A stretch of 64,000 nt of DNA from Microcella humidisoli (lineage in GTDB: Bacteria > Actinomycetota > Actinomycetes > Actinomycetales > Microbacteriaceae): positions 1,488,001 to 1,552,000 of the forward strand of contig NZ_CP101497.1 in NCBI RefSeq assembly GCF_024362325.1, written 5' to 3'. Both the position numbers and the translations under genes were made by a program. Positions 1 to 64,000 of this stretch are shown here, in pieces. Position 1 is the stretch's first letter; each line of letters begins with the position of its first letter. A model generated the notes under the pieces. The model ran no database searches. It was not told the DNA's origin and worked only from the letters and a program-made list of their open reading frames with translations.

Positions 1-213
1 CCACGTCGTGTAGATCCACACCCACCACACGGCCACGAGCATCACGAGGGTCTCGAGCGCGCCCCGAAAGGTCACGTGCTCGATGAGGTGGTGCGAGAGC
101 TGCGTGACCGCGAACACGAAGACGAGGTCGAAGAACAGCTCGATGAACGCGACGCGGTCGGCGCCGGCCTCGCGGCTGCGGAACAGGCGGATTACGGGCA
201 GGTAGCGGGTCAC
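1..213 (-). CDS. Low-temperature-requirement A (LtrA) family membrane protein, 3' part missing
   Basis: Only the first 71 codons are in the window; the gene continues past the left edge. The reading frame gives a hydrophobic N-terminus with the LtrA-family signature FIELFFDLVFVFAVTQL followed by a tryptophan-rich membrane segment (AVWWVWIYTTW). The GTG at 213 is chosen because AGGAG lies 5 nt upstream; an in-frame GTG at 219 would overlap that ribosome binding site. LtrA was named from a Listeria cold-growth mutant and has no settled biochemical role. A full-length paralogue lies at 1574-2788 on the same strand, with an MFS gene on the other strand between them. The family call is firm, the function unknown. 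Confidence 0.85.
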   Translation of the reverse strand, partial: MTRYLPVIRLFRSREAGADRVAFIELFFDLVFVFAVTQLSHHLIEHVTFRGALETLVMLVAVWWVWIYTTW

Positions 214-322
214 GGGCACTCCTGGTGGCTGGCGGTAGCGCTAGCGTAGATGTGGATGCTCCGCCCGGGCATCCCCGGACCCGTCGGCCCGTTACGCCGA
301 CCGCGAAAGCGCTTCTCGTCTC

Positions 323-1555
323 ATGTCTTCTGCTGATCGCCCGTTCCCCTGGGTCGGGCTCGTCACCCTCGCCACCGCCATCTTCGTGCTCGTCACGAGC
401 GAGTTCCTGCCGACGGGACTGCTGCCCGTCATGGCGCGCGACCTCGCCGTCACCGAGTCGCAGATCGGCCTGCTCATCACGATCTTCGCGGGCACCGTCG
501 TGGTCTCGGCGGCCCCGCTCGCGGCGCTCACCCGGCACTACTCGCGCAAGAGCCTGCTGCTCGCCGTGCTCGCGGTCTTCGCGCTCGCGAACGTGCTCGC
601 CGCGATCGCGCCGAGCTACGAGCTGCTCATCGGCGCCCGGGTGCTCGGTGGGCTTGCGCACGGCCTGTTCTGGGCTATCGCGGGCGCCTACGCCGGGCAC
701 CTCGTGCCGCGGCACCAGCTCGCGCGTGCCGTCGCCGTCACGAGTGCGGGCGGCACGACGGCCTTCGTGCTCGGCGTGCCGCTCGGCACCGCGCTCGGCA
801 TCGCGCTCGGGTGGCGGGCCGCGTTCGGCGTCATCGCGGCCGTCGTGGTCGTGCTCGTCGTGCTCGTCATCCGGTTCCTGCCCGCCGTGGACCACCGCGT
901 GACGCTCGCGACGGGCGAGATCAAGGTGCCCGTGCGGCGCGACCCCACGATGCCCTCCGTGCTCTTCATCTGCCTGCTCGTCGTCATCATCGTCACGGGC
1001 CACAACGTCTTCTACACCTACATCGCGCCGTTCGTGCTCGACACCGCGGGCTTCGCGCCCGAGGCGCTCAGCATCCTGCTCTTCCTCTACGGCGGCGCGG
1101 GTGCCATCGGCCTCGTGCTGGCGGGCGTGGTCGGCGGGCGGTACCTGCGGGGCGGGCTGTACGGGATGCTCGCGGGGGTCATCCTCGCCGTCAGCGTTCT
1201 GGCGCTCTTCGCCGGGGTTCCCGTGGTCGTCGTCATCGCGTTCGTCGTGTGGGGCGCAGCATTCGGCGGCCTGCCGACGCTGCTGCAGACGCGCCTGCTG
1301 CAGGTGGCCTCGCCCAACGTGCGCGACGTCGGCGCGGCGCTGCTGACGACCTCGTTCAACATCGGCATCGGCGGCGGGGCCGCGATCGGCGCCGTGCTGT
1401 TCTCGTTCTCGGGCACGACCTGGCTGCCGTGGGTCGAGGCGGGCGCGCTCGCGCTCGCGATCCTCGCCCTCATCATCATGGAGGCGCGGCGGCGGGCGCG
1501 CGGCGTGCCGCTCGTGACCCGTCCGATCGCGATCGTCGAGGCCGAGTCGCCGTAG
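323..1555 (+). CDS. MFS transporter, DHA1 drug/sugar exporter type
   Basis: The 410-residue protein is almost wholly hydrophobic, with about twelve predicted membrane segments, the usual size for the drug:H+ antiporter-1 group (AraJ/Cml/SotB relatives). Near the N-terminus LVTSEFLPTGLLPVMARDL matches the first helix of this group, and GARVLGGLAHGLFWA fits the fourth-helix region. These proteins export small molecules by proton antiport; the substrate cannot be read from the sequence. The ATG at 323 is the first start that keeps a complete first helix; no strong Shine-Dalgarno sequence precedes it. The gene converges on the LtrA gene that ends at 1574, leaving 18 nt between the two stop codons. 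Confidence 0.88.
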   Translation: MSSADRPFPWVGLVTLATAIFVLVTSEFLPTGLLPVMARDLAVTESQIGLLITIFAGTVVVSAAPLAALTRHYSRKSLLLAVLAVFALANVLAAIAPSYELLIGARVLGGLAHGLFWAIAGAYAGHLVPRHQLARAVAVTSAGGTTAFVLGVPLGTALGIALGWRAAFGVIAAVVVVLVVLVIRFLPAVDHRVTLATGEIKVPVRRDPTMPSVLFICLLVVIIVTGHNVFYTYIAPFVLDTAGFAPEALSILLFLYGGAGAIGLVLAGVVGGRYLRGGLYGMLAGVILAVSVLALFAGVPVVVVIAFVVWGAAFGGLPTLLQTRLLQVASPNVRDVGAALLTTSFNIGIGGGAAIGAVLFSFSGTTWLPWVEAGALALAILALIIMEARRRARGVPLVTRPIAIVEAESP

Positions 1556-1573
1556 GCGTCGCTACCCGCGCGA

Positions 1574-2788
1574 CTACCCGCGCGACTTTCCTCCGCGGCG
1601 CACCCGCAGTGCGGTGTCGAGCGCGGCCGTGGCCACGAGCAGGGCCGTGGCACTGAGCGACACGAGCACGGGTGATGCGATGAGGGCGAGGGGGGCCAGG
1701 GCGAGCATCCCGAGGCCGGCGACGGCCGCGACGAGCACGCCCGGCGCGCCCACGATACGGCGGAAGATCGCGCAGCCCAGCAGGTACAGCGCCGGTCCGC
1801 CGACGATGCTGACGATCGCGATCGTCGACCAGGTGTCGGGTTTTCCGACGACGAGCTTGTCGGCGACGCCCGTCAGCACGATGCCGCCGATGATGACGAC
1901 GTGCGCGTAGGCGTAGGCGGACCGCGCGATCGCGCCCGTCTTCGCGCCTTTTTCCAAGCGCCGCTCGCCCCACCACTCGCCCTGGTCGAAGTAGAACCAC
2001 CACATGGCCGCGGCCGAGAGGAACGCACTGACGAGCGCCAGCGAACGCTCGACGGTCAGCTCTTCGGCGACGAAGGCGAAGCCCGTGACGAGGAAGGTCT
2101 CGCCGAGCGCGATGATGACGAAGAGGGATGCCCGCTCGGCGATGTGCGCCGCCGAGAGGTCCCAACGCTCCATGTCGCCGCGGCCCAGCACGGGCGTGCG
2201 GTACGACACGGCCGCGCCGAGGTAGTCGATGACGACGGCGAACACCCAGAGCACGACGAGGGCGGTGCCGCCGAGCAGAGCGCCGGCGATCCAGGCGACG
2301 CCGCTCAGCGCGAACCACGCGGCCATGCGCCGGAAGTCTGCGTTCGCGGCCCGATCGTGGTGTGCGGTCGCCGCGATCATCGCGAGCGTGCGCCCCACTT
2401 GCAGGCCGACGTAGGCGAGGGCGAAGACGAGCGCGCGCTCGCCCGAGGCCTCCTGCAGCGAGAGCGACACGACGAGGCCGACGAAGGCGAGCGCGATGAG
2501 CATCGCCCGCACTTCGAGCCGCTGCGGGTCGAGCCAGTTCGTCGTCCAGGTGGTCTGCATCCAGAGCCACCACATCGCCAGCAGCAGTACGACCGCGACA
2601 ACCCCTGAGGGCACCGAGTCGACGTGTGCGACGACGTCGCTCAGTTGCGTGAGCGCGAAGACGAACACGAGGTCGAAGAACAGCTCGACGAAGCTCACCC
2701 GGTCGGCGCGCTCCGAGCCCGACCCGCTCGACGGGCGCAGCAGATTGACGCGCAGGCCCGAGTTCGCTCGATTCGACATGATCGGCAC
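1574..2788 (-). CDS. Low-temperature-requirement A (LtrA) family membrane protein
   Basis: The product has 404 residues and roughly ten to twelve membrane segments. The family signature FVELFFDLVFVFALTQL sits near residue 32 and is followed by MWWLWMQTTWTTNWLD, the same layout as the partial gene at the left edge. The second half carries the conserved stretch SLFVIIALGETFLVTGFAF. The GTG at 2788 is the longest start; the ATG at 2779 is equally possible and would shorten the protein by three residues. The function of LtrA proteins is unknown. The start region is back to back with the riboswitch-controlled glyA promoter, so the two promoters share less than 60 bp. Confidence 0.85.
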   Translation of the reverse strand: MPIMSNRANSGLRVNLLRPSSGSGSERADRVSFVELFFDLVFVFALTQLSDVVAHVDSVPSGVVAVVLLLAMWWLWMQTTWTTNWLDPQRLEVRAMLIALAFVGLVVSLSLQEASGERALVFALAYVGLQVGRTLAMIAATAHHDRAANADFRRMAAWFALSGVAWIAGALLGGTALVVLWVFAVVIDYLGAAVSYRTPVLGRGDMERWDLSAAHIAERASLFVIIALGETFLVTGFAFVAEELTVERSLALVSAFLSAAAMWWFYFDQGEWWGERRLEKGAKTGAIARSAYAYAHVVIIGGIVLTGVADKLVVGKPDTWSTIAIVSIVGGPALYLLGCAIFRRIVGAPGVLVAAVAGLGMLALAPLALIASPVLVSLSATALLVATAALDTALRVRRGGKSRG

Positions 2789-2800
2789 AGCGTAGAGCCG

Positions 2801-2806
2801 TAGAAT
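2801..2806 (+). promoter_or_regulatory. -10 element of the glyA-folD promoter
   Basis: TAGAAT ends 6 nt before the 5' boundary of the ZTP riboswitch, so a transcript starting about 2812 would begin exactly with the aptamer. No convincing -35 hexamer is visible at the usual distance. The assignment rests on this fit. Confidence 0.5.
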
Positions 2807-2811
2807 GTGAG

Positions 2812-2887
2812 CTGTCGCGACTGGCGTTCGGATGGGTCACCATCAGGGAGCGACCGACACGGTGTGGGGCCGTACGCCTGGGCCCCC
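2812..2887 (+). promoter_or_regulatory. ZTP (pfl) riboswitch upstream of glyA
   Basis: The pattern of the pfl motif is present. GTCGC (2814-2818) can pair with GCGAC (2850-2854) to form P1. GATGG/CCATC (2831-2835/2840-2844) forms the enclosed hairpin. GGGGCC/GGCCCC (2866-2871/2881-2886) forms the second domain, whose loop GTACGCCTG carries the conserved CGCC that can make the pseudoknot with CTGGCG (2821-2826). Riboswitches of this class sense ZTP/ZMP, which build up when 10-formyl-tetrahydrofolate is short, and switch on one-carbon and purine genes; glyA and folD are typical targets. The stretch after the aptamer (2888-2936) holds a GCCGG/CCGGC hairpin (2899-2914) just before the GAAGGAG ribosome binding site (2923-2929) and has no U-tract, so translational control is more likely than attenuation. 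Confidence 0.85.
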
Positions 2888-2936
2888 AGCAGAATCCCGC
2901 CGGCTGCGCCCGGCAGACCCTCGAAGGAGAACTCCC

Positions 2937-4214
2937 GTGTCCGACAAACTCCCCTCCTCGTTCAACGACGCCCTCACCGACGTCGACCCCGAGATCGCTG
3001 CGGTGCTCGAGCAGGAGCTCGGCCGGCAGCGCGGCACGCTCGAGATGATCGCGAGCGAGAACTTCGTCTCGCGCGCCATCCTCGAAGCCCAGGGCTCGGT
3101 GCTGACCAACAAGTACGCCGAGGGCTACCCCGGCAAGCGCTACTACGGCGGCTGCGAGTTCGTCGACATCGCCGAGAACCTCGCCATCGAGCGGGCCAAG
3201 GCGCTGTTCGGCGCGGAGTTCGCCAACGTGCAGCCCCACTCGGGCGCCCAGGCGAGCGCGGCCGTGCTGCACGCCCTCGCGATGCCCGGCGACACGATCC
3301 TCGGCCTCGAGCTCGCCCACGGCGGCCACCTGACGCACGGCATGAAGCTCAACTTCTCGGGCAAGGTCTACAACGCCACGAGCTACGGCGTCGACCCTGA
3401 GACGATGCTCGTCGACATGGACGTCGTGCGCGCCAAGGCGCTCGAGGTCAAGCCGACCGTCATCATCGCCGGCTGGTCTGCGTACTCGCGCCAGCTCGAC
3501 TTCGCCGCCTTCCGCGCGATCGCCGACGAGGTCGGCGCCAAGCTCTGGGTCGACATGGCGCACTTCGCGGGCCTCGTCGCCGCGGGCCTGCACCCCTCGC
3601 CGCTTCCGCACGCGCACGTCGTCAGCTCGACGGTGCACAAGACCCTTGGCGGCCCGCGCTCGGGCATCATCCTCAGCAACGACGAGTCGCTCTTCAAGAA
3701 GCTCAACTCGGCCGTGTTCCCGGGGCAGCAGGGCGGGCCGCTCATGCACGTCATCGCGGCGAAGGCCGTGGCGTTCAAGCTCGCCGCGACGCCGGAGTTC
3801 GTCGAGCGACAGGAGCGCACCATCCGCGGCGCCCAGATCCTCGCCGCGCGGCTGACGCAGGACGACGCGATCGCCGGCGGCGTCAACGTGCTGACGGGGG
3901 GCACGGATGTCCACCTCGCGCTCGTCGACCTGCGCGAGTCGCCCCTCAACGGCCTCGAAGCCGAAGACCTGCTGCACCACGTCGGCATCACGGTGAACCG
4001 CAACGGTGTGCCGTTCGACCCGCGCCCGCCGATGGTGACGAGCGGTGTGCGCATCGGAACCCCCGCGCTCGCCACGCGCGGCTTCGCCGACGCCGAGTTC
4101 ACCGAGGTGGCCGACATCATCGCCCACACCCTCATGCCGAACCCCGACGTCGCGGCCCTGCAGTCGCGCGTCGCGGCGCTGACCGACGCGTTCCCGCTCT
4201 ACCCGGGGCTGTAG
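2937..4214 (+). CDS. glyA: Serine hydroxymethyltransferase
   Basis: This PLP enzyme interconverts serine and glycine while charging tetrahydrofolate with a one-carbon unit in the cytosol. The 425-residue product has the family's normal length. [14 protein letters not shown] contains the Schiff-base lysine at residue 235, and the N-terminal SENFVSRAI and [13 protein letters not shown] blocks are typical. The start is GTG 2937, not an in-frame ATG about 100 nt upstream, because the upstream stretch is the riboswitch and GAAGGAG lies 7 nt before 2937. The folD start codon follows the stop after 2 nt, so the pair forms an operon under the ZTP riboswitch. Confidence 0.97.
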
Positions 4215-4216
4215 TC

Positions 4217-5113
4217 GTGGCGGAGTCGCACTCCACCGCCCAGCGCCTCGACGGCACGGCCACGGCCGCGGCCATCAAGGCCGAGCTCACCGAGCGCGTC
4301 ACAGCGCTGCGTGAGCGTGGCATCGTGCCCGGTCTCGCGACCGTGCTCGTCGGCGACGACCCCGGCTCGCAGTGGTACGTGGCCGGCAAGCACCGCGACT
4401 GCGCCGAGGTCGGCATCGCGTCGATCCGCCGTGATCTGCCGGCGACGACGACGCAGGCCGAGCTCGAATCCGTCATCGACGAGCTGAACGCCGACCCGGC
4501 GGTGACGGGGTTCATCGTGCAGTTGCCGCTGCCGAAGCACCTCGACACCGACGCGATTCTCGAGCGCGTGCATCCCGATAAAGATGCCGACGGGCTGCAC
4601 CCCACCAACCTCGGGCGCCTCGTGCTGCGCGTCGACCGCCCGATCGACACCCCGCTGCCGTGCACGCCGCGCGGCGTCATCGAGCTCGTCGAACGGCACG
4701 GGCTGTCGTGGGCGGGCAAGGATGTCGTCGTGATCGGGCGCGGCGTCACCGTCGGGCGCGCGATCGGCTCGCTGCTCACGCGGCGCGAGTACAACGCTAC
4801 CGTCACGCTCACCCACACGGGCACGACCGATCTCGCGGCGCACCTGCGGCGGGCCGACGTCATCGTCGCGGCCGCGGGCGTGCCGGGCATCGTTCGCGCC
4901 GCCGACGTGAAGCCCGGCGCGATCGTGCTCGACGTCGGCGTCTCGCGGCTCGTCGACCCCGACACGGGCGTCTCGCGCATCGCGGGCGACGTGGCCGACG
5001 ACGTCGCGACGGTCGCGTCGTGGATCTCGCCCAACCCCGGCGGGGTCGGCCCCATGACGCGCGCGCTGCTGCTCGCGAACGTCGTCGAGACCGCGGAGCG
5101 CCAGGCCCGCTAG
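4217..5113 (+). CDS. folD: Bifunctional 5,10-methylene-THF dehydrogenase/5,10-methenyl-THF cyclohydrolase
   Basis: FolD oxidises methylene-THF with NADP and hydrolyses methenyl-THF to 10-formyl-THF, directly downstream of the GlyA reaction. The 298-residue protein shows the substrate-site lysine in [17 protein letters not shown], the DKDADGLHP motif and the Rossmann loop [16 protein letters not shown]. The last is usually GRSxxVGxP, so the serine and proline are replaced here, as in some actinobacterial versions. Translation starts at GTG 4217, 2 nt after the glyA stop, pointing to coupled translation. Production of 10-formyl-THF closes the logic of the ZTP switch upstream. Confidence 0.95.
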
Positions 5114-5134
5114 ACCGTCAGCGGGTGCGGCCGG

Positions 5135-5223
5135 TAGCCTGGTCGCATGGAGCTGTGACGCAGTCGAAGTCCCGCGCCCGAGGCTGAGCCCGGCGGGAAT
5201 CCTGCGAACCCCGGCGGTACTCC
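5135..5223 (+). promoter_or_regulatory. Leader of the ABC-F gene with a three-codon leaderless ORF (Met-Glu-Leu-stop, 5147-5158)
   Basis: TAGCCT at 5135-5140 is a -10 element followed after 6 nt by ATG GAG CTG TGA. The same -10-to-start geometry precedes many genes in this window, so the transcript probably begins at this ATG. CATGGAG (5146-5152), covering the mini-ORF start, is complementary over 7 bp to CTCCATG (5220-5226), which contains the start codon of the ABC-F gene. Between them TCCCGC/GCGGGA (5170-5175/5193-5198) can form a hairpin. There is no U-tract and no Shine-Dalgarno sequence before 5224. A ribosome held on the mini-ORF would free the real start codon. The geometry is seen; the mechanism is inference. 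Confidence 0.45.
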
Positions 5224-6891
5224 ATGTCTCCGACCCTGTCCACTGCGCTCATTTCCTCTGGCGACCGCGCGCCCCTCATCGCGCGCGGCGTCACCCGAAT
5301 CCTCGGCGGCCGCGCCGTGCTGCGCGACGTCGACCTCATCGTGCCCGCGGGCGCGCGCGTCGGCCTGATCGGCGAGAACGGCGCGGGCAAGTCGACCCTG
5401 CTCCGCCTGCTCGCCGGGGTCGACGAGCCCGACGCGGGCGAGATCGTGCGCCCCGCGCGGCTCGGCTGGCTGCCGCAAGAGGTGCCGTTCGATTCGGGGA
5501 TGCCCGTCTCGAGCATCCTCGACACCGCCGACGCGCCGCTGCTCGCCCTCGAGCGCACGATCGAGGCGACGGCGGCGCTGCTCGGCACCGACCCGGGGGT
5601 GGACGCCGCCTACAGCGCCGCGCTCGACGAGGCCGAGCGGGTCGAGCTGTGGAGCCGGCACGCGCGCCGCGATGCCCTGCTCGACGCGTTCGGGGTGGCG
5701 GGTATCCCGTTCGCGACGCCGCTCGGTGAGATCTCGGGCGGGCAACGCAGCCGCCTCGCGCTCGCCGCCCTGCTGCTGAGCTGCCCCGAGGCGCTCGTGC
5801 TCGACGAGCCGAGCAACCACCTCGACGACCGCGCGGTCGACGCGCTGCGCGAGCAGCTGCTCGGCTGGCGCGGCCCCGTGCTGCTCGCGAGCCACGACCG
5901 CGCGCTGCTCGACGAGGTCGCCACCGAGCTCGTCGACCTCGATCCGAGTCGTCGCGCGGCGACCGGCGAGAACGGGGGAGGCCAGGCCGTGCGGTACGGC
6001 GGCGGCTTCAGCGACTACCTGGCCGAGCGCGAGCGGGAACGGCAGCGCTGGCAACGCCAGCACGGGCTCGAGCAGCGCGAGCTGAGCCGGTTGCGCGGCG
6101 AGGTCGCGGTCGGGGCGCGCGCGATCGACACGGGCGGGCGCCCGCCGCGCGACAACGACAAGTTCATCCGCCACTTCAAGGGCGCCCGTGTCGAGGCCGA
6201 GGTCGCCCGCCGGGTGCGCGACGCCGAGCGGCGCCTCGCCGAGCTCGAGGCCGCTCAGGTCGCGCCGCCCCCCGAGCCGCTGCGCTTCGCGGGGCTCCCG
6301 CCGGGCACGGCCGCGCTCGAGGGCGACGACCCGCTCGTCGCCCTCGAGTCGGCCGCGGTCGACCGCCGGCTCGCCCCCGTGACGCTCGCGCTGCGGGCCG
6401 GCGATCGGATGCTCGTGACCGGCCCCAACGGATCGGGCAAGTCGACGCTGCTCGCCGTGCTCGCGGCGAGCATCCCGCTCGATGCTGGCCGGCGCACAGC
6501 GAAACCGCGCCTGCGCGTGGGCGTGCTCGCGCAAGACACGCGCCTGGCCGAGCCGCACCGCACCCCGCGCGAGCTCTACGAACGAGCGCTCGGGGCGGGC
6601 CGGGCCGCGGCGGTGCCCCTGGCGAGCCTGGGCCTGCTCGGCCCGCGCGACCTCGACCGCCCGGTCGGGGTGCTCTCGGTCGGCCAGCAACGCCGGGTCG
6701 AGCTCGCCCTCGTGCTCGGGCGGCCGCCGCACCTCCTGCTGCTCGACGAGCCGACGAACCATCTCTCGCTGCGGCTCGCGACCGAGCTGGAGGACGCGCT
6801 CGGCACCCACCCGGGTGCGGTCGTCGTCGCGAGCCACGACCGCTGGCTGCGGCGTCGCTGGTCGGGCACCGTGCTCGCGCTGGGGGGCTAG
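5224..6891 (+). CDS. ABC-F family ATPase (ribosome-associated, possible antibiotic target protection)
   Basis: The 555-residue protein has two ABC domains and no membrane segments. Walker A motifs are GENGAGKST and GPNGSGKST, signature motifs are ISGGQRSRL and LSVGQQRRV, and Walker B motifs are LVLDEPSNHLDD and LLLDEPTNHLS. The charged interdomain linker (about residues 255-350) is where ABC-F proteins reach toward the peptidyl-transferase centre or tRNA. ABC-F members either tune translation or protect ribosomes from macrolides, lincosamides and pleuromutilins; sequence alone does not decide. The structured leader favours an inducible, drug-responsive role. The stop codon overlaps that of the convergent pxpC gene. 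Start ATG 5224 lacks a Shine-Dalgarno sequence. Confidence 0.88.
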   Translation: MSPTLSTALISSGDRAPLIARGVTRILGGRAVLRDVDLIVPAGARVGLIGENGAGKSTLLRLLAGVDEPDAGEIVRPARLGWLPQEVPFDSGMPVSSILDTADAPLLALERTIEATAALLGTDPGVDAAYSAALDEAERVELWSRHARRDALLDAFGVAGIPFATPLGEISGGQRSRLALAALLLSCPEALVLDEPSNHLDDRAVDALREQLLGWRGPVLLASHDRALLDEVATELVDLDPSRRAATGENGGGQAVRYGGGFSDYLAERERERQRWQRQHGLEQRELSRLRGEVAVGARAIDTGGRPPRDNDKFIRHFKGARVEAEVARRVRDAERRLAELEAAQVAPPPEPLRFAGLPPGTAALEGDDPLVALESAAVDRRLAPVTLALRAGDRMLVTGPNGSGKSTLLAVLAASIPLDAGRRTAKPRLRVGVLAQDTRLAEPHRTPRELYERALGAGRAAAVPLASLGLLGPRDLDRPVGVLSVGQQRRVELALVLGRPPHLLLLDEPTNHLSLRLATELEDALGTHPGAVVVASHDRWLRRRWSGTVLALGG

Positions 6892-7781
6892 CGTCGCCCG
6901 GCGACGAGCCGCAGGCGCACGGGCTGTCCGGGGCGCAGTTGGGCGAGGCGGTCGAGTGCCGAATCCACAACCACGGCGATGACGGGGTATCCGCCCGTCA
7001 CGGGGTGGTCGGGGCCGAGCACGGTGGGCGCGCCGTCGGGCGACACCTGGATGCTCCCGCGCAGCATCCCCTCACTGGCGAGCTCGACCCCGACGAGGTC
7101 GGGCACCCGGGCGAGCGCGGGCCCCTCGAGGCGCACCCCGGTGCGGTCGCTGCGCGCCGAGGTGGTCCACTCGCTCGTCAGCAGCAGCTCCCACGCCGCG
7201 GCGTCGAACCAGTCGTGGCGGGGCCCGGGGCGCACCCCGAGCTCGACGGTCCCGTCGGGCGGCGGATCCACCGGCACGAGGTCGCCGAGTGGCACGGGCG
7301 ACGCGGGTTCGGGGCCGAGCGGCAGCACGTCGCCCGCGCGCACCGGCTCGGGGCCGAGCGCGGCGAGCGTGTCGCGGGCGCGCGAGCCGAGCACCGCGGG
7401 CAGGTCGAGTCCACCGCGCAGGGCGACCGTCGACCGCAGGCCGCGCGTCACCGCGCCGAGGTGCAGCTCGGCCGCCGCATCCGCCCGTACCGCCGTGTGT
7501 GGCTCGACGGGCGTGCGTCGACCATCGGTGACGAGCACGGCGTCGCTCCACGCGCCCGTGACGGCCACCCACGTTCCGGCGGGCAGGGCCAGGCGAAGGC
7601 CGCCGAGCAGGCACTCGAAGGCCGCGGCGCCCTCGTCGTTGCCGACGAGCCGGTTGGCGAGCCGGTGCGCCGCGCGATCGAAGGCACCCGACGCGCTCAC
7701 GCCGAGGTGCGCGAGTCCGGGTCGACCGAGGTCCTGCACGAGCGCGCGCGCTCCCGGGTCGAGAACCTGCACCGCGCTCAC
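6888..7781 (-). CDS. pxpC: 5-oxoprolinase subunit C (biotin-dependent carboxyltransferase/KipA family)
   Basis: PxpC works with PxpA and PxpB in ATP-dependent cleavage of 5-oxoproline (pyroglutamate), a damage product of glutamine, to glutamate. The 297-residue product has the family opening VLDPGARALVQDLGRPGLAHLGVSASGAFD split over its N-terminus (from residue 5) and the later GYPVIAVVVDSALDRLAQLRPG block. GTG 7781 is chosen because it overlaps the pxpB stop by 4 nt (GTGA) and begins directly before the conserved region; a longer frame reaching 7853 would add 24 unconserved residues. It is the last gene of the operon pxpA-pxpB-pxpC. Confidence 0.92.
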   Translation of the reverse strand: MSAVQVLDPGARALVQDLGRPGLAHLGVSASGAFDRAAHRLANRLVGNDEGAAAFECLLGGLRLALPAGTWVAVTGAWSDAVLVTDGRRTPVEPHTAVRADAAAELHLGAVTRGLRSTVALRGGLDLPAVLGSRARDTLAALGPEPVRAGDVLPLGPEPASPVPLGDLVPVDPPPDGTVELGVRPGPRHDWFDAAAWELLLTSEWTTSARSDRTGVRLEGPALARVPDLVGVELASEGMLRGSIQVSPDGAPTVLGPDHPVTGGYPVIAVVVDSALDRLAQLRPGQPVRLRLVAGRR

Positions 7782-8398
7782 GAGCGCACCGCCGTGAAGC
7801 GCACCCGTGCGCCCGGGGCGACGAGGGCCGGATCGACCCGGTCGGCATCCCACAGCACCGCGTCAGTGCGGCCGATCAGCTGCCAGCCGCCGGGGGAGCA
7901 GCGGGGGTAGATGCCGCAGTACTCGGCGGCGAGGGCGACCGCGCCGGCCGGCACCGAGGGCCGTGACGTCGCGCGCCGCGGTACGGGCGGCAGTGCGGCG
8001 CCCGCAGGCACGAGGTACGGGAACCCGGGAGCGAATCCGATGAACGCGCACACCCACTCGGTCGCCGCGTGACGTTCGACGACGGCTGCCGGCGAGCACC
8101 CCCAGGCCTCGGCGACGACGTCGAGATCGTCGCCGTTGTAGACGACCGGCAGGGTCACCAGGCCGCCGACGGTGGCCATCGCGACGGCGTCGGGCTCGTG
8201 CGCCGCGAGCCAGTGCTCGGCTGCTCCGAGACCGAGCACGGCGGGGTCGAGGCGCACGAGCACCGTGCGTGCGGCGGGGACCAGCTCGACGATGCCGCCG
8301 GGAGCCTCGGCGCTCCAGCGGGCGTGGGCCGCGCGCGCACTCTCGAGCGAGGCGAATTCGGCGAGCAGCGCCCGGTCGCCGCAGGGCAGCAGCCTCAT
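7778..8398 (-). CDS. pxpB: 5-oxoprolinase subunit B (KipI/allophanate hydrolase subunit 1 family)
   Basis: The 206-residue protein shows the family stretches RLLPCGDRALLAEF at the start, LPVVYNGDDLDVVAEAWG in the middle, and FIGFAPGFPYL and CGIYPRCSPGGWQLIGRT toward the end. PxpB is thought to phosphorylate 5-oxoproline with ATP before ring opening by the complex. ATG 8398 overlaps the pxpA stop by 4 nt and its own stop overlaps the pxpC start by 4 nt, so the three subunits are translationally coupled. Confidence 0.92.
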   Translation of the reverse strand: MRLLPCGDRALLAEFASLESARAAHARWSAEAPGGIVELVPAARTVLVRLDPAVLGLGAAEHWLAAHEPDAVAMATVGGLVTLPVVYNGDDLDVVAEAWGCSPAAVVERHAATEWVCAFIGFAPGFPYLVPAGAALPPVPRRATSRPSVPAGAVALAAEYCGIYPRCSPGGWQLIGRTDAVLWDADRVDPALVAPGARVRFTAVRS

Positions 8399-9147
8399 AC
8401 GACGGCCGCGACCTCGACACCGGCGGCGTCGAGCGCGGCGCGCACGGCGCGGGCGATCGCGACGGCACCCGGGGTGTCGCCGTGCACGCACAGCGATTCG
8501 GGGTGCACGGTCAGCTCGGTGCCGTCGATCGCCACGACGACTCCCTCGACGACCATCCGCACGGCCCGCTCGGCAACCTGCTCGGGGTCGGTCAGCAGGG
8601 CGCCGGAGAGCCCCCGGGGCGCGAGCGTGCCGTCGGCCAGGTATCCGCGATCGACGAAGGCTTCGGGCACGAAGCGCACGTCGACGGCGCGGCAGGCCGT
8701 CTCGATCGCCGAGCCGGGCAGGCCCAGCACGGGAAGACCGAGACCGCGTGCGACATCGGCGACCACCTCGGCCACTTCGAGGTCGACGGCGATGCGGTTG
8801 TAGAGGGCCCCGTGCGGCTTGAGCGAGCGCACGGCCGCACCCGCATGCGCGGCGATGCCTGCGAGCGCCGAGACCTGGTACAGCACGTCGGCGTGCAGGT
8901 GCTCCGCCGGCACCTCCATGTCGCGCCGGCCGAATCCGGCGAGGTCGCGGTATGCCGGATGCGCCGTGATCGCGACGCCGTGCCTCGCCGCGGCGCGGCA
9001 CGACGCGAGCATGGTCGCGGGGTCTCCTGCGTGAAAGCCGCAGGCAAGGTTCGCGCTCGTGACGAGCGGGAACATCGCCGCGTCGTCGCCCATCGTCCAC
9101 GCGCCGAACGATTCGCCCAGGTCGCTGTTGAGGTCGACGGTCACCAT
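8395..9147 (-). CDS. pxpA: 5-oxoprolinase subunit A (LamB/YcsF family)
   Basis: The 250-residue protein begins VTVDLNSDLGESFGAW, a hallmark of the YcsF fold, and carries SANLACGFHAGDP, HPAYRDLAGFGRR and VKPHGALYN-like (SLKPHGALYN) blocks typical of the metal-independent oxoprolinase subunit. It is the first gene of pxpABC. On the minus strand TAGGCT (9159-9154) lies 6 nt before the ATG with no ribosome binding site, so the operon mRNA is probably leaderless. The set supplies housekeeping removal of pyroglutamate. Confidence 0.93.
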   Translation of the reverse strand: MVTVDLNSDLGESFGAWTMGDDAAMFPLVTSANLACGFHAGDPATMLASCRAAARHGVAITAHPAYRDLAGFGRRDMEVPAEHLHADVLYQVSALAGIAAHAGAAVRSLKPHGALYNRIAVDLEVAEVVADVARGLGLPVLGLPGSAIETACRAVDVRFVPEAFVDRGYLADGTLAPRGLSGALLTDPEQVAERAVRMVVEGVVVAIDGTELTVHPESLCVHGDTPGAVAIARAVRAALDAAGVEVAAVV

Positions 9148-9217
9148 GCCGAGAGCCTACGACGCGCGCCCCCGCGATCGCCCCCGTCGAGGACTGGCCG
9201 CCGGGCGAGCCCTCGGC

Positions 9218-9236
9218 CATAATGCGAGAGACTCTC
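9218..9236 (+). promoter_or_regulatory. Promoter region of the kinase-regulator-tdk operon with a short palindrome
   Basis: CATAAT (9218-9223) can serve as a -10 element; directly after it lies the palindrome GAGAG-A-CTCTC (9226-9236), placed where a repressor or the partner LuxR-type regulator could bind around the transcription start. No clear -35 box is seen. Confidence 0.35.
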
Positions 9237-9271
9237 CATACGCCCGAATGGAGTTCAGGAAGGGGTTGCCC

Positions 9272-10501
9272 GTGCCCTTGGGCCTGCCCCCGCACCTCGC
9301 GGCACGCACGACGAGCACGGCCATCGCTCGAGCGGGCCACGCCGCGGCCGCCGTCTGCCTCACGGCCGTCGGGCTCGTCGTCGTGTCGATCCAGGCCTAC
9401 CTGCCGCAGGTCATCCTCTGGCCGGCGCTCGTCGTGCTCATCCCCATGATCGTGCTGCTCGTGCTGCTCGAACGCAGCCCGTCGTCGTTCATCGCGGTGT
9501 GCTACCTCGTGATCGGCGGGCTCTGCGTCACCTGGTACTCGCTCATCGCCTCGACGCAGCTCGACACGCCCGTGGCGAACGACGACTTCACGATCGTGCT
9601 GCTCAAGCTCGCCCTCATCCTCGTGATCGGCGTCGGGCCGAGTCTCGGCGTCTCGATGGTCTGGACGACGGTCGCCTACGTCGTCGGGGAGCTCGCCTCG
9701 GTCGCGGCCTTGGTCATGCTGGGCGCACCGTGGCGGTTCGACACCATCTCGTTCGCCGCCTGGTTCATCGTCATCGGCCTGCTCGCGGTGCTGCGCATCG
9801 ACCGTCTCACCGGCCGCGACTCGCAGTCTGAGATCTACCGCGCGGCGCGCGACGAGATGCTGGCGGATGTTCGCCGCGTGTTCGAACAGCGGGCCACGGC
9901 CCTCCTGCACGACACCGTGCTCAATCAGCTCGCGGTCATCACGGCGACGACGGGCGATCTCTCGCCGGCCGTGCGCGCCGCCATCCGCGCCGACCTCGAG
10001 TCGATCGTCGGCCAGGAGTGGTTCGACGTGGCGTCGGTCGATGACGCCCGCGACGCGGGCCACGAGTCCTCCAGCCCGGCGAGCGGTCGCGCCGAGCGGC
10101 TTCGGGCGATCATCGACGACGCCGCGGGCACCGAGGTGCGGGTCGAGATCTCGGGTGATGCGGCCGTGCTCGAGGGCCTCGACCCCGAGGGCTTCGACGA
10201 GTTCAGCCGCGCCATCGGTCAATGCATCGCCAACGTGCGCCGGCACGCCGGCACGCCGACGGCCGACGTCGTGCTGGGGGGCGCAGCCGACGAGGTCTCG
10301 GCGATGGTGATCGACGGAGGCCGGGGGTTCGCGCTCGACGCCCGCACCGATGGCCGCCTCGGAGTCGGTACGAGCATCGTCGGGCGGCTCGAGACGATCG
10401 GCGGCTCGGCGACCGTCTGGTCGCAGCCCGGCAAGGGCACCTCGGTGCTGCTGCGCGTTCCCGCGGCGCGCGCCGACGGCGCTCGGCGGGTGCGCGCATG
10501 A
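9272..10501 (+). CDS. Membrane sensor histidine kinase, HisKA_3/NarX-like
   Basis: The 409-residue protein has five to six membrane segments in its first 170 residues, then a short dimerisation segment with ATALLHDTVLNQLAV (phospho-acceptor His near residue 213). A GHKL ATPase domain follows, with N-box FSRAIGQCIANVRRHAG, G1 box DGGRGF and a glycine-rich G2 region GVGTSIVGRL. GTG 9272 is chosen because AGGAAGG lies 7 nt upstream; an in-frame ATG at 9248 is weaker. The stop overlaps the next gene by 4 nt. The signal is unknown. Its likely partner is the LuxR-type regulator at 11657. Confidence 0.85.
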   Translation: MPLGLPPHLAARTTSTAIARAGHAAAAVCLTAVGLVVVSIQAYLPQVILWPALVVLIPMIVLLVLLERSPSSFIAVCYLVIGGLCVTWYSLIASTQLDTPVANDDFTIVLLKLALILVIGVGPSLGVSMVWTTVAYVVGELASVAALVMLGAPWRFDTISFAAWFIVIGLLAVLRIDRLTGRDSQSEIYRAARDEMLADVRRVFEQRATALLHDTVLNQLAVITATTGDLSPAVRAAIRADLESIVGQEWFDVASVDDARDAGHESSSPASGRAERLRAIIDDAAGTEVRVEISGDAAVLEGLDPEGFDEFSRAIGQCIANVRRHAGTPTADVVLGGAADEVSAMVIDGGRGFALDARTDGRLGVGTSIVGRLETIGGSATVWSQPGKGTSVLLRVPAARADGARRVRA

Positions 10502-11667
10502 ACCTCGACCCGCCCATCCCGTCCGCCGAGGTCACGCTCGACCGGCTCGACCCGCTCTCGGCGGCCGCCGCGCGGCCCGTCACCACCGGAGCCGCCCTGC
10601 TCGCACTCGCCCTTCCCCTGGTGACGCTCGTCACCCGCAGCGACGAGGTCACCCAGCCGCTGTGGTTCGTGGTGGCCTACGCGGCGCTCATCGCCGCGGT
10701 GTCGCTCCTGCTGCATCGCTCCCGAGTGGCGACGCCCGCGTGGATGCGGCCGTCGGCCCAGTGGTTCCAGGTGCTGCTGATGATCGTGCTCATCGCGAGT
10801 GCCGCGTCGACGGCGGGGGCCAACGCACTCATTCGCGACGATTGGGCGCCGCTCGTCGTGGGCGTGCTGCTCGTCGCGAGCACCCCCTATCGACCGGCGC
10901 GCGAGATCCTGTTCTGGACGATCGTCCACACGCTGCTGAGCGCCGCTCTCGGCGTGGTGCAGGCCCCTGCCTCGGTCACCGACGTGCCCGAGTTCACCCT
11001 CGCGGTCTCCGGATCGTTCAGCGTCGCGGTCATGGGGTTCGCGGCGGCCGCCTACGCGCGCTCGCTCAACAGCTCGACCCAGCTCTGGCACGAGCGCGCG
11101 TGGCAGTCCGCCGCCGCCGCGGCGCTCGAGCACCGCAGCGGCGTGGCGCGCTCAGTGCAGCAGCGTCGCATCTCGCTGCTCAACCGCGAGGTGGTGCCGT
11201 ACCTTCAGCGGGTCGTCGCGGCGGAGAGCATCGGTGACGACGACCGTGACGAGGCGCGCCGCATCGCACGCAGCATCCGGGGCCTGCTCGTGCGCGATGT
11301 CGAGAAGACCTGGGCCCAGCTCATGCTCGACGACCTGGTCGGGCGCCACCCGCGGCTCAACATCACCGTGATCGCCGACGACCCCGACGACCTCGGCCGG
11401 CACGCCGTGCTCGAGCGGCGCACCCTGCTGCGCGCGCTCGCGGCTGTCAGCCTCGAGCGCCTTGCGGCCTCACGACTCGAGCTGGGGCTGCGCCGCGGCC
11501 CCGAGGGCGGCCTCGTCGTGCGCTGGGCCGTCGACACCCCGAAGGCGATGCCGGATGCCCGCCGCGAGCTGCGCGCCATGCTCGAGCTCATCCGGGGGCT
11601 CACCCTGCGCTCCTCGGTTCACGAGCAGCCGGGCCGACTGGTCCTAGAGTTTGAGTATGGATACTGA
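10498..11667 (+). CDS. Degenerate histidine-kinase-like membrane protein
   Basis: The 389-residue product copies the layout of the preceding kinase: about six membrane segments in residues 30-190, then a helical cytoplasmic region. The cytoplasmic half lacks a recognisable phospho-acceptor histidine (the expected place reads SVQQRRISLLNREVVPYLQRV) and shows no N-box asparagine or DxGxG motif, so it probably neither binds ATP nor autophosphorylates. It starts 4 nt inside the kinase gene and overlaps the regulator gene by 11 nt. A role as partner or inhibitor of the active kinase is inferred from position and shape only. Confidence 0.75.
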   Translation: MNLDPPIPSAEVTLDRLDPLSAAAARPVTTGAALLALALPLVTLVTRSDEVTQPLWFVVAYAALIAAVSLLLHRSRVATPAWMRPSAQWFQVLLMIVLIASAASTAGANALIRDDWAPLVVGVLLVASTPYRPAREILFWTIVHTLLSAALGVVQAPASVTDVPEFTLAVSGSFSVAVMGFAAAAYARSLNSSTQLWHERAWQSAAAAALEHRSGVARSVQQRRISLLNREVVPYLQRVVAAESIGDDDRDEARRIARSIRGLLVRDVEKTWAQLMLDDLVGRHPRLNITVIADDPDDLGRHAVLERRTLLRALAAVSLERLAASRLELGLRRGPEGGLVVRWAVDTPKAMPDARRELRAMLELIRGLTLRSSVHEQPGRLVLEFEYGY

Positions 11668-12319
11668 CGCGCGCTCCGGATCCCGGGTGCGGCTGGCGAT
11701 CCTGGACGACCACGAGCTGCTGCTCGACAGCCTCTCGTCGTGGATCGCGACGCGCGCGCCCGACTTCGACCTCGTGCTCACCGCCCCCACGTGGTTCGAG
11801 CTCGTGCAGAGCGATCAGTTCCCCACCGACCTCGTGCTGCTCGACTTCCAGCTGCAGGAGCCCGTCTCGATCGAGGCCCGCGTGCGCACCTGCCGCGCCG
11901 CCGGTGCGAAGGTCATCGTGCTCACGAGCCTCGACACGGTCGAGGCGCGCGACCGCGCCTTCGACGCGGGGGCGTCGGCCTTCCTCTCCAAGGCCATGCC
12001 GCTCGGCGAGGTCATGGAGACCGCTCGGCGCGTCATGGGCATGGAATCGACGGGTGAGCCCGTGCGCGACTGGCGGCCCCTGCCCAAGGGGGCGCAGCAT
12101 CCCGCCCGCCCGAAGCTCTCGACGAGCGAGCGCGAGGCTCTCGCGCTGTACGCGAGCGGATACAGCATGGCCGAAGTGGCCAGCCAGATGAACGTGCAGT
12201 ACGAGACCGCGAAGACCTACCTGCGGCGCGTGCGCGAGAAGTACTCCCGGGCAGGGCGCCCGGCGAGCACCAAGGCCGACCTCATCCGACGAGCGGCAGA
12301 AGACGGACACCTGCAGTAA
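11657..12319 (+). CDS. LuxR/NarL-type response regulator
   Basis: The 220-residue regulator has a receiver domain (VRLAILDDHELLLDSL, acidic pocket; phospho-acceptor Asp63 in LVLLDFQLQ; conserved Lys in FLSKAMP) and a C-terminal helix-turn-helix with STSEREALALYASGYSMAEVA. ATG 11657 is preferred over a TTG two codons earlier: TAGAGT (11645-11650) ends exactly 6 nt before it, fitting the leaderless promoter pattern of this genome. The regulator can thus be made from its own promoter inside the kinase gene. Its last base is shared with the tdk start codon (TAATG). Confidence 0.88.
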   Translation: MDTDARSGSRVRLAILDDHELLLDSLSSWIATRAPDFDLVLTAPTWFELVQSDQFPTDLVLLDFQLQEPVSIEARVRTCRAAGAKVIVLTSLDTVEARDRAFDAGASAFLSKAMPLGEVMETARRVMGMESTGEPVRDWRPLPKGAQHPARPKLSTSEREALALYASGYSMAEVASQMNVQYETAKTYLRRVREKYSRAGRPASTKADLIRRAAEDGHLQ

Positions 12320-13005
12320 TGGCCAAGCTCTACTTCCGATACGGCGCCATGAATAGCGGCAAGAGCACCTCGCTGCTGCAGGCCGCGTACAACTACGAGG
12401 AGCGCGACCAGACGGTCGTGCTCGCGAAGCCGCGCATCGACACGAAGGGCGATCAGACGATCGTCTCGCGGCTCGGCGTGACGCGCCCGGTCGACTTCAC
12501 GATCGACGCCGCCGACGACGTCTACGCGCGCTTCCAGGCCCAGCGCGCGGCGATCCTGCGCTCGACGGGCACCGACGTGGCGTGCCTGCTCGTCGATGAG
12601 GCGCAGTTCCTCACGATGCAGCAGGTCGACGATCTGCTGCGCATCGCGGTGCGCGAGGACGTTCCCGTCATCGCCTACGGCATCCGCACCGACTTCCAGA
12701 CCGTGGCTTTCCCCGGCAGCCGTCGTCTGCTCGAGATCGCGCACTCGCTCGAAGAGCTCAAGACCATCTGCCGGTGCGGCCGCAAGGCCGTCTTCAACGG
12801 CCGGTCGATCGACGGCGTCTTCGTGTTCGACGGCGATCAGGTGGCCATCGATGGGGTCGATGTGACGTACGAGTCGCTGTGCGCCGCCTGCTATCTCGAC
12901 GAATCCGGCGACAACCTCGCGTCGGGATGGCGTGCTCCCGTTCCCCTCGACGCGGTCGACCCGCTCGTGTCGGGATCGCTCGGCCCCGACCCCGACTTCA
13001 GCTAG
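12319..13005 (+). CDS. tdk: Thymidine kinase (type II)
   Basis: Tdk phosphorylates thymidine with ATP for salvage. The 228-residue protein has the P-loop YGAMNSGKST at residues 8-17, the DEAQFL Walker B motif, the lasso region and the zinc cysteines CRC (ICRCGRK) and CAAC (LCAACYLDE), all as in bacterial type II enzymes. It begins on the last base of the regulator stop codon, so it is read with the two-component genes. That link is likely only transcriptional convenience. Two hairpins follow the gene. Confidence 0.95.
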   Translation: MAKLYFRYGAMNSGKSTSLLQAAYNYEERDQTVVLAKPRIDTKGDQTIVSRLGVTRPVDFTIDAADDVYARFQAQRAAILRSTGTDVACLLVDEAQFLTMQQVDDLLRIAVREDVPVIAYGIRTDFQTVAFPGSRRLLEIAHSLEELKTICRCGRKAVFNGRSIDGVFVFDGDQVAIDGVDVTYESLCAACYLDESGDNLASGWRAPVPLDAVDPLVSGSLGPDPDFS

Positions 13006-13031
13006 CCCGCCGCCCGACCGGAGCAGCTCGC

Positions 13032-13059
13032 GTCGGGGGAGCGCTTGCGCTTCCCCGAC
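13032..13059 (+). terminator. Hairpin after tdk
   Basis: GTCGGGG (13032-13038) pairs with CCCCGAC (13053-13059) and an inner AGCGC/GCGCT extends the stem. Only a weak AT-run follows (CAATAAGT), so it may act with the stronger hairpin 12 nt downstream. Confidence 0.6.
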
Positions 13060-13070
13060 CAATAAGTGCA

Positions 13071-13113
13071 CGAATGACAAAAGGACCGCCGTTGGCGATC
13101 CTTTTGTCATTCG
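13071..13113. terminator. Bidirectional terminator between tdk and tRNA-Pro
   Basis: A perfect 15-bp inverted repeat (13071-13085 and 13099-13113) encloses a 13-nt loop. The stem contains AAAAGGA/TCCTTTT, giving a U-run for transcripts from either side. On the minus strand it begins right after the tRNA-Pro 3' end. Confidence 0.8.
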
Positions 13114-13187
13114 TCGGGGTAACAGGATTTGAACCTGCGGCCTCGTCGTCCCGAACGACGCGCGCTACCAAGCTGCGCCATACCCCG
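13114..13187 (-). tRNA. tRNA-Pro (anticodon CGG)
   Basis: The minus strand folds into a full cloverleaf: acceptor CGGGGTA/TACCCCG with discriminator A, D-arm with AGCTTGGTAGC, anticodon stem GTCGT/ACGAC around loop TTCGGGA (anticodon CGG) and T-arm with GGTTCAAATCC. CCA is not encoded. The bidirectional terminator follows the 3' end directly. Confidence 0.95.
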
Positions 13188-13216
13188 GTGCCGCCCCGGC
13201 GAGCCGGGGCAACCCG

Positions 13217-14167
13217 TCAAGAATAGCCGATGTCGTCGCCCACGAGTGTCACGAGCACCGCCTCGGGCGGGCACGCGAACCGCACGGGCGCGTAGATCGA
13301 CGTGCCGATGCCCGCCGAGACGTTGAGGAACGAGGCCTCGTGGGCGTGGTGCCACATCGAGAGGCCGCGCGCGCGATCGCGCGGCAGGTCGCAATTGGTG
13401 ATGAGGGCGCCGACGCCGGGCACGCAGACCTGGCCGCCGTGCGTGTGGCCGGCGAAGATCACGTCGGCCCGTTGCGTGGTGAAGGCGTCGAGCACACGCC
13501 GGTACGGCGCGTGCGTCACCCCGATCATGACGGCGGGGTCGTCGGTGTCGTCCTCGTCGAGCTCGCGCAGGGCATCCACGAGACCGGGCAGGCGATCGAG
13601 GCGGTCCCAGCCGCGGTGAGCGTCATTGGTGCCCATGAACTCGAGGATCGAGCCGTTGATGGTGAGCTGCGCCACCGCGTTGTTGAGCGACGACCAGCCG
13701 AGGCGGTCGCCCAGCAGCGCCTCGAGCGCGTCGATGTCGAGCGGCACCGCGGTCTCGGTCTGGCCCTTCGAGGGGCCGAGCAGGTAGCGCAGCGGGTTCT
13801 TCGGGGTCGGCGCGAAGTAGTCGTTCGACCCGTGCACGAACACTCCGGGCACGCCGTCGAAGGCCATGAGCGCCTCCGCGAGCGCCGGCAGGGCATCCAC
13901 GTGCCCCAGATTGTCGCCCGTGTCGACGATGAGGTCGGGCTTGAGGGCCGCGAGCGAGCGCACCCAGGCGATCTTGTCGGACTGCCAGGGCGCCAGGTGC
14001 AGGTCGCTCAGGTGCAGCACGCGGATCGGGTCGGCGCCGGGCGCGAGCACGGGCACGACCTCGTGGCGCACGCGAAACGCGCGCCGCTCGATCGCGATGG
14101 CGTAGACGGCCGCGGCCGCCGCCACCCCGAGGGTGACGGCGGCCGCGGCACGAGCGCCTGAGGTCAC
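13217..14167 (-). CDS. Membrane-anchored metallophosphoesterase
   Basis: The 316-residue protein has one N-terminal membrane segment and the calcineurin-like dimetal motifs in order: LSDLHLAP, DTGDNLGH, GSNDYF (GNHD in most relatives), THAPY and GHTHGGQ. It is probably anchored with its catalytic domain outside or at the membrane; the substrate is unknown (phosphodiesters or lipids are typical). GTG 14167 overlaps the stop of the penicillin-binding protein gene (GTGA), and the pair is neighbours in many actinobacteria, including mycobacteria. The coupling suggests a cell-envelope role. Confidence 0.9.
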   Translation of the reverse strand: MTSGARAAAAVTLGVAAAAAVYAIAIERRAFRVRHEVVPVLAPGADPIRVLHLSDLHLAPWQSDKIAWVRSLAALKPDLIVDTGDNLGHVDALPALAEALMAFDGVPGVFVHGSNDYFAPTPKNPLRYLLGPSKGQTETAVPLDIDALEALLGDRLGWSSLNNAVAQLTINGSILEFMGTNDAHRGWDRLDRLPGLVDALRELDEDDTDDPAVMIGVTHAPYRRVLDAFTTQRADVIFAGHTHGGQVCVPGVGALITNCDLPRDRARGLSMWHHAHEASFLNVSAGIGTSIYAPVRFACPPEAVLVTLVGDDIGYS

Positions 14168-16704
14168 GAACAGACGACTCTCGAGACGGTCAGCTGGATC
14201 GTTCGCTCGTACTTGATCTTCGCCCCGCCAGCGGGGTTCTGGGCCGTCACGATGCCGTCTTGACCCGGGTCTCCGTCCACAGGGATCACGACACAGGCCT
14301 CGCTGACGTTCGTGAAGCCGGCCGAGTTGAGCGCTGCCACGGCATCGTCGTACAGCTGGCCGACGACGTTGGGCAGCTCGACGAGGTTGCCGCGGCTGAT
14401 CGACACCTTGACGATCGTGCCGCGCGCGAGCAGGGTGCCCGGCGAGAACGACATGGTCGCGACGCGCCCGGCCTCGAGCGCCGAGTCGACCTGGCCCGCG
14501 ACCTCGAAGCGCAGCCCGAGACCCTCGAGCAGTGACTTGGCCTGCTCCTGCGTCATGCCGATGACGTCGCCCGGCAGCTTCACGCCCGAGCCGGCCAGCA
14601 GGTTCGCCGGCGGCGCCGGGAACCCGCCGCCGCCGTACTGGCGGTTGGCCTCGGCCATGATGCCGCGGAAGATGATGTGGCGGATTCCCGACCCTCCCGG
14701 GTAGTTCAGCATCGAGACCTGGCCCTTGACGTTGCCCACCCAGACGGCCGTCGCGACCTTGCGGGTCGAGCCGACCATCCACGTCTGGTTGAAGCTGTCG
14801 GTGGAGCCGGTCTTGCCGATGATCGGCACGCCGTCGCCGATGTTCGAGGCGGTCGCCGTGCCGCCCGTGATGACGGTGGCCATGGGGGCGGCGGTCGCCG
14901 CGGCGACCTCTGCCGTCATCGCACGGCGGCAGTCCTGCGTCTGCCCATCGAGCTCGACGCCGTCGCGGTCGACGATGCGGTCGACCGCGATGGGCTCGCA
15001 GAACACGCCGCCGTTCGCGATGCCGGCGAAGGCCGCGGCCATCGTCAACGGGGCGATGTTGTTCGTGCCCAGAACGGCCGAGGGGTTGGTCTCGAGCGGG
15101 TCGCCGTCGGCGCGGTGCACCCCGAGCGACTCGGCGGCCGCACGGATCTGGCACTGGTCGAGCTGCTCGGCGATCGAGGCGTAGGCCGAGTTGACCGAGT
15201 TGACCGTCGCGTTGAAGACGCTCATCGCGGCGCCACCGGCGCCACCCGAGTTCTTGAACTTCCAGGGGCCACCCCAGGGGCCGCCTCCGTCGTCGCACGT
15301 GTCGAGGAACGCGGCCTGGTTGAGCTCGAAGCGCGAGGCGTCGACGACCTCATTGAGTCCGCGGCCCTGCTTGAGCCACTCGACGAGGGCGAAGATCTTG
15401 TAGGTCGAGCCCACCTGGAAGCCGCTCGACCCGCCGTAGTCGCGGTCGGTCGCGTAGTTGACGGCGGTCTGGCCCTGCTTGGGGGTCTGCGAGTCGTTGA
15501 AGGGGCGGTTCTGCGCCATCGTGAGGATGCGGCCCGTTCCCACCTCGACCGAGGTCGCCACGCTGCCGATGTTGAGGATCGTGCTGCGGGTCGGCACGTT
15601 CTCACGCACCTTCTTCTGCGCTGCGGCCTGCAGCTTGAAGTTCAGGGTCGTGTAGATCTCATAGCCGCCGAGACGCCAGTTGTCGAGGCGCTCTTCTTCG
15701 GTCGCGCCGAGCGACTCGAGGTTCTTGATGTTCTTCACGACGTAGTCGCAGAACTGCTGAGCGTTGCGGTTGGCCGCGATGCAGCCGCTCTGGCGCTCCG
15801 ACAGGTTCACGAACTCCTCGTCGACCGCGATCGCCAGGGCCTCGTCGCGCTCGGCCTCGGTGATGTACCCCTCCGAGGCCATCGTGCGGATGATGTAGTC
15901 CCGACGCTCCTGGTTGCTGGCGTAGTTGTCGGGCGTCTCGAGCGAGCGCTCGTTCGGGTACTGCACGATCGCGATGAGGCTCGCGGCCTGGGCGATCGTG
16001 AGGTCGATCGCGTCGACGCCGAAGTACTGCTGCGCGGCGGCCTGGATGCCGTACGTGTTGCCGCCGAAGTTGGCGAGGTTCAGGTAGGCGAGCAGGATCT
16101 CGTCTTTCGTGTACTCCTTCTCGAGCCCGATCGCGAGCTTGGCCTCTTTGAGCTTGCGCTCGAGCGACTGCTCCTGCGCCTCGGCGTAGAGCCGGTCACG
16201 GTCTTCCTCGGTCTCGGCCTTGAGCGACTCGTTGACGAAGATGTTCTTGACGAGCTGCATGGTGAGCGTCGATGCGCCCGACTGCACGCCACCCGAGGTG
16301 ACGTTGCCGATCGCGGCGCGCACGATGCCCTGCAGGTCGACGCCGCCGTGGTCGTAGAAGCGGCGGTCCTCGCCGGCGACCGTGGCGTCTTTCACGAACT
16401 GCGAGACCTCGTCCCAGGCGACCTCTTCGCGGTCTTCCGCGAAGACGATCGCGATCTGGCGGTAGCCGTCAGCGGGGTCGTCGGTCTCTTGCGCGTAGAG
16501 AACGTTGCGCTGCGTCTGCTCGTTGATCTTGATGTATTCGGGCAGACCCTCGAAAATGCCGATGGTGTTGCTGGCGGCCATGCTCGAGACAGCGAGGGCC
16601 GGCGTGACCATGACGGTCACGAGAACGCCGGCGAGCGCGCTGAGCCCGAGCATCCCGCCGATGGCGCCGATGACTCCGGAAGCCTTCTGATTCTGGGCAG
16701 ACAT
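14164..16704 (-). CDS. Bifunctional class A penicillin-binding protein with PASTA domains
   Basis: The 846-residue envelope protein has one N-terminal membrane segment, a GT51 glycosyltransferase domain (EDRRFYDHGGVD, then QSGASTLTMQLVKN) and a transpeptidase domain with the serine tetrad GSTYKI, SVNSAY and KTGS. Two C-terminal PASTA repeats (about 705-845) probably sense muropeptide or lipid II. It polymerises and crosslinks peptidoglycan. TACCCT on the minus strand (16717-16712) lies 7 nt before ATG 16704, so the mRNA may be leaderless. It is the PonA-type enzyme of the conserved actinobacterial cluster with the metallophosphoesterase. Confidence 0.94.
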   Translation of the reverse strand: MSAQNQKASGVIGAIGGMLGLSALAGVLVTVMVTPALAVSSMAASNTIGIFEGLPEYIKINEQTQRNVLYAQETDDPADGYRQIAIVFAEDREEVAWDEVSQFVKDATVAGEDRRFYDHGGVDLQGIVRAAIGNVTSGGVQSGASTLTMQLVKNIFVNESLKAETEEDRDRLYAEAQEQSLERKLKEAKLAIGLEKEYTKDEILLAYLNLANFGGNTYGIQAAAQQYFGVDAIDLTIAQAASLIAIVQYPNERSLETPDNYASNQERRDYIIRTMASEGYITEAERDEALAIAVDEEFVNLSERQSGCIAANRNAQQFCDYVVKNIKNLESLGATEEERLDNWRLGGYEIYTTLNFKLQAAAQKKVRENVPTRSTILNIGSVATSVEVGTGRILTMAQNRPFNDSQTPKQGQTAVNYATDRDYGGSSGFQVGSTYKIFALVEWLKQGRGLNEVVDASRFELNQAAFLDTCDDGGGPWGGPWKFKNSGGAGGAAMSVFNATVNSVNSAYASIAEQLDQCQIRAAAESLGVHRADGDPLETNPSAVLGTNNIAPLTMAAAFAGIANGGVFCEPIAVDRIVDRDGVELDGQTQDCRRAMTAEVAAATAAPMATVITGGTATASNIGDGVPIIGKTGSTDSFNQTWMVGSTRKVATAVWVGNVKGQVSMLNYPGGSGIRHIIFRGIMAEANRQYGGGGFPAPPANLLAGSGVKLPGDVIGMTQEQAKSLLEGLGLRFEVAGQVDSALEAGRVATMSFSPGTLLARGTIVKVSISRGNLVELPNVVGQLYDDAVAALNSAGFTNVSEACVVIPVDGDPGQDGIVTAQNPAGGAKIKYERTIQLTVSRVVCS

Positions 16705-16743
16705 ATGCTCAAGGGTACGCCACCCGGCTTATGACGACGCTGA

Positions 16744-16920
16744 ATGGACACCGCAATGACCCAATGGGAGTACCTGACGACTCCGCTCATGATCCACACG
16801 ACCCAGGCGATCCTCAACAACTGGGGCTCGGAAGGCTGGGAGCTCGTGCAGGTCGTGACGGGCCCCGAAGGCGGGCTCGTGGCCTACTTCAAGCGCCCGA
16901 TCGCGGGGGTGACGGCATGA
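16744..16920 (+). CDS. DUF4177-type small protein
   Basis: The 58-residue protein has the recognisable core QWEYLTTPLMIH ... LNNWGSEGWELVQV, as in small DUF4177-like proteins found next to the RidA gene in Microbacteriaceae. Two in-frame starts exist, 16744 and 16756; the first is taken because TATGAC lies 8 nt upstream and neither has a Shine-Dalgarno sequence. Its stop overlaps the RidA start by 4 nt. The function is unknown. Confidence 0.75.
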   Translation: MDTAMTQWEYLTTPLMIHTTQAILNNWGSEGWELVQVVTGPEGGLVAYFKRPIAGVTA

Positions 16921-17378
16921 GCGCCATCGACGCGCGCCTCGCCGAGCTCGGCATCAGCATCCCGGCCGTGACGAAGCCCGTGGCCGCCTACGTGCCCGCC
17001 GTGACCAGCGGAAACCTGGTGTTCACGGCCGGCCAGCTGCCCTTCGTCGACGGCGCGCTGCCCGCCACCGGCAAGGTCGGGGCCGCCGTGACGCCCGAAG
17101 AGGCCGCCGGCTACGCGCGCACCGCGGTGCTCAACGCGCTCGCCGCCGCGCAGAGCGTCATCGGCTCGCTCGACCGCGTCACGCGCGTCGTCAAGGTCGT
17201 CGTGTTCGTAGCCTCGACGGCCGACTTCGCGGGTCAGCCCGCGGTCGCCAACGGCGCGTCGACCGTGCTCGGCGAGATCTTCGGCGAGGCGGGCGCGCAC
17301 GCGCGCAGCGCCGTCGGCGTCGCGGTGCTGCCGCTGGATGCCCCCGTCGAGGTCGAGCTCATCCTCGAGTTCGCCTAG
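16917..17378 (+). CDS. RidA family protein (enamine/imine deaminase)
   Basis: RidA proteins hydrolyse reactive enamine intermediates released by PLP enzymes. The 153-residue product has the fold's typical stretches SGNLVFTAGQLPFVDG and a C-terminal ARSAVGVAVLPLDAPVEVEL, where the arginine corresponds to the carboxylate-binding residue. It belongs to the longer YjgF subgroup common in actinobacteria. It is co-translated with the preceding DUF4177 gene (ATGA overlap). Confidence 0.88.
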   Translation: MSAIDARLAELGISIPAVTKPVAAYVPAVTSGNLVFTAGQLPFVDGALPATGKVGAAVTPEEAAGYARTAVLNALAAAQSVIGSLDRVTRVVKVVVFVASTADFAGQPAVANGASTVLGEIFGEAGAHARSAVGVAVLPLDAPVEVELILEFA

Positions 17379-17433
17379 CCCGCGTCGGGCGGCCGCGCCC
17401 CAGGGTCCGCGGCTCGTGCTTCGCACGGAACCA

Positions 17434-17467
17434 GACACCTCGCACGGTGTGAAGCGTGCGAGGTGTC
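17434..17467. terminator. Convergent terminator between ridA-like gene and acs
   Basis: A perfect 13-bp stem (17434-17446/17455-17467) with an 8-nt loop is extended by GGAAC/GTTCC (17427-17431/17469-17473). There is no U-tract. It lies between two converging genes and probably serves both. Confidence 0.65.
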
Positions 17468-17495
17468 CGTTCCGGTACGAGGTGCGGGGTTCGTA

Positions 17496-19460
<1,965 letters not shown>

Positions 19461-19687
19461 CGTCATCCTTGGTCGATGTGAAGCGGACTGGCCTGGTCTG
19501 CCGACTTCGGAACGGGGTATCAGGGTCATCCTAGGGCGATGCGTGCCGTCGCGGTCGTCTCGTGTCGTGCGACGACATGCGCCGCTCGGATGCGCGCCAT
19601 CGTTCCCGTCGGACGCAATTCCGTACCCCATCGGGGGACATTTTCCTGAGTCCTCCCTATGGAGGACAAAACGGGGGGCGATTTCGC

Positions 19688-19715
19688 TTGACCTGACCAT
19701 TCCGACGCATACACT
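19688..19715 (+). promoter_or_regulatory. Promoter of the 6C small RNA
   Basis: TTGACC (19688-19693) and TACACT (19710-19715) are separated by 16 bp, the best -35/-10 pair in this part of the window. Initiation would be near 19722, and no gene with a ribosome binding site follows closely. Confidence 0.75.
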
Positions 19716-19721
19716 TGAGGA

Positions 19722-19825
19722 GTCAGCAGCAAGCCTGACTTCAGTGACGCGAACGATTCCCCCCAATCACGTGTTGCTGCGGCGGCGCTCGATTCCCCCC
19801 AATGCGAGCGCCGCCCCTGACTTTT
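19722..19825 (+). ncRNA. 6C small RNA (actinobacterial 6C motif; B11-like)
   Basis: Two hairpins, each exposing six cytosines, define the motif. The first C6 run is at 19759-19764. The second sits in the loop of a perfect 11-bp stem, GGCGGCGCTCG/CGAGCGCCGCC (19781-19791/19805-19815), with C6 at 19795-19800. Both C-runs are flanked by CGATT and AAT, giving a 14-bp direct repeat. TTTT at 19822-19825 follows the second stem, so that hairpin is also the terminator and the RNA is about 100 nt. In mycobacteria the homologous RNA (B11/6C) is next to the tad-like pilus genes, as here; it pairs with G-rich ribosome binding sites through the C loops. Reading this stretch as a peptide gene is less likely. 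Confidence 0.85.
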
Positions 19826-19857
19826 CGCATCACTGCTTCATCCGCGCCACAGCGTGA

Positions 19858-19893
19858 CCGACGGCCCCTCACCACGAGGGGCCGTCGGCATTT
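19858..19893 (+). terminator. Second terminator downstream of the 6C RNA
   Basis: A perfect 13-bp stem (19858-19870/19876-19888) with a 5-nt loop is followed by CATTTTG. It separates the 6C unit from the tad genes, so the tad mRNA either starts after this point or depends on read-through. Confidence 0.8.
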
Positions 19894-19952
19894 TGCCCTC
19901 AGGATGCCCGCCGCGCGCCGCGCCGCCCGTCAGCTCGCGGCATCCTCGACCG

Positions 19953-21017
19953 GTGCAGCCCTTCGTGCCTCGCGACCCGCGCCTGCCGGCGACCGCGCCG
20001 CCGAGTGGGCAGGCCGGCACACCCTCGATCGAGTCATCGGCTGCGCCGCCGACCCTCCGGCACGATGCGTCGCGCGAGCGGCCCATCCCCGCTGCGGCGC
20101 GCAGCGCGCTCGGGCCGCTCGCCGCGATCGTCGCCGACCCCGCGGCGACCGACGTCTTCGTCACGGCCGACGGCCGCGTGCGGGTCGATACGGGCTCGGG
20201 CGCCGAGGCCGTACCCGGCCTGCGCTTCGAGCCCGCTGCTGCCCGCGAGCTCGCGGTCGGACTCATCGCCGTGGGAGGCCGTCACGTCGACGAGGCGACG
20301 CCGTGCGCCGACGTGCGCCTCGGCGACGGCATGCGCGTGCACGTGGCGCTGCCGCCGATCGCCTGGGCCGGCACGGCCATCTCGGTGCGCCTGCCCCGCG
20401 TCGAGCGGGTGACGCTCGCGACCGCGGGTCTCGACCCCTCGATCGAGTCCGCGCTGCGCGAAGCGCTCGAGCGCCGCCGCACGGTGCTGTTCACCGGGGC
20501 GACGGGCAGCGGCAAGACGACCCTGCTCGCCGCCTGGCTGAGCGAGGCGCTCACCACCGACCGCATCGTGATGATCGAAGACGTCGCCGAGGCTCCGATC
20601 GCGCATCCCCACGTCGTCTCACTCGAGTGCCGGCAGCCGAACATGGAGGGCGCGGGCGGGGTCGACCTCGCCCGGCTCGTGCGCGAGGCGCTGCGCATGC
20701 GCCCCGACCGGCTCGTCGTGGGGGAGTGCCGCGGCGCCGAGATCCGCGAGTTCCTCGCCGCGCTCAACACCGGCCACCGCGGAGGCGCCGGAACCCTGCA
20801 CGCCAACTCGCTCGTCGACGTGCCGAGCCGGCTGGAGGCCATCGGCATGATCGCGGGGCTGGCGCCCGAGGCGCTCGCTCGCCAGGTGCTCAGTGGCATC
20901 GACCTCGTCGTGCACCTCGAGCGGGACCGGGCGGGAGGGCGACGCGCGGGGCTCGGCCGGTTCGGGCTCGACGCGCGCGAGCGACTGGTCGTCGAACCCG
21001 CCGGCGAACCGTCATGA
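19953..21017 (+). CDS. TadA/CpaF-type secretion ATPase
   Basis: This hexameric ATPase powers assembly of Tad/Flp-type pili at the inner face of the membrane. It has Walker A GATGSGKTT, the acidic IEDVAEAPI stretch, VGECRGAEIREFL (Walker B region) and GTLHANS. The GTG at 19953 gives 354 residues starting VQPFVPRDPRLP; an open frame reaching 19854 would start inside the terminator stem and is disfavoured. The N-terminal domain is shorter than in classical CpaF, as in the mycobacterial Rv3659c-like group. The stop overlaps the next gene by 4 nt (ATGA). Confidence 0.88.
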   Translation: MQPFVPRDPRLPATAPPSGQAGTPSIESSAAPPTLRHDASRERPIPAAARSALGPLAAIVADPAATDVFVTADGRVRVDTGSGAEAVPGLRFEPAAARELAVGLIAVGGRHVDEATPCADVRLGDGMRVHVALPPIAWAGTAISVRLPRVERVTLATAGLDPSIESALREALERRRTVLFTGATGSGKTTLLAAWLSEALTTDRIVMIEDVAEAPIAHPHVVSLECRQPNMEGAGGVDLARLVREALRMRPDRLVVGECRGAEIREFLAALNTGHRGGAGTLHANSLVDVPSRLEAIGMIAGLAPEALARQVLSGIDLVVHLERDRAGGRRAGLGRFGLDARERLVVEPAGEPS

Positions 21018-21910
21018 CCGTCGTCGACGAGTCGCGCCTTGCCGGCCACCTGCACCGGCTCGCCGTGCTCATCGCGGCGGGGCTCACTCCGCGTGCGGCG
21101 TGGAGCCACGCGGCCGGGTCCTCGCCCGAACCCGTGCTCGCGAGCGTCGTCTCGGCCATCGACGAGGGCGGGGGAATCCCGGATGCGCTCGACGCGGCGG
21201 GGAACGAGGGCGGCGACGCCTGGCGCTCGCTCGCGGCAGCCTGGCGCGTGGCCGCCGCGAGCGGTGCCCCGCTGGCCCCGGCTCTGCGAGGCTTCGCCGA
21301 GGGGCTGCGCGATCGCGAGGCGGCTCGCCGCGACATCCGGGTGGCCCTCGCCGGGCCCCGCGCGACCGCCCGCATCGTCATGGTGCTGCCGGCGGTCGCC
21401 GTGCTGCTCGGCCTGCTCATGGGCGTCGACCTCGCCGCGACGGTCGCGACGCCGCTCGGTGCCGGGGCGATCGGCGGCGGACTGCTGCTCATGCTCGTGG
21501 CGCGGCGGTGGATGCGGCGGCTGCTGCGCGCCGCCGAGCCGCCCCCGCCCACGGTCGGCCTCGCGCTCGACCTGCTCGCGGTCGCCGCCGGGGGCGGCGG
21601 CGCGCCGGAGGCGGCCGCCGCGCTCGTGCGCGCCGAGCTCGACCGCTCGGGCCTGCCGCTCGCGCAGCCCGACCCCCTCGACGACCTCGTGCGGCTCTCC
21701 CGCGCCGCGGGGGCACCCCTCGGTGAGCTCGCGCGGGCTGAGGCCACCGACGAGCGCGCCCGCGCACGAGCGGCGGCACGCGAGACCGCCGAGCAGCTCG
21801 CCGTGCGGCTCATGCTGCCGCTCGGCGCGTGCATCCTCCCCGCCTTCCTGCTGCTGGGGGTCGTGCCGATGCTTATCGGGCTGCTGTCCTCCACAGCGGG
21901 CGCATTCTGA
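21014..21910 (+). CDS. Type II secretion F-type membrane platform protein (TadB/TadC-like)
   Basis: The 298-residue protein contains two copies of a T2SSF-like helical domain (about 5-105 and 190-275) and four membrane segments, near residues 115-165 and at the C-terminus (LPLGACILPAFLLLGVVPMLIGLL). In a Tad system it anchors the ATPase and pilin assembly in the membrane. Only one such protein is present, where many Tad loci have separate TadB and TadC. It is translationally coupled to the ATPase gene. Confidence 0.83.
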   Translation: MTVVDESRLAGHLHRLAVLIAAGLTPRAAWSHAAGSSPEPVLASVVSAIDEGGGIPDALDAAGNEGGDAWRSLAAAWRVAAASGAPLAPALRGFAEGLRDREAARRDIRVALAGPRATARIVMVLPAVAVLLGLLMGVDLAATVATPLGAGAIGGGLLLMLVARRWMRRLLRAAEPPPPTVGLALDLLAVAAGGGGAPEAAAALVRAELDRSGLPLAQPDPLDDLVRLSRAAGAPLGELARAEATDERARARAAARETAEQLAVRLMLPLGACILPAFLLLGVVPMLIGLLSSTAGAF

Positions 21911-22025
21911 CTCGGCGGAGCCCGATCGACGATCGCCGCCCGCAGCGCGCCTCCGGTGCGACACACTGCTCGCGTTCGTGCCGACCGATCGCCCGCACGG
22001 CGGGCACGACCGAACGGAGCACCCC

Positions 22026-22307
22026 ATGACCGCGTCGACCGCGTACACCGCGCCGAGCCCGAACCCCGACCCGCACGTCGACCCGCACGTGCCTCTGCTG
22101 CGGCGTCGGCACCGTCCGGCTCGCGCCCTCGTCGCGCGCATCTCGCGTCGGTGCGTCGACGACCGCGGTGCCGCGACCGCCGAGTACGCCATCGCGACCA
22201 TGGCGGCCGTGGGCTTCGCCAGCCTGCTCGTCGTCATCATGCAGAGCGACGAAGTGCGGGGCATCCTCACCGACCTCGTGCGCACAGCGCTCACCGTCGG
22301 CGGGTGA
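22026..22307 (+). CDS. DUF4244 protein, Flp-type pilin
   Basis: The 93-residue protein has a positively charged N-terminal leader up to about residue 46 and then DRGAATAEYAIATMAAVGFASLLVV, a type-IV-like pilin helix. The E at position +5 after the processing region and the following YA are typical of Flp pilins. A GGAG ribosome binding site precedes ATG 22026. It is probably the major pilin of this cluster; no prepilin peptidase gene is in the window. The stop overlaps the next start by 4 nt (GTGA). Confidence 0.8.
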   Translation: MTASTAYTAPSPNPDPHVDPHVPLLRRRHRPARALVARISRRCVDDRGAATAEYAIATMAAVGFASLLVVIMQSDEVRGILTDLVRTALTVGG

Positions 22308-22666
22308 GCGCGGCGGCCCGCTCGCGGCCGCGCCGCGCCGGCGGCGACCGCGGCTCGGTGACGGCAGAGATCGCCGTCGGGCTGCCGGCGGTGGTCATCG
22401 TGCTCGCTGCGTGCCTGGGCGGGCTCGGCCTCGCCACGACGCACCTGCGGGCGCAGGATGCCGCCGCCGACGCCGCCCGCCTGCTGGGCCGCGGCGAGCC
22501 TGCGTCGGCGGCCCAGCAGCACGTGGCGCGCTCGGTGCCCGGCGCCGCGCTCACGATCTCCCGACCCGCCGACCTCGTCTGCGCGCGCGTGGTCGTCGAG
22601 CAGCGGGTGCTGCTGGTGCCCGTGCGAGTGGCGGGATCGTCGTGCGCGCTCGACGGCGGGCGATGA
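22304..22666 (+). CDS. TadE-family pseudopilin
   Basis: The 120-residue product has DRGSVTAEIAVGLPAVVIVLAA near its N-terminus, the TadE-type helix with the conserved Thr-Ala-Glu. LRAQDAAADAARLLGRGE follows, as in TadE-like minor pilins. One cysteine pair (near residues 91 and 115) could form a disulfide outside the membrane. GTG 22304 overlaps the pilin stop and the stop overlaps the next ATG, so pilin, TadE and the next gene are coupled. Confidence 0.8.
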   Translation: MSAAARSRPRRAGGDRGSVTAEIAVGLPAVVIVLAACLGGLGLATTHLRAQDAAADAARLLGRGEPASAAQQHVARSVPGAALTISRPADLVCARVVVEQRVLLVPVRVAGSSCALDGGR

Positions 22667-23082
22667 GCGCGAGGCGCGCCGCGGCCCCCCGCGCGGCCCG
22701 CGGCGCAGCACCGGGCGCTGCCCCCGCGGGTGCCCGCGATGTCGATCCCGATCGCGGCGCGGGCTCGGTGCTCGTCGTCGCGCTCGTCTCGACCGTGCTC
22801 CTCGCCGGGCTGACCGTGCTCGGCGCGGCGCACGCGCTCGTGCGCGGCCAGCAGCTGTCGGCCGCGGCCGACGCCGCCGCGCTCGCGGCCGCCGACGTGC
22901 TGCTCGGCTGGGCTCCGGGCGAGCCGTGCGCCGCGGCGCAGCGGCTTGCCGACGCGCATGCCGTGCGGCTCGTCGAGTGCCGCGACGAGGGGCTCGCTGT
23001 CGTCGTGCGGGTCGAGACGAGCATCCTGAGCCTTGTCGTCGCGCGGTCCGCGCGTGCCGGTGCGCCGGAGGTCGGGTGGTAG
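22663..23082 (+). CDS. TadG/Rv3654c-like pilus-assembly membrane protein
   Basis: The 139-residue protein has an Ala/Arg/Pro-rich start, DRGAGSVLVVALVSTVLLAGLTVL as membrane helix, and QQLSAAADAAALAAADVLLG, the motif of TadE/TadG-like proteins. It closes the pilus cluster; its position matches Rv3654c of Mycobacterium tuberculosis. A 127-nt gap with no further gene separates it from topA. Confidence 0.75.
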   Translation: MSARRAAAPRAARGAAPGAAPAGARDVDPDRGAGSVLVVALVSTVLLAGLTVLGAAHALVRGQQLSAAADAAALAAADVLLGWAPGEPCAAAQRLADAHAVRLVECRDEGLAVVVRVETSILSLVVARSARAGAPEVGW

Positions 23083-23209
23083 CGCGCTCCTAATTCCTGT
23101 GTATGGTGTGCCTGATTGCGGCACACGGCTTCGCCACCGTGCCGCGGCACCGGCCGGGGTGCGGATGCGATCCCCCCGCCGCATTGACGGTCATATGTAG
23201 AGGAGCACC

Positions 23210-26071
23210 GTGCCACAGGGCAAGAAGCTGGTCATCGTCGAGTCGCCCGCGAAGGCGAAGACGATCGGCAAGTACCTCGGCGACGACTACGAGGTGCAGG
23301 CCTCGGTCGGCCACATTCGCGACCTCGTCGAGCCCAAGAACCTGCCGGCCGAGCTCAAGAAGGGGCCGCTCGGCAAGTTCTCCATCGACGTCGACAACGG
23401 CTTCGAGCCCTACTACGTCGTCTCCGACTCGAAGAAGAAGACCGTCGCCGACCTCAAGCGCGCGCTCAAGGAGGCTGACGAGCTCTGGCTCGCGACCGAT
23501 GAAGACCGCGAGGGCGAGGCCATCGCGTGGCACCTGCTCGAGGTGCTCAAGCCGAAGGTTCCCGTCAAGCGCATGGTGTTCCACGAGATCACCGCCGAGG
23601 CGATCCAGCGCGCCGTCGACAACACGCGCGAGCTCGACACGGCGCTCGTCGACGCGCAAGAGACGCGGCGCATCCTCGACCGCCTCTACGGCTACGAGGT
23701 GAGCCCCGTGCTGTGGCGCAAGGTGGGCCCGGGCCTGAGCGCCGGCCGCGTGCAGTCGGCCGCGACGCGCCTGGTCGTCGACCGCGAGCGCGAGCGCCTC
23801 GCCTTCATCACCGCGAGCTACTGGGACCTCGACACGACGCTCTCGCCCCTCGGCGGCGAGACGCCCTTCACCGCCCGCCTGGCGCGCCTCGACGGCAAGA
23901 AGGTGGCCTCGGGCCGCGACTTCACCGACCGCGGCGAGCTCAAGGGGTCGGAGACGGTCGCGCTCGACGAGGCGCTCACCACCTCGCTCGCCGAGGCGCT
24001 GCGCGATCCGGCCATCGCGGTGACCGTCACGAGCGTCGAGTCGAAGCCCTACACGCGTCGACCCGCCGCGCCGTTCACGACCTCGACCCTGCAGCAGGAG
24101 GCCGGGCGCAAGCTGCGCTTCACCGCCCGGCAGACCATGTCGGTGGCGCAGTCGCTCTACGAGAACGGCTACATCACCTACATGCGCACCGACTCGACCA
24201 CGCTCTCGCAGCAGGCGGTGGATGCGGCGCGCTCGCAGGCGGCCGCCCTCTACGGCGCCGACAGCATCCCCGAGACCCCCCGCGTCTACGCGAGCAAGTC
24301 GAAGAACGCGCAGGAGGCGCACGAGGCCGTGCGCCCCGCGGGCGACGTGTTCCGCACGCCGAGCGAGCTCGAGGGCACGCTGCGCGGCAACGACTGGAAG
24401 CTGTACGACCTCATCTGGAAGCGCACCGTCGCGAGCCAGATGGCGGATGCCCGGGGCCAGACGGCGTCGGTCAGCATCCAGGCCGGCCCGACCTCCGGCT
24501 CGGCGACCCCCGCCGGAGCGATCGCCGAGTTCGCGGCGAGCGGCACCGTCATCACGTTCCGCGGGTTCCTCGCCGCGTACGAGGAGGGGCAGGACGAGGC
24601 GCGCGACACCGACGAGAAGGCCGAGCCCGCCGAGGCCAAACTGCCGCCGCTCACCGTCGGGCAGTCGCTGAGCGTCGTCGATGTCGAGGCGAAGGGCCAC
24701 GAGACGAGCCCGCCCGCGCGCTACACCGAGGCGAGCCTCGTGAAAGCGCTCGAAGAGCGCGGCATCGGCCGCCCGAGCACCTACGCGGCGATCATCTCGA
24801 CGATCGTCGACCGCGGCTATGTCACGCCGCGCGGTTCGGCCCTCGTGCCGAACTGGATCGCCTTCTCGGTCGTGCGCCTGCTCGAGGAGAACTTCAGCGA
24901 CCTCGTCGAGTACGACTTCACGGCCGAGATGGAGGCCGATCTCGACCGCATCGCCAACGGCGAAGCCGACCGCACCGAGTGGCTGAAAGGCTTCTACTTC
25001 GGCGACGCGCACCAGCCTGGCCTGCGGCCGGTCATCGACAACCTCGGCGACATCGACGCCAAGACGCTCAACTCGATGCCGCTCACCGACACCATCACGC
25101 TGCGCATCGGCAAGTACGGCCCCTACCTCGAGGTCATCGACCCCGCGGCCGAGGCCGCGGCCGACGGCACCCCGGCGACCCCGCGACGCGTCAACCTGCC
25201 GCAAGAGCTCGCTCCCGACGAGCTGACCCCGGCGAAGGCGCAGGAATTGGTGGATGCTCCCGTCGTGGGCGACCGCGTGCTGGGCATCAACCCCGAGAAC
25301 GGCAAGCGCGTCGTGGCGAAAGACGGCCGTTTCGGCCCCTACGTGACCGAGCTGGACCCGGAGCCCGAGGTGAGCCCGGAGGAGGCCGCCGCGGCGGCTG
25401 CTGCTGCGGCGCTCGCCGCAGAGCCCGTGGTCGACCCGGCCACGGGCGAAGTGCTGCCGTCGCCGAAGAAGCGCGCGGCCCCGAAGAAGAAGGCGCCCGT
25501 CGAGAAGCCGCGCACGGCATCCCTGTTCAAAGACATGGACCCGGCGACGGTCGACTTCGAGACGGCGATGAAGCTGCTGAGCCTGCCCCGCGTGGTCGGC
25601 GACGACCCCGAGAGCGGCGAGCCCATCACGGCGCAGAACGGCCGCTACGGCCCGTACCTGAAGAAGGGCACCGACACGCGCTCGCTCGATGCCGAGGCGC
25701 AGATCTTCGAGATCGACCTGGCGGGCGCGCTCGCCAAGTTCGCCGAGCCCAAGTACGGCGCGCGCAAGGCCTCGAGCGCGCTCAAGGAGTTCGACGCCGA
25801 CCCCGTGAGCGGCAAGCCGATCAAGCTGAAGGACGGCCGCTTCGGCCCGTACGTGACCGACGGCGAGACGAACGCCACGGTGCCCCGCGGCGAAGACCCG
25901 ATGGAGATCGACTTCGATCGCGCCGTGCAGCTCATCGCCGACAAGCGCGCGAAGGGGCCGGCGAAGAAGCCCGTCAAGCGCGCGCCCGCGGCCGGGGCGA
26001 AGACGGCGGCGAAGACGGCGGCGAAGAAGGCTCCCGCGAAGAAGGCCGCGGCGCCCAAGAAGGCGTCGTGA
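23210..26071 (+). CDS. topA: DNA topoisomerase I (type IA)
   Basis: TopA relaxes negative supercoils by passing single strands through a transient nick. The 953-residue protein has the Toprim domain (KKLVIVESPAKAKTIGKYLG; DEDREGEAIAW), catalytic Tyr324 in GYITYMRTDS and several C-terminal GRFGPYV/GRYGPYL repeats in place of zinc fingers, typical of actinobacterial TopA. A lysine/alanine-rich tail (about 915-953) resembles the mycobacterial basic tail needed for DNA binding. GTG 23210 has AGGAG 4 nt upstream. The stop overlaps the tmk start by 3 nt. Confidence 0.97.
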   Translation: MPQGKKLVIVESPAKAKTIGKYLGDDYEVQASVGHIRDLVEPKNLPAELKKGPLGKFSIDVDNGFEPYYVVSDSKKKTVADLKRALKEADELWLATDEDREGEAIAWHLLEVLKPKVPVKRMVFHEITAEAIQRAVDNTRELDTALVDAQETRRILDRLYGYEVSPVLWRKVGPGLSAGRVQSAATRLVVDRERERLAFITASYWDLDTTLSPLGGETPFTARLARLDGKKVASGRDFTDRGELKGSETVALDEALTTSLAEALRDPAIAVTVTSVESKPYTRRPAAPFTTSTLQQEAGRKLRFTARQTMSVAQSLYENGYITYMRTDSTTLSQQAVDAARSQAAALYGADSIPETPRVYASKSKNAQEAHEAVRPAGDVFRTPSELEGTLRGNDWKLYDLIWKRTVASQMADARGQTASVSIQAGPTSGSATPAGAIAEFAASGTVITFRGFLAAYEEGQDEARDTDEKAEPAEAKLPPLTVGQSLSVVDVEAKGHETSPPARYTEASLVKALEERGIGRPSTYAAIISTIVDRGYVTPRGSALVPNWIAFSVVRLLEENFSDLVEYDFTAEMEADLDRIANGEADRTEWLKGFYFGDAHQPGLRPVIDNLGDIDAKTLNSMPLTDTITLRIGKYGPYLEVIDPAAEAAADGTPATPRRVNLPQELAPDELTPAKAQELVDAPVVGDRVLGINPENGKRVVAKDGRFGPYVTELDPEPEVSPEEAAAAAAAAALAAEPVVDPATGEVLPSPKKRAAPKKKAPVEKPRTASLFKDMDPATVDFETAMKLLSLPRVVGDDPESGEPITAQNGRYGPYLKKGTDTRSLDAEAQIFEIDLAGALAKFAEPKYGARKASSALKEFDADPVSGKPIKLKDGRFGPYVTDGETNATVPRGEDPMEIDFDRAVQLIADKRAKGPAKKPVKRAPAAGAKTAAKTAAKKAPAKKAAAPKKAS

Positions 26072-26688
26072 CCGGGCTCTTCATCACCCTCGAGGGCGGT
26101 GACGGGTCGGGCAAGAGCACCCAGATGGGTGCGCTGACCGAGTGGCTGCAGGGGCACGATCGCACCGTCGTGCAGGCGCGCGAGCCGGGCGGCACCGACC
26201 TGGGGCTCGAGCTGCGCGAGATCGTGCTGCACCGCCGCGGACACATCGCGCCGCGCGCCGAGGCGCTGCTGTACGCGGCCGATCGCGCACACCATGTGGC
26301 GACCGTCGTGCGCCCGGCGCTCGAGCGCGGCGACATCGTCATCCAAGACCGCTACCTCGACTCGTCGGTGGCGTACCAGGGCGCGGGCCGCGTGCTCGAC
26401 CCGGACGAGGTGCGCGACCTCTCGCTGTGGGCCACCGAGGGTCTGCTGCCGCACCTCACCGTGCTGCTCGACCTCGACCCCGCCGTCGGCCGCGAGCGCC
26501 TCGACGCGAGCCGCACTCGCTACGACCGCCTCGAAGCGGAGGAGGCCGCCTTCCACGAGCGCGTGCGGAACGCCTACCTCGCGCTCGCCGCGGCCGAACC
26601 TGAGCGGTTTCTCGTGCTCGATGCGACCCGGCCGGTCGACGAGCTGCAGGCGGGCATCCGCGACCGGGTGTCGGCCCTGCTCGACTAG
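26068..26688 (+). CDS. tmk: Thymidylate kinase
   Basis: Tmk phosphorylates dTMP to dTDP. The 206-residue product shows the P-loop EGGDGSGKST, the DR motif in IQDRYLDSSVAYQGAGR and the usual LID region. GTG 26068 lies within the topA stop (GTGA). The topA-tmk-holB order is typical for actinobacteria. The TAG stop codon is itself the first part of the TAGGGT -10 element of holB. Confidence 0.95.
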   Translation: MTGLFITLEGGDGSGKSTQMGALTEWLQGHDRTVVQAREPGGTDLGLELREIVLHRRGHIAPRAEALLYAADRAHHVATVVRPALERGDIVIQDRYLDSSVAYQGAGRVLDPDEVRDLSLWATEGLLPHLTVLLDLDPAVGRERLDASRTRYDRLEAEEAAFHERVRNAYLALAAAEPERFLVLDATRPVDELQAGIRDRVSALLD

Positions 26689-26697
26689 GGTGGCGCC

Positions 26698-27858
26698 ATG
26701 ACCGCCTGGGACGAGCTGACCGGTCAGGAGGCCGCGATCGCGGCGCTGCAGGATGCCGCTGCCGACCCGCAGGCGATGACCCACTCCTGGCTCATCACGG
26801 GCCCTCCGGGCTCGGGGCGCTCGAACCTCGCCTTCGCCTTCGCCACAGCGCTGCTGCAGGGCGGGCAGTCTGACGACGAGGCCCGGCGCACGGCCGCGCA
26901 GGTCGCCGCCCGCACGCATCCCGACCTCGCCGTGCTCGCGACCGACCGCGTGATCATCTCGATCGACGAAGTGCGGCACCTGGTGGCGCAGAGCCAGTTC
27001 TCGCCGAGCACGGCCCGCTACCGCGTCATCGTCATCGAAGACGCCGATCGCATGACCGAGCGCACTTCGAACGTGCTGCTCAAGGCGCTCGAAGAGCCCC
27101 CGCCGCGCACCGTCTGGATCCTGTGCGCGCCGAGCGCGGCCGACCTTATCCCGACGATCCGCTCGCGTGTGCGCACGGTGCGCCTGCGCGTGCCGAGCGT
27201 CACCGAGGTCGCCGAGTTGCTGGTGCGCCGCGACGGCGTCGAGCCAGCGCTCGCCGAGCGCGCGGCGCGCGAGTCGCAGACGCACATCGGCATGGCGCTG
27301 CGCCTGGCGACGGATGCCGAGGCGCGCGAGCGCCGCGCTCGCACAATCGCGCTGGCACTCGGCGTGCAGAGCGTGAGCGGCGCCGTGCTCGCCGCCGAGC
27401 AGCTGGTCGCGGTCGCGACCGATGACGCGAAGGCGCTGACGGCCGAGCGCGAGGAGGAGGAGCGGGCCGCGGCGCTGCGCTCGCTCGGCATCGAGCCGGG
27501 GGCGGCGGTGCCCGCGGGTCTGCGCGCGAGCCTCAAGGCCCTCGAAGAGGACCAGAAGCGCCGCGCGACGCGCTCGGTGCGCGACGGCATCGACCGCGTG
27601 CTCGTCGACCTCATGTCGCTCTACCGCGACCTCGCGATGCTGCAGCTCGGTGCGGGGGTCGAGCTCGTGAACGAGGCGGTGCGACCCGAGCTCGAGGTCG
27701 CCGCGCGCGCGGGCAGCGCCGCGCTGTCGCTCGCCGCGCTCGACGCGATCGCGCTGGCCCGCCGACGCATCGAGGGCAACACGCCCCCGGCGCTCGCCCT
27801 CGAGGCGATGCTCATCGCGGCGAGCGGACGGGTGCCAGCGCTAGGCTCCCCCTCGTGA
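26698..27858 (+). CDS. holB: DNA polymerase III subunit delta'
   Basis: Delta' is a clamp-loader subunit. The 386-residue AAA+ protein has a degenerate P-loop (GPPGSGRSNLA), EDADRMTERTSNVLLKALEEPP (the sensor/Walker B region) and SRVRTVRLRVPS. The zinc-binding cysteine cluster usually found before the HPD motif is missing: the stretch reads GQSDDEARRTAAQ, without a cysteine. TAGGGT (26686-26691) sits 6 nt before ATG 26698, indicating a leaderless transcript besides read-through from tmk. Confidence 0.9.
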   Translation: MTAWDELTGQEAAIAALQDAAADPQAMTHSWLITGPPGSGRSNLAFAFATALLQGGQSDDEARRTAAQVAARTHPDLAVLATDRVIISIDEVRHLVAQSQFSPSTARYRVIVIEDADRMTERTSNVLLKALEEPPPRTVWILCAPSAADLIPTIRSRVRTVRLRVPSVTEVAELLVRRDGVEPALAERAARESQTHIGMALRLATDAEARERRARTIALALGVQSVSGAVLAAEQLVAVATDDAKALTAEREEEERAAALRSLGIEPGAAVPAGLRASLKALEEDQKRRATRSVRDGIDRVLVDLMSLYRDLAMLQLGAGVELVNEAVRPELEVAARAGSAALSLAALDAIALARRRIEGNTPPALALEAMLIAASGRVPALGSPS

Positions 27859-29408
27859 CCCGTCGCACCGCGCCTCGTACGGCCGCCCTCGTCTCATTGA
27901 TCCTCGTGCCCGCCCTGCTGCTGAGCGGCTGTGTGCCGAGCTGGCTGCAGGGCCTCGTCGGCGGGGGCACCGTCTCGACGCCGACCGGCGAGGAGGTCGC
28001 CGACGAGCTTCGTCCGTACTACACCCAGATACTGACCTGGACGGGGTGCGGTGGGGGTGCCGAGTGCGCCACCGCGATCGCGCCGCTCGACTGGGACAAC
28101 CCCGGCGAGGGCGACGACGTCGAGCTCGCGCTCGTGCGCCACCCGGCCACGGAGCAGGCGCAGGGCTCGCTCTTCATCAACCCCGGGGGTCCCGGCGCGT
28201 CGGGCTTCGACTTCGTGCGCGACAGCGTCGACTTCGCGGTGAGCGCCGACCTCCAGCGCGAGTTCGACATTGTCGGTTGGGATCCGCGCGGGGTCGGCCG
28301 GTCGAGCGCCGTCACCTGCTACACCGACCCGGCCGATCTCGATCAGTTCATCTTCGGGATTCCCGAGGCCACGTTCGGCACGCCCGAGTGGGAGGCCGAG
28401 GTCATCGACAGCTCGATCGCGTTCGCCGAGGCCTGCGCCGAGAACACGGGCCCGCTGCTCGAGTTCGTCGACACCAACAGCACAGTGCGCGATCTCGACA
28501 TGATGCGGGCGATCGTGGGGGATGCGCAGCTCAACTTCTTCGGATACTCCTACGGCACCGACATCGGTGCGCGCTACGCCGACCGGTTCCCCGAGAAGGT
28601 TGGGCGTCTCGTGCTCGACGGTGCCACCGATCCGACGACGACGACCTTTGAGGTCGTGCTCGCGCAGTCAGAAGGTTTCGAGCAGGCCCTGCGCGCCTAC
28701 CTCGAGGCGTGTCCCGAGCTCGGGGCCTGCCCGTTCCCCGGCTCGCTCGATGACAGCCTGACGCTCATCCGCGACCTTTACGACCGCCTCAACACGACGC
28801 CGATCGAGGCCGAGGACGGGCGGTTCTTCGACGGCGCAGTGCTCGACATCGCGATCGCGACGGCGCTCTACGACGAGGGCTCGTGGTCGTTCCTCAGCCA
28901 GATGTTCACCGAACTGCGCACGGGCGTCGTCGAGACGGGCTTCCTCCTGGCCGACTTCTACTACGGGCGCGAGAACGGCGAGTACATCGACAACTCGCTC
29001 GAGGCCTTCATCGCCATCAACTGCCTCGACTATCCCGTCGAGACCGACCGCGCCGTGATCGCCGAACAGAACGAGCAGATCCGCGCGGTCGCCCCGACGA
29101 CCGGCGACCCGTCGCCGCTCGGCGACGTGCTGTGCGCCAACTGGCCGCACCAGTTCGAGGGCGAGCTCGGGCCGGTGAGCGGTGCGGGGGCGGCCCCGAT
29201 CCTCGTCGTCGGCACGACGGGAGACCCTGCGACGCCCTACCAGTGGGCTGAGGCGCTGGCCGAGCAGCTCGAGAGCGGCGTGCTGCTCACGTGGGTGGGC
29301 GAAGGCCACATCGCCTACGACGAAGGCGACCCGTGCATCAACGACATCGTCGACGAGTACTTCCTCACCGGCGCGGTTCCCGTCGACGGGCTCGTCTGCG
29401 AGGGCTGA
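27855..29408 (+). CDS. Secreted alpha/beta hydrolase, tripeptidyl-aminopeptidase-like lipoprotein
   Basis: The 517-residue protein starts with a lipoprotein signal peptide (lipobox LLSGC near residue 24). It carries the alpha/beta hydrolase fold with oxyanion region INPGGPGASG, nucleophile elbow GYSYGTD, a C-terminal TAP-like domain with Asp in TTGDPATPYQWA and His in GEGHIAYDEG. Relatives include Streptomyces tripeptidyl aminopeptidases and mycobacterial CaeA-like esterases, so peptide or ester cleavage outside the membrane is likely. GTG 27855 overlaps the holB stop; TAGGCT 7 nt upstream also fits a leaderless start. Confidence 0.88.
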   Translation: MTRRTAPRTAALVSLILVPALLLSGCVPSWLQGLVGGGTVSTPTGEEVADELRPYYTQILTWTGCGGGAECATAIAPLDWDNPGEGDDVELALVRHPATEQAQGSLFINPGGPGASGFDFVRDSVDFAVSADLQREFDIVGWDPRGVGRSSAVTCYTDPADLDQFIFGIPEATFGTPEWEAEVIDSSIAFAEACAENTGPLLEFVDTNSTVRDLDMMRAIVGDAQLNFFGYSYGTDIGARYADRFPEKVGRLVLDGATDPTTTTFEVVLAQSEGFEQALRAYLEACPELGACPFPGSLDDSLTLIRDLYDRLNTTPIEAEDGRFFDGAVLDIAIATALYDEGSWSFLSQMFTELRTGVVETGFLLADFYYGRENGEYIDNSLEAFIAINCLDYPVETDRAVIAEQNEQIRAVAPTTGDPSPLGDVLCANWPHQFEGELGPVSGAGAAPILVVGTTGDPATPYQWAEALAEQLESGVLLTWVGEGHIAYDEGDPCINDIVDEYFLTGAVPVDGLVCEG

Positions 29409-29477
29409 TCGTGCGGTCTGCGCGGCCAGGCGGAATCGGCTAAGCTTTCACCTCGTGTCACGGCCTCGGCCGTGTCC

Positions 29478-29550
29478 GCCGCCTTAGCTCAGTCGGCAGA
29501 GCGTCTCACTCGTAATGAGAAGGTCGTGGGTTCGATTCCCACAGGCGGCT
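29478..29550 (+). tRNA. tRNA-Thr (anticodon CGT)
   Basis: The cloverleaf has acceptor GCCGCCT/AGGCGGC with discriminator T, D-arm TAGCTCAGTCGGCAGAGC, anticodon stem CTCAC/ATGAG-type around loop CTCGTAA (anticodon CGT) and T-arm GTGGGTTCGATTCCCAC. CCA is not encoded. The last 23 nt recur 80 nt downstream (separate entry). Confidence 0.95.
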
Positions 29551-29607
29551 CCGTGATCAACCTGAACCGCTCCGTCTTGTCCTGGTGCGCTCGCGCTGCG
29601 CGCGACG

Positions 29608-29630
29608 GGGTTCGATTCCCACAGGCGGCT
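29608..29630 (+). repeat. Second copy of the tRNA-Thr 3' end (possible attachment-site remnant)
   Basis: The 23 bp at 29608-29630 are identical to the T-arm/acceptor end of the tRNA (29528-29550). Only 57 bp separate the copies and they hold no gene. Integrative elements leave such a repeat when they enter a tRNA 3' end; a deleted element or simple slippage could explain it. Nothing else is seen in 29551-29673. Confidence 0.8.
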
Positions 29631-29673
29631 GCACTCCTCTCCATCCGGCTCGAGCGTCGAGAACGGAGCACTC

Positions 29674-30306
29674 ATGACGGTTGACGGCCCGGCTTCGGCC
29701 ACCACTGTCTTGCGCCGCACGGTGCTTCTCGTCGCGGTCATCAACCTCGCCTACTTCGGCATCGAGGTCGTCGTCGCTGTGGCGATCGGCTCGGTCGCGC
29801 TGCTTGCCGACAGTGTCGATTTTCTGGAGGACACGGCGGTCAACGTGCTCATCGCCCTCGCGCTCGGCTGGTCGCTCGCTGCGCGGGCGCGAGTGGGTCG
29901 GGTGCTCGCGATCGTCATCCTTCTGCCGGCCATCGCCGTGGTCGTGCAGCTCGTGCTCAAGGTCGGCGACCCTCAGGCGCCCGCGGCCCTGCCGCTCATG
30001 CTGGCAGCCGCCGGGGCCGCCGTCGTCAACCTGGTGTGCGCCCTGCTGCTCGCGCGCATCCGCGCCGCCGGCGGCTCGATGGTCGGGGCGGCCTGGCTCG
30101 CGGCGCGCAACGACGTGGTCATCAACCTCGCGATCGTCGCGATGGGGGTGATCACGCTGTGGATCGGCACCGGCTGGCCCGACATCGTGCTCGGCACGCT
30201 CATCGTCGTGCTCAACGGTCGTGCGGCCCTCGAGGTGTGGCGGCTCGCGGGCGAGGAGTCGCTCGCCGCCCGCGCGCTCGAGGGCGATGACCTCGACGAC
30301 GACTGA
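29674..30306 (+). CDS. Cation-diffusion-facilitator-like membrane protein
   Basis: The 210-residue product has about six membrane segments and the CDF-like second helix GSVALLADSVDFLEDTAVN, where DSVDFLED resembles the metal-site HxxxD/DxxxD pattern. It lacks the C-terminal cytoplasmic domain of full CDF exporters (about 300 residues), as do other short 'cation transporter' proteins. Metal efflux is likely; the ion cannot be told. GGAG lies 5 nt before ATG 29674. It stands alone between the tRNA repeat and a hairpin. Confidence 0.75.
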   Translation: MTVDGPASATTVLRRTVLLVAVINLAYFGIEVVVAVAIGSVALLADSVDFLEDTAVNVLIALALGWSLAARARVGRVLAIVILLPAIAVVVQLVLKVGDPQAPAALPLMLAAAGAAVVNLVCALLLARIRAAGGSMVGAAWLAARNDVVINLAIVAMGVITLWIGTGWPDIVLGTLIVVLNGRAALEVWRLAGEESLAARALEGDDLDDD

Positions 30307-30316
30307 GGCGCTTCAC

Positions 30317-30361
30317 CGGATGCGGACCTTTGTGAATGCCGTTCGCGACGTTCCGCATCCG
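30317..30361. terminator. Hairpin after the CDF-like gene
   Basis: CGGATGCGGA (30317-30326) pairs perfectly with TCCGCATCCG (30352-30361) around a 25-nt loop that contains a further small stem. No U-tract. It is the only structure in the 135-nt gap to the next gene. Confidence 0.5.
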
Positions 30362-30441
30362 CGGAAGGCACCCGCGACGAGCACCCTCCCGCCGGTCGAC
30401 GCGAGGCGGGGCAGTCGCGAGCGCGTGGGATGCTGGGAACG

Positions 30442-31506
30442 ATGAGCACACCGCCCCCGCCGAGTCACGACGACGACGCGAACGACGAGCACGCCTCGCA
30501 CCCCGAGCACGCCTCGCACCCCGAGCGCGGCTCGCACCCCGAGCACGGCTCGCGCGCCGCGACCGCGCTCGCGATCGCCGCGACGCTGGCGGCCGGCGTC
30601 GGCGTCGCGACGCAGAGCCGCATCAACGGCGAGCTCGGGCAGCTGCTCGACGACGGATACACCGCGGCGCTCATCTCGTTCGGCAGCGGCTGGGTGATCC
30701 TGCTCACGATCCTCGCTCTCGCACCCCGCGGCCGCGCCGGCATCTCGCGGGTCATGACCGAGGTGCGCCACGGCCGCCTCGCGTGGTGGATGCTGCTGGG
30801 CGGCTTGGCCGGCGGCTACTTCGTGCTGGCGCAGGGCCTTGTCGCCGGGATGCTCGGCGTCGCGATCTTCACGATCGCGATCGTCACCGGCCAGACCGTG
30901 ACGGGGTTGACCCTCGACGCGACCGGCTTCGCGGGAGCCCGCCGCACGGCGATCGCACCCGCCCGCGTGATCGGCGCCGCCCTCACGGTCGCGGCGGTCG
31001 CCGTCGCGGTCGTGCCACGACTCGGCGGCGAGGGGTTCCCGATCGCGGCGGTCGTGCTGCCCGTGCTCGCGGGGGTCGCCGTCGCCTTCCAGCAGGGCCT
31101 CAACGGCCGCGTTCGGGCCGAGGCGCGGTCGGCGCTCGCCGCGACCACCATCAACTTCACGGTCGGAACCGCGGCGCTCGCCGGCGCGACGCTCGTGCAT
31201 CTGCTCGTCGCGGGGCTGCCCGAAGCACTGCCGACCAACCCGCTGCTCTACCTCGGTGGCGCGGTCGGGGCGATCTTCATCGCCATCCAGACGGTGACGG
31301 TCGGCCGTATCGGCGTTCTCGTTCTCGGGCTGTGCCTGGTGGCAGGGCAGCTTGCGGCGTCGCTGGTCTTCGACGCCGTGGCGCCGCTGGGGCCCGCATC
31401 GACGACGGCCACCGCGATCGCCGTCGTGCTCGCGTTCGCCGGCGTGCTCGTGGCGAGCATCCGGTGGCGACGCCGGGGTGGCGGCGCTAGTCGGCCGTCG
31501 GCGTGA
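30442..31506 (+). CDS. DMT-superfamily (YdcZ-type) membrane transporter with His-rich N-terminal repeats
   Basis: The 354-residue protein contains ten predicted membrane segments in two related halves of the DUF606/YdcZ type (LAAGVGVATQSRINGELGQL and AGVAVAFQQGLNGRVRAEA are the matching first helices). Before the first helix lie 3.7 copies of a six-residue repeat E-H-A-S-H-P (variants with R and G), encoded by an 18-bp tandem repeat at about 30487-30552. The histidines suggest metal binding, but no transport substrate is known for the family. ATG 30442 is preferred over an ATG four codons earlier. The 3' end overlaps the convergent msrB gene by 20 nt. Confidence 0.82.
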   Translation: MSTPPPPSHDDDANDEHASHPEHASHPERGSHPEHGSRAATALAIAATLAAGVGVATQSRINGELGQLLDDGYTAALISFGSGWVILLTILALAPRGRAGISRVMTEVRHGRLAWWMLLGGLAGGYFVLAQGLVAGMLGVAIFTIAIVTGQTVTGLTLDATGFAGARRTAIAPARVIGAALTVAAVAVAVVPRLGGEGFPIAAVVLPVLAGVAVAFQQGLNGRVRAEARSALAATTINFTVGTAALAGATLVHLLVAGLPEALPTNPLLYLGGAVGAIFIAIQTVTVGRIGVLVLGLCLVAGQLAASLVFDAVAPLGPASTTATAIAVVLAFAGVLVASIRWRRRGGGASRPSA

Positions 31507-31918
31507 AGTCGAGCGCGAGAGAGTTCATGCAGTAGCGGTCGCCCGTGGGCGTGCCGAAGCCATCGGGGAAGACGTGGCCGAGGTGCGAGCCGCAGTTCGC
31601 GCAGCGCACCTCGGTGCGCACCATGCCGAGCGAGGTGTCTTCGATGAGCTCGACGGCCTCGGGGCGCACCGACTCGTAGAAGCTCGGCCAGCCGCAGCCC
31701 GAGTCGAACTTCGTTCCGGCGACGAAGAGCTCGGCGTTGCACGCGCCGCAGGTGTAGATGCCGGCACGGCTCTCATCGAGCAACTCGCCCGTCCAGGCGC
31801 GCTCGGTGCCCGCCTGGCGCAGCACCTGGTAGCGCTCCTCGCCGAGCTCGTCGAGCCACTCCTGCTCGGTCTTCTCGACCGCGTACGCCTTGCCGTCGGT
31901 TGCCGGGTTCTGGCCCAT
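31487..31918 (-). CDS. msrB: Peptide-methionine (R)-S-oxide reductase
   Basis: MsrB repairs R-sulfoxides of methionine with thioredoxin. The 143-residue protein has both structural zinc CxxC pairs (CGAC and CANC), SGCGWPSFYES, HLGHVFPDGF and the catalytic cysteine in DRYCMNSLAL. The start is preceded by GAGG-type ribosome binding sequence (GAGAAGAGGG). It converges with the DMT transporter gene, sharing 20 nt at the 3' ends. Confidence 0.96.
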   Translation of the reverse strand: MGQNPATDGKAYAVEKTEQEWLDELGEERYQVLRQAGTERAWTGELLDESRAGIYTCGACNAELFVAGTKFDSGCGWPSFYESVRPEAVELIEDTSLGMVRTEVRCANCGSHLGHVFPDGFGTPTGDRYCMNSLALDFTPTAD

Positions 31919-31974
31919 GATCCCTCTTCTCCTCGCCCGCAGGCGGTTGATCTCCCCCCATTAAACTCCTCATC

Positions 31975-32466
31975 GTGGCCGACGCTTCCCCGATCCAGCG
32001 AACCTGGAGTCAGCTGACCCGCGACGAGTTCTTCGAGCTGGCCCGCTTGCGCACCGAGGTGTTCTTCCTCGAGCAGCGCATCGACGAGCCCGAACTCGAC
32101 GATCGCGACCGCGACGAGTCGACCGAGCACGTGTGGATCGCCGATGAGCACGGCCCCGCCGCGTACCTGCGGGTCGTCGTCGACGACACCCCGCACCCGG
32201 GCAATCAGGATGCCCGCCGCCTCATCGGCCGCGTCGTCACCCGCGCCGACCGCCGCGGCGAGGGCCTGGCGCGCCGACTGCTCGAGCACGTCATCGAGCG
32301 ACACGGGCACGAGCCGCTGGCCCTGCACGCGCAGACCTATGTGCAGCCGCTCTACGCCGCCGTCGGCTTCGCGGCCTATGGCGAGGAGTACCTCGAGGCG
32401 GGCATCCCGCACATCGGCATGCACCGCCCCGCCCAGCCGGCACCGACGGCCGACCCCGTACGCTGA
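31975..32466 (+). CDS. GNAT-family N-acetyltransferase, ElaA-like
   Basis: The 163-residue product matches the ElaA subgroup: LTRDEFFELARLRTEVFFLEQ at the start, IGRVVTRADRRGEGLARRLL as acetyl-CoA-binding motif A, and a C-terminal YGEEYLEAGIPHIGM typical of ElaA. The acceptor substrate is unknown. TAAACT (31962-31967) sits 7 nt before GTG 31975, so the mRNA is probably leaderless. Confidence 0.88.
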   Translation: MADASPIQRTWSQLTRDEFFELARLRTEVFFLEQRIDEPELDDRDRDESTEHVWIADEHGPAAYLRVVVDDTPHPGNQDARRLIGRVVTRADRRGEGLARRLLEHVIERHGHEPLALHAQTYVQPLYAAVGFAAYGEEYLEAGIPHIGMHRPAQPAPTADPVR

Positions 32467-32473
32467 GCGCACC

Positions 32474-33205
32474 ATGATCGCTGCGTTCGCCCTTGCCGCC
32501 GCCCTCGCGGTTGCCCCCGCGGCCGGCTGCACGGCCGAAACGGGGGCCTTCTCGTGGGGGTTCAAGGAGTCGTTCCGCGCCTACATCAGCGGCTCGATCG
32601 CGAACGGCGAGTGGAGCACCGAGGGCGGCATCGACTACGCGACCCCGGCGTTCTTCAGCGAGCGGCTCGCGGGCGAGGTGGCGCTCGACCCTCTCGCCGG
32701 CACGCTCGCGGTCGAGGGGGCGCTGCGCTTCACGGGCCACGACGGCATTCTCGACACCACGATCGCGAACCCGCGCCTCGTTGTCGAGAGCGCCGACCGC
32801 CTCGTCGTGGTCGTCGACATCCGCGGCACGACGCAAGACTTCGTCCCCATCGACTCCGCCGCCGTGCCGTTCCTGACGGGCGACCTGACGCTCGCCACGT
32901 GGAGCGCCGAGGGCGGCACGCTGCGGCTCGACGGCGTTCCGCTGACGCTCACGCCCGAGGGCGCGGAGGCTTTCGGAACCTACCCGGCGGGCGAGGCCTT
33001 CGACCCGATCACGCTCGAGGTGCAGACGACGGACGCGTGCGCCGAGGCCGCGGTCGCGGCGCGGGCCGGGGCGCCGGTCGCCCAGGGGGCGATCATCGCG
33101 GGGGCCGTGCTGCTCGGGGTCGCGATCTCGATCGCCGTGCATCTCGTGCTGCGAGCACGACGCCGGTCGCGTCTTCCCGAGCCGCCGCCGCCCGCGGTGC
33201 CATGA
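32474..33205 (+). CDS. HtaA-domain haem-binding surface protein
   Basis: The 243-residue protein has a signal peptide, one HtaA domain (from residue 26: FSWGFKESFRAYISG, then GGIDYATPAFF and LRFTGHDGILDTTIANPRL) and a C-terminal membrane anchor (AQGAIIAGAVLLGVAISIAVHLVL) with an arginine-rich stop. In corynebacteria such proteins capture haem at the surface and hand it to the HmuT lipoprotein. An HmuT-like gene is 280 nt downstream on the other strand; no HmuU/HmuV is in the window. The start follows the GNAT stop by 7 nt. Confidence 0.85.
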   Translation: MIAAFALAAALAVAPAAGCTAETGAFSWGFKESFRAYISGSIANGEWSTEGGIDYATPAFFSERLAGEVALDPLAGTLAVEGALRFTGHDGILDTTIANPRLVVESADRLVVVVDIRGTTQDFVPIDSAAVPFLTGDLTLATWSAEGGTLRLDGVPLTLTPEGAEAFGTYPAGEAFDPITLEVQTTDACAEAAVAARAGAPVAQGAIIAGAVLLGVAISIAVHLVLRARRRSRLPEPPPPAVP

Positions 33206-33212
33206 TGGAGGC

Positions 33213-33503
33213 GTGACCTCCACCGCTGAGCGGTACCGGCGGTTCGCCCGCGAGCAGGCGGACCGCTCGCGCTTCGCCGTCTGGGCCGAGACCGTGGCGG
33301 CCGACGACGACTGCCTGGCCCTCATCGACACCCTCGCCGAACTCGACCGCGAGCCGGCGATCGTGCTGTGGGCCGCGCAGGCCTCCGGTCTGGGAGCCCA
33401 CGGCGATATCCGCGCCTGGCTCGAGGGCGAGTGGGATGCGGTGGCCGAACTCGCCCACGCCCGCCAGCGTGCGCTCGCCGCGGCTCACATGCCGGGCGCG
33501 TAG
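33213..33503 (+). pseudogene. DUF2332-like N-terminal fragment
   Basis: The 96-residue frame resembles only the first quarter of DUF2332 proteins (about 330-370 residues): STAERYRRFAREQADRS at the start and RAWLEGEWDAVAELAHARQR, which in full-length members leads into the RxTQTNE block. That block and everything after it are missing; the frame ends inside the HmuT-like gene. CATGAT (33201-33206) sits 6 nt before GTG 33213, so it may still be expressed. It is either a decayed gene trimmed when the haem gene moved in or a free-standing domain. Confidence 0.6.
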
Positions 33504-34609
33504 ATCGCGCGGGCGAGCGCGTCGAGCACTGCGGGGGTGCGGGGCCCGAAGCTCAGCACCTCGCCGTCGGCCATGTCGACGAAGCGGCGGGCCTCGCCCG
33601 CGCGCGTCAGCGCGACCGCGGGCTTCTCGGCGAGCAGCCCGTCGACGCCGCCGACGCTCTCGAGCCCGCCGGTCATGACGAGGATGAGGTCGGGGTCGGC
33701 CGCGACGAGAGCCTCGTCGGTCATGGGCCGCAGGCCCGTCCAGCCGATCTCGCCCGCCACGTCGATGCCGCCGAGCCCCTCGATGAGCTCGTCAGCACCC
33801 GACTCCTCGCCGAACAGGTAGTAGATGCCCGAGGCCCCGCGCAGGTAGAGGAACAGGATGCGCACGCGATCGGCCGGGTTCTCGGGGCGGATCGACTCGA
33901 TGGCGGTGAGCACCTCGGCAAGCTCCTGCTCGAGGCGCTCGGCGAGCAGCTCGCCGGTCGCGGGCGAGCCCAGGGCGGCCGACACCTGCCGGGCGAGCTC
34001 GGCGGGGGCGCCGAGGCCCGGTTCGGCATCCACGTAGACGACGGTCACGCCCGCATCGCGCAGCTGCAGCACGACGTCGGTCGGCCCGACGGTGCCGTCG
34101 GTGATGACGAGCGTGGGTCGCAGGGCCAGCACCGCTTCGCTGCTGATCGCGTGCCCGCTGCTCGTGACGACGGGCAGGCCGTCGGCCTCGGGGAACGTCG
34201 TCGAGATGTCGCGGCCGACGACGGCGTCGCCGAAGCCGAGGGCGAAGACCGTCGCGGCGATCGAGCCGGCGATGTCGAGCGGCAGGATGCGGCTCGCGTC
34301 GGCGACGACGACCTCGCGGTCGCCGTCGAGGTCGCGCGAGACGACGGTGGCCGGCAGCGACTGCGCGGGATCGACCGCGACGGGCTCGATGCGCGACGAC
34401 TCGATGAGGGCGGTGGAGGGGCCCGTGAGGGTGCGCGGCGAGTCGCTCACGGTCAGCTCGCTGAGCGGCACGCGCGGTCCGCTCGGCGCCGTCGGCTCGG
34501 CGGTCGCCTGCGGGGCGGCGACGGCGCATCCACCGAGCAGGGCGAGCGCGGCGAGCATCGCGGCGAGTCCGGCCGCGCGAGCGGGGCGGGAGCGGGGTCG
34601 AGGCGTCAT
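33485..34609 (-). CDS. HmuT-like haem ABC-transporter substrate-binding lipoprotein
   Basis: The 374-residue protein has a lipoprotein signal (lipobox LLGGC near residue 28) and the periplasmic-binding fold of the BtuF/HmuT class: SSEAVLALRPTLVITDGTVGP, a long backbone helix, and LRPMTDEALVAADPDLILVMTGGLESVGG. It would deliver haem to an ABC importer whose permease and ATPase genes are not in the window. Together with the HtaA protein it makes a partial haem-uptake locus. Its 3' end overlaps the DUF2332 fragment by 19 nt. Confidence 0.86.
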   Translation of the reverse strand: MTPRPRSRPARAAGLAAMLAALALLGGCAVAAPQATAEPTAPSGPRVPLSELTVSDSPRTLTGPSTALIESSRIEPVAVDPAQSLPATVVSRDLDGDREVVVADASRILPLDIAGSIAATVFALGFGDAVVGRDISTTFPEADGLPVVTSSGHAISSEAVLALRPTLVITDGTVGPTDVVLQLRDAGVTVVYVDAEPGLGAPAELARQVSAALGSPATGELLAERLEQELAEVLTAIESIRPENPADRVRILFLYLRGASGIYYLFGEESGADELIEGLGGIDVAGEIGWTGLRPMTDEALVAADPDLILVMTGGLESVGGVDGLLAEKPAVALTRAGEARRFVDMADGEVLSFGPRTPAVLDALARAIYAPGM

Positions 34610-34782
34610 GGGTCCGGTCGGTCGAGGGCTGCGAGGCCGGGCGGTGCGGGCGCCGGCAGTGAGGCGAGCCTATTCCGCGCGGCTGTGCACCCGATGAGGC
34701 GTGCGCGGGGCACGCGAGCGAGCCTGCCGCAGCAACCGCGAGCCGTCCAGGGTCGAAGGTCCCCGGCCTCTAGCCTGAGTGA

Positions 34783-35058
34783 GTGATGGATGCTCCCTCC
34801 GACCTGCTCGACGAGCGCGCGCAACGCGTGCTCGAGTTCGAGCGCGCGTGGTGGGGGCACAGCGGTGCGAAGGAGCTCGGCATCCGTCGCGAGTTCGGCT
34901 GGACGGCGGCCCGGTATTATCAGGTCCTGAACGCCGTGATCGACACCGATGTCGCCGTGCGGTATGACCCCGTTCTCGTGGGCCGGCTGCGCGAGGTGCG
35001 CGAGGATCGCGCCGAACGGCGGCGCACTCGACGTGCGGGCGCCACCGGCGCCGCCTGA
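34783..35058 (+). CDS. DUF3263 small DNA-binding-like protein
   Basis: The product of about 90 residues has the DUF3263 core LEFERAWWGHSGAKELGIRREFGWTAARYYQVLN in two adjacent stretches, resembling a short helix-turn-helix, and ends in an arginine-rich tail. TAGCCT (34771-34776) lies 6 nt before GTG 34783, directly followed by ATG 34786, so the mRNA is leaderless and either codon may start. In mycobacteria the family member also precedes a LytR_C-domain gene. The 173 bp upstream hold only divergent promoters. Confidence 0.82.
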   Translation: MMDAPSDLLDERAQRVLEFERAWWGHSGAKELGIRREFGWTAARYYQVLNAVIDTDVAVRYDPVLVGRLREVREDRAERRRTRRAGATGAA

Positions 35059-35113
35059 GTCTCCTGCACCAGCTGAGTCTCCTCCACCACCCCTCGCGGA
35101 AGGCGTCCCCCCG

Positions 35114-35695
35114 ATGGCCGAGTACACCCCGGATCGCTTCGACGAGGTCTCCGACTCGCTGAGCCGCGTCGGCGCCCACCGCGCGGCGCCCGCGCGCGGT
35201 CGCGCCTGGATCGTCGTGGCCTGGGCCGCGCTCGCCAGCGGCGCTCTCATCGTGGCGGGACTCTACGGCCTCTCGCTCATCAGCGACCGCGTCACGTTCG
35301 AGCTGCCCGGCCTGGGCACGGCAGAGCCGATGCCCACCCCGACCGAGACGCCCTCGGCGCCTCCCACGGTCGAGCCCATCACCGACCCGGCGCTCGCCGA
35401 GCTGCCCGCGGGCTTCACGATCACGGTGCTCAACGGCACCGAGGTCGACGGCCTGGGTCGTGCCGCCCGCGACCTGCTGACGCCCCCCGGCTGGCGCGTC
35501 GGCACCGTGACGTCGGCCGCGCAGTCCGACCTGGCCGAGACGGTGGTCTACTACAGCGACCCGACGCTCGAGGGTGTCGCCGCGGGCATGGTCGAGCTGC
35601 TCGGCGCGGGGGTGTGGGAGCTCTCGGACGCCTTCCCCGGTGCCCCGATCACGATCGCCGTCGGCGCCGACTTCGCGGCGATCGCGGCGCCGTAG
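35114..35695 (+). CDS. LytR C-terminal domain membrane protein
   Basis: The 193-residue protein has one membrane segment (about 36-58), a Pro/Thr-rich linker (PMPTPTETPSAPPTVEP) and a C-terminal LytR_C domain with FTITVLNGTEVDGLGRAARDLL. LytR_C domains occur in envelope proteins, alone or with LCP ligases; their role is not settled. It follows the DUF3263 gene by 55 nt, as in other actinobacteria. Confidence 0.82.
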   Translation: MAEYTPDRFDEVSDSLSRVGAHRAAPARGRAWIVVAWAALASGALIVAGLYGLSLISDRVTFELPGLGTAEPMPTPTETPSAPPTVEPITDPALAELPAGFTITVLNGTEVDGLGRAARDLLTPPGWRVGTVTSAAQSDLAETVVYYSDPTLEGVAAGMVELLGAGVWELSDAFPGAPITIAVGADFAAIAAP

Positions 35696-35809
35696 GAGCG
35701 CCGCGTTACACGCACGTTTCCGCTCGGTAAAAAGGTCGTTCCCGGCCGCGTCGGGGTGCGCTCGCGCGGGTAGTCTCGCGGCATTCCCGCAATGCAAGGA
35801 GCACCAGCA

Positions 35810-36013
35810 ATGCCCAACGGCACCGTCAAATGGTTCAACGCCGAGAAAGGCTTCGGCTTCATCACCCTCGAGAGCGGCGACAGCGACGTCTTCGTGCACT
35901 ACTCGGCGATCGACATGCCCGGCTACAAGGTTCTCGAAGAGGGCCAGGCCGTCACCTTCGAGATCGGCACGGGCACGAAAGGGCCGCAGGCCGAAGGCGT
36001 GCGCGTCGCCTGA
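35810..36013 (+). CDS. Cold-shock protein (CspA family)
   Basis: The 67-residue single cold-shock domain binds single-stranded RNA/DNA. It has both nucleic-acid motifs, KGFGFI and [14 protein letters not shown] lies 8 nt before ATG 35810; TAGTCT (35771-35776) is a plausible -10, giving a 5' leader of only about 27 nt, unlike the long cold-shock leaders of enterobacteria. Confidence 0.95.
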
Positions 36014-36046
36014 CCGTCGCTCGACCCGTGGGTTAGGGTGACCCCC

Positions 36047-37093
36047 ATGAGCAGGGGAGCCGCGCGCGGACTCGTCGCGATGCTGGGCGTCGCGGCGGTG
36101 CTCGGCGCGGCGGGCTGCACGGCGACCGAGCCTCCCATGCCCACCCCGACCCCGAGCCCCTCGTACGTGTCGACCTACGTGCCGCCGCCCGAGTACGGCA
36201 TCGCGCCCCTCACGGGCGAGCAGATCGAGGTGGGCGCGCTCACGGCCCCGTCGCTCGCCGCCAAGGTCGACAACCACCCCTCAGCACGGCCGCAGGTCGG
36301 GCTCGACCGCACCGACATCGTGTTCGAAGAGCTCGTCGAGGGCGGGCTCACGCGATACGTCGCCGTCTGGCACTCCGACGTGCCCTCGGTCATCGGCCCG
36401 GTTCGGTCGATCCGCCCGATGGACCCCGAGATCATTTCGCCCCTCGGCGGAATCGTGGCCTACTCGGGTGGGCAGCAGCGCTTCGTGCAGCTCATGCGCT
36501 CGGCCCCCGTCTACAACGCCATCCACGGGCAGAGCGACACGGCATCGACCTTCTACCGCGGCGACAACGCGCCTGCCCCGCACAACGTGCTCGTCAAGGC
36601 GCCCGAACTCATCGCCCAGCACCTCGACCTCACGGCGCCCCGACAGCAGTTCGCCTTCGCCGAGAGCCTCGCCGCGGCGAGCGCGACGAAAGAGGGCCGC
36701 CCGACGAGCGCGATCTCGCTCGTGTTCGGCGGCTCGGCCACGCCCGTCTGGAAGTGGGGCGAAAACTCGCAGCGCTGGGTGCGCTTCATGACGGGCGGCG
36801 ATCGCGATATGGCGGCCTCGGGCGAGCAACTGAGCGCCGTCAACGTCGTCGTGCTGCGGGTTCCCGTGCAGGTGATCAGCAGCATCCCGACCACGAAGCT
36901 CATCGGATCGGGCGAGGCGTGGGTCTCGAGCGGCGGCGCGACGATCAAGGCCACATGGTCGAAGCGGTCGCTCACGGCGCCTATCCGGCTGCTCGACGCC
37001 AACGGCGTCGCGGTGCGCCTCGCGCCCGGCAACACCTGGGTCGAGCTCGTGCCGCTCGCTGGCTCCGTCACGTTCTCCCGCCCCGCCCAGTAG
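36047..37093 (+). CDS. DUF3048 (YerB-like) lipoprotein
   Basis: The 348-residue protein has a lipobox (GAAGC near residue 24), a Pro/Thr linker and two DUF3048 parts: AKVDNHPSARPQVGLDRTDIVFEELVEGG split over residues 70-100, and PVRSIRPMDPEI. The later AWVSSGGATIKATWSKRSLTAPIRLLDANG is the typical C-terminal part. The function is unknown; it is an extracellular lipoprotein. ATG 36047 is chosen because TAGGGT (36034-36039) lies 7 nt upstream, fitting a leaderless mRNA. Confidence 0.85.
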   Translation: MSRGAARGLVAMLGVAAVLGAAGCTATEPPMPTPTPSPSYVSTYVPPPEYGIAPLTGEQIEVGALTAPSLAAKVDNHPSARPQVGLDRTDIVFEELVEGGLTRYVAVWHSDVPSVIGPVRSIRPMDPEIISPLGGIVAYSGGQQRFVQLMRSAPVYNAIHGQSDTASTFYRGDNAPAPHNVLVKAPELIAQHLDLTAPRQQFAFAESLAAASATKEGRPTSAISLVFGGSATPVWKWGENSQRWVRFMTGGDRDMAASGEQLSAVNVVVLRVPVQVISSIPTTKLIGSGEAWVSSGGATIKATWSKRSLTAPIRLLDANGVAVRLAPGNTWVELVPLAGSVTFSRPAQ

Positions 37094-37105
37094 CAGGCGG
37101 CGCGG

Positions 37106-37132
37106 CTTGCACTCGCCCTCTGCGAGTGCCAG
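37106..37132 (+). promoter_or_regulatory. CIRCE element 1 (HrcA operator) of groL
   Basis: CTTGCACTC and GAGTGCCAG are separated by 9 nt, close to the CIRCE consensus TTAGCACTC-N9-GAGTGCTAA, with three to four mismatches. It lies upstream of the better-matching element at 37139. Confidence 0.8.
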
Positions 37133-37138
37133 AATCGT

Positions 37139-38835
<1,697 letters not shown>

Positions 38836-38858
38836 TCCGACGCGCTCGCAGAGCACAC

Positions 38859-38892
38859 GAAGGGCGGCTTCCCCGAGGGGGAGCCGCCCTTC
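38859..38892. terminator. Bidirectional terminator between groL and the WXG100 gene
   Basis: GAAGGGCGGCT (38859-38869) pairs perfectly with AGCCGCCCTTC (38882-38892), and CCCC/GGGG extends the stem inward to a tiny loop. Both flanking genes end here, so it probably works in both directions. Confidence 0.85.
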
Positions 38893-38898
38893 GGCGTC

Positions 38899-39189
38899 TC
38901 AGCGCTGGAACATGCGTGCGGCCTGCTGCTCGACCTCGGCGTAGCCCTGCCCCGCGTGGGCGAGCGCCTCGGTCATGCCCGCGAGCGCCTGCTCGACGCG
39001 CTGGTAGGCGCTCGTCCACTCGCCGAGCAGTCCTTGGAACGCCGTCGCGGCGGCGCCGCTCCACGTGCCCTGCAACCCCGAAAGGGTGCTCTGCAGCGCC
39101 GCGGCCTCGGCCTGGAACCGCCCGATCGAGGCGCGCGCCGTGCTCGTGGCCGTGAAGACCGCCTCGCTGTCGACCTGGTAGCGCGTCAT
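38899..39189 (-). CDS. WXG100-family (ESAT-6-like) protein
   Basis: The 96-residue protein is a predicted helical hairpin with the central turn GTWSGAAA (WxG motif at about residues 43-45), which defines substrates of type VII secretion. A C-terminal YxxxE-like signal is present in the second helix (GYAEVEQQ). No EccC, EccD or other ESX component is nearby, so it is an orphan substrate or a secreted helper encoded away from its machinery. It stands alone between the groL terminator and a two-component system. Confidence 0.88.
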   Translation of the reverse strand: MTRYQVDSEAVFTATSTARASIGRFQAEAAALQSTLSGLQGTWSGAAATAFQGLLGEWTSAYQRVEQALAGMTEALAHAGQGYAEVEQQAARMFQR

Positions 39190-39237
39190 GGTGCTCTCCT
39201 TCCGCGCCGGGGCGGTCGCCCGGCGTCGCGGGGAAGG

Positions 39238-40971
39238 CTAGGCCCCGGCGGGGGAGCGGGGGCCGGCGTGCTGCTCGAGCGCAGCATCCGTCGCCGCGTG
39301 CTCGGTGGGGAGGAGCGGCGAGGCGCTCGCGAGCGGCAGCGCCACGCGGAAGGTCGCCCCGCCACCGGGAGTGTCGAGCACCTCGACGCGGCCCTGGTGC
39401 AGCGCCACGATCGAGGCCACGATCGCGAGCCCGAGGCCCGAGCCGCCCGTATCGCGCGCGCGCGAGGAATCGGCGCGGAAGAAGCGCTCGAAGATCTTCT
39501 CCTTGAGCTGCGGGGGGATTCCGTCGCCGTGATCGACCACGGCGATCGATGCCCGGCCGGCGGCGGGGTCGACGCCGACGACGAGCTCGATCGGCGATCC
39601 GTCCGGCGAGAAGCGCAGAGCGTTGCCGATGAGGTTGGTGATCACCTGCCTCAGCTTGTTTTCCTCGCCGATCACGACGGCCTCGACAGCGGGCGCGAGG
39701 GGCGCGGTCGTCGGGTCGGGCCCCGGGATGCTCGCCGCGGGCCGGCGCCCCCGCCGGCCGCGCAGCCGCGCGAACGCCGAGCCCGCGAGGCCCAGGCCGC
39801 TCGCGGCAGGGGCGCTGCCCGGCACGTCGTGCGTGAGCGCAGCATCCATCGCCACATCGTCGGACGGAGCCGCGTCGTCGATGACGACGGTCACGTCGCG
39901 GTCGGGCGAGCTGGCCATGGCGTCGAGGGCGGCGTCGCGCGCGAGCGGCACGAGGTCGACGCGCGCGAGCTCGAGCGGGCGCGACTCGTCGAGTCGTGCG
40001 AGCTCGAGCAGGTCGCTCACGAGCGCTCCCATGCGGATCGCTTCCTTCTCGATGCGCTCCATCGCCTGGGCGACGTCGTCGGGAGTCGCGAGGGCTCCCA
40101 TGCGGTACAGCTCGGCGTAGCCGCGCACCGAGACGAGGGGGGTGCGCAGTTCGTGGCTCGCGTCGCCGACGAAGCGGCGCATCTGCGAGATCGTCGAGGC
40201 GCGATCGGCGAAGGCGCGGTCGATGCGGCTCAGCATGGTGTTGAGCGAGCGGTTGAGGCGGCCGACCTCGGTGTTGGGCGTCGCCCCGCCGAGGCGCTGG
40301 CTGAAGTCGCCGCTCGCGAAGCGGGCTGCCGTCGCCTCGACGTCGCGCAAGGGTGTGAAGGTCGAGGTGACGAGCATGCGCGTGAGGGCGGCGCTGAGGA
40401 TGACGACGACGAGCCCGAAGCCCAGGAAGACAGAGGCGAACGAGCTGATGATGGCGTTGGCGTCGGCGAGGTCGGCGCCGATGAGCAGGGTCGCCGTGGT
40501 CGTCTCGCCGCTGTCGGCATCGGTCACCCGCAGCGGGAACGTAATGATGCGCCACTGCGTCGTGCGGTCGGTGCTCGTGATCGTGATGCCGCCGTCGAGC
40601 TCGTCGACGAACTCGGCGGTGAGGCGCGACACGTCGGGCGCTTGCGCCCGGCTGCTCTCGCTCACGTTGTCGTCGATGAGCACGGCGTCGGCGTCGACCG
40701 CCCCGAAGTAGAACGGGTTGGAGAAGATCGAGGGCGTCAGGTCGGTGAACGAGTCGAAGTCGTCGAGCGTGAAGCTATCGGGCGATCGCGGCAGCTCTTC
40801 TGACGCCTGGGTGATCTGCCGGTCGACCTCATCGACGAGCGTGCGCTGCAGCACCGTGAGCGTGCCGGTGCCGACGACGAGCAGCCCGAGGGTCACGACG
40901 AGCACCGTGACGCCGGTGATCTTCGAGCGCAGGGAGATGGACTCCCACCACTGGGTCAGCTGCTCGTGCAT
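39238..40971 (-). CDS. HAMP sensor histidine kinase of an OmpR-type system
   Basis: The 577-residue kinase has two membrane segments (about 16-40 and 170-195) around an extracytoplasmic domain, a HAMP region, the H-box DASHELRTPLVSVRGYAE, N-box QVITNLIGNALRFSP, G1 DHGDGIP and G2 GGSGLGLAIV. Between dimerisation and ATPase domains sits an extra Pro/Arg/Ala-rich stretch of about 70 residues (roughly 365-430), not part of the standard fold. The gene follows its regulator by 27 nt. The pair resembles the mycobacterial TcrXY/TrcRS type; the stimulus is unknown. Confidence 0.93.
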   Translation of the reverse strand: MHEQLTQWWESISLRSKITGVTVLVVTLGLLVVGTGTLTVLQRTLVDEVDRQITQASEELPRSPDSFTLDDFDSFTDLTPSIFSNPFYFGAVDADAVLIDDNVSESSRAQAPDVSRLTAEFVDELDGGITITSTDRTTQWRIITFPLRVTDADSGETTTATLLIGADLADANAIISSFASVFLGFGLVVVILSAALTRMLVTSTFTPLRDVEATAARFASGDFSQRLGGATPNTEVGRLNRSLNTMLSRIDRAFADRASTISQMRRFVGDASHELRTPLVSVRGYAELYRMGALATPDDVAQAMERIEKEAIRMGALVSDLLELARLDESRPLELARVDLVPLARDAALDAMASSPDRDVTVVIDDAAPSDDVAMDAALTHDVPGSAPAASGLGLAGSAFARLRGRRGRRPAASIPGPDPTTAPLAPAVEAVVIGEENKLRQVITNLIGNALRFSPDGSPIELVVGVDPAAGRASIAVVDHGDGIPPQLKEKIFERFFRADSSRARDTGGSGLGLAIVASIVALHQGRVEVLDTPGGGATFRVALPLASASPLLPTEHAATDAALEQHAGPRSPAGA

Positions 40972-40998
40972 CGGCGACGCCGGTCTAGCGGGGCTCCG

Positions 40999-41691
40999 CT
41001 AGACCTTGGCGGCCTTCAGCATGTAGCCGAAGCCGCGCTTGGTCTGGATGAGCGGCTCGTCGGTGAAGGGGTCAAGCTTGCGGCGCAGGTACGAGATGTA
41101 GCTCTCGACGATGCCGGCGTCGCCGTTGAAGTCGTACTCCCACACGTGGTCGAGAATCTGGGCCTTCGACAGCACGCGGTTGGGGTTGAGCATGAGGTAG
41201 CGCAGCAGCTTGAACTCGGTCGGGCTCAGCTCGATGACCTCGTCGCCGATCGTCACCTCGTGCGTGTCCTGGTCCATCGTCAGTTCGCCCGTGCGGATGA
41301 CGGCGTCGTCCTCTTCCTGCATGGTGCGGCGCAGGATGGCCTTGATGCGGGCGACGATCTCGTCGAGGCTGAAGGGCTTGGTGACGTAGTCGTCGCCGCC
41401 GACGGTCAGACCCATGATCTTGTCGTCGGTGTCGTCTTTCGCGGTGAGGAAGAGGATGGGGCTCGTGTAGCCGCTCGACCGCAGCCGCTTGGTCACGCCG
41501 AAGCCGTTGATGTCGGGCAGCATGACGTCGAGGATGATGAGGTCGGGCTCTTCTTCGAGCACCGCCGAGATGGCCTGCGCCCCGTTGCCGACGGCGCGCA
41601 CGGCGAAGCCGGCGAAGCGCAGGCTCGTGGTGAGCAGGTCGCGAATGTTGGGCTCGTCGTCAACGATGAGAATCTTGGGTCCGTCAGCCAT
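40999..41691 (-). CDS. OmpR-type response regulator
   Basis: The 230-residue regulator has a receiver domain (ILIVDDEPNIRDLL; phospho-acceptor Asp in LIILDVMLPD; Lys in YVTKPFS) and a winged-helix DNA-binding domain (LSPTEFKLLRYLMLNPNRVLSKAQILDHVWEYDF). GATACT on the minus strand (41703-41698) lies 6 nt before ATG 41691, so the mRNA is leaderless. Direct repeats just upstream suggest autoregulation. The cognate kinase is downstream in the same operon. Confidence 0.94.
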   Translation of the reverse strand: MADGPKILIVDDEPNIRDLLTTSLRFAGFAVRAVGNGAQAISAVLEEEPDLIILDVMLPDINGFGVTKRLRSSGYTSPILFLTAKDDTDDKIMGLTVGGDDYVTKPFSLDEIVARIKAILRRTMQEEDDAVIRTGELTMDQDTHEVTIGDEVIELSPTEFKLLRYLMLNPNRVLSKAQILDHVWEYDFNGDAGIVESYISYLRRKLDPFTDEPLIQTKRGFGYMLKAAKV

Positions 41692-41697
41692 GGCCCC

Positions 41698-41729
41698 AGT
41701 ATCTGGGCTTTCCGTGAAAGTTTCCTGAA
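41698..41729 (-). promoter_or_regulatory. Promoter of the OmpR-type system with a direct repeat
   Basis: The -10 element GATACT (41703-41698) is followed upstream by TTTCCGTGAA (41709-41718) and TTTCCTGAA (41721-41729), read on the plus strand. The repeat start points are 12 nt apart, near one helical turn, as in OmpR/PhoB-family sites. Autoregulation is inferred. Confidence 0.5.
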
Positions 41730-41776
41730 TGCGCTCGGCCTGTCGCGATATCGGTGCGGCCCGCTAGCGTTCGCCC

Positions 41777-42475
41777 ATGCAGATTCTTCTCATCCCCGGC
41801 TTCTGGCTCGACGGCGACTCGTGGGGCCCGGTCACGCGCGATCTCGAGGCCGCGGGCCACACGGTGCACGCCCTGACCCTGCCCGGCAAGCGCCCCGGTG
41901 ACACCGACCTGGCCGGCATCGGGCTGCGCGATCACGTGGATGCTGTGCTCGCGGTCGTCGACGGGCTGCCGGGCCACGTGGTGCTCGTCGGGCACTCCGG
42001 CGGCGGAACGATCGCGTGGGCCGTCGCCGACGCACGGCCGCAGCGCATCGCCCGCGTCGTCACGGTCGACGCGATCCCCATGCCCGCCGGCACGTGCATC
42101 AACGACGAGCTGCCCGTCGAGGGCGATGCCGTGCCGCTGCCCGACTGGTCGCTCTTCGAAGACGAAGATCTCGTCGATCTCGACGACGAACTGCGCGCCC
42201 ACTTCCGAGCCATCGCGAAGCCGGAGCCCGTGGGCGTCGCGCACGAGCCGACGCGTCTCGACGACGAGGCGCGGTTCGCGGTGCCGGTGACGATCATCGC
42301 GTGCGAGTTCCCCGCCGCGCTGCTGCACCAGGCGATCGGCAACGAGCGCGAGTGGGCGGGCGAGCTCGCGCGCATGCAGCAGCTCGACATCATCGAGCTG
42401 CCCACCGGCCACTGGCCGCAATTCACGAAGCCGGCCGAGCTCGCGCGCAGCATCCTGACCGCCATTCAGCCGTAG
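41777..42475 (+). CDS. Alpha/beta hydrolase
   Basis: The 232-residue protein begins ILLIPGFWLDGDSWGPV, the oxyanion-side motif of small alpha/beta hydrolases. It carries the nucleophile elbow VGHSGGGTIAW and a C-terminal LPTGHWPQFTKPAELA with the catalytic histidine. The substrate is unknown. TAGCGT (41765-41770) lies 6 nt before ATG 41777, so it is leaderless. It is transcribed away from the two-component system. Confidence 0.88.
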   Translation: MQILLIPGFWLDGDSWGPVTRDLEAAGHTVHALTLPGKRPGDTDLAGIGLRDHVDAVLAVVDGLPGHVVLVGHSGGGTIAWAVADARPQRIARVVTVDAIPMPAGTCINDELPVEGDAVPLPDWSLFEDEDLVDLDDELRAHFRAIAKPEPVGVAHEPTRLDDEARFAVPVTIIACEFPAALLHQAIGNEREWAGELARMQQLDIIELPTGHWPQFTKPAELARSILTAIQP

Positions 42476-42498
42476 CGGGTGCCGCTGGGCTCCGTGGC

Positions 42499-44148
42499 TT
42501 AGGCGGCCGTGGCGATCTGGTCGGCGTCGAGGATCGTGTAGCTGTAGCCCTGCTCGGCGAGGAAGCGCTGGCGGTTCTGCGCGAAGTCCTGATCGACGGT
42601 GTCGCGGGCGACGAGCGTGTAGAAGCTCGCCGGAATACCGCTCTGCTTCGGCCGCAGCAGCCGCCCGAGGCGCTGCGCCTCCTCCTGCCGCGAGCCGAAC
42701 GAGCCCGACACCTGGATGGCGACCGTCGCCTCCGGCAGGTCGACCGAGAAGTTGGCGACCTTCGACACGACGAGCACGGGCGTGCGGCCGTCCCGGAACT
42801 CCTGGAACAGCCGTTCGCGCTCGTCGACCGGGGTCGCGCCCGTCAGCTGGGGCACGCCGAGCGCCTCGCTGAGCTCGTCGATCTGGTCGAGGTACTGCCC
42901 GATGATCAGGATGCGCTCGCCCTCGTGCTGCTTCACCAGGCGCTGCACGACCCCGAGCTTGGCCGGTGCCGTCGCCGCGAGCCGGTAGCGCTGGTCGTCG
43001 GCGCTCGCCGCGTACTCGAGCCGCTCGGTCGGGGGCAGGTCGATGCGCACCTCGAAGCAGCTCGCGGGCGAGATGTAGCCCTGCGCCTCGATCTCCTTCC
43101 ACGGGGCGTCGAAGCGCTTGGGCCCGATGAGGCTGAAGACGTCGCCCTCGCGGCCGTCCTCCCGCACGAGCGTCGCCGTGAGGCCGAGGCGGCGGCGGGC
43201 CTGCAGCTCGGCCGTGAGCTTGAAGACGGGCGCCGGCAGCAGGTGTACCTCGTCGTAGACGATGAGGCCCCAGTCGAGGGCGTCAAGCAGGGCGAGGTGG
43301 GCGTACTCGCCCTTCCGCTTCGCGGTGAGGATCTGGTAGGTCGCGATCGTGACCGGCTTGACCTCCTTCACCTGCCCCGAGTACTCGCCGATCTCGTCCT
43401 CGGTGAGGCTCGTGCGGGCCAGCAGCTCGGCCCGCCACTGGCGCGCCGAGACCGTGTTGGTGACGAGGATGAGCGTGGTCGTGTCGGCCTGCGCCATCGC
43501 GCCGGCACCGACGAGGGTCTTGCCGGCGCCGCAGGGCAGCACCACGACCCCCGAGCCGCCGACGAAGAACTGGTCGATCGCCTGCTGCTGGTAGGGCCGT
43601 AGGCCCCACGCGGCGAGGTCGAGGTCGATCGGGTGCGGAGTGCCGGGCGTGTAGCCCGCAAGATCCTCCGCCGGCCAGCCGATCTTCACGAGCTCCTGCT
43701 TGATCTGGCCGCGCGCCCAGGGCGCGAGCTCGAACGCCGAGTAGTCGATGCGCCGGGTCAGCAGCGGGGCCACCTTCTTGTTGGCGGCGATCTCGGTGAG
43801 CACAGCGGCATCCGTCGACCGCAGCACGAGGGTGCCCTCCTCATTGCGCACGATGATCAGGCGGCCGTAGCGGCCCACCGTCTCAGTGATGTCGATCGAC
43901 ACCGACTGCGGCACGGGGAACTTGGCGTACTTCTCGAGCACGGCGAGCATCTCGTCGGCTTCGTGACCGGCGGCGCGCGCGTTCCATAGGCCGAGGCGCG
44001 TGATGCGGTAGGTGTGCACGTGCTCGGGCGCCCGCTCGAGCTCGGCGAAGACGGCGAGCGCGTGGCGGGCCTCATCGGCCTGCGGGTTGGCCACCTCGAG
44101 CAGCACGGTGCGGTCGCTCTGAACGATCAGGGGGCCCTCGGGATTCAT
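42499..44148 (-). CDS. XPB-type superfamily 2 DNA helicase
   Basis: The 549-residue helicase has an N-terminal XPB-like damage-recognition domain and the SF2 motifs: PCGAGKTLVGAG (Walker A), YDEVHLLP (DEVH box), TATLVRED (motif III) and QEEAQRLGRLLRP (motif VI). Bacterial XPB unwinds DNA 3' to 5'; its place in bacterial repair is not settled. The next gene downstream of its 5' side encodes a helicase-associated partner, and the two are neighbours throughout actinobacteria. TAGACT lies 8 nt before the ATG on the minus strand. Confidence 0.94.
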   Translation of the reverse strand: MNPEGPLIVQSDRTVLLEVANPQADEARHALAVFAELERAPEHVHTYRITRLGLWNARAAGHEADEMLAVLEKYAKFPVPQSVSIDITETVGRYGRLIIVRNEEGTLVLRSTDAAVLTEIAANKKVAPLLTRRIDYSAFELAPWARGQIKQELVKIGWPAEDLAGYTPGTPHPIDLDLAAWGLRPYQQQAIDQFFVGGSGVVVLPCGAGKTLVGAGAMAQADTTTLILVTNTVSARQWRAELLARTSLTEDEIGEYSGQVKEVKPVTIATYQILTAKRKGEYAHLALLDALDWGLIVYDEVHLLPAPVFKLTAELQARRRLGLTATLVREDGREGDVFSLIGPKRFDAPWKEIEAQGYISPASCFEVRIDLPPTERLEYAASADDQRYRLAATAPAKLGVVQRLVKQHEGERILIIGQYLDQIDELSEALGVPQLTGATPVDERERLFQEFRDGRTPVLVVSKVANFSVDLPEATVAIQVSGSFGSRQEEAQRLGRLLRPKQSGIPASFYTLVARDTVDQDFAQNRQRFLAEQGYSYTILDADQIATAA

Positions 44149-44193
44149 AACGGGCCAGTCTAGGTGGCGCGGCTGAGAGCGCCCGCGCGCCCC

Positions 44194-46053
44194 CTACTCG
44201 AGCGGTTCGAGCGCCGTGATGCTCGACACCGGCAGCGTGCGCTCGATGTCGGCGGCCTTGTCGCGCCCGCGCACCCGGCCGGCGGCGATGCCCGTCGGCT
44301 CGAGGTCGAACGAGCGCTCGCTGCCGTCGGGCAGCCGCACGGTCGCGCGCAGCGACAGCTTGCCGCGCAGCGCGAGCTCCCACTGCCGGGCCACCCACGC
44401 CGAGTCGCCGTCGACACCCACCGTCGAACCGCTGCGGATGCGCGCGACCGCTGCCGCCACCGAGTCGTCGACGACCGTGGGCGCGGGGCGGCTGCGCGTG
44501 CGGCCGGGGCGCTCGGGGGTTGTCGTGCCCTCATCGGCCGCCGCCGGGTAGCGCGCGTCGATCAAGGTCCAGAGCACGACATCCGTATCGAAGCGGCTGA
44601 CGGCGCGGTGCGGGCCCACGCGACGCAGAGCGAGGGATGCCGTGGCCGCGTCGACGAGGATCGTCTCGAGCAGCAGCGGCTCGTCGCTGCGCACCCCCGT
44701 GCGGGCGCCGAGCTCGGCCGCCTCGTCGGGCTCGAGCGCGCCGACGCGTACGGCGCCGTAGCGGCGAGCCGTCTCGTCGATGAGGTAGGCGAGCGGCTGC
44801 GGCACGCCCGTCAGCGAAATGCTCGCGAGAAACTGCGAGAGCCCCGCCGCGGTCTCGCCCATCGCGATGGCGCGCGTCACACTGTCGGCCGTGATGCGGT
44901 AGCGGCCCGCCAGCCCCGAGCTCTCGACCTCGGCCACTCGGCGCAGTCGCTCGTCGATAGCGCCCGCGAGGGGGCCGGGCGACACAATCGTGAGGTCGTG
45001 CTGCAGGTACACCTGCTCGACCTCGGCCGGTACGAGCGGGGCGAGCACGGCCGCGGCCGGCTCGGCGCCCTCTGCCACGAGCACGCGGCCGATGCTGCTC
45101 GGGCGCCCGTCGACCGCGATACCCAGCCGATCGGCCTGCAGGCCGCGGCGTCGCAACCGCGCCAGGAGCGCCTCGCCACCCGCCGGGTAGAGCCAGTCGA
45201 GGAAGTCGGCGAGCCCCGCACCCCAGCGCGAATCGGCGCGCTCGGCGAGCAGCGCCACGAGTTCGGCGGGCAGCGCCTCGCGCCAGGCCGCGGCGAGAGC
45301 GCTCCAGCGCGCCGCGAGCAGGCCGCGCCGCCACGTGTCGCCCGCCTCGGTCGGGCGCGTGAACCCCGCCTCGTCGTCGATGAGTCCCGCGAGCGCCGCC
45401 AGATCGGTCAGCGTCGCCACGTCGTCGAGCTCGCAGCCGGCCGCCGCCGCGAGCCGCTTGGCGTCGGGCAGCGAGAGTCCGCCGCGGGCCAGCAGCCGCG
45501 CGGGAGCATCGGCGAGCGCCAGCACCACCTCGGTCACGGCCGTCGTCGTCGTGAACGCCCGCTCGGCCGCGCCGCGGTCGAGAAAACGGCGGTCGGCGTC
45601 GTCCACGGGGGCGAGCACCGCGGGAGGTGCTGCCGAGCGCAGCTCGGCGGCGCTCGGCAGGCCGCGTGCGGGCCAGGCCGCGAGCTCGGCGGCGACCGCC
45701 GGCCACACGATCACGCGGGTTCCGTCGTGGTCGGCGAGCAGAGCATCCAGTGCCGGAGCCAGCGCCTGCAGCACCTCGTCGGGCGTGCGGTCGAGGCGGG
45801 CAGCGAGCTCGCCCGGCGTCGCGCCATCGGGGTGCTCGGCCGCCGTGGCCAGCGCCGCGAGGGCGCGCCGAGTGAGGCCCGACAGGGCGATGGCGAGTGC
45901 CGCCGGGTCGAGCAGCGCCTCGGCGAGGTCGAAGACATCGCGCAGGCTCGCCGGGGCGATCGCGCGCTCGCGGATGACGCGCGCGACGACCGCGTCGTCG
46001 AGATCGCGCAGTCGCACCGCGAGGGCGAGAGAGGCCGCGCTAGTTGCCGGCAT
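44194..46053 (-). CDS. Helicase-associated domain protein (XPB partner)
   Basis: The 619-residue protein has no helicase motifs of its own. It carries a C-terminal 'helicase-associated' region around VLAPLVPAEVEQVYLQHDLTIV and a winged-helix-like N-terminus (ALAIALSGLTRRALAALATAAEHPDGATPGELA in two parts). It is consistently encoded beside XPB in actinobacteria (Rv0862c/Rv0861c arrangement), suggesting that they act together; the biochemical role is unknown. Its start lies 14 nt inside the preceding small membrane-protein gene. Confidence 0.85.
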   Translation of the reverse strand: MPATSAASLALAVRLRDLDDAVVARVIRERAIAPASLRDVFDLAEALLDPAALAIALSGLTRRALAALATAAEHPDGATPGELAARLDRTPDEVLQALAPALDALLADHDGTRVIVWPAVAAELAAWPARGLPSAAELRSAAPPAVLAPVDDADRRFLDRGAAERAFTTTTAVTEVVLALADAPARLLARGGLSLPDAKRLAAAAGCELDDVATLTDLAALAGLIDDEAGFTRPTEAGDTWRRGLLAARWSALAAAWREALPAELVALLAERADSRWGAGLADFLDWLYPAGGEALLARLRRRGLQADRLGIAVDGRPSSIGRVLVAEGAEPAAAVLAPLVPAEVEQVYLQHDLTIVSPGPLAGAIDERLRRVAEVESSGLAGRYRITADSVTRAIAMGETAAGLSQFLASISLTGVPQPLAYLIDETARRYGAVRVGALEPDEAAELGARTGVRSDEPLLLETILVDAATASLALRRVGPHRAVSRFDTDVVLWTLIDARYPAAADEGTTTPERPGRTRSRPAPTVVDDSVAAAVARIRSGSTVGVDGDSAWVARQWELALRGKLSLRATVRLPDGSERSFDLEPTGIAAGRVRGRDKAADIERTLPVSSITALEPLE

Positions 46054-46312
46054 CCTTGGCGGCTCGCCCCCGGCGCACGGCGCTGACGACGAGCAGCACG
46101 ATGATGAGCACGAAGCCGATCGGCAGGCCGATGAGGGGCAGCACGGTGACGGCGGGCCAGATTCCCGACGTGAAGTCGTCGCGTTCGAGGCCCATGCCGG
46201 TGGCGACGATGAGAGCGATGAACGCCGCCAGGCTCAGCACGATGATGCCCGCCACCATGTAGGCGAGCACGCGTTCGACGCGGTTGCTCATCACGAACGA
46301 TTCCTCGGGCAC
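46040..46312 (-). CDS. Small two-helix membrane protein
   Basis: The 90-residue protein has two membrane helices (about 15-39 and 55-78) and an arginine/lysine-rich end. GTG 46312 is preferred over the ATG seven codons downstream because TAGTCT on the minus strand (46324-46319) is exactly 6 nt before it, the leaderless geometry of this genome. The gene overlaps the XPB-partner gene by 14 nt. No function can be given. Confidence 0.7.
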   Translation of the reverse strand: MPEESFVMSNRVERVLAYMVAGIIVLSLAAFIALIVATGMGLERDDFTSGIWPAVTVLPLIGLPIGFVLIIVLLVVSAVRRGRAAKDAGN

Positions 46313-46415
46313 CCCTCCAGACTACGGGTCGGCACCGACCCCGATGTACCCCGCGTGCTGGGGGTGGGGTCGGCCGGGTACCCTTGGAGGTTGGATCAAC
46401 TCTCGAGGAGTGCGC

Positions 46416-46796
46416 ATGCCCACCGGCAAGGTCAAGTTCTACGACCAGGACAAGGGATTCGGCTTCATCGCCAGCGATGAGGGCGATGAGGTGTTCCTGC
46501 ACGCCTCGGCGCTGCCCGAAGGCGCCGTCGTCAAGGCGGGCACCAAGCTCGAGTTCGGCATCGCCGACGGCAAGCGCGGTGCCCAGGCCCTCTCCGTGCG
46601 CATCCTGGATGCGAAGCCCTCGCTCGCCCGCGCCAACCGCAAGTCGGCCGATGACATGGCGATCATCGTCGAAGACCTCGTCAAGCTGCTCGACGGCATC
46701 GGCTCGAACCTCAAGCGAGGCCGCTACCCCGACGGCGACCACGGCAAGAAGATCGCGGCCGTGCTGCGCCGCGTCGCCGACGACCTGGAGGGCTAG
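46416..46796 (+). CDS. Cold-shock-domain protein with a C-terminal helical extension
   Basis: Residues 1-67 are a cold-shock domain (MPTGKVKFYDQDKGFGFI, EVFLHASAL). About 60 more residues follow (KSADDMAIIVEDLVKLLDGI.. HGKKIAAVLRRVADDLEG), forming predicted helices typical of the long actinobacterial CspB-type proteins. GAGGAG lies 5 nt before ATG 46416. It precedes the DUF3027 gene by 6 nt, so the two may be co-transcribed. Confidence 0.92.
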   Translation: MPTGKVKFYDQDKGFGFIASDEGDEVFLHASALPEGAVVKAGTKLEFGIADGKRGAQALSVRILDAKPSLARANRKSADDMAIIVEDLVKLLDGIGSNLKRGRYPDGDHGKKIAAVLRRVADDLEG

Positions 46797-46802
46797 GCCC
46801 CC

Positions 46803-47459
46803 GTGGCGCGCGCTTCGAAGAAGGCGGCCGCGACGGCCGTCGCGCCCGACGCCGCCGTGTCTGATGCCGCGGTGTCTGATGCCGCGGTGTTTGATGCCGC
46901 GGTGTCTGACGCCGCGGTGCTCGAGCCGATCGCCCGCCAGGCGCTCGGCGAAATCACGCGGCCGGCGAATGTCGGAGCCCTGCGCGACGTCGTCGTCGCC
47001 GACGATGTCGCCACCGTTCGCTTCGCCACCACCCAGGGCGGCTACCTCGGCTGGTTCTGGACGGTCTCGATCGCCGTCAACCCCGGCCTCGAGCCGAGCG
47101 TGCTCGAGACCGAGCTGATGCCCGCGGAAGGCGCTCTTCTCGCGCCCGAGTGGGTGCCGTGGGCCGACCGCCTCGAGGAGTACCTCGCGCAGCAGGCGCT
47201 CGAGGGCGCCGATGACGAGCTGGACGGCGACCTCGACGACGATGAGCTCGACGACGACGACGACCTCGACGACGACGACGATGACGACGACGACGAGGAC
47301 GGCGTCGGCGATATCGACGGCGGCCACCTCGCTGATGATGAGGCGGATGCCCTCGACGACCACCACGACGAGCACGACCTGCACGGCGACGACGGCGACG
47401 ACGTGTTCGACGGCGTCGACATCGACCTGCACCTCGACGACGAGCCGCCCGCGCCGTAG
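46803..47459 (+). CDS. DUF3027 protein with N-terminal repeats and an Asp-rich tail
   Basis: The 218-residue protein has three parts. Residues 1-38 contain an A-V-S-D-A type five-residue repeat. Residues 42-125 are the DUF3027 core ([47 protein letters not shown]), where a tryptophan-rich turn is conserved. Residues 135-215 are mostly aspartate with histidines, an extremely acidic tail. DUF3027 genes sit near serC and csp genes in actinobacteria; no function is known. The start is GTG 46803. Confidence 0.85.
   Translation: MARASKKAAATAVAPDAAVSDAAVSDAAVFDAAVSDAAVLEPIARQALGEITRPANVGALRDVVVADDVATVRFATTQGGYLGWFWTVSIAVNPGLEPSVLETELMPAEGALLAPEWVPWADRLEEYLAQQALEGADDELDGDLDDDELDDDDDLDDDDDDDDDEDGVGDIDGGHLADDEADALDDHHDEHDLHGDDGDDVFDGVDIDLHLDDEPPAP
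46851..46925 (+). repeat. 15-bp tandem repeat inside the DUF3027 gene
   Basis: Five units of GCCGCGGTGTCTGAT (with 1-5 changes) encode D-A-A-V-S/F repeats. Being a multiple of three, copy changes would keep the frame; this is a likely length-variable site between strains. Confidence 0.85.
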
Positions 47460-47498
47460 CCGCGCCGGGGCCGACTCTCTCGCGAGAGTTACCGTTCA

Positions 47499-47534
47499 TG
47501 GCACGAGTCGTGAAACGTTCACCGACTCGTGCCA
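47499..47534. repeat. Left hairpin repeat flanking the AbiEi-like gene
   Basis: TGGCACGAGTCG (47499-47510) and CGACTCGTGCCA (47523-47534) form a perfect 12-bp inverted repeat around a 12-nt loop. A related 36-bp hairpin follows the AbiEi-like gene at 48644-48679. The rest of 47460-47679 holds a CTCTCGCGAGAG palindrome (about 47477-47488) and no gene. Confidence 0.8.
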
Positions 47535-47679
47535 CTTTCGGCGCCAACCAGTCCCGAGTTCGGAGTCCTGGGCTCTGACCGCGACAGGCGCTCCTCCACC
47601 GCGCTCGCGTCCGCTCACGAATGCGCTGGCCTAGCGTCAGCGGCCCGTTGTCTTCGGGGCGCCGTGGCACGGTGCGGCC

Positions 47680-48630
47680 ATGAGCCCCCTCGAAACGCTG
47701 CCGAACTTCATCCGACTTCCAGAGCAGGTCGACCAAGGACTCCGGTCTCATGGCTACCGTTCCGTCAAGAGGGGCGAGTTGGTGCGACTCAGTCCCGGAA
47801 CGTACGTCTCGTCAGCTGACTGGAGCGAGCTCGGACCCGACGCACAGTATCTCGCGCTCATCAGCGCTGCGCTCGACCGCATCCATGCAACCGAGGTGCT
47901 GTCGCACTGGTCGGCCGCCGCGCTCTGGCAGTTGCCGATCATCGGCCAATGGCCGACCACCGTTCACGTCACGGCTCCGGCCGATGCTGCTCGGCGCTCG
48001 ACGACGATCTTGACCCGCCATCGCCGCGGGCTCATCGATCCCGCCACGAGCGTCGATCGAGTGCCTCTGACGTCGCTCGCCGAAACGGTCGTCGACATCG
48101 CCCGCGTTGCGTCGTTCTCGACGGCCCTGGCCATGGGGGATGCTGCGCTCCGGTACCACGATCAGCAGGCGCCATCACCGCCGAGCGCGCGAGCGTTTCG
48201 CCGCGAGCTGATGCGAGTCCTCGAGGGGACCGTCGAACGTCGAGGCGTCGCGCGGGCGCGACGAGTGATCGATGCCGTCGACGGGAGTGCCGACCGACCC
48301 GGTGAGTCGCTCTCGCGAGCAACGATGATCGAGGCGGGCGTGCCTCTACCGGAGCTGCAGCACCGCATCGTGAGTGCGAGCGGGAAGGTGTACTACCTCG
48401 ACTTCTACTGGCCGCAGCAGAACATCGGGGCCGACTTCGACGGGCGCATCAAGTATTTCGACCCGGCCTTCAGGGGTGGACGCTCTGTCGAACAGGTCGT
48501 CTACGACGAGAAGGTGCGAGAAGACGACGTGCGGCTCGATCTGCGCGGCTACGGGCGTTGGGACTGGACGGTTGCGGGTTCGCACAGGCTCTTGGTCGAG
48601 CGACTTCGGCGCATCGGTCTGCGGTGGTGA
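47680..48630 (+). CDS. AbiEi-like antitoxin-domain protein with endonuclease-fold C-terminus
   Basis: The 316-residue protein has an N-terminal winged-helix region like AbiEi antitoxins (residues 10-50: LRSHGYRSVKRGELVRLSPGTYVS), a middle region with LSHWSAAALWQLPI, and a C-terminal part resembling Vsr/DUF559-type nuclease folds (NIGADFDGRIKYFDP ... YDEKVREDDVR). No AbiEii toxin gene follows. Such stand-alone genes are frequent and variable in Microbacteriaceae; whether they act in defence or regulation is unknown. CACGGT lies 6 nt before ATG 47680. Base use is slightly less GC-extreme than in its neighbours, and it is bracketed by related hairpins. Confidence 0.75.
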   Translation: MSPLETLPNFIRLPEQVDQGLRSHGYRSVKRGELVRLSPGTYVSSADWSELGPDAQYLALISAALDRIHATEVLSHWSAAALWQLPIIGQWPTTVHVTAPADAARRSTTILTRHRRGLIDPATSVDRVPLTSLAETVVDIARVASFSTALAMGDAALRYHDQQAPSPPSARAFRRELMRVLEGTVERRGVARARRVIDAVDGSADRPGESLSRATMIEAGVPLPELQHRIVSASGKVYYLDFYWPQQNIGADFDGRIKYFDPAFRGGRSVEQVVYDEKVREDDVRLDLRGYGRWDWTVAGSHRLLVERLRRIGLRW

Positions 48631-48643
48631 GAGGGGCTCTCTG

Positions 48644-48679
48644 TGGCGTGAGTCGTGAAAGGTTTCGCGACTTGTGCCA
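48644..48679. repeat. Right hairpin repeat flanking the AbiEi-like gene
   Basis: This 36-bp element matches the left copy at 29 of 36 positions in the same orientation. Three stem changes convert Watson-Crick pairs to G-U pairs, so the RNA hairpin is still fully paired (48644-48655 with 48668-48679). Confidence 0.75.
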
Positions 48680-48742
48680 CGAATGACACCGCTCGCGGAG
48701 AAAGGGCGGGGGAAGGAGCGGGGAGCTGGGAGAGCAGCGCGG

Positions 48743-48970
48743 CTAGCGGCGGCGGGAGACGAGCAGGCCGGCGATGCCGAGCACGAGCCCGACGGCGATC
48801 GTCGTGAGCACGCGGGCGGGGTCGAACGGGGTGGGCGCGGCGAGCATCCCGAGCACGATCGCGAGGCCGATGAGCCAGCCGCCGAGGCCGATCGCGAACG
48901 CGAGCGCGTCGTTCGTGACCGCGGGCTCGGGCTGCGGCCGGCGCTCGTCGTGCGGAACGTAGAGCCTCAT
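48743..48970 (-). CDS. DUF2530 small membrane protein
   Basis: The 75-residue protein starts MRLYVPHDERRPQPEP, typical for DUF2530, and has two membrane helices (about 22-46 and 51-70). The function is unknown; the family is found beside serC in actinobacteria. CAGACT on the minus strand lies 7 nt before ATG 48970. The 177 bp between it and serC are a G/C-only low-complexity stretch with GGGATGCGC-type repeats and no gene. Confidence 0.8.
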   Translation of the reverse strand: MRLYVPHDERRPQPEPAVTNDALAFAIGLGGWLIGLAIVLGMLAAPTPFDPARVLTTIAVGLVLGIAGLLVSRRR

Positions 48971-49147
48971 GCGGCTCAGTCTGGCAGGGTCGCGGCGCGC
49001 GGGCGAGCCGGGCGGGGTGCGGGGGCGAGCGGCGCGCGCGTGGTGCGCGGAGGTGCGGGCGACCGGGCTGGCGTGGTGCGGGATGCGCGGGATGCGCGGG
49101 GCGAGCGGCGCGGGCGACCGGGCGCGCACGGCGCGCGCCCGCGCGGC

Positions 49148-50266
<1,119 letters not shown>

Positions 50267-50327
50267 TCAATCGTACTGAGCGCCTGCCCGGCCGATCGCC
50301 GGGCGCGGAGGCGTGCATCCCCGTCGA

Positions 50328-50346
50328 TTAGGCTAGGCAAGCCTGA
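50328..50346 (+). promoter_or_regulatory. Iron box (IdeR/DtxR operator) upstream of ideR
   Basis: The 19 bp TTAGGCTAGGCAAGCCTGA match the DtxR/IdeR consensus TTAGGTTAGSCTAACCTAA at about 14 positions and keep its dyad. Position directly before the regulator gene suggests iron-dependent autoregulation. Confidence 0.75.
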
Positions 50347-50382
50347 CTGCCACCCGTTTGCTCGAGCCCGAGAGGAGGAGCC

Positions 50383-51072
50383 GTGACCGACCTCGTCGAC
50401 ACGACCGAGATGTACTTGCGCACGATCCTCGACCTCGAGGAGGAGCAGATCGTGCCGCTGCGCGCGCGCATCAGCGAGCGTCTCGGGCACTCGGGCCCGA
50501 CGGTGTCGCAGACGATCTCGCGCATGGAGCGCGACGGCCTCGTGCGCGTCGAAGGCGATCGGCACCTCGAACTGACGCCGGGCGGCCGTGAGAAGGCGGT
50601 GGCCGTGATGCGCAAGCACCGGCTGGCCGAGCGGCTGCTCGCCGACGTGATCGGTTTGGACTGGGCGTTCGTGCATGACGAGGCCTGCCGGTGGGAGCAC
50701 GTGATGAGCGAGCAGGTTGAGCGCCGCATCATCGAACTGCTCGGCGAGCCGACGGAGTCGCCGTACGGCAACCCGATCCCGGGTCTTGAGCACCTCGGCG
50801 GCTCGGCCGCCGACGCCTTCCTCGACGGTGTCGTCTCGCTTGCCCATGCCGCGGCGGCCGGTGTGCGCACGGGCACCATTCGGCGCCTCGCCGAGCCCGT
50901 GCAGGTCGATCCCGATCTGCTCCACCAGCTGCGCGAAGCCGGTGTGGTGCCGGGTGCGGAGGCCCGCATCCGCCCCGAACCGAATGGCTATGTGAGCGTC
51001 GAGGTGATCGGCCAGGCGGAGGGGATCGACCTGCCCGCCGAGATCGCTCAGCACATCTACGTGGCTGAGTGA
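50383..51072 (+). CDS. ideR: Iron-dependent regulator of the DtxR/IdeR family
   Basis: The 229-residue regulator has an N-terminal winged helix (SERLGHSGPTVSQTISRMERDGLV), a dimerisation domain with the metal ligands of DtxR (ACRWEHVMSEQVERRI, Cys-x-x-Glu-His), and a C-terminal SH3-like domain (VPGAEARIRPEPNGYVSVEV). With Fe2+ it represses iron-uptake genes; the haem-uptake genes at 32.5-34.6 kb are plausible members of such a regulon, though no box was found there. A GAGGAGGAG ribosome binding site precedes GTG 50383. Confidence 0.92.
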   Translation: MTDLVDTTEMYLRTILDLEEEQIVPLRARISERLGHSGPTVSQTISRMERDGLVRVEGDRHLELTPGGREKAVAVMRKHRLAERLLADVIGLDWAFVHDEACRWEHVMSEQVERRIIELLGEPTESPYGNPIPGLEHLGGSAADAFLDGVVSLAHAAAAGVRTGTIRRLAEPVQVDPDLLHQLREAGVVPGAEARIRPEPNGYVSVEVIGQAEGIDLPAEIAQHIYVAE

Positions 51073-51106
51073 CTCCTGACCACTAGATGTGGTTCTGCGC
51101 GTCGTT

Positions 51107-51136
51107 TTGTCACGACTCGGTAACGTCGCGTACACT
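51107..51136 (+). promoter_or_regulatory. Promoter of the NlpC/P60 gene
   Basis: TTGTCA (51107-51112) and TACACT (51131-51136) are 18 bp apart. Transcription from about 51143 would give a leader of about 137 nt before the TTG start. Confidence 0.7.
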
Positions 51137-51142
51137 CAACCA

Positions 51143-51279
51143 GTTGCTTGGCCACACCCAACCGGTCGGCGACTCTGACGCAGGACGCTTCGCACGCCCG
51201 TCTCCTGCATCGGACCGTGGATAACACGAAAGCGGACGGGCCACGCGATGTGAGTGGCGAAGCGCAGGAGGTTTCTCTC
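51143..51279 (+). promoter_or_regulatory. Structured 5' leader of the NlpC/P60 gene
   Basis: The 137-nt untranslated region contains CGCTTCGC (51187-51194), able to pair with GCGAAGCG (51257-51264) just ahead of the AGGAGG ribosome binding site, plus several smaller GC-rich stems. Cell-wall hydrolase genes of actinobacteria are often under c-di-AMP (ydaO) riboswitches, but the conserved bases of that class were not recognised here. A riboswitch or other cis-acting control is inferred from length and pairing. Confidence 0.4.
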
Positions 51280-51972
51280 TTGGATCACAGCTCTACCTCG
51301 TGGAAGCGCTCGCTTCTGAACATCGGCGCCATGACCGCGGCAACCGCGATCGTCGCTACTCTGGCTCTTCCGGGCACCGCGATCGCGCCCCCGGCCAACG
51401 CCGAGTCGAACGCTAGCGCTGAGGCTGTTGCTCAGCTGCAGGCGACGGCGTCGCAGGAGATCGAGCTGACGGCCGAGGAGGCTGTCGTCGTCGACGCGAC
51501 GCGCGCCGAGTTCGGTGCGACGGACCCTGCGGCCCTGCGTCGCGCGCAGCTCGCTGCCGAGCGCGCTGCCGCGGCTGCCGCCTGGCGTGGCCCGTCGGTC
51601 AGCGACTTCCTCGCCAACCCGCCGTACCCGAACTTCAGCCTCGACCGTGTCGTGCAGGTGGCGCTGCAGTACCAGGGTGTTCCGTACCGCTACGGCGGCG
51701 CGACCCCGGCCGGCTTCGACTGCTCGGGCTTCGTGCAGTATGTGTACGCGCAGTTCGGCGTGTCGCTGCCGCACTCGGTGAGCGGGCAGGATGCCGCGGG
51801 CACGCGCATCTCGCGGGCCGACGCCCGCCCCGGCGACATCGTCATCATGCCCGGGCACAACGGCATCTACATGGGCAACGGCACGTTCATCGACTCGCCG
51901 CGCGCCGGCGGCGTCGTGAGCGTGCGCCCGATCTGGACCGACAACTACTGGATCGTGCGCGTCGGCATCTGA
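51280..51972 (+). CDS. Secreted NlpC/P60 (C40) cell-wall peptidase
   Basis: The 230-residue protein has a signal peptide (about 8-42, ending PPANAE), an Ala/Glu-rich helical linker and a C-terminal NlpC/P60 domain with the catalytic cysteine in AGFDCSGFVQYVYA and histidine in MPGHNGIYMG. It cleaves peptidoglycan stem peptides outside the cell. TTG 51280 is chosen as start because a perfect AGGAGG lies 8 nt upstream and the residues further upstream do not look like a signal peptide. The long leader suggests post-transcriptional control. Confidence 0.88.
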   Translation: MDHSSTSWKRSLLNIGAMTAATAIVATLALPGTAIAPPANAESNASAEAVAQLQATASQEIELTAEEAVVVDATRAEFGATDPAALRRAQLAAERAAAAAAWRGPSVSDFLANPPYPNFSLDRVVQVALQYQGVPYRYGGATPAGFDCSGFVQYVYAQFGVSLPHSVSGQDAAGTRISRADARPGDIVIMPGHNGIYMGNGTFIDSPRAGGVVSVRPIWTDNYWIVRVGI

Positions 51973-52044
51973 TTGTCACCGGATTGTCACCTCTTCTGGG
52001 TTAGCCTTGCCTCGTGGTGCCGCACGGGCACCCGAGGAGTGGCC

Positions 52045-52161
52045 ATGAGTGAGCGACGCGACATCCAAACCGTGGATGCGCGCGCCGTCTTTCGCATAGC
52101 CGCCCGCGCCCGCTGGATCGCGCCCTGTCGCGGTCTGGCCGAAGTGAGCACTGCCGCCTGA
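52045..52161 (+). CDS. 38-residue Arg/Ala-rich small ORF ending in a terminator
   Basis: The frame starts MSERRDIQTVDARAVFRIAA, has seven arginines and one WIAPCRG stretch, and is preceded by GAGGAG 5 nt before ATG 52045. TAGCCT (52002-52007) upstream is a possible -10, and a GGTGCC/GGCACC stem lies between. Its last five codons form the left arm of a strong terminator, so the unit is about 165 nt from promoter to terminator. It could be a small protein, or a leader peptide controlling the downstream HNH gene by attenuation. No homologue is recognised. Confidence 0.55.
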   Translation: MSERRDIQTVDARAVFRIAARARWIAPCRGLAEVSTAA

Positions 52162-52177
52162 CGGCAGTGCTTTTTTT
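52147..52177 (+). terminator. Rho-independent terminator overlapping the 38-codon ORF
   Basis: AGCACTGCCG (52147-52156) pairs perfectly with CGGCAGTGCT (52162-52171), followed by seven T. It is the most canonical terminator in the window. The ORF stop codon is in its loop (52159-52161). Confidence 0.93.
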
Positions 52178-52275
52178 GTGCCCGAAGGGGCAGCGGCTCG
52201 GCCTCGCACCGTGAGATGCCACGACCCGGATAGAACGCCCGCAGGCCATGCGGGCCCGTTCGACAGGAGCCGTCA

Positions 52276-52776
52276 ATGCGCACTCTCGTTCTCAACGCGG
52301 GCTACGAGCCCCTCGCCGTCGTGTCGTTCCGCCGAGCTCTCGTGCTCGTGATGAACGAGAAGGCGACGGTGCTCGCCTCCGATGGGGAGCATCCGGTGTT
52401 CGGCATCGACGGCCGGTGGGACCGCCCGAGCGTCATCGTGCTGCGCCGTTATGTGCGCGTGCCGCACTCGCGTCAAGTGCCGCTCACCCGCCGCGGCGTG
52501 CTGCGGCGCGACGGCAACCGCTGCGCCTACTGCGGCGGCAACGCCACGACCATCGACCACGTCATGCCGCGCTCGCGCGGGGGCGCCGACTCGTGGGAGA
52601 ACCTCGTGGCGTGTTGCCTCAAGTGCAACAACATCAAGGGCGACCGCACGCCGGCCGAGATGCGCTGGCAACTGCGGGTGGTGCCGAAGGCACCGCACGG
52701 CACGGCCTGGCTGGTGCGCGGTATCGAGCGCCCGCTGCCCGATTGGAACGAGTACCTGGCGCCGCTCGCCGCATGA
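52276..52776 (+). CDS. HNH endonuclease-domain protein
   Basis: The 166-residue protein has an HNH_5-type motif: RCAYCGG, TIDHVMPRSRGG, SWENLVACCLKCNNIKGDRTP, with two CxxC zinc pairs and the catalytic histidine in DH. Closely related single-copy proteins are conserved in actinobacteria, so a housekeeping DNA role is more likely than a mobile homing enzyme. AGGAG precedes ATG 52276, with a long hairpin at 52233-52261 just before it that may influence translation. The transcript may depend on read-through of the upstream terminator. Confidence 0.9.
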   Translation: MRTLVLNAGYEPLAVVSFRRALVLVMNEKATVLASDGEHPVFGIDGRWDRPSVIVLRRYVRVPHSRQVPLTRRGVLRRDGNRCAYCGGNATTIDHVMPRSRGGADSWENLVACCLKCNNIKGDRTPAEMRWQLRVVPKAPHGTAWLVRGIERPLPDWNEYLAPLAA

Positions 52777-52859
52777 TCGCGGGATGCGCGCCGTGCGCTG
52801 CGCCGCGCGTCGGGTGATTCGGCTCGGGGCCCGGAAGCCTCCCCACGCAATGTGACGTT

Positions 52860-52875
52860 CGCGGCATGTGCCGCG
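52860..52875. promoter_or_regulatory. 16-bp palindrome upstream of the deaminase-ASCH gene
   Basis: CGCGGCATGTGCCGCG is a perfect palindrome 30 bp before the -10 element of the fusion gene and is flanked by TGTG and CACA at similar distances. This is a plausible repressor operator; it could instead be a hairpin. Confidence 0.4.
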
Positions 52876-52915
52876 AGAGGCACACAGCTCATGACGGGTG
52901 CGGCAGTATGGCGAC

Positions 52916-53629
52916 ATGCGGATGCTGGAGTCGGAGAAAGCAGTTCTGAACGCTGCTGAGGCCGTGGCGCGCACACTCGGGTCGAGTGGAGATCACTCGG
53001 TTGCCGCAGCCGCGATGGACATCGACGGTCGCATCTACACCGGAGTGAATATGTACCACTTCACCGGCGGGCCCTGCGCGGAGTTAGTGGTTCTCGGGGC
53101 CGTCGCCGCCTCGGGCGGCAGGCCGATCATGACGATGGCAGCTGCTGGAGATGGCGGCCGCGGTCTCATCGCGCCGTGTGGACGTTGCCGGCAGGTGATG
53201 CTCGACACCCACCCGGACGCAATCGTGATCGTTCCGACGACTGCCGGCCCACAGCCGCGAACTCTTCGGGCCCTCCTCCCGGACACGTATCGCTTTCCGG
53301 ACGCGATGCCCCCACGACTCGTTCGCTTCAACCGTCGCTATGCCGAAGCTATCCAGTCGGGGGCGAAGAGAATGACGATCCGATTCGATGACCCGCTCTC
53401 TGTCGGCCCTGCGACGCTGATCTTTGAAGACCACCCGGAGTTCCTGTCGCTAGCGGCACGCGTGGAGTCGGTTAAGTCAGTGCCGCTGAATGAATTGACC
53501 AGCGCGCACGCGGCGGCTGAAGGCGCCGACTCGGTGGATGACCTGCGTGACGGTCTCCGCAATCACTACCCAGGCTTGCCCGACGATGCGGTAGTCGACG
53601 TCGTCGAGTTTCACCTGCAGCTGCCCTGA
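52916..53629 (+). CDS. Blasticidin-S-deaminase-like domain fused to an ASCH domain
   Basis: Residues 1-130 match the cytidine-deaminase fold and are strikingly close to blasticidin S deaminase: DGRIYTGVNMYHFTGGPCAE, then GLIAPCGRCRQVMLD. Zinc ligands Cys54, Cys88, Cys91 and the proton-shuttle Glu56 are present; Tyr47 replaces the ribose-binding Glu of ordinary cytidine deaminases, as in BSD. Residues 133-237 are an ASCH domain with KxxTxR at Lys151/Thr154/Arg156 and Glu202, the catalytic set of the N4-acetylcytidine amidohydrolase YqfB. ATG 52916 is taken because CAGTAT (52904-52909) lies 6 nt upstream (leaderless). Codon use is less GC-biased than neighbours, suggesting transfer. The combined activity is inference. 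Confidence 0.85.
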   Translation: MRMLESEKAVLNAAEAVARTLGSSGDHSVAAAAMDIDGRIYTGVNMYHFTGGPCAELVVLGAVAASGGRPIMTMAAAGDGGRGLIAPCGRCRQVMLDTHPDAIVIVPTTAGPQPRTLRALLPDTYRFPDAMPPRLVRFNRRYAEAIQSGAKRMTIRFDDPLSVGPATLIFEDHPEFLSLAARVESVKSVPLNELTSAHAAAEGADSVDDLRDGLRNHYPGLPDDAVVDVVEFHLQLP

Positions 53630-53684
53630 CGAGCGCGACGCATCCAATCTGGAATCTGACGGGCTCGTCGACCACAATGCGACC

Positions 53685-54314
53685 ATGAGCGATGCGGATG
53701 ACGCCGACGCGCGAGCGCGGTTCGAGAGCGCCCTGGCGACCGAGTACTTCGTGCTGCAGGGTGCCTCGGGCGCCACGATCTCCGAGAGCAGCAGCCGGTC
53801 GTCGCTCTACATGGTGTCGCTCTCGAGCAGCCTCATCGCACTCGGCTTCGTGCTGAACGCCTCGGCGGAGTCGTTCCTCGCCTTCGCGGCCGTGGTGCTG
53901 CCGGTGCTGTTTCTGCTCGGCACCTTCACGGTCGTGCGCCTCGTCGACACGAGCGTCGAGAACGTGCGGGTGCTGCAGCAGATGGCGCGCATCCGGAGGC
54001 ATTTTGCCGGCATCTGGCCGCCCGGCGCGCACCTCTTCGGCGTGGTCGAGACCGAGGTGGGCGAGGCGAGCCGGTCGCTCGGGCTGCGGCGGGCGAACCG
54101 CCGCGCGGTCTTCTTCACGATGGCGACGGTCATCGGCGCGGTCAACGCCGTCGTCGGCGGGGCGATCGTCGTGCTCGTGCTCACGAGTCCGCTCGGGCTG
54201 CCGACGAGCGTCGCGGTGATCGCGGGCGTGATCGCGGCGGTCGCGCTCAGTGCGATCGCCGTGGGGTATCAGCTGGCGCGGTTCGCGCCGCTCTTCCCGC
54301 GCGAGAAGTCCTAA
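53685..54314 (+). CDS. Four-helix membrane protein of unknown function
   Basis: The 209-residue protein has an acidic N-terminus, a short soluble helix (about 14-38), two membrane helices (42-82), a cytoplasmic stretch with LQQMARIRRHFAGIWPPGAHLF, and two further helices (140-195). No catalytic motif is recognised. CACAAT (53673-53678) lies 6 nt before ATG 53685, so it has its own leaderless promoter. The 2TM-soluble-2TM layout recalls SLATT-like proteins, but the match is not strong enough for a call. It converges with the esterase gene, overlapping by 4 nt. Confidence 0.7.
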   Translation: MSDADDADARARFESALATEYFVLQGASGATISESSSRSSLYMVSLSSSLIALGFVLNASAESFLAFAAVVLPVLFLLGTFTVVRLVDTSVENVRVLQQMARIRRHFAGIWPPGAHLFGVVETEVGEASRSLGLRRANRRAVFFTMATVIGAVNAVVGGAIVVLVLTSPLGLPTSVAVIAGVIAAVALSAIAVGYQLARFAPLFPREKS

Positions 54315-55258
54315 TCCCGGGCGCCGAGCATGCCCCGCAGGGCGTCGACCTGGCGCTGCACGAAGTCGCGCGAGACCGCGGCCGTCGGCTCGGCCGCGTC
54401 GAAGCCGTGGTACGCGCCCGGGATGACGTGCAGCTCGGTCTGCACGCCCGCCGCCGCGAGCCGTCGCGCGTATTCCACATCTTCGGAGTGGAAGAGGTCG
54501 AGCGTGCCGACGCCGATCCACGTCGGCGGCAGGCCGCTGAGGTCGGTGCGGCGCGCCGGCACTGCGCGCTCGAGGGTCGCTGCGTCGAGGGGCGTCGCGG
54601 CGGGGCCGTTCGCGCCCGCGCCGAGGTACATGCCCCAGCCCAGGCGGTTGCTGGGGCCGTTCCAGAGGCGCAGCATGCGCGGGTGGGCGGCCGCGGGGGA
54701 GTCGGTGCGGTCATCCAGCATCGGATACGCCAGCACCTGCCCGGCCAGCGCGATATCGCCGCGGTCGCGGGCCATGAGGGCGAGGGATGCGGCGAGGCCG
54801 CCTCCGGCGCTCTCGCCGATCACGGCGATGCGTGTCGGGTCGACATCAGGCTGCGCGGCCAACCACTGCAGGGCGGCATAGGCATCGTCGAGCGGCGTCG
54901 GGTAGGGGTGCTCGGGCGGCATGCGGTAGTCGACGCTGATGGCCACCGCTCCGAGCTCGTCGGCGAGGCGCCGGCAGAGTGGGTCGCCCTGGGTGGCCGA
55001 GCCGATGATGAGGCCTCCGCCGTGCAGGTGCAGGATTCCCGGGCGGCGTTCGCCGGCATCCATCACTGCTGGCCGGTGCACGCGGATCGTGACCCCGTCG
55101 CCCAGGTCGATGAGTTCGCCACCCTTCGGCGGGCGGCCACGCCCGATACGAGTGAGCGCCCGCAGCAGTCGGCGGTTGCCCCGCGTGGCCGACGTGCGCG
55201 GCATGAACCGCGCGCGCGTGAGGTCGGGGTGGAAGGCGGGGGAGTCGTCGGTGACCAT
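54311..55258 (-). CDS. Alpha/beta hydrolase, hormone-sensitive-lipase-type esterase
   Basis: The 315-residue protein has the HSL-family oxyanion motif HLHGGGLIIGS, nucleophile elbow GESAGGGLA, catalytic Asp in GTLDLFHSED and His in PGAYHGFDAAEP. Such enzymes cleave short acyl esters. TAGATT (55270-55265, minus strand) lies 6 nt before ATG 55258, so it is leaderless; its promoter is back to back with that of the HEAT protein. Confidence 0.92.
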   Translation of the reverse strand: MVTDDSPAFHPDLTRARFMPRTSATRGNRRLLRALTRIGRGRPPKGGELIDLGDGVTIRVHRPAVMDAGERRPGILHLHGGGLIIGSATQGDPLCRRLADELGAVAISVDYRMPPEHPYPTPLDDAYAALQWLAAQPDVDPTRIAVIGESAGGGLAASLALMARDRGDIALAGQVLAYPMLDDRTDSPAAAHPRMLRLWNGPSNRLGWGMYLGAGANGPAATPLDAATLERAVPARRTDLSGLPPTWIGVGTLDLFHSEDVEYARRLAAAGVQTELHVIPGAYHGFDAAEPTAAVSRDFVQRQVDALRGMLGARD

Positions 55259-55296
55259 GCCCCGAATCTAGTTCGCGGCGGGGCTACCCTGGCGGC

Positions 55297-55827
55297 ATGC
55301 CGGTGAGCCGCTTCGAAGCCCCGTTGACAGGCGGGCATCCGAACTCGCTCGGCAACACCGTGAGCGTCGTCGACGAGGTGCTGGCCGATCGGGCGCTGCT
55401 CGCCGAGCTCGTAGCCTGCTATCGCAGCGAGGATGCCGTGGTGCGGCTGCGCGTGTCGAGCGCGGTCAAGCGCGTGGCGCAGCAGCGGCCCGAGTGGGTG
55501 GCCGAGCACCTCGACGACTTACTCGGCTGGGTGGCCCAGATCGACCAGGCTTCGACCAAGTGGACGCTCTCGATTCTCTTCGTGCTGCTCGACGACCACA
55601 TGACCCCGCCGCAGCGCGACGCGGCCATCGCCCTCATGCAGGCAAACCTGCACTACGACGACTGGATCGTGCAGAACACCACCGCCGACTCGCTCGCCCA
55701 CTTCGCCCGGGAGCGCCCCGAGCTGGCCGCGTGGCTCGTGCCCGAGCTGCGCGCGCTGGCCACGAGCCGACTCAAGTCGGTGCGCGGTCGCGCGGCCAAG
55801 TTGCTCGCGTCGCTCGGCGCCCCCTAG
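55297..55827 (+). CDS. HEAT-repeat-like helical protein
   Basis: The 176-residue protein is all-helical with repeat-like segments (VVRLRVSSAVKRVAQQRPEWV; DWIVQNTTADSLAHFARERPEL; LKSVRGRAAKLLASL), typical for HEAT/ARM folds that bind proteins or nucleic acids. No further function can be read. TACCCT (55285-55290) lies 6 nt before ATG 55297. It is the last core gene before the tRNA-Arg island junction. Confidence 0.75.
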   Translation: MPVSRFEAPLTGGHPNSLGNTVSVVDEVLADRALLAELVACYRSEDAVVRLRVSSAVKRVAQQRPEWVAEHLDDLLGWVAQIDQASTKWTLSILFVLLDDHMTPPQRDAAIALMQANLHYDDWIVQNTTADSLAHFARERPELAAWLVPELRALATSRLKSVRGRAAKLLASLGAP

Positions 55828-55857
55828 CCACAACCCGGCGAATACACTGGATGCACC

Positions 55858-55929
55858 GCCTCTGTAGCTCAATGGAAGAGCAGTTCCGTCCTAAGGAAAG
55901 GGTTGGGGGTTCGAGTCCCTCCAGGGGCA
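55858..55929 (+). tRNA. tRNA-Arg (anticodon CCT)
   Basis: The cloverleaf has acceptor GCCTCTG/CAGGGGC with one G-U pair, discriminator A, D-arm with AGCTCAATGGAAGAGC, anticodon stem TTCC/GGAA around loop GTCCTAA (anticodon CCT) and T-arm GGGGGTTCGAGTCCCTCC. CCA is not encoded. Base composition changes right after its 3' end, which is a common integration point for islands. Confidence 0.94.
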
Positions 55930-55937
55930 CTGGGGGC

Positions 55938-55976
55938 CGATTGCGGAAATGTCGGATCTCGATTGCGGAAATGTCG
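55938..55976 (+). repeat. Tandem copies of a 17-bp repeat, likely insertion-sequence end
   Basis: CGATTGCGGAAATGTCG occurs at 55938-55954 and 55960-55976, starting 9 nt after the tRNA-Arg. Variants reappear at 58519-58531 (direct) and 58580-58568 (inverted), on the other side of the flavin-reductase/MerR module. Multiple short repeats at the ends are typical of IS21-like elements; no transposase is left. Nothing else is seen in 55977-56252. Confidence 0.6.
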
Positions 55977-56252
55977 CGGTCTGACCTGCCGCGGCCCGCC
56001 ACCGCAGGCGCTCGATGGCCCTTGAGGGGACAGGGTGCCGACATCTGGCGGACAGGCTCACCCGACGCTGTCTCGACCTACGACGGAAGGTGACTCGCGT
56101 GAGGGACACGGGCAAGACGTATCGACCCACCCTGTGTCCGATCAGGTGCGGCGCGGTCACCCGGCATATACGTCACGACGACGGACGATGGTCGCGGTCC
56201 GCGCGGTGCCGACAGTGACGATCTCTGATCTGCCGCCTCCGCTTCGCAGGGC

Positions 56253-57605
56253 TCAGAGCATCGATCCGAGATCTGAGCCGAGTGAAGGGTACGTGGCGGT
56301 CACAGACTTCAACTGCCTCGTCGTCAAGCCCAGCTTCATCGCCATGCCGAACGTGTTGATGAGCTCGGAGTATCCGTGCCCGAGAAGGTGAGCTCCGAGC
56401 ACCATGTCTGTGGCCGTGTCAATCACGATCTTCGCCGCAGATTCCGTCTCCCCGACCCGGTAACTGGAGTACCAATCGCTGGTATCGGTGAAGCGGACGT
56501 GGACATCGAATCCCTGAGCGCGCGCCTCGTCTTCCAGTAGCCCGACCCGATTCAGTTCGGGGATGCTGAAGACGGTGGTAGGCACGCCGGTGTAGTCCGG
56601 CGCGGTGGTCGTGCCGCGGAGCATGTTGGACGCCGCAACTTTGCCTTCGAACACGGCGACTGGCGTGAGGGGGCGGCCTGCTGTGTCGGCGGCGTCCCCT
56701 GCGGCGAACACGGCCGGATTGGTGGGGCTCTGCAGGTGGTCTGCAACCGTCACGCCGCGCGAACCGTAGGCGACCTCGGCCGCCTCTAGATCCAGGTCGT
56801 CTAGCGCAGCGACTCGACCCGCGCCGTGAACCACCAGGTCCGCATCGATCGTCGATGTCGTTCCGTCGGTCGCAACGAGGACCACGAACCCCGCCTGCCG
56901 CGGCTCTACCCGGTCGACCGAGGTGTTTCGCAGAACGCTGATGCCCGCTTGCTCGCTGCGTCGCACCAGCCGCCGAACGAGTTCTTCGTCGAATCCGCGC
57001 AACGGTCTCGGGCCGTGGTCGAGGATGATGCACTCCGCGCCTGCTCGTGCGGCAATGTGAGCGAACTCGAAAGAGATGAAGCCCCCTCCGACGAACACGA
57101 TCCGCTTCGGGAGCCTGTCGAGGTCGAGGAACGAAGTGCTATCGATGACATGCTCAGCGCCCGGGAACTCGAGTGTCCTGGGTCGCGCTCCGGTCGCAAC
57201 CAGGAACTTCTTCGACGTGTACACCCTGTCGTCGATTCGGACCTCCTGCCGACCAACGAACTGCGCCTGTCCGTGCAGAGTCGCCACGTTGTTGCCGATC
57301 AGCTCCTCCTCCAGAGCTGCCGGGATTCGCTCTGTGAATCGGCGCTTACGTCGCACCAGATCCGACCAGTCGATGCTGGTCTCGCCGTCATGGGTGCCGT
57401 CGCCGTCGAGCAAGCGGGCGGCGTCGATGATCTCGGCGCCGCGGCGAAGGATCTTCTTTGGATCACACCCCCGCAGGGCGCACGTCCCGCCGTACGGCAA
57501 CTCGTCTACGATCGCAACCCTCCATCCCTGCGCGGCGCACTTGTTGGCCGCCGAAGTCCCTGCCATCCCTGCGCCGATAACGATGAGGTCGTAGGCGTCG
57601 CTCAT
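56253..57605 (-). CDS. MerA/glutathione-reductase-like flavin disulfide reductase
   Basis: The 450-residue FAD/NAD(P)H enzyme has the FAD loop VIGAGMAGTSAANK, the redox disulfide GGTCALRGCDPKK (Cys42, Cys47), the NAD(P)H loop VFVGGGFISFEFAHIA and the second FAD motif FAAGDAAD. The C-terminal vicinal cysteines of true mercuric reductase are missing (the end reads YPSLGSDLGSML), and there is no N-terminal HMA domain. It therefore belongs to the MerA-like/GR2 group that reduces an unknown disulfide or metal. Its start overlaps the stop of the thioredoxin-like gene by 4 nt. Confidence 0.88.
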   Translation of the reverse strand: MSDAYDLIVIGAGMAGTSAANKCAAQGWRVAIVDELPYGGTCALRGCDPKKILRRGAEIIDAARLLDGDGTHDGETSIDWSDLVRRKRRFTERIPAALEEELIGNNVATLHGQAQFVGRQEVRIDDRVYTSKKFLVATGARPRTLEFPGAEHVIDSTSFLDLDRLPKRIVFVGGGFISFEFAHIAARAGAECIILDHGPRPLRGFDEELVRRLVRRSEQAGISVLRNTSVDRVEPRQAGFVVLVATDGTTSTIDADLVVHGAGRVAALDDLDLEAAEVAYGSRGVTVADHLQSPTNPAVFAAGDAADTAGRPLTPVAVFEGKVAASNMLRGTTTAPDYTGVPTTVFSIPELNRVGLLEDEARAQGFDVHVRFTDTSDWYSSYRVGETESAAKIVIDTATDMVLGAHLLGHGYSELINTFGMAMKLGLTTRQLKSVTATYPSLGSDLGSML

Positions 57606-57916
57606 CGGTCGAACCGTCCTGCGGCATCGATGGCGGCGCGCAGTTGCTCGAGAGTAGGCGATCCGGCGAGCCCGCTCGGAGTCCGGTAAACGCGGCAGGC
57701 AAGGCCGGGCGTCGAGTCGGGTAGTTCGAACAGCGGTCTCCCGTCGATGAGGAAGGACGGCGATCCGTAGAAGCTCGAAGCATCCGCTTCGGCGGGAGTG
57801 GCGATTCGCTGCGTCCTGACTTCTAGGCTCGGGTTCTCACGCGCGAGCACCTGCAACAGCTCATCGGCTTTGGTCCAGTTGGGGCATCCGTCGAAGTACT
57901 GCAGCGTGATCTCCAT
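57602..57916 (-). CDS. Small thioredoxin-like protein
   Basis: The 104-residue protein starts EITLQYFDGCPNWTKADELL, where FDGCPNW is the single-cysteine active-site region of thioredoxin-like proteins often found beside mer genes, and continues SSFYGSPSFLIDGRPLFELP with the cis-proline loop. Only one cysteine lies in the active site; a second, later cysteine is in GLACRVYRTPSG, as in the family. ATG 57916 is chosen over a longer frame because the -10 element TACAGT (57928-57923) lies 6 nt upstream. It is the first gene of the MerR-controlled operon with the flavin reductase. Confidence 0.85.
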   Translation of the reverse strand: MEITLQYFDGCPNWTKADELLQVLARENPSLEVRTQRIATPAEADASSFYGSPSFLIDGRPLFELPDSTPGLACRVYRTPSGLAGSPTLEQLRAAIDAAGRFDR

Positions 57917-57922
57917 GGCCCG

Positions 57923-57954
57923 ACTGTAGACATTGCAGTGGAGTACAAGGTCAA
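57923..57954 (-). promoter_or_regulatory. MerR-type promoter with a 20-bp spacer
   Basis: On the minus strand TTGACC (57954-57949) and TACAGT (57928-57923) are separated by 20 bp, longer than the 17 bp optimum. MerR-family activators untwist such promoters. The spacer has an imperfect dyad (TTG ... CAA). The divergent merR gene starts 18 nt from the -35 box, the usual arrangement. Confidence 0.7.
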
Positions 57955-57971
57955 GTGGTTCGATAGGACGC

Positions 57972-58370
57972 ATGCGAATAGGTGACCTTGCCGAGGCTTC
58001 GGGAGTGAGCGCTCAGACGATCCGCTTCTACGAACGGGAGGGGCTCCTGCCTCCTCCTCACCGCGAGGCGAACGGGTACCGCCGCTACCAGGACGGCGCT
58101 GCCGCACGCATCCACTTCATACGTTCAGCGCAAGCTGCCGGGTTGTTGCTGAGCGAGATTTCGGATGTGCTCAAGCTACGCGAGTCAGGCCAGGCGCCCT
58201 GCTCTCACGTGGAGTCGCTCCTAGACGAAAAGCTCACTGCGGTGCGCGCCCGACTGCGCGAACTTGCTCAGATGGAGGATCAGCTCGTCGCGCTCATCGA
58301 CTCCGGAAAGGACGTCGACCCGATGTCGTGCTCCGAAAGCGGCATCTGCGACATCATCCCCGTCAACTAG
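57972..58370 (+). CDS. MerR-family metal-responsive regulator
   Basis: The 132-residue regulator has the winged helix MRIGDLAEASGVSAQTIRFYEREGLLPPP, NGYRRYQDGAAARIHFIRSAQ and a long dimerisation helix. Cysteines in APCSHVESLL and SCSESGICDIIPVN are placed like the metal ligands of MerR/ZntR/CadR-type sensors. It is divergent from the thioredoxin-like/flavin-reductase operon and probably activates it. Hg, Cd, Pb or Zn are possible signals; the extra C-terminal cysteines favour a soft metal. Confidence 0.9.
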   Translation: MRIGDLAEASGVSAQTIRFYEREGLLPPPHREANGYRRYQDGAAARIHFIRSAQAAGLLLSEISDVLKLRESGQAPCSHVESLLDEKLTAVRARLRELAQMEDQLVALIDSGKDVDPMSCSESGICDIIPVN

Positions 58371-58740
58371 GGCCGTGAGCCGCTGGATGCGACACAGGCG
58401 AACGGGCCGCCCGCCCGGTGCGCTGGGTCTCTCCAGCCGGAACGGAACGAGAAGAGGTGGTCCGTGCCGTGACTCTAATGGGATATCGTCGAGCCTCCGG
58501 TGGGATGCGCCCGATGTTCGATTGCAGAAATAGGCCATCTCACGCCGGACCGGGGCGGTAGCTGGGTCATTCCGCAATCGCCCCACTGGTATTCCGGTCG
58601 GGTATTCCGCTCGGCGAAGCTCCTCGTCACGCCTGCGCTCGCCGAGCTCGTCTTCGCCCCTGCCTCTTGCGGGGAAGTCTGTCGTTGGCGAGGAGACCGA
58701 TCTGGTCAGTCAAGCGTTCAATCACGCGCCTCGAAAAGCC
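58371..58740. other. Gene-free junction with insertion-sequence remnants
   Basis: This 370-bp stretch contains two variants of the 17-bp repeat near tRNA-Arg (58519-58531 direct, 58568-58580 inverted). A decayed minus-strand frame (about 58627-58735) has no recognised match. No intact gene is seen. It separates the MerR module from the copper module and probably marks a former insertion. Confidence 0.5.
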
Positions 58741-58769
58741 TTTACGCTGATACCCCCCTGGGGTATACT
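58741..58769 (+). promoter_or_regulatory. copB-csoR promoter overlapped by a CsoR operator
   Basis: TTTACG (58741-58746) and TATACT (58764-58769) are 17 bp apart. GATACCCCCCTGGGGTATAC (58749-58768) is a G/C-tract dyad of the type-1 CsoR operator class and covers spacer and -10, so bound CsoR would block polymerase. Copper would release it. Confidence 0.88.
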
Positions 58770-58802
58770 GAGGTGAGAAGCCCCTGCGGGTAAGGAGAAG
58801 CA

Positions 58803-61205
58803 ATGCAGCATCACGATCACCATGTCCACCCTTCGACAGCATCAGCGACCACGCCGGAGTCGAAGCTTGCGGTCTGTCCTGTGATGCCCAACACCGTGGT
58901 CGTGAAGAGCGACTCGGAGGAAGCGGGTCTCTACCGAGATTTCCAGGGGCAAAGGTATTGGCTGTGCTGCGAGGGATGCGTCCTCCGCTTTGACGCGGAT
59001 CCGGAGAAGTTCGCGGCATCCGCTGAAACGCTCCCGTCTCCCCACGAAGTGATCCGACGACGAGCCGCGTCCGAAGAAGAGCACGCCCATAATGACCACA
59101 CCCACCATGAGCATGGTGGGCATCAGTCCTCGGGCCACTCCGCGATGCAACACGGTGCGCACGCTGGCCACGGTGGTCACGCTGGTCACGGTGATCACGT
59201 GGGTCAGTTCCGACGTCTCTTCTGGATCATGTTGGTGCTCGCAGTACCAGTGGTTGGGCTCTCGAGCATGTTCGCCATGCTTCTTGGCTACGAACTCCCT
59301 GATTGGCCTTGGGTGACCTGGGTTTCGCCGCTGCTCGGTTCGGTCATCTATCTCTGGGGTGGTCGGCCCTTCCTGGTGGGAGCAGTCTCGGAGATTCGAT
59401 CCCGCAAGCCTGGAATGATGCTGCTCATTGGACTTGCTATCACCGTGGCGTTCGTCGCGTCGCTCGGCGCAAGCCTTGGGCTGCTTGATCATCAGCTCGA
59501 CTTTTGGTGGGAGCTTGCACTGCTGATCGTCATCATGCTCCTTGGCCACTGGATCGAAATGCGTTCCCTCGCGCAAACGACATCGGCGCTTGACTCGCTG
59601 GCTGCTTTGCTTCCTGACGAAGCGGAAGTCGTCGACGGAGATCAGTTCCGCACTGTCGCGCCGGCGGATCTGGAACTCGGCGACGTGGTGGTGGTCCGTC
59701 CTGGTGGTCGCGTTCCGGCTGACGGCCGAGTCGTTTCGGGTTCTGCGAGCATGGATGAGTCGATGATCACCGGTGAGTCGAAGACGGTGACACGGAGTGA
59801 AGGCGAGATTGTTGTCGCCGGCACGATCGCGACGGACTCATCGATTCGTGTTGAGATCACCGCGGTGGGCGAAGACACTGCGTTGGCTGGCATTCAGCGT
59901 CTGGTTACCGAGGCGCAGAATTCGACGTCGCGAGCACAGCGGATCGCAGACCGCGCTGCTGCGTGGTTGTTCTGGTTCGCGCTTGCCGCCGGAGTCGTCA
60001 CTGCGGTCGTGTGGAGCCTTATTGGTCTTCCGGAGGATGCGGTCATTCGAACTGTGACGGTGCTGGTCATTGCCTGTCCGCATGCTCTCGGTCTTGCCAT
60101 TCCGCTTGTTGTTTCGATCGCGACTGAGCGAGCAGCGCGCGGGGGTGTGCTCATTAAGGATCGCCTCGCCCTTGAAAGCATGCGGACGGTTGACACCATC
60201 CTGTTTGACAAGACGGGCACCCTCACCAAGGGTGAGCCGACCGTCACTTCAGTCGAAGCCACCGATGGGATCACGGAAGATCAGGTCGTCGCGCTCGCTG
60301 CCGCCGCCGAGTCTGACTCCGAACACCCGTTGGCTCGCGCAATCGTTGAGGCGGCGCGAAGTCGCGGCATCGACGTGCCAAGGGCGAGTGGCTTCACCTC
60401 TTCCCCAGCAGTTGGCGTGACCGCGCAAGTCGACGGTCAGAAAGTTCGCGTGGGCGGGCCACACCTCCTCACTGAGGAGAACGTGACAGAACTCGAAATC
60501 GCAGATGAGTGGCGCAAGGAGGGAGCAATCATCCTCCACGTCGTTTCGGACGGAAAAGTGGTCGGGGCGCTGCGCCTGGCTGACGCGATCAGAGACGAAT
60601 CTCGAGAAGCAGTAGCGGCGTTGCACGCTCTTGGACGTCAGGTCGTGATGATCACTGGCGATGCGGAAGCGGTCGCTCATACGGTCGCGGCCGAGCTCGG
60701 CATCGATCGTGTCTTTGCTGGAGTTCGTCCCGAGCACAAGGCGGCAAAGGTGCGGGAGCTTCAGAACGAAGGTCGCTCGGTCGCGATGATCGGTGATGGC
60801 GTCAATGACGCTCCAGCCCTGGCACAAGCAGACGTCGGTATCGCCATTGGTGCAGGTACTGACGTCGCCATCGCTTCGGCCGGGGTGATCTTGGCAAGCT
60901 CTGACCCGCGATCGGTGCTGTCGGTGATTCAGCTCTCGAAGGCTTCCTACCGAAAGATGAAGCAGAACCTGTGGTGGGCAGCGGGCTACAACCTCCTCTC
61001 GGTGCCGCTTGCGGCTGGTGTGCTGGCGCCGATCGGGTTCGTGCTGCCGATGTCCATCGGGGCTGTCTTGATGTCGGTTTCGACCATCGTGGTCGCATTG
61101 AACGCGCAGTGGCTGAGACGCCTTGACCTGAAACCCGAGGCGAGCGTGAAGGCCATCTTGGGTTCGCTACCCGCGCAGAAGTCGGAGGTTGCGCATGTCA
61201 GCTGA
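58803..61205 (+). CDS. copB: CopB-type copper-exporting P1B ATPase with N-terminal YHS domain
   Basis: The 800-residue pump has a short His tract (MQHHDHHVHP), a YHS metal-binding domain (VCPVM ... YWLCCEGC ... DADPEKF, about 24-75), a second His-rich segment (92-133) and eight membrane helices. The transmembrane metal motif is CPH (VIACPHALGLAI), as in CopB rather than CPC CopA. P-type motifs are TGES, DKTGTLTKG (phosphorylated Asp), SEHPLA and GDGVNDAP. It exports copper or silver. AAGGAG lies 5 nt before ATG 58803. Codon use (many T- and A-ending codons) differs clearly from the core genes. Confidence 0.93.
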   Translation: MQHHDHHVHPSTASATTPESKLAVCPVMPNTVVVKSDSEEAGLYRDFQGQRYWLCCEGCVLRFDADPEKFAASAETLPSPHEVIRRRAASEEEHAHNDHTHHEHGGHQSSGHSAMQHGAHAGHGGHAGHGDHVGQFRRLFWIMLVLAVPVVGLSSMFAMLLGYELPDWPWVTWVSPLLGSVIYLWGGRPFLVGAVSEIRSRKPGMMLLIGLAITVAFVASLGASLGLLDHQLDFWWELALLIVIMLLGHWIEMRSLAQTTSALDSLAALLPDEAEVVDGDQFRTVAPADLELGDVVVVRPGGRVPADGRVVSGSASMDESMITGESKTVTRSEGEIVVAGTIATDSSIRVEITAVGEDTALAGIQRLVTEAQNSTSRAQRIADRAAAWLFWFALAAGVVTAVVWSLIGLPEDAVIRTVTVLVIACPHALGLAIPLVVSIATERAARGGVLIKDRLALESMRTVDTILFDKTGTLTKGEPTVTSVEATDGITEDQVVALAAAAESDSEHPLARAIVEAARSRGIDVPRASGFTSSPAVGVTAQVDGQKVRVGGPHLLTEENVTELEIADEWRKEGAIILHVVSDGKVVGALRLADAIRDESREAVAALHALGRQVVMITGDAEAVAHTVAAELGIDRVFAGVRPEHKAAKVRELQNEGRSVAMIGDGVNDAPALAQADVGIAIGAGTDVAIASAGVILASSDPRSVLSVIQLSKASYRKMKQNLWWAAGYNLLSVPLAAGVLAPIGFVLPMSIGAVLMSVSTIVVALNAQWLRRLDLKPEASVKAILGSLPAQKSEVAHVS

Positions 61206-61494
61206 TCAGGGCACCCATGGCTACCTTGCCGATAAGGAGAAGTACCTTGTTCGGCTCAAGCGCATCGAGGGCCAGGCGCGTGGTGTTCACCGCATGGTGG
61301 ATGAAGAGCAGTACTGCATCGACATCTTGACTCAGATCTCGGCCCTCACAAGCGCCTTACAAGGCGTGGCCGTGGGGCTCCTAGATGAACACCTGAAGCA
61401 CTGTGTTAGTGATGCCGTTCGATCTGGTGGTGACGTTGCCGAAGCCAAACTTGAGGAGGCAGCCCAAGCAATCGCGCGGTTGGTGCGCTCCTAG
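61195..61494 (+). CDS. csoR: CsoR-family copper-sensing repressor
   Basis: The 99-residue protein is an all-helical CsoR/RcnR-type sensor with KYLVRLKRIEGQARGVHRMV at the N-terminal helix and the Cu(I) ligand triad: Cys in EEQYCIDIL, then His and Cys in DEHLKHCVSD (C-H-C). ATG 61195 lies 11 nt inside copB and has GGAGG 6 nt upstream, so repressor and pump are coupled. It should bind the operators at 58749 and 63141. Confidence 0.93.
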   Translation: MSADQGTHGYLADKEKYLVRLKRIEGQARGVHRMVDEEQYCIDILTQISALTSALQGVAVGLLDEHLKHCVSDAVRSGGDVAEAKLEEAAQAIARLVRS

Positions 61495-61502
61495 AACGAG
61501 GT

Positions 61503-61546
61503 GAGGCGTCGCAGTGGTTCAGCCACTGCGACGCCTCGACTTGTTT
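61503..61546 (+). terminator. Terminator of the copB-csoR operon
   Basis: A perfect 15-bp stem (61503-61517/61523-61537) with a 5-nt loop is followed by GACTTGTTTT. A second small stem CGACTTG/CAAGTCG (61538-61555) shares part of the tail. Confidence 0.88.
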
Positions 61547-61590
61547 TCAAGTCGAGTACTAACACCCACGAAAGTGGAAGGAGGATGACA

Positions 61591-62145
61591 GTGAAACAAC
61601 GTATAGCAATCATTTCCGGGATCGTTGCGATTCTTGGAATAAGTGTCGCAGGAGCGCTCGCGTGGATGAACCGAGCAGAACCATTCAACGATCGAGACGT
61701 TGCCTTCGCCTCGAACATGGTGCCCCATCATGTGGGGGCCCTGGAAATGGCCGAAGTAATTCTTAGCAAAGAGGGAATTCCTGCGGAAGTTCAAGAGCTC
61801 GCGGCTCGGATTGAAGCTGCGCAGCAGCCAGAGATCAACCAGATGAACGACTGGCTTAAAGCGTGGGGCACCCCGACCATGGCCGGCGGTCATGGTGGTC
61901 ACTCCATGATGATGAGCGGCATGATGAGCGAGGCAGACATGATGGCTCTCGAGGACGCCCAGGGCGTTGAAGCCGCACGGCTGTTCCTTGAAGGAATGAT
62001 CATTCATCACAAAGGCGCGGTAGAGATGGCCCAAGTCGAGGTCGAAGGCGGCCGGTTCCCTGAGGCTGTCGCGCTCGCTCGTTCCATCATTGAGCAACAG
62101 ACCGATGAGATCGCCGAGATGGAGAGCTTGCTTGCAAACCTGTAA
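61591..62145 (+). CDS. DUF305 membrane-anchored protein
   Basis: The 184-residue protein has one N-terminal membrane helix and a four-helix DUF305 domain with NMVPHHVGALEMAEVIL and GMIIHHKGAVEMAQVEV, the His-His pairs that bind copper in related proteins. A Met/His-rich loop (HGGHSMMMSGMM) lies between them. It likely buffers copper outside the membrane. GTG 61591 is chosen because AAGGAGG lies 5 nt upstream; an ATG at 61585 overlaps that site. A second DUF305 gene starts at 63654, with a shared 14-nt leader motif. Confidence 0.88.
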   Translation: MKQRIAIISGIVAILGISVAGALAWMNRAEPFNDRDVAFASNMVPHHVGALEMAEVILSKEGIPAEVQELAARIEAAQQPEINQMNDWLKAWGTPTMAGGHGGHSMMMSGMMSEADMMALEDAQGVEAARLFLEGMIIHHKGAVEMAQVEVEGGRFPEAVALARSIIEQQTDEIAEMESLLANL

Positions 62146-62181
62146 AGCGCATCTCTTTCCTGTTGGCTACGCTCGACGCTC

Positions 62182-63159
62182 ATGAACGTGTGGCACGTCG
62201 TCAGTGCGGCGGCCCTTGCAGTGCCGCCGCTCTTGTGGACGAGCATTCACGCTCTCTCTCAAGAGGCGCGTCTCTGGCGACCGGGTACCGGCAAGCGCAC
62301 CCAGGTTGCCGGCCTCGGAGTGCGGATGTATGGGTTGGGCGAGACGGTCGTCGTGCTTCTCGCGGGCCTCGCCTCGAGCGAACGATTCTGGGGCGAGAAG
62401 TATGACGTGATTGGACAGCGCGCGCGGGTCGTGGCCATCGACCCGATCGGATTCGGTGCTTCGATTCACCATCCGGCGCTTCAGGAGACCGTCGATGCGG
62501 GGGTGCACGTCGATGCTGTACTCGAAGTGCTGCGGACCCTCGACCTACATACTCAGCCCGTCGTGTTCGTCGGCCACTCCATGGGCGCATCCCTGGCGCT
62601 CCGGGCGGGCGCGAGACACGCACCGACGAGGGCAGTCGTGGCATTCGATGCTCCCCTGTATCGTTCTGCTGAAGAGGCCAACGACCGCATCCGGCATATG
62701 GGCTGGTTCGAGGCGCTGCTCGCCCAAGGTCCGCTCGCCGAGCGGGTGTGCCAGTGGATGTGCCACAACCGCACGGTGGCTCGCGGGGTTGCGATCGCAA
62801 TCAGCCCGCAGATCCCCGTGGCGGTCGCCCGGGACTCGGTCGAGCACACTTGGTCGGGGTACATCGCAGGCTTCGACTCGCTGGTGCGCGATTCTGGCTG
62901 GTCTGACGCGCTCGTCGATCTGGCTGCGCGCAACGTTCCAGTTCGCTTGGTTGACGGTGAGAAAGACCCGGTGCAAGTTCCCGGTCGTGCCGAAGAGCTC
63001 GAGCGCGCGCACCCGAACATCACCGCGACACGCCTGCCCGGCGGTCATCGTTTGCCCCTGAGCGACCCGGAGCGTTGTGCGTCGATCGTGAGCTCTGTTC
63101 TCAGCGAATACGCTATTTCGAGTGAGGGAGATGTGAGACCATACCCCCTGGAGGTATGA
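62182..63159 (+). CDS. Alpha/beta hydrolase
   Basis: The 325-residue protein has an N-terminal hydrophobic helix, the nucleophile elbow VGHSMGASLAL, an Asp in VDGEKDPVQVPG and a C-terminal LPGGHRLPLSDPE with the catalytic His. The substrate is unknown and a role in copper handling is not evident. Its 3' end contains the second CsoR-like operator (63141-63157), so the downstream gene is controlled from within this gene. TACGCT lies 8 nt before ATG 62182. Confidence 0.85.
   Translation: MNVWHVVSAAALAVPPLLWTSIHALSQEARLWRPGTGKRTQVAGLGVRMYGLGETVVVLLAGLASSERFWGEKYDVIGQRARVVAIDPIGFGASIHHPALQETVDAGVHVDAVLEVLRTLDLHTQPVVFVGHSMGASLALRAGARHAPTRAVVAFDAPLYRSAEEANDRIRHMGWFEALLAQGPLAERVCQWMCHNRTVARGVAIAISPQIPVAVARDSVEHTWSGYIAGFDSLVRDSGWSDALVDLAARNVPVRLVDGEKDPVQVPGRAEELERAHPNITATRLPGGHRLPLSDPERCASIVSSVLSEYAISSEGDVRPYPLEV
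63141..63157 (+). promoter_or_regulatory. Second CsoR-like operator, before the DUF6153 gene
   Basis: ATACCCCCTGGAGGTAT (63141-63157) has the same ATACCCC...GGGGTAT-type dyad as the copB operator, with one mismatch in the right arm. It lies 6 nt before ATG 63163. Confidence 0.75.
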
Positions 63160-63162
63160 GAG

Positions 63163-63576
63163 ATGCTTCGGCGCCTGGGGTACGTACTGCTGATCGCGAC
63201 GTTCGCGGTCGTCGGTATCGCCATGGGCACTCATGGCTCGACCCCCGCCGGCCACTCCACTACCGTGACGAGCTCCGTCGCTGAATCTGCAGTGCCCCTG
63301 GAGCACGACCACTCTGCGCCTGTCGCTCCTCATCTCGACGCGAACTTCTCTGACGACGAAAACTCCACGTGCGTGGATTGCGCAGGCGATCACGCCGGGC
63401 TGTTGATGGCATGTGTGTTTTTGGCGCTCATTGTGGTCATCAGCCTGGTTCTCCCTCTCGTTGCTTTTCGTCATGGGCTGCTAGCGCCGGGAGTGTCGAG
63501 GGTCGACACCACACCCCGTGGGCTTGCTGATCCGCGCCCGCCTGAGCTCACGGAACTCTGCATTATTCGTCAGTGA
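63163..63576 (+). CDS. DUF6153-type small membrane protein
   Basis: The 137-residue protein has an N-terminal membrane helix, an extracytoplasmic stretch with His residues (LEHDHSAPVAPHLD) and a CVDCAGDH motif, and a second helix (LLMACVFLALIVVISLVLPLVAF). Its pattern fits the DUF6153 group of actinobacterial copper islands. The Cys/His motif and the CsoR-like site suggest a copper-related function; none has been shown. Confidence 0.75.
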   Translation: MLRRLGYVLLIATFAVVGIAMGTHGSTPAGHSTTVTSSVAESAVPLEHDHSAPVAPHLDANFSDDENSTCVDCAGDHAGLLMACVFLALIVVISLVLPLVAFRHGLLAPGVSRVDTTPRGLADPRPPELTELCIIRQ

Positions 63577-63653
63577 TTCGCCGCCGGATGACCGCGTAGC
63601 CACGCCGTCATCACTGCGACCGAATAACCAACACCGACGAAAGAAGTAGAACC

Positions 63654-64000
63654 ATGAAGAAGCCATTCGGCATCCGCGCGCTCGCGTCTGGTGCCTTCGC
63701 CCTGATCACCGTGATGGGGCTCGCTGCATGCTCGACCACCACAGAGCCACCCGAGAGCTCCGGCGCCAACATGGCAGACGTCATGTTTGTGCAGATGATG
63801 ATCCCCCACCACGAGGGAGCCATCGAGATGAGCGACATCCTGCTTGCCAAGTCGGGAGTCGATCCCGAGGTCGTAGAGCTGGCAGAGCAAATCAAGGCCG
63901 CCCAGGGCCCCGAGATTGAGCAGATGAAGCAGTGGCTCGACGACTGGGGCATGCCCGCCATGAGCGACAGCATGGACGGCATGGACCACGGCGGCATGGG
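63654..64000 (+). CDS. DUF305 lipoprotein, 3' part missing
   Basis: The gene runs off the right edge; 115 codons are visible. It has a lipobox (VMGLAACS near residue 23) and a DUF305 domain beginning FVQMMIPHHEGAIEMSDILL, followed by a Met/His-rich stretch. Unlike the DUF305 protein at 61591 it is lipid-anchored rather than helix-anchored. The leader motif AACACCGACGAAAG (63630-63643) matches the one before the first DUF305 gene at 13 of 14 positions. Confidence 0.87.
   Translation, partial: MKKPFGIRALASGAFALITVMGLAACSTTTEPPESSGANMADVMFVQMMIPHHEGAIEMSDILLAKSGVDPEVVELAEQIKAAQGPEIEQMKQWLDDWGMPAMSDSMDGMDHGGM

Follow-up and report, generated by a model that had tools for sequence, protein, structure and literature searches.

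A blasticidin S deaminase-type domain fused to a YqfB-type ASCH domain in Microcella humidisoli, a candidate for detoxification of cytosine-nucleoside inhibitors

The window analysed here, a stretch of 64,000 nucleotides from the genome of Microcella humidisoli, contains a gene in which a blasticidin S deaminase (BSD)-type deaminase and a YqfB-type ASCH domain are joined in one protein (P0001, Table 1). As far as our searches show, P0001 combines two known kinds of enzyme in a new way, and such fusions are present across many genera; the fusion was not described in the literature searched, and an earlier mention is possible, e.g. in Iyer 2011 on the deaminase fold. P0001 could quite possibly be a single-gene detoxification enzyme, horizontally spread, against cytosine-nucleoside inhibitors, a reading that we adopt tentatively.

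The open reading frame was translated without an internal stop codon, and both Pfam domains scored above their cut-offs, dCMP_cyt_deam_1 at residues 6-105 (8.3e-7) and ASCH at residues 138-233 (2.3e-12). Together with the relatives this bears out the sequence-only reading, in which a deaminase and an ASCH domain had been seen fused in one protein of 237 residues. At E<=1e-3, 564 proteins were related to P0001; among the best 120 of these the ASCH Pfam domain was present in 107, and identity to P0001 was 76-78% in four and 52-60% in the rest. At least 550 stretches in the named-genome collection encode relatives, deaminase-only ones possibly included. The search for the same domain pair elsewhere, which the sequence-only reading had proposed, found an ASCH signature (our own pattern) 3' of the deaminase in 78 of 80 kept loci, which represent 23 named genera and 11 named families. 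Because of the two Pfam domains, the many relatives and the recurrence of the signature over 23 genera, the fusion is neither due to chance nor an assembly artefact; the genome itself is a single contig of 2.65 Mb. Among the matches listed, the fusion was annotated as 'ASCH domain-containing protein', 'cytidine deaminase' or 'hypothetical protein'.

Table 1. Positions of the fusion gene, its domains, key residues and upstream elements in the window
Feature	Coordinates	Strand	Basis or occurrence
Core of dispersed palindromic repeat	52857..52876	.	whole-genome matches
-10-like hexamer CAGTAT, T at -7	52904..52909	+	leaderless start
Fusion gene, 237 aa (P0001), BSD-type deaminase and YqfB-type ASCH	52916..53629	+	ORF, Pfam, relatives search
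BSD-type cytosine-nucleoside deaminase domain, residues 1-130	52916..53305	+	
Putative zinc ligand C54 and proton shuttle E56	53075..53083	+	both in 174/174 two-domain proteins
Putative zinc ligands C88 and C91 (PCGRC)	53177..53188	+	C88 in 173/174, C91 in 174/174
YqfB-type ASCH domain, residues 134-237	53315..53626	+	
K151, T154, R156 = YqfB K21, T24, R26	53366..53383	+	alignment; mutant data in the available part of PMC6972931
H198 and E202 = YqfB H70 and E74	53507..53521	+	jointly kept in the window clade and a few other relatives; variable elsewhere
Y218 = YqfB Y89	53567..53569	+	in 157/158 proteins with the residue; gap in 16 more

The first half of P0001 is closer to BSD than to housekeeping cytidine deaminase (Cdd) in sequence, predicted fold and tree, and this earlier proposal was thus supported by motifs, fold comparison and tree alike. 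The motifs VNxYHFTGGPCAE and PCGRCRQV are shared with Aspergillus terreus BSD (PDB 1wn5/1wn6/2z3g-j), to which P0001 is 46-49% identical in Foldseek and 43-46% in VIA-align; the zinc residues and the equivalent of Glu56 are common to both, but the A. terreus enzyme is a single domain of ~130 residues and P0001 adds the C-terminal ASCH domain. From roles known in the CDA/BSD literature, we take C54, C88 and C91 to be the zinc ligands and E56 the proton shuttle. The tetrameric Cdd (e.g. 3mpz and the genome's own copy) has the zinc deaminase fold in common with P0001, but identity is 26-37% in Foldseek rows (30% for the genome's own copy); in the alignment with the latter, Glu occupies the place of Tyr47, just as the sequence-only reading had claimed. 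Stand-alone BSD-type deaminases of Actinomycetota belong to the same deaminase family and are interleaved with the fusions on the tree but, unlike them, lack ASCH. The BSD of S. lividans (Li et al. 2013, known from citing references) may also be a relative.

The possibility that P0001 is an ordinary housekeeping Cdd carrying a decorative domain is very improbable, and this reading was largely refuted. The zinc fold of PF00383 is shared and the best NCBIfam match is indeed a cytidine deaminase model, but with 59 bits against a cut-off of 74, and P0001 stayed below the cut-off of each listed NCBIfam Cdd model (52.2 versus 113.65 bits in another case). Moreover, a separate Cdd above cut-off is encoded at G000:C1:596137-596496, 24 of the 26 genus genomes have no such fusion, and P0001 groups with BSDs.

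In the ASCH half, K151, T154, R156 and E202 align with K21, T24, R26 and E74 of YqfB, in accordance with the catalytic residues assigned to it before; additionally, H198 and Y218, which were absent from that list, align with H70 and Y89. The roles of these residues in YqfB are those given in the available part of PMC6972931. The YqfB fold is nearer to that predicted for this half of P0001 than other solved ASCH folds. Identity to E. coli YqfB (N4-acetylcytidine amidohydrolase, PDB 9kyf/9kyh/1te7) is 24%, however, and unlike YqfB the domain is fused to a deaminase. YqfB D27, 100% conserved in the YqfB branch according to the same part of PMC6972931, has no equivalent in P0001, where F157 follows R156. 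With the NCBIfam YqfB equivalog NF003443 (cut-off 93), the whole protein scored 24.1 bits and the domain alone 26.9 bits. The ASCH domain may work like YqfB, yet it is not classed as YqfB because the NF003443 score is under the cut-off. The genome holds no other ASCH protein besides P0001, and a search for stand-alone relatives of this half with residues 136-237, limited to shared short words, gave one protein of 85 aa only.

Residue conservation was tallied in 174 proteins including P0001, which were obtained from the best-listed 236 of the 564 relatives after exclusion of 62 in which one half was short. K151 was kept in 172 and R156 in all 174 proteins, and T154 in 163, with Ser in nine. Position 202 carried Glu in 49 and Asp in 28 proteins, i.e. 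an acid in 77, and was absent or occupied by another residue in 97. His was found at position 198 in 23 proteins, and jointly with an acid at 202 in 11, the window clade among them. Family-wide, the YqfB residue set thus comprises K, T, R and Y only; P0001 itself has the counterparts of all of K21, T24, R26, H70, E74 and Y89. The region surrounding E202 is missing from forms of ~225 residues, and in Streptomyces forms of ~211 residues the ASCH domain is cut short at its end; the equivalents of YqfB E74/H70 are gone in many relatives. On the tree, 33 of 55 fused rows showed an acid at 202, a label that needs at least six changes: it was present in 5/5 rows of the window clade, in 21/22 fused rows of one 39-row group and in 7/28 others. 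Since the window clade and this one group retain it and it is rare in the remainder, the acid is probably old and was repeatedly lost in one part of the family.

Because some lineages delete the E202 stretch or are without the domain, the two-step chemistry outlined below is not the family's general role; it can be the role of the window clade. The variable E202/H198, the interleaved standalone BSDs and a less conserved C half, with a mean identity to P0001 of 44% versus 62% for the N half (n = 174), suggest that the core function lies in the deaminase, with ASCH as an accessory domain that only some lineages retain. A BSD-type deaminase with a non-catalytic ASCH domain, serving in binding, oligomer packing or as a lid, with resistance by deamination alone, would agree with the same difference in identity. 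It would also agree with deaminase residues that are nearly fixed beside E202/H198 that vary or are deleted, and with the interleaving of standalone BSDs and fusions, for which the starred branches of the careful tree force at least nine label changes. Even without an acid at 202 most proteins retain K/T/R, which likewise fits. We consider this explanation rather unlikely.

The fusion gene is an accessory, probably mobile gene. It was found in 2 of 26 genus genomes, and in 1 of 19 among those that are at least 90% complete; 23 of the 24 genus genomes without it had a Cdd-like match only (29-35% identity) and one had none. At family level, 20 of 299 genomes matched P0001 at 1e-25, nine reaching residue 219 or beyond and 11 being deaminase only, one of which runs past a stop to residue 167. 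The genus of G341 is probably Streptomyces, since one match there lies at almost the coordinates of the plasmid of Streptomyces sp. NBC_01276. Matches were found in 107 of 295 genomes in this genus, 13 of them reaching residue 234, and in 7 of 246 genomes of the Actinomycetota sample, where six were deaminase only and the full-length form occurred only in the window's genome. Thirty-one plasmid records matched P0001, six of them over at least 80% of the protein. Of the first six plasmid regions inspected, one has its copy flanked by transposase genes, and in another an insertion element separates a deaminase gene from an ASCH gene. From these data we infer horizontal spread. An anti-phage defence role was considered and rejected, as no family of PADLOC-DB matched at E<=0.1; for P0001, PHROGs yielded a single weak family without assigned function (E 0.0015), and phage records gave three weak partial matches.

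The careful tree omits nine rows of the earlier tree (L080, L141, L174, P0134, P0181, P0186, P0191, P0209 and P0217). Two of these, the fused L141 and L174, formed a separate long branch in the earlier tree, and a second origin of the fusion is therefore possible. In the careful tree, but not in the earlier one, the distant Cdd outgroup sits next to the window clade; with the root placed differently by the two trees, loss rather than gain of ASCH is presumed. L005 and G016 (L161) seem to represent one and the same contig of 24616 bases and count as one observation.

In the proposed detoxification, the ASCH half would hydrolyse the N4-acyl group like YqfB, with K151 as the base, T154 as the nucleophile, R156 at the oxyanion and E202 as the acid, after the published YqfB proposal. 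The zinc deaminase half would then, like BSD, turn the free or freed 4-amino group into a 4-oxo group, and the product would be a uracil nucleoside, inactive on the antibiotic's target. Such a two-step N4-acyl route appears chemically sensible. Catalysis by either half, the order of steps and the natural substrates (blasticidin/amicetin-type) are what we infer from sequence comparison. Several results argue against detoxification: the acid at 202 in 77/174 and H198 in 23/174 proteins, F157 in place of YqfB D27 together with 24 bits against the NF003443 cut-off of 93, six neighbouring window genes without an antibiotic-biosynthesis or transport gene by Pfam, and the large genus of G341, where the BSD-type proteins are mostly without ASCH (13/107 reach residue 234). 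That the polypeptide serves as a single antidote for both N4-acylated antibiotics of the amicetin group and blasticidin S, by deacylation and then deamination, is somewhat unlikely. The ASCH domain starts a few residues after the segment that reaches over the neighbour's pocket in tetrameric CDAs, and because it adjoins this segment a deacylated intermediate, possibly still toxic, could be used at once.

If detoxification of this kind is true, P0001 would represent a resistance enzyme class covering free and N4-acylated cytosine antibiotics, with fusions in many Actinomycetota genera including Streptomyces, some of them on plasmids. It would also give a physiological role to an ASCH domain, the vast majority of ASCH proteins being without assigned function according to the available part of PMC6972931. 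A natural deacylase-deaminase pair of this sort would further be of use for activating N4-acyl-cytidine prodrugs.

PF13718 and PF05636, to which we take the ac4C writers TmcA/NAT10 and TmcAL to belong, each gave no match in the 246 sampled Actinomycetota genomes, the window's own included; positive controls, e.g. E. coli and B. subtilis, were detected. With the writer families absent from the sampled genomes, ac4C from the cell's own RNA turnover, one of the targets suggested earlier, is unlikely, and ac4C from other organisms is possible. An enzyme that scavenges modified cytidines (ac4C and relatives) by converting environmental RNA breakdown products to uridine through deacylation and deamination is improbable. 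The available part of PMC6972931 describes that YqfB hydrolyses ac4C and that N4-acetylcytosine supports growth of CodA-bearing uracil auxotrophs of E. coli; a yqfB mutant could also grow, so that another route exists. Scavenging is opposed by the absence of the writers, which bears on the phylum and the window genome and not on many fusion carriers because the 246 genomes hold one full-length and six deaminase-only matches, and also by the Cdd that the genome already has; the patchy, partly plasmid-borne spread and the BSD-type half fit detoxification better.

Amicetin carries a para-aminobenzoyl group. The para-substituted benzoyl groups accepted by YqfB resemble it. As listed in Table 1 of the available part of PMC6972931, YqfB acts on N4-benzoyl groups and on those with a para substituent, whereas the ortho-substituted ones tried there are not accepted. 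Owing to the BSD-type half, the accessory distribution and this acceptance of benzoyl groups by YqfB, cytosine antibiotics would fit better as substrates than endogenous ac4C. In all 174 two-domain proteins, the place that by Bacillus Cdd numbering is presumably that of the second glycine of the GxxxG(A) loop is occupied by I, L, V or M. Certain CDAs take off N4-acyl groups themselves, and this loop dominates in those active on bulky groups, as stated in the available part of PMC9897663. Since the second glycine is replaced throughout, a separate deacylase would presumably be useful.

Among 62 distinct upstream stretches, 43 had the -10-like motif xAxxxT with T at -6 to -9; 1000 shuffles gave 7.1 on average and 17 at most, a contrast inflated by relatedness. 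Shine-Dalgarno-like motifs were found in four of the 62. One start per gene within three codons was used, from 63 of the 80 loci and the window. These frequencies support a predicted leaderless start across the family, and with it the leaderless promoter of the sequence-only reading. A sigma-70 consensus scan of 52700-53800 gave no promoter and Rfam no match at E<=1 in 52000-54500. The palindrome noted upstream is real but not specific to the fusion gene: the REP-like element at 52849-52890 matched the genome 10 times, at 8 places (E<=0.01). Of 18 genus stretches, seven have a palindrome of this kind close to the HNH or hydrolase gene, and the fusion is missing from all seven. Being dispersed and located near such genes where the fusion is missing, it was ruled out as the operator of the gene.

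The fusion gene has a GC3 of 0.727 versus a mean of 0.891 (sd 0.069) for 43 gene-like ORFs, itself included; its codons are thus less GC-extreme than those of its neighbours, as previously noticed, and its codon use looks foreign. Low-GC3 ORFs (0.64-0.77) also lie near the window end, at 60249-60827 (-), 61519-62097 (-) and 62182-63159 (+), and are possibly further acquired genes. By Pfam, none of the six neighbouring window genes is an antibiotic-biosynthesis or transport gene, and two are without match. The neighbours in other genomes, whose inspection had also been proposed, were obtained with a rough gene caller of our own. Over the 80 loci, with the fusion linked in 73, no operon partner recurred across genera in a telling way; the top neighbour groups reflect Brevibacterium synteny (up to nine loci, genus-bound), and a broad family resembling aldo/keto reductases by eye neighbours the fusion in seven of the 80. 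The 18 genus stretches were taken from the HNH gene onwards; 11 of them continue with an alpha/beta-hydrolase gene resembling the one in the window and one more with a fragment of it, and among these 18 the fusion occurs only in G016, directly before the hydrolase gene.

Some further proteins were observed in the tree and among the matches. L140 and L142 from the same family and six rows of the genus of G341 are single-domain BSDs in which the match reads past one stop (to residue 167 in L140), as if ASCH once followed. L143 (G045), also of this family, combines a BSD-type deaminase with a different C-terminal domain that by eye resembles an antibiotic-biosynthesis-monooxygenase (ABM) domain, perhaps another fusion partner, and at L171 a gene annotated as ABM-type monooxygenase lies directly before the ASCH fusion. 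Three BSD-matching proteins of Aspergillus (P0217, P0225 and P0227; 221-225 aa) contain thioredoxin Pfam domains and are possible fusions or gene-model errors.
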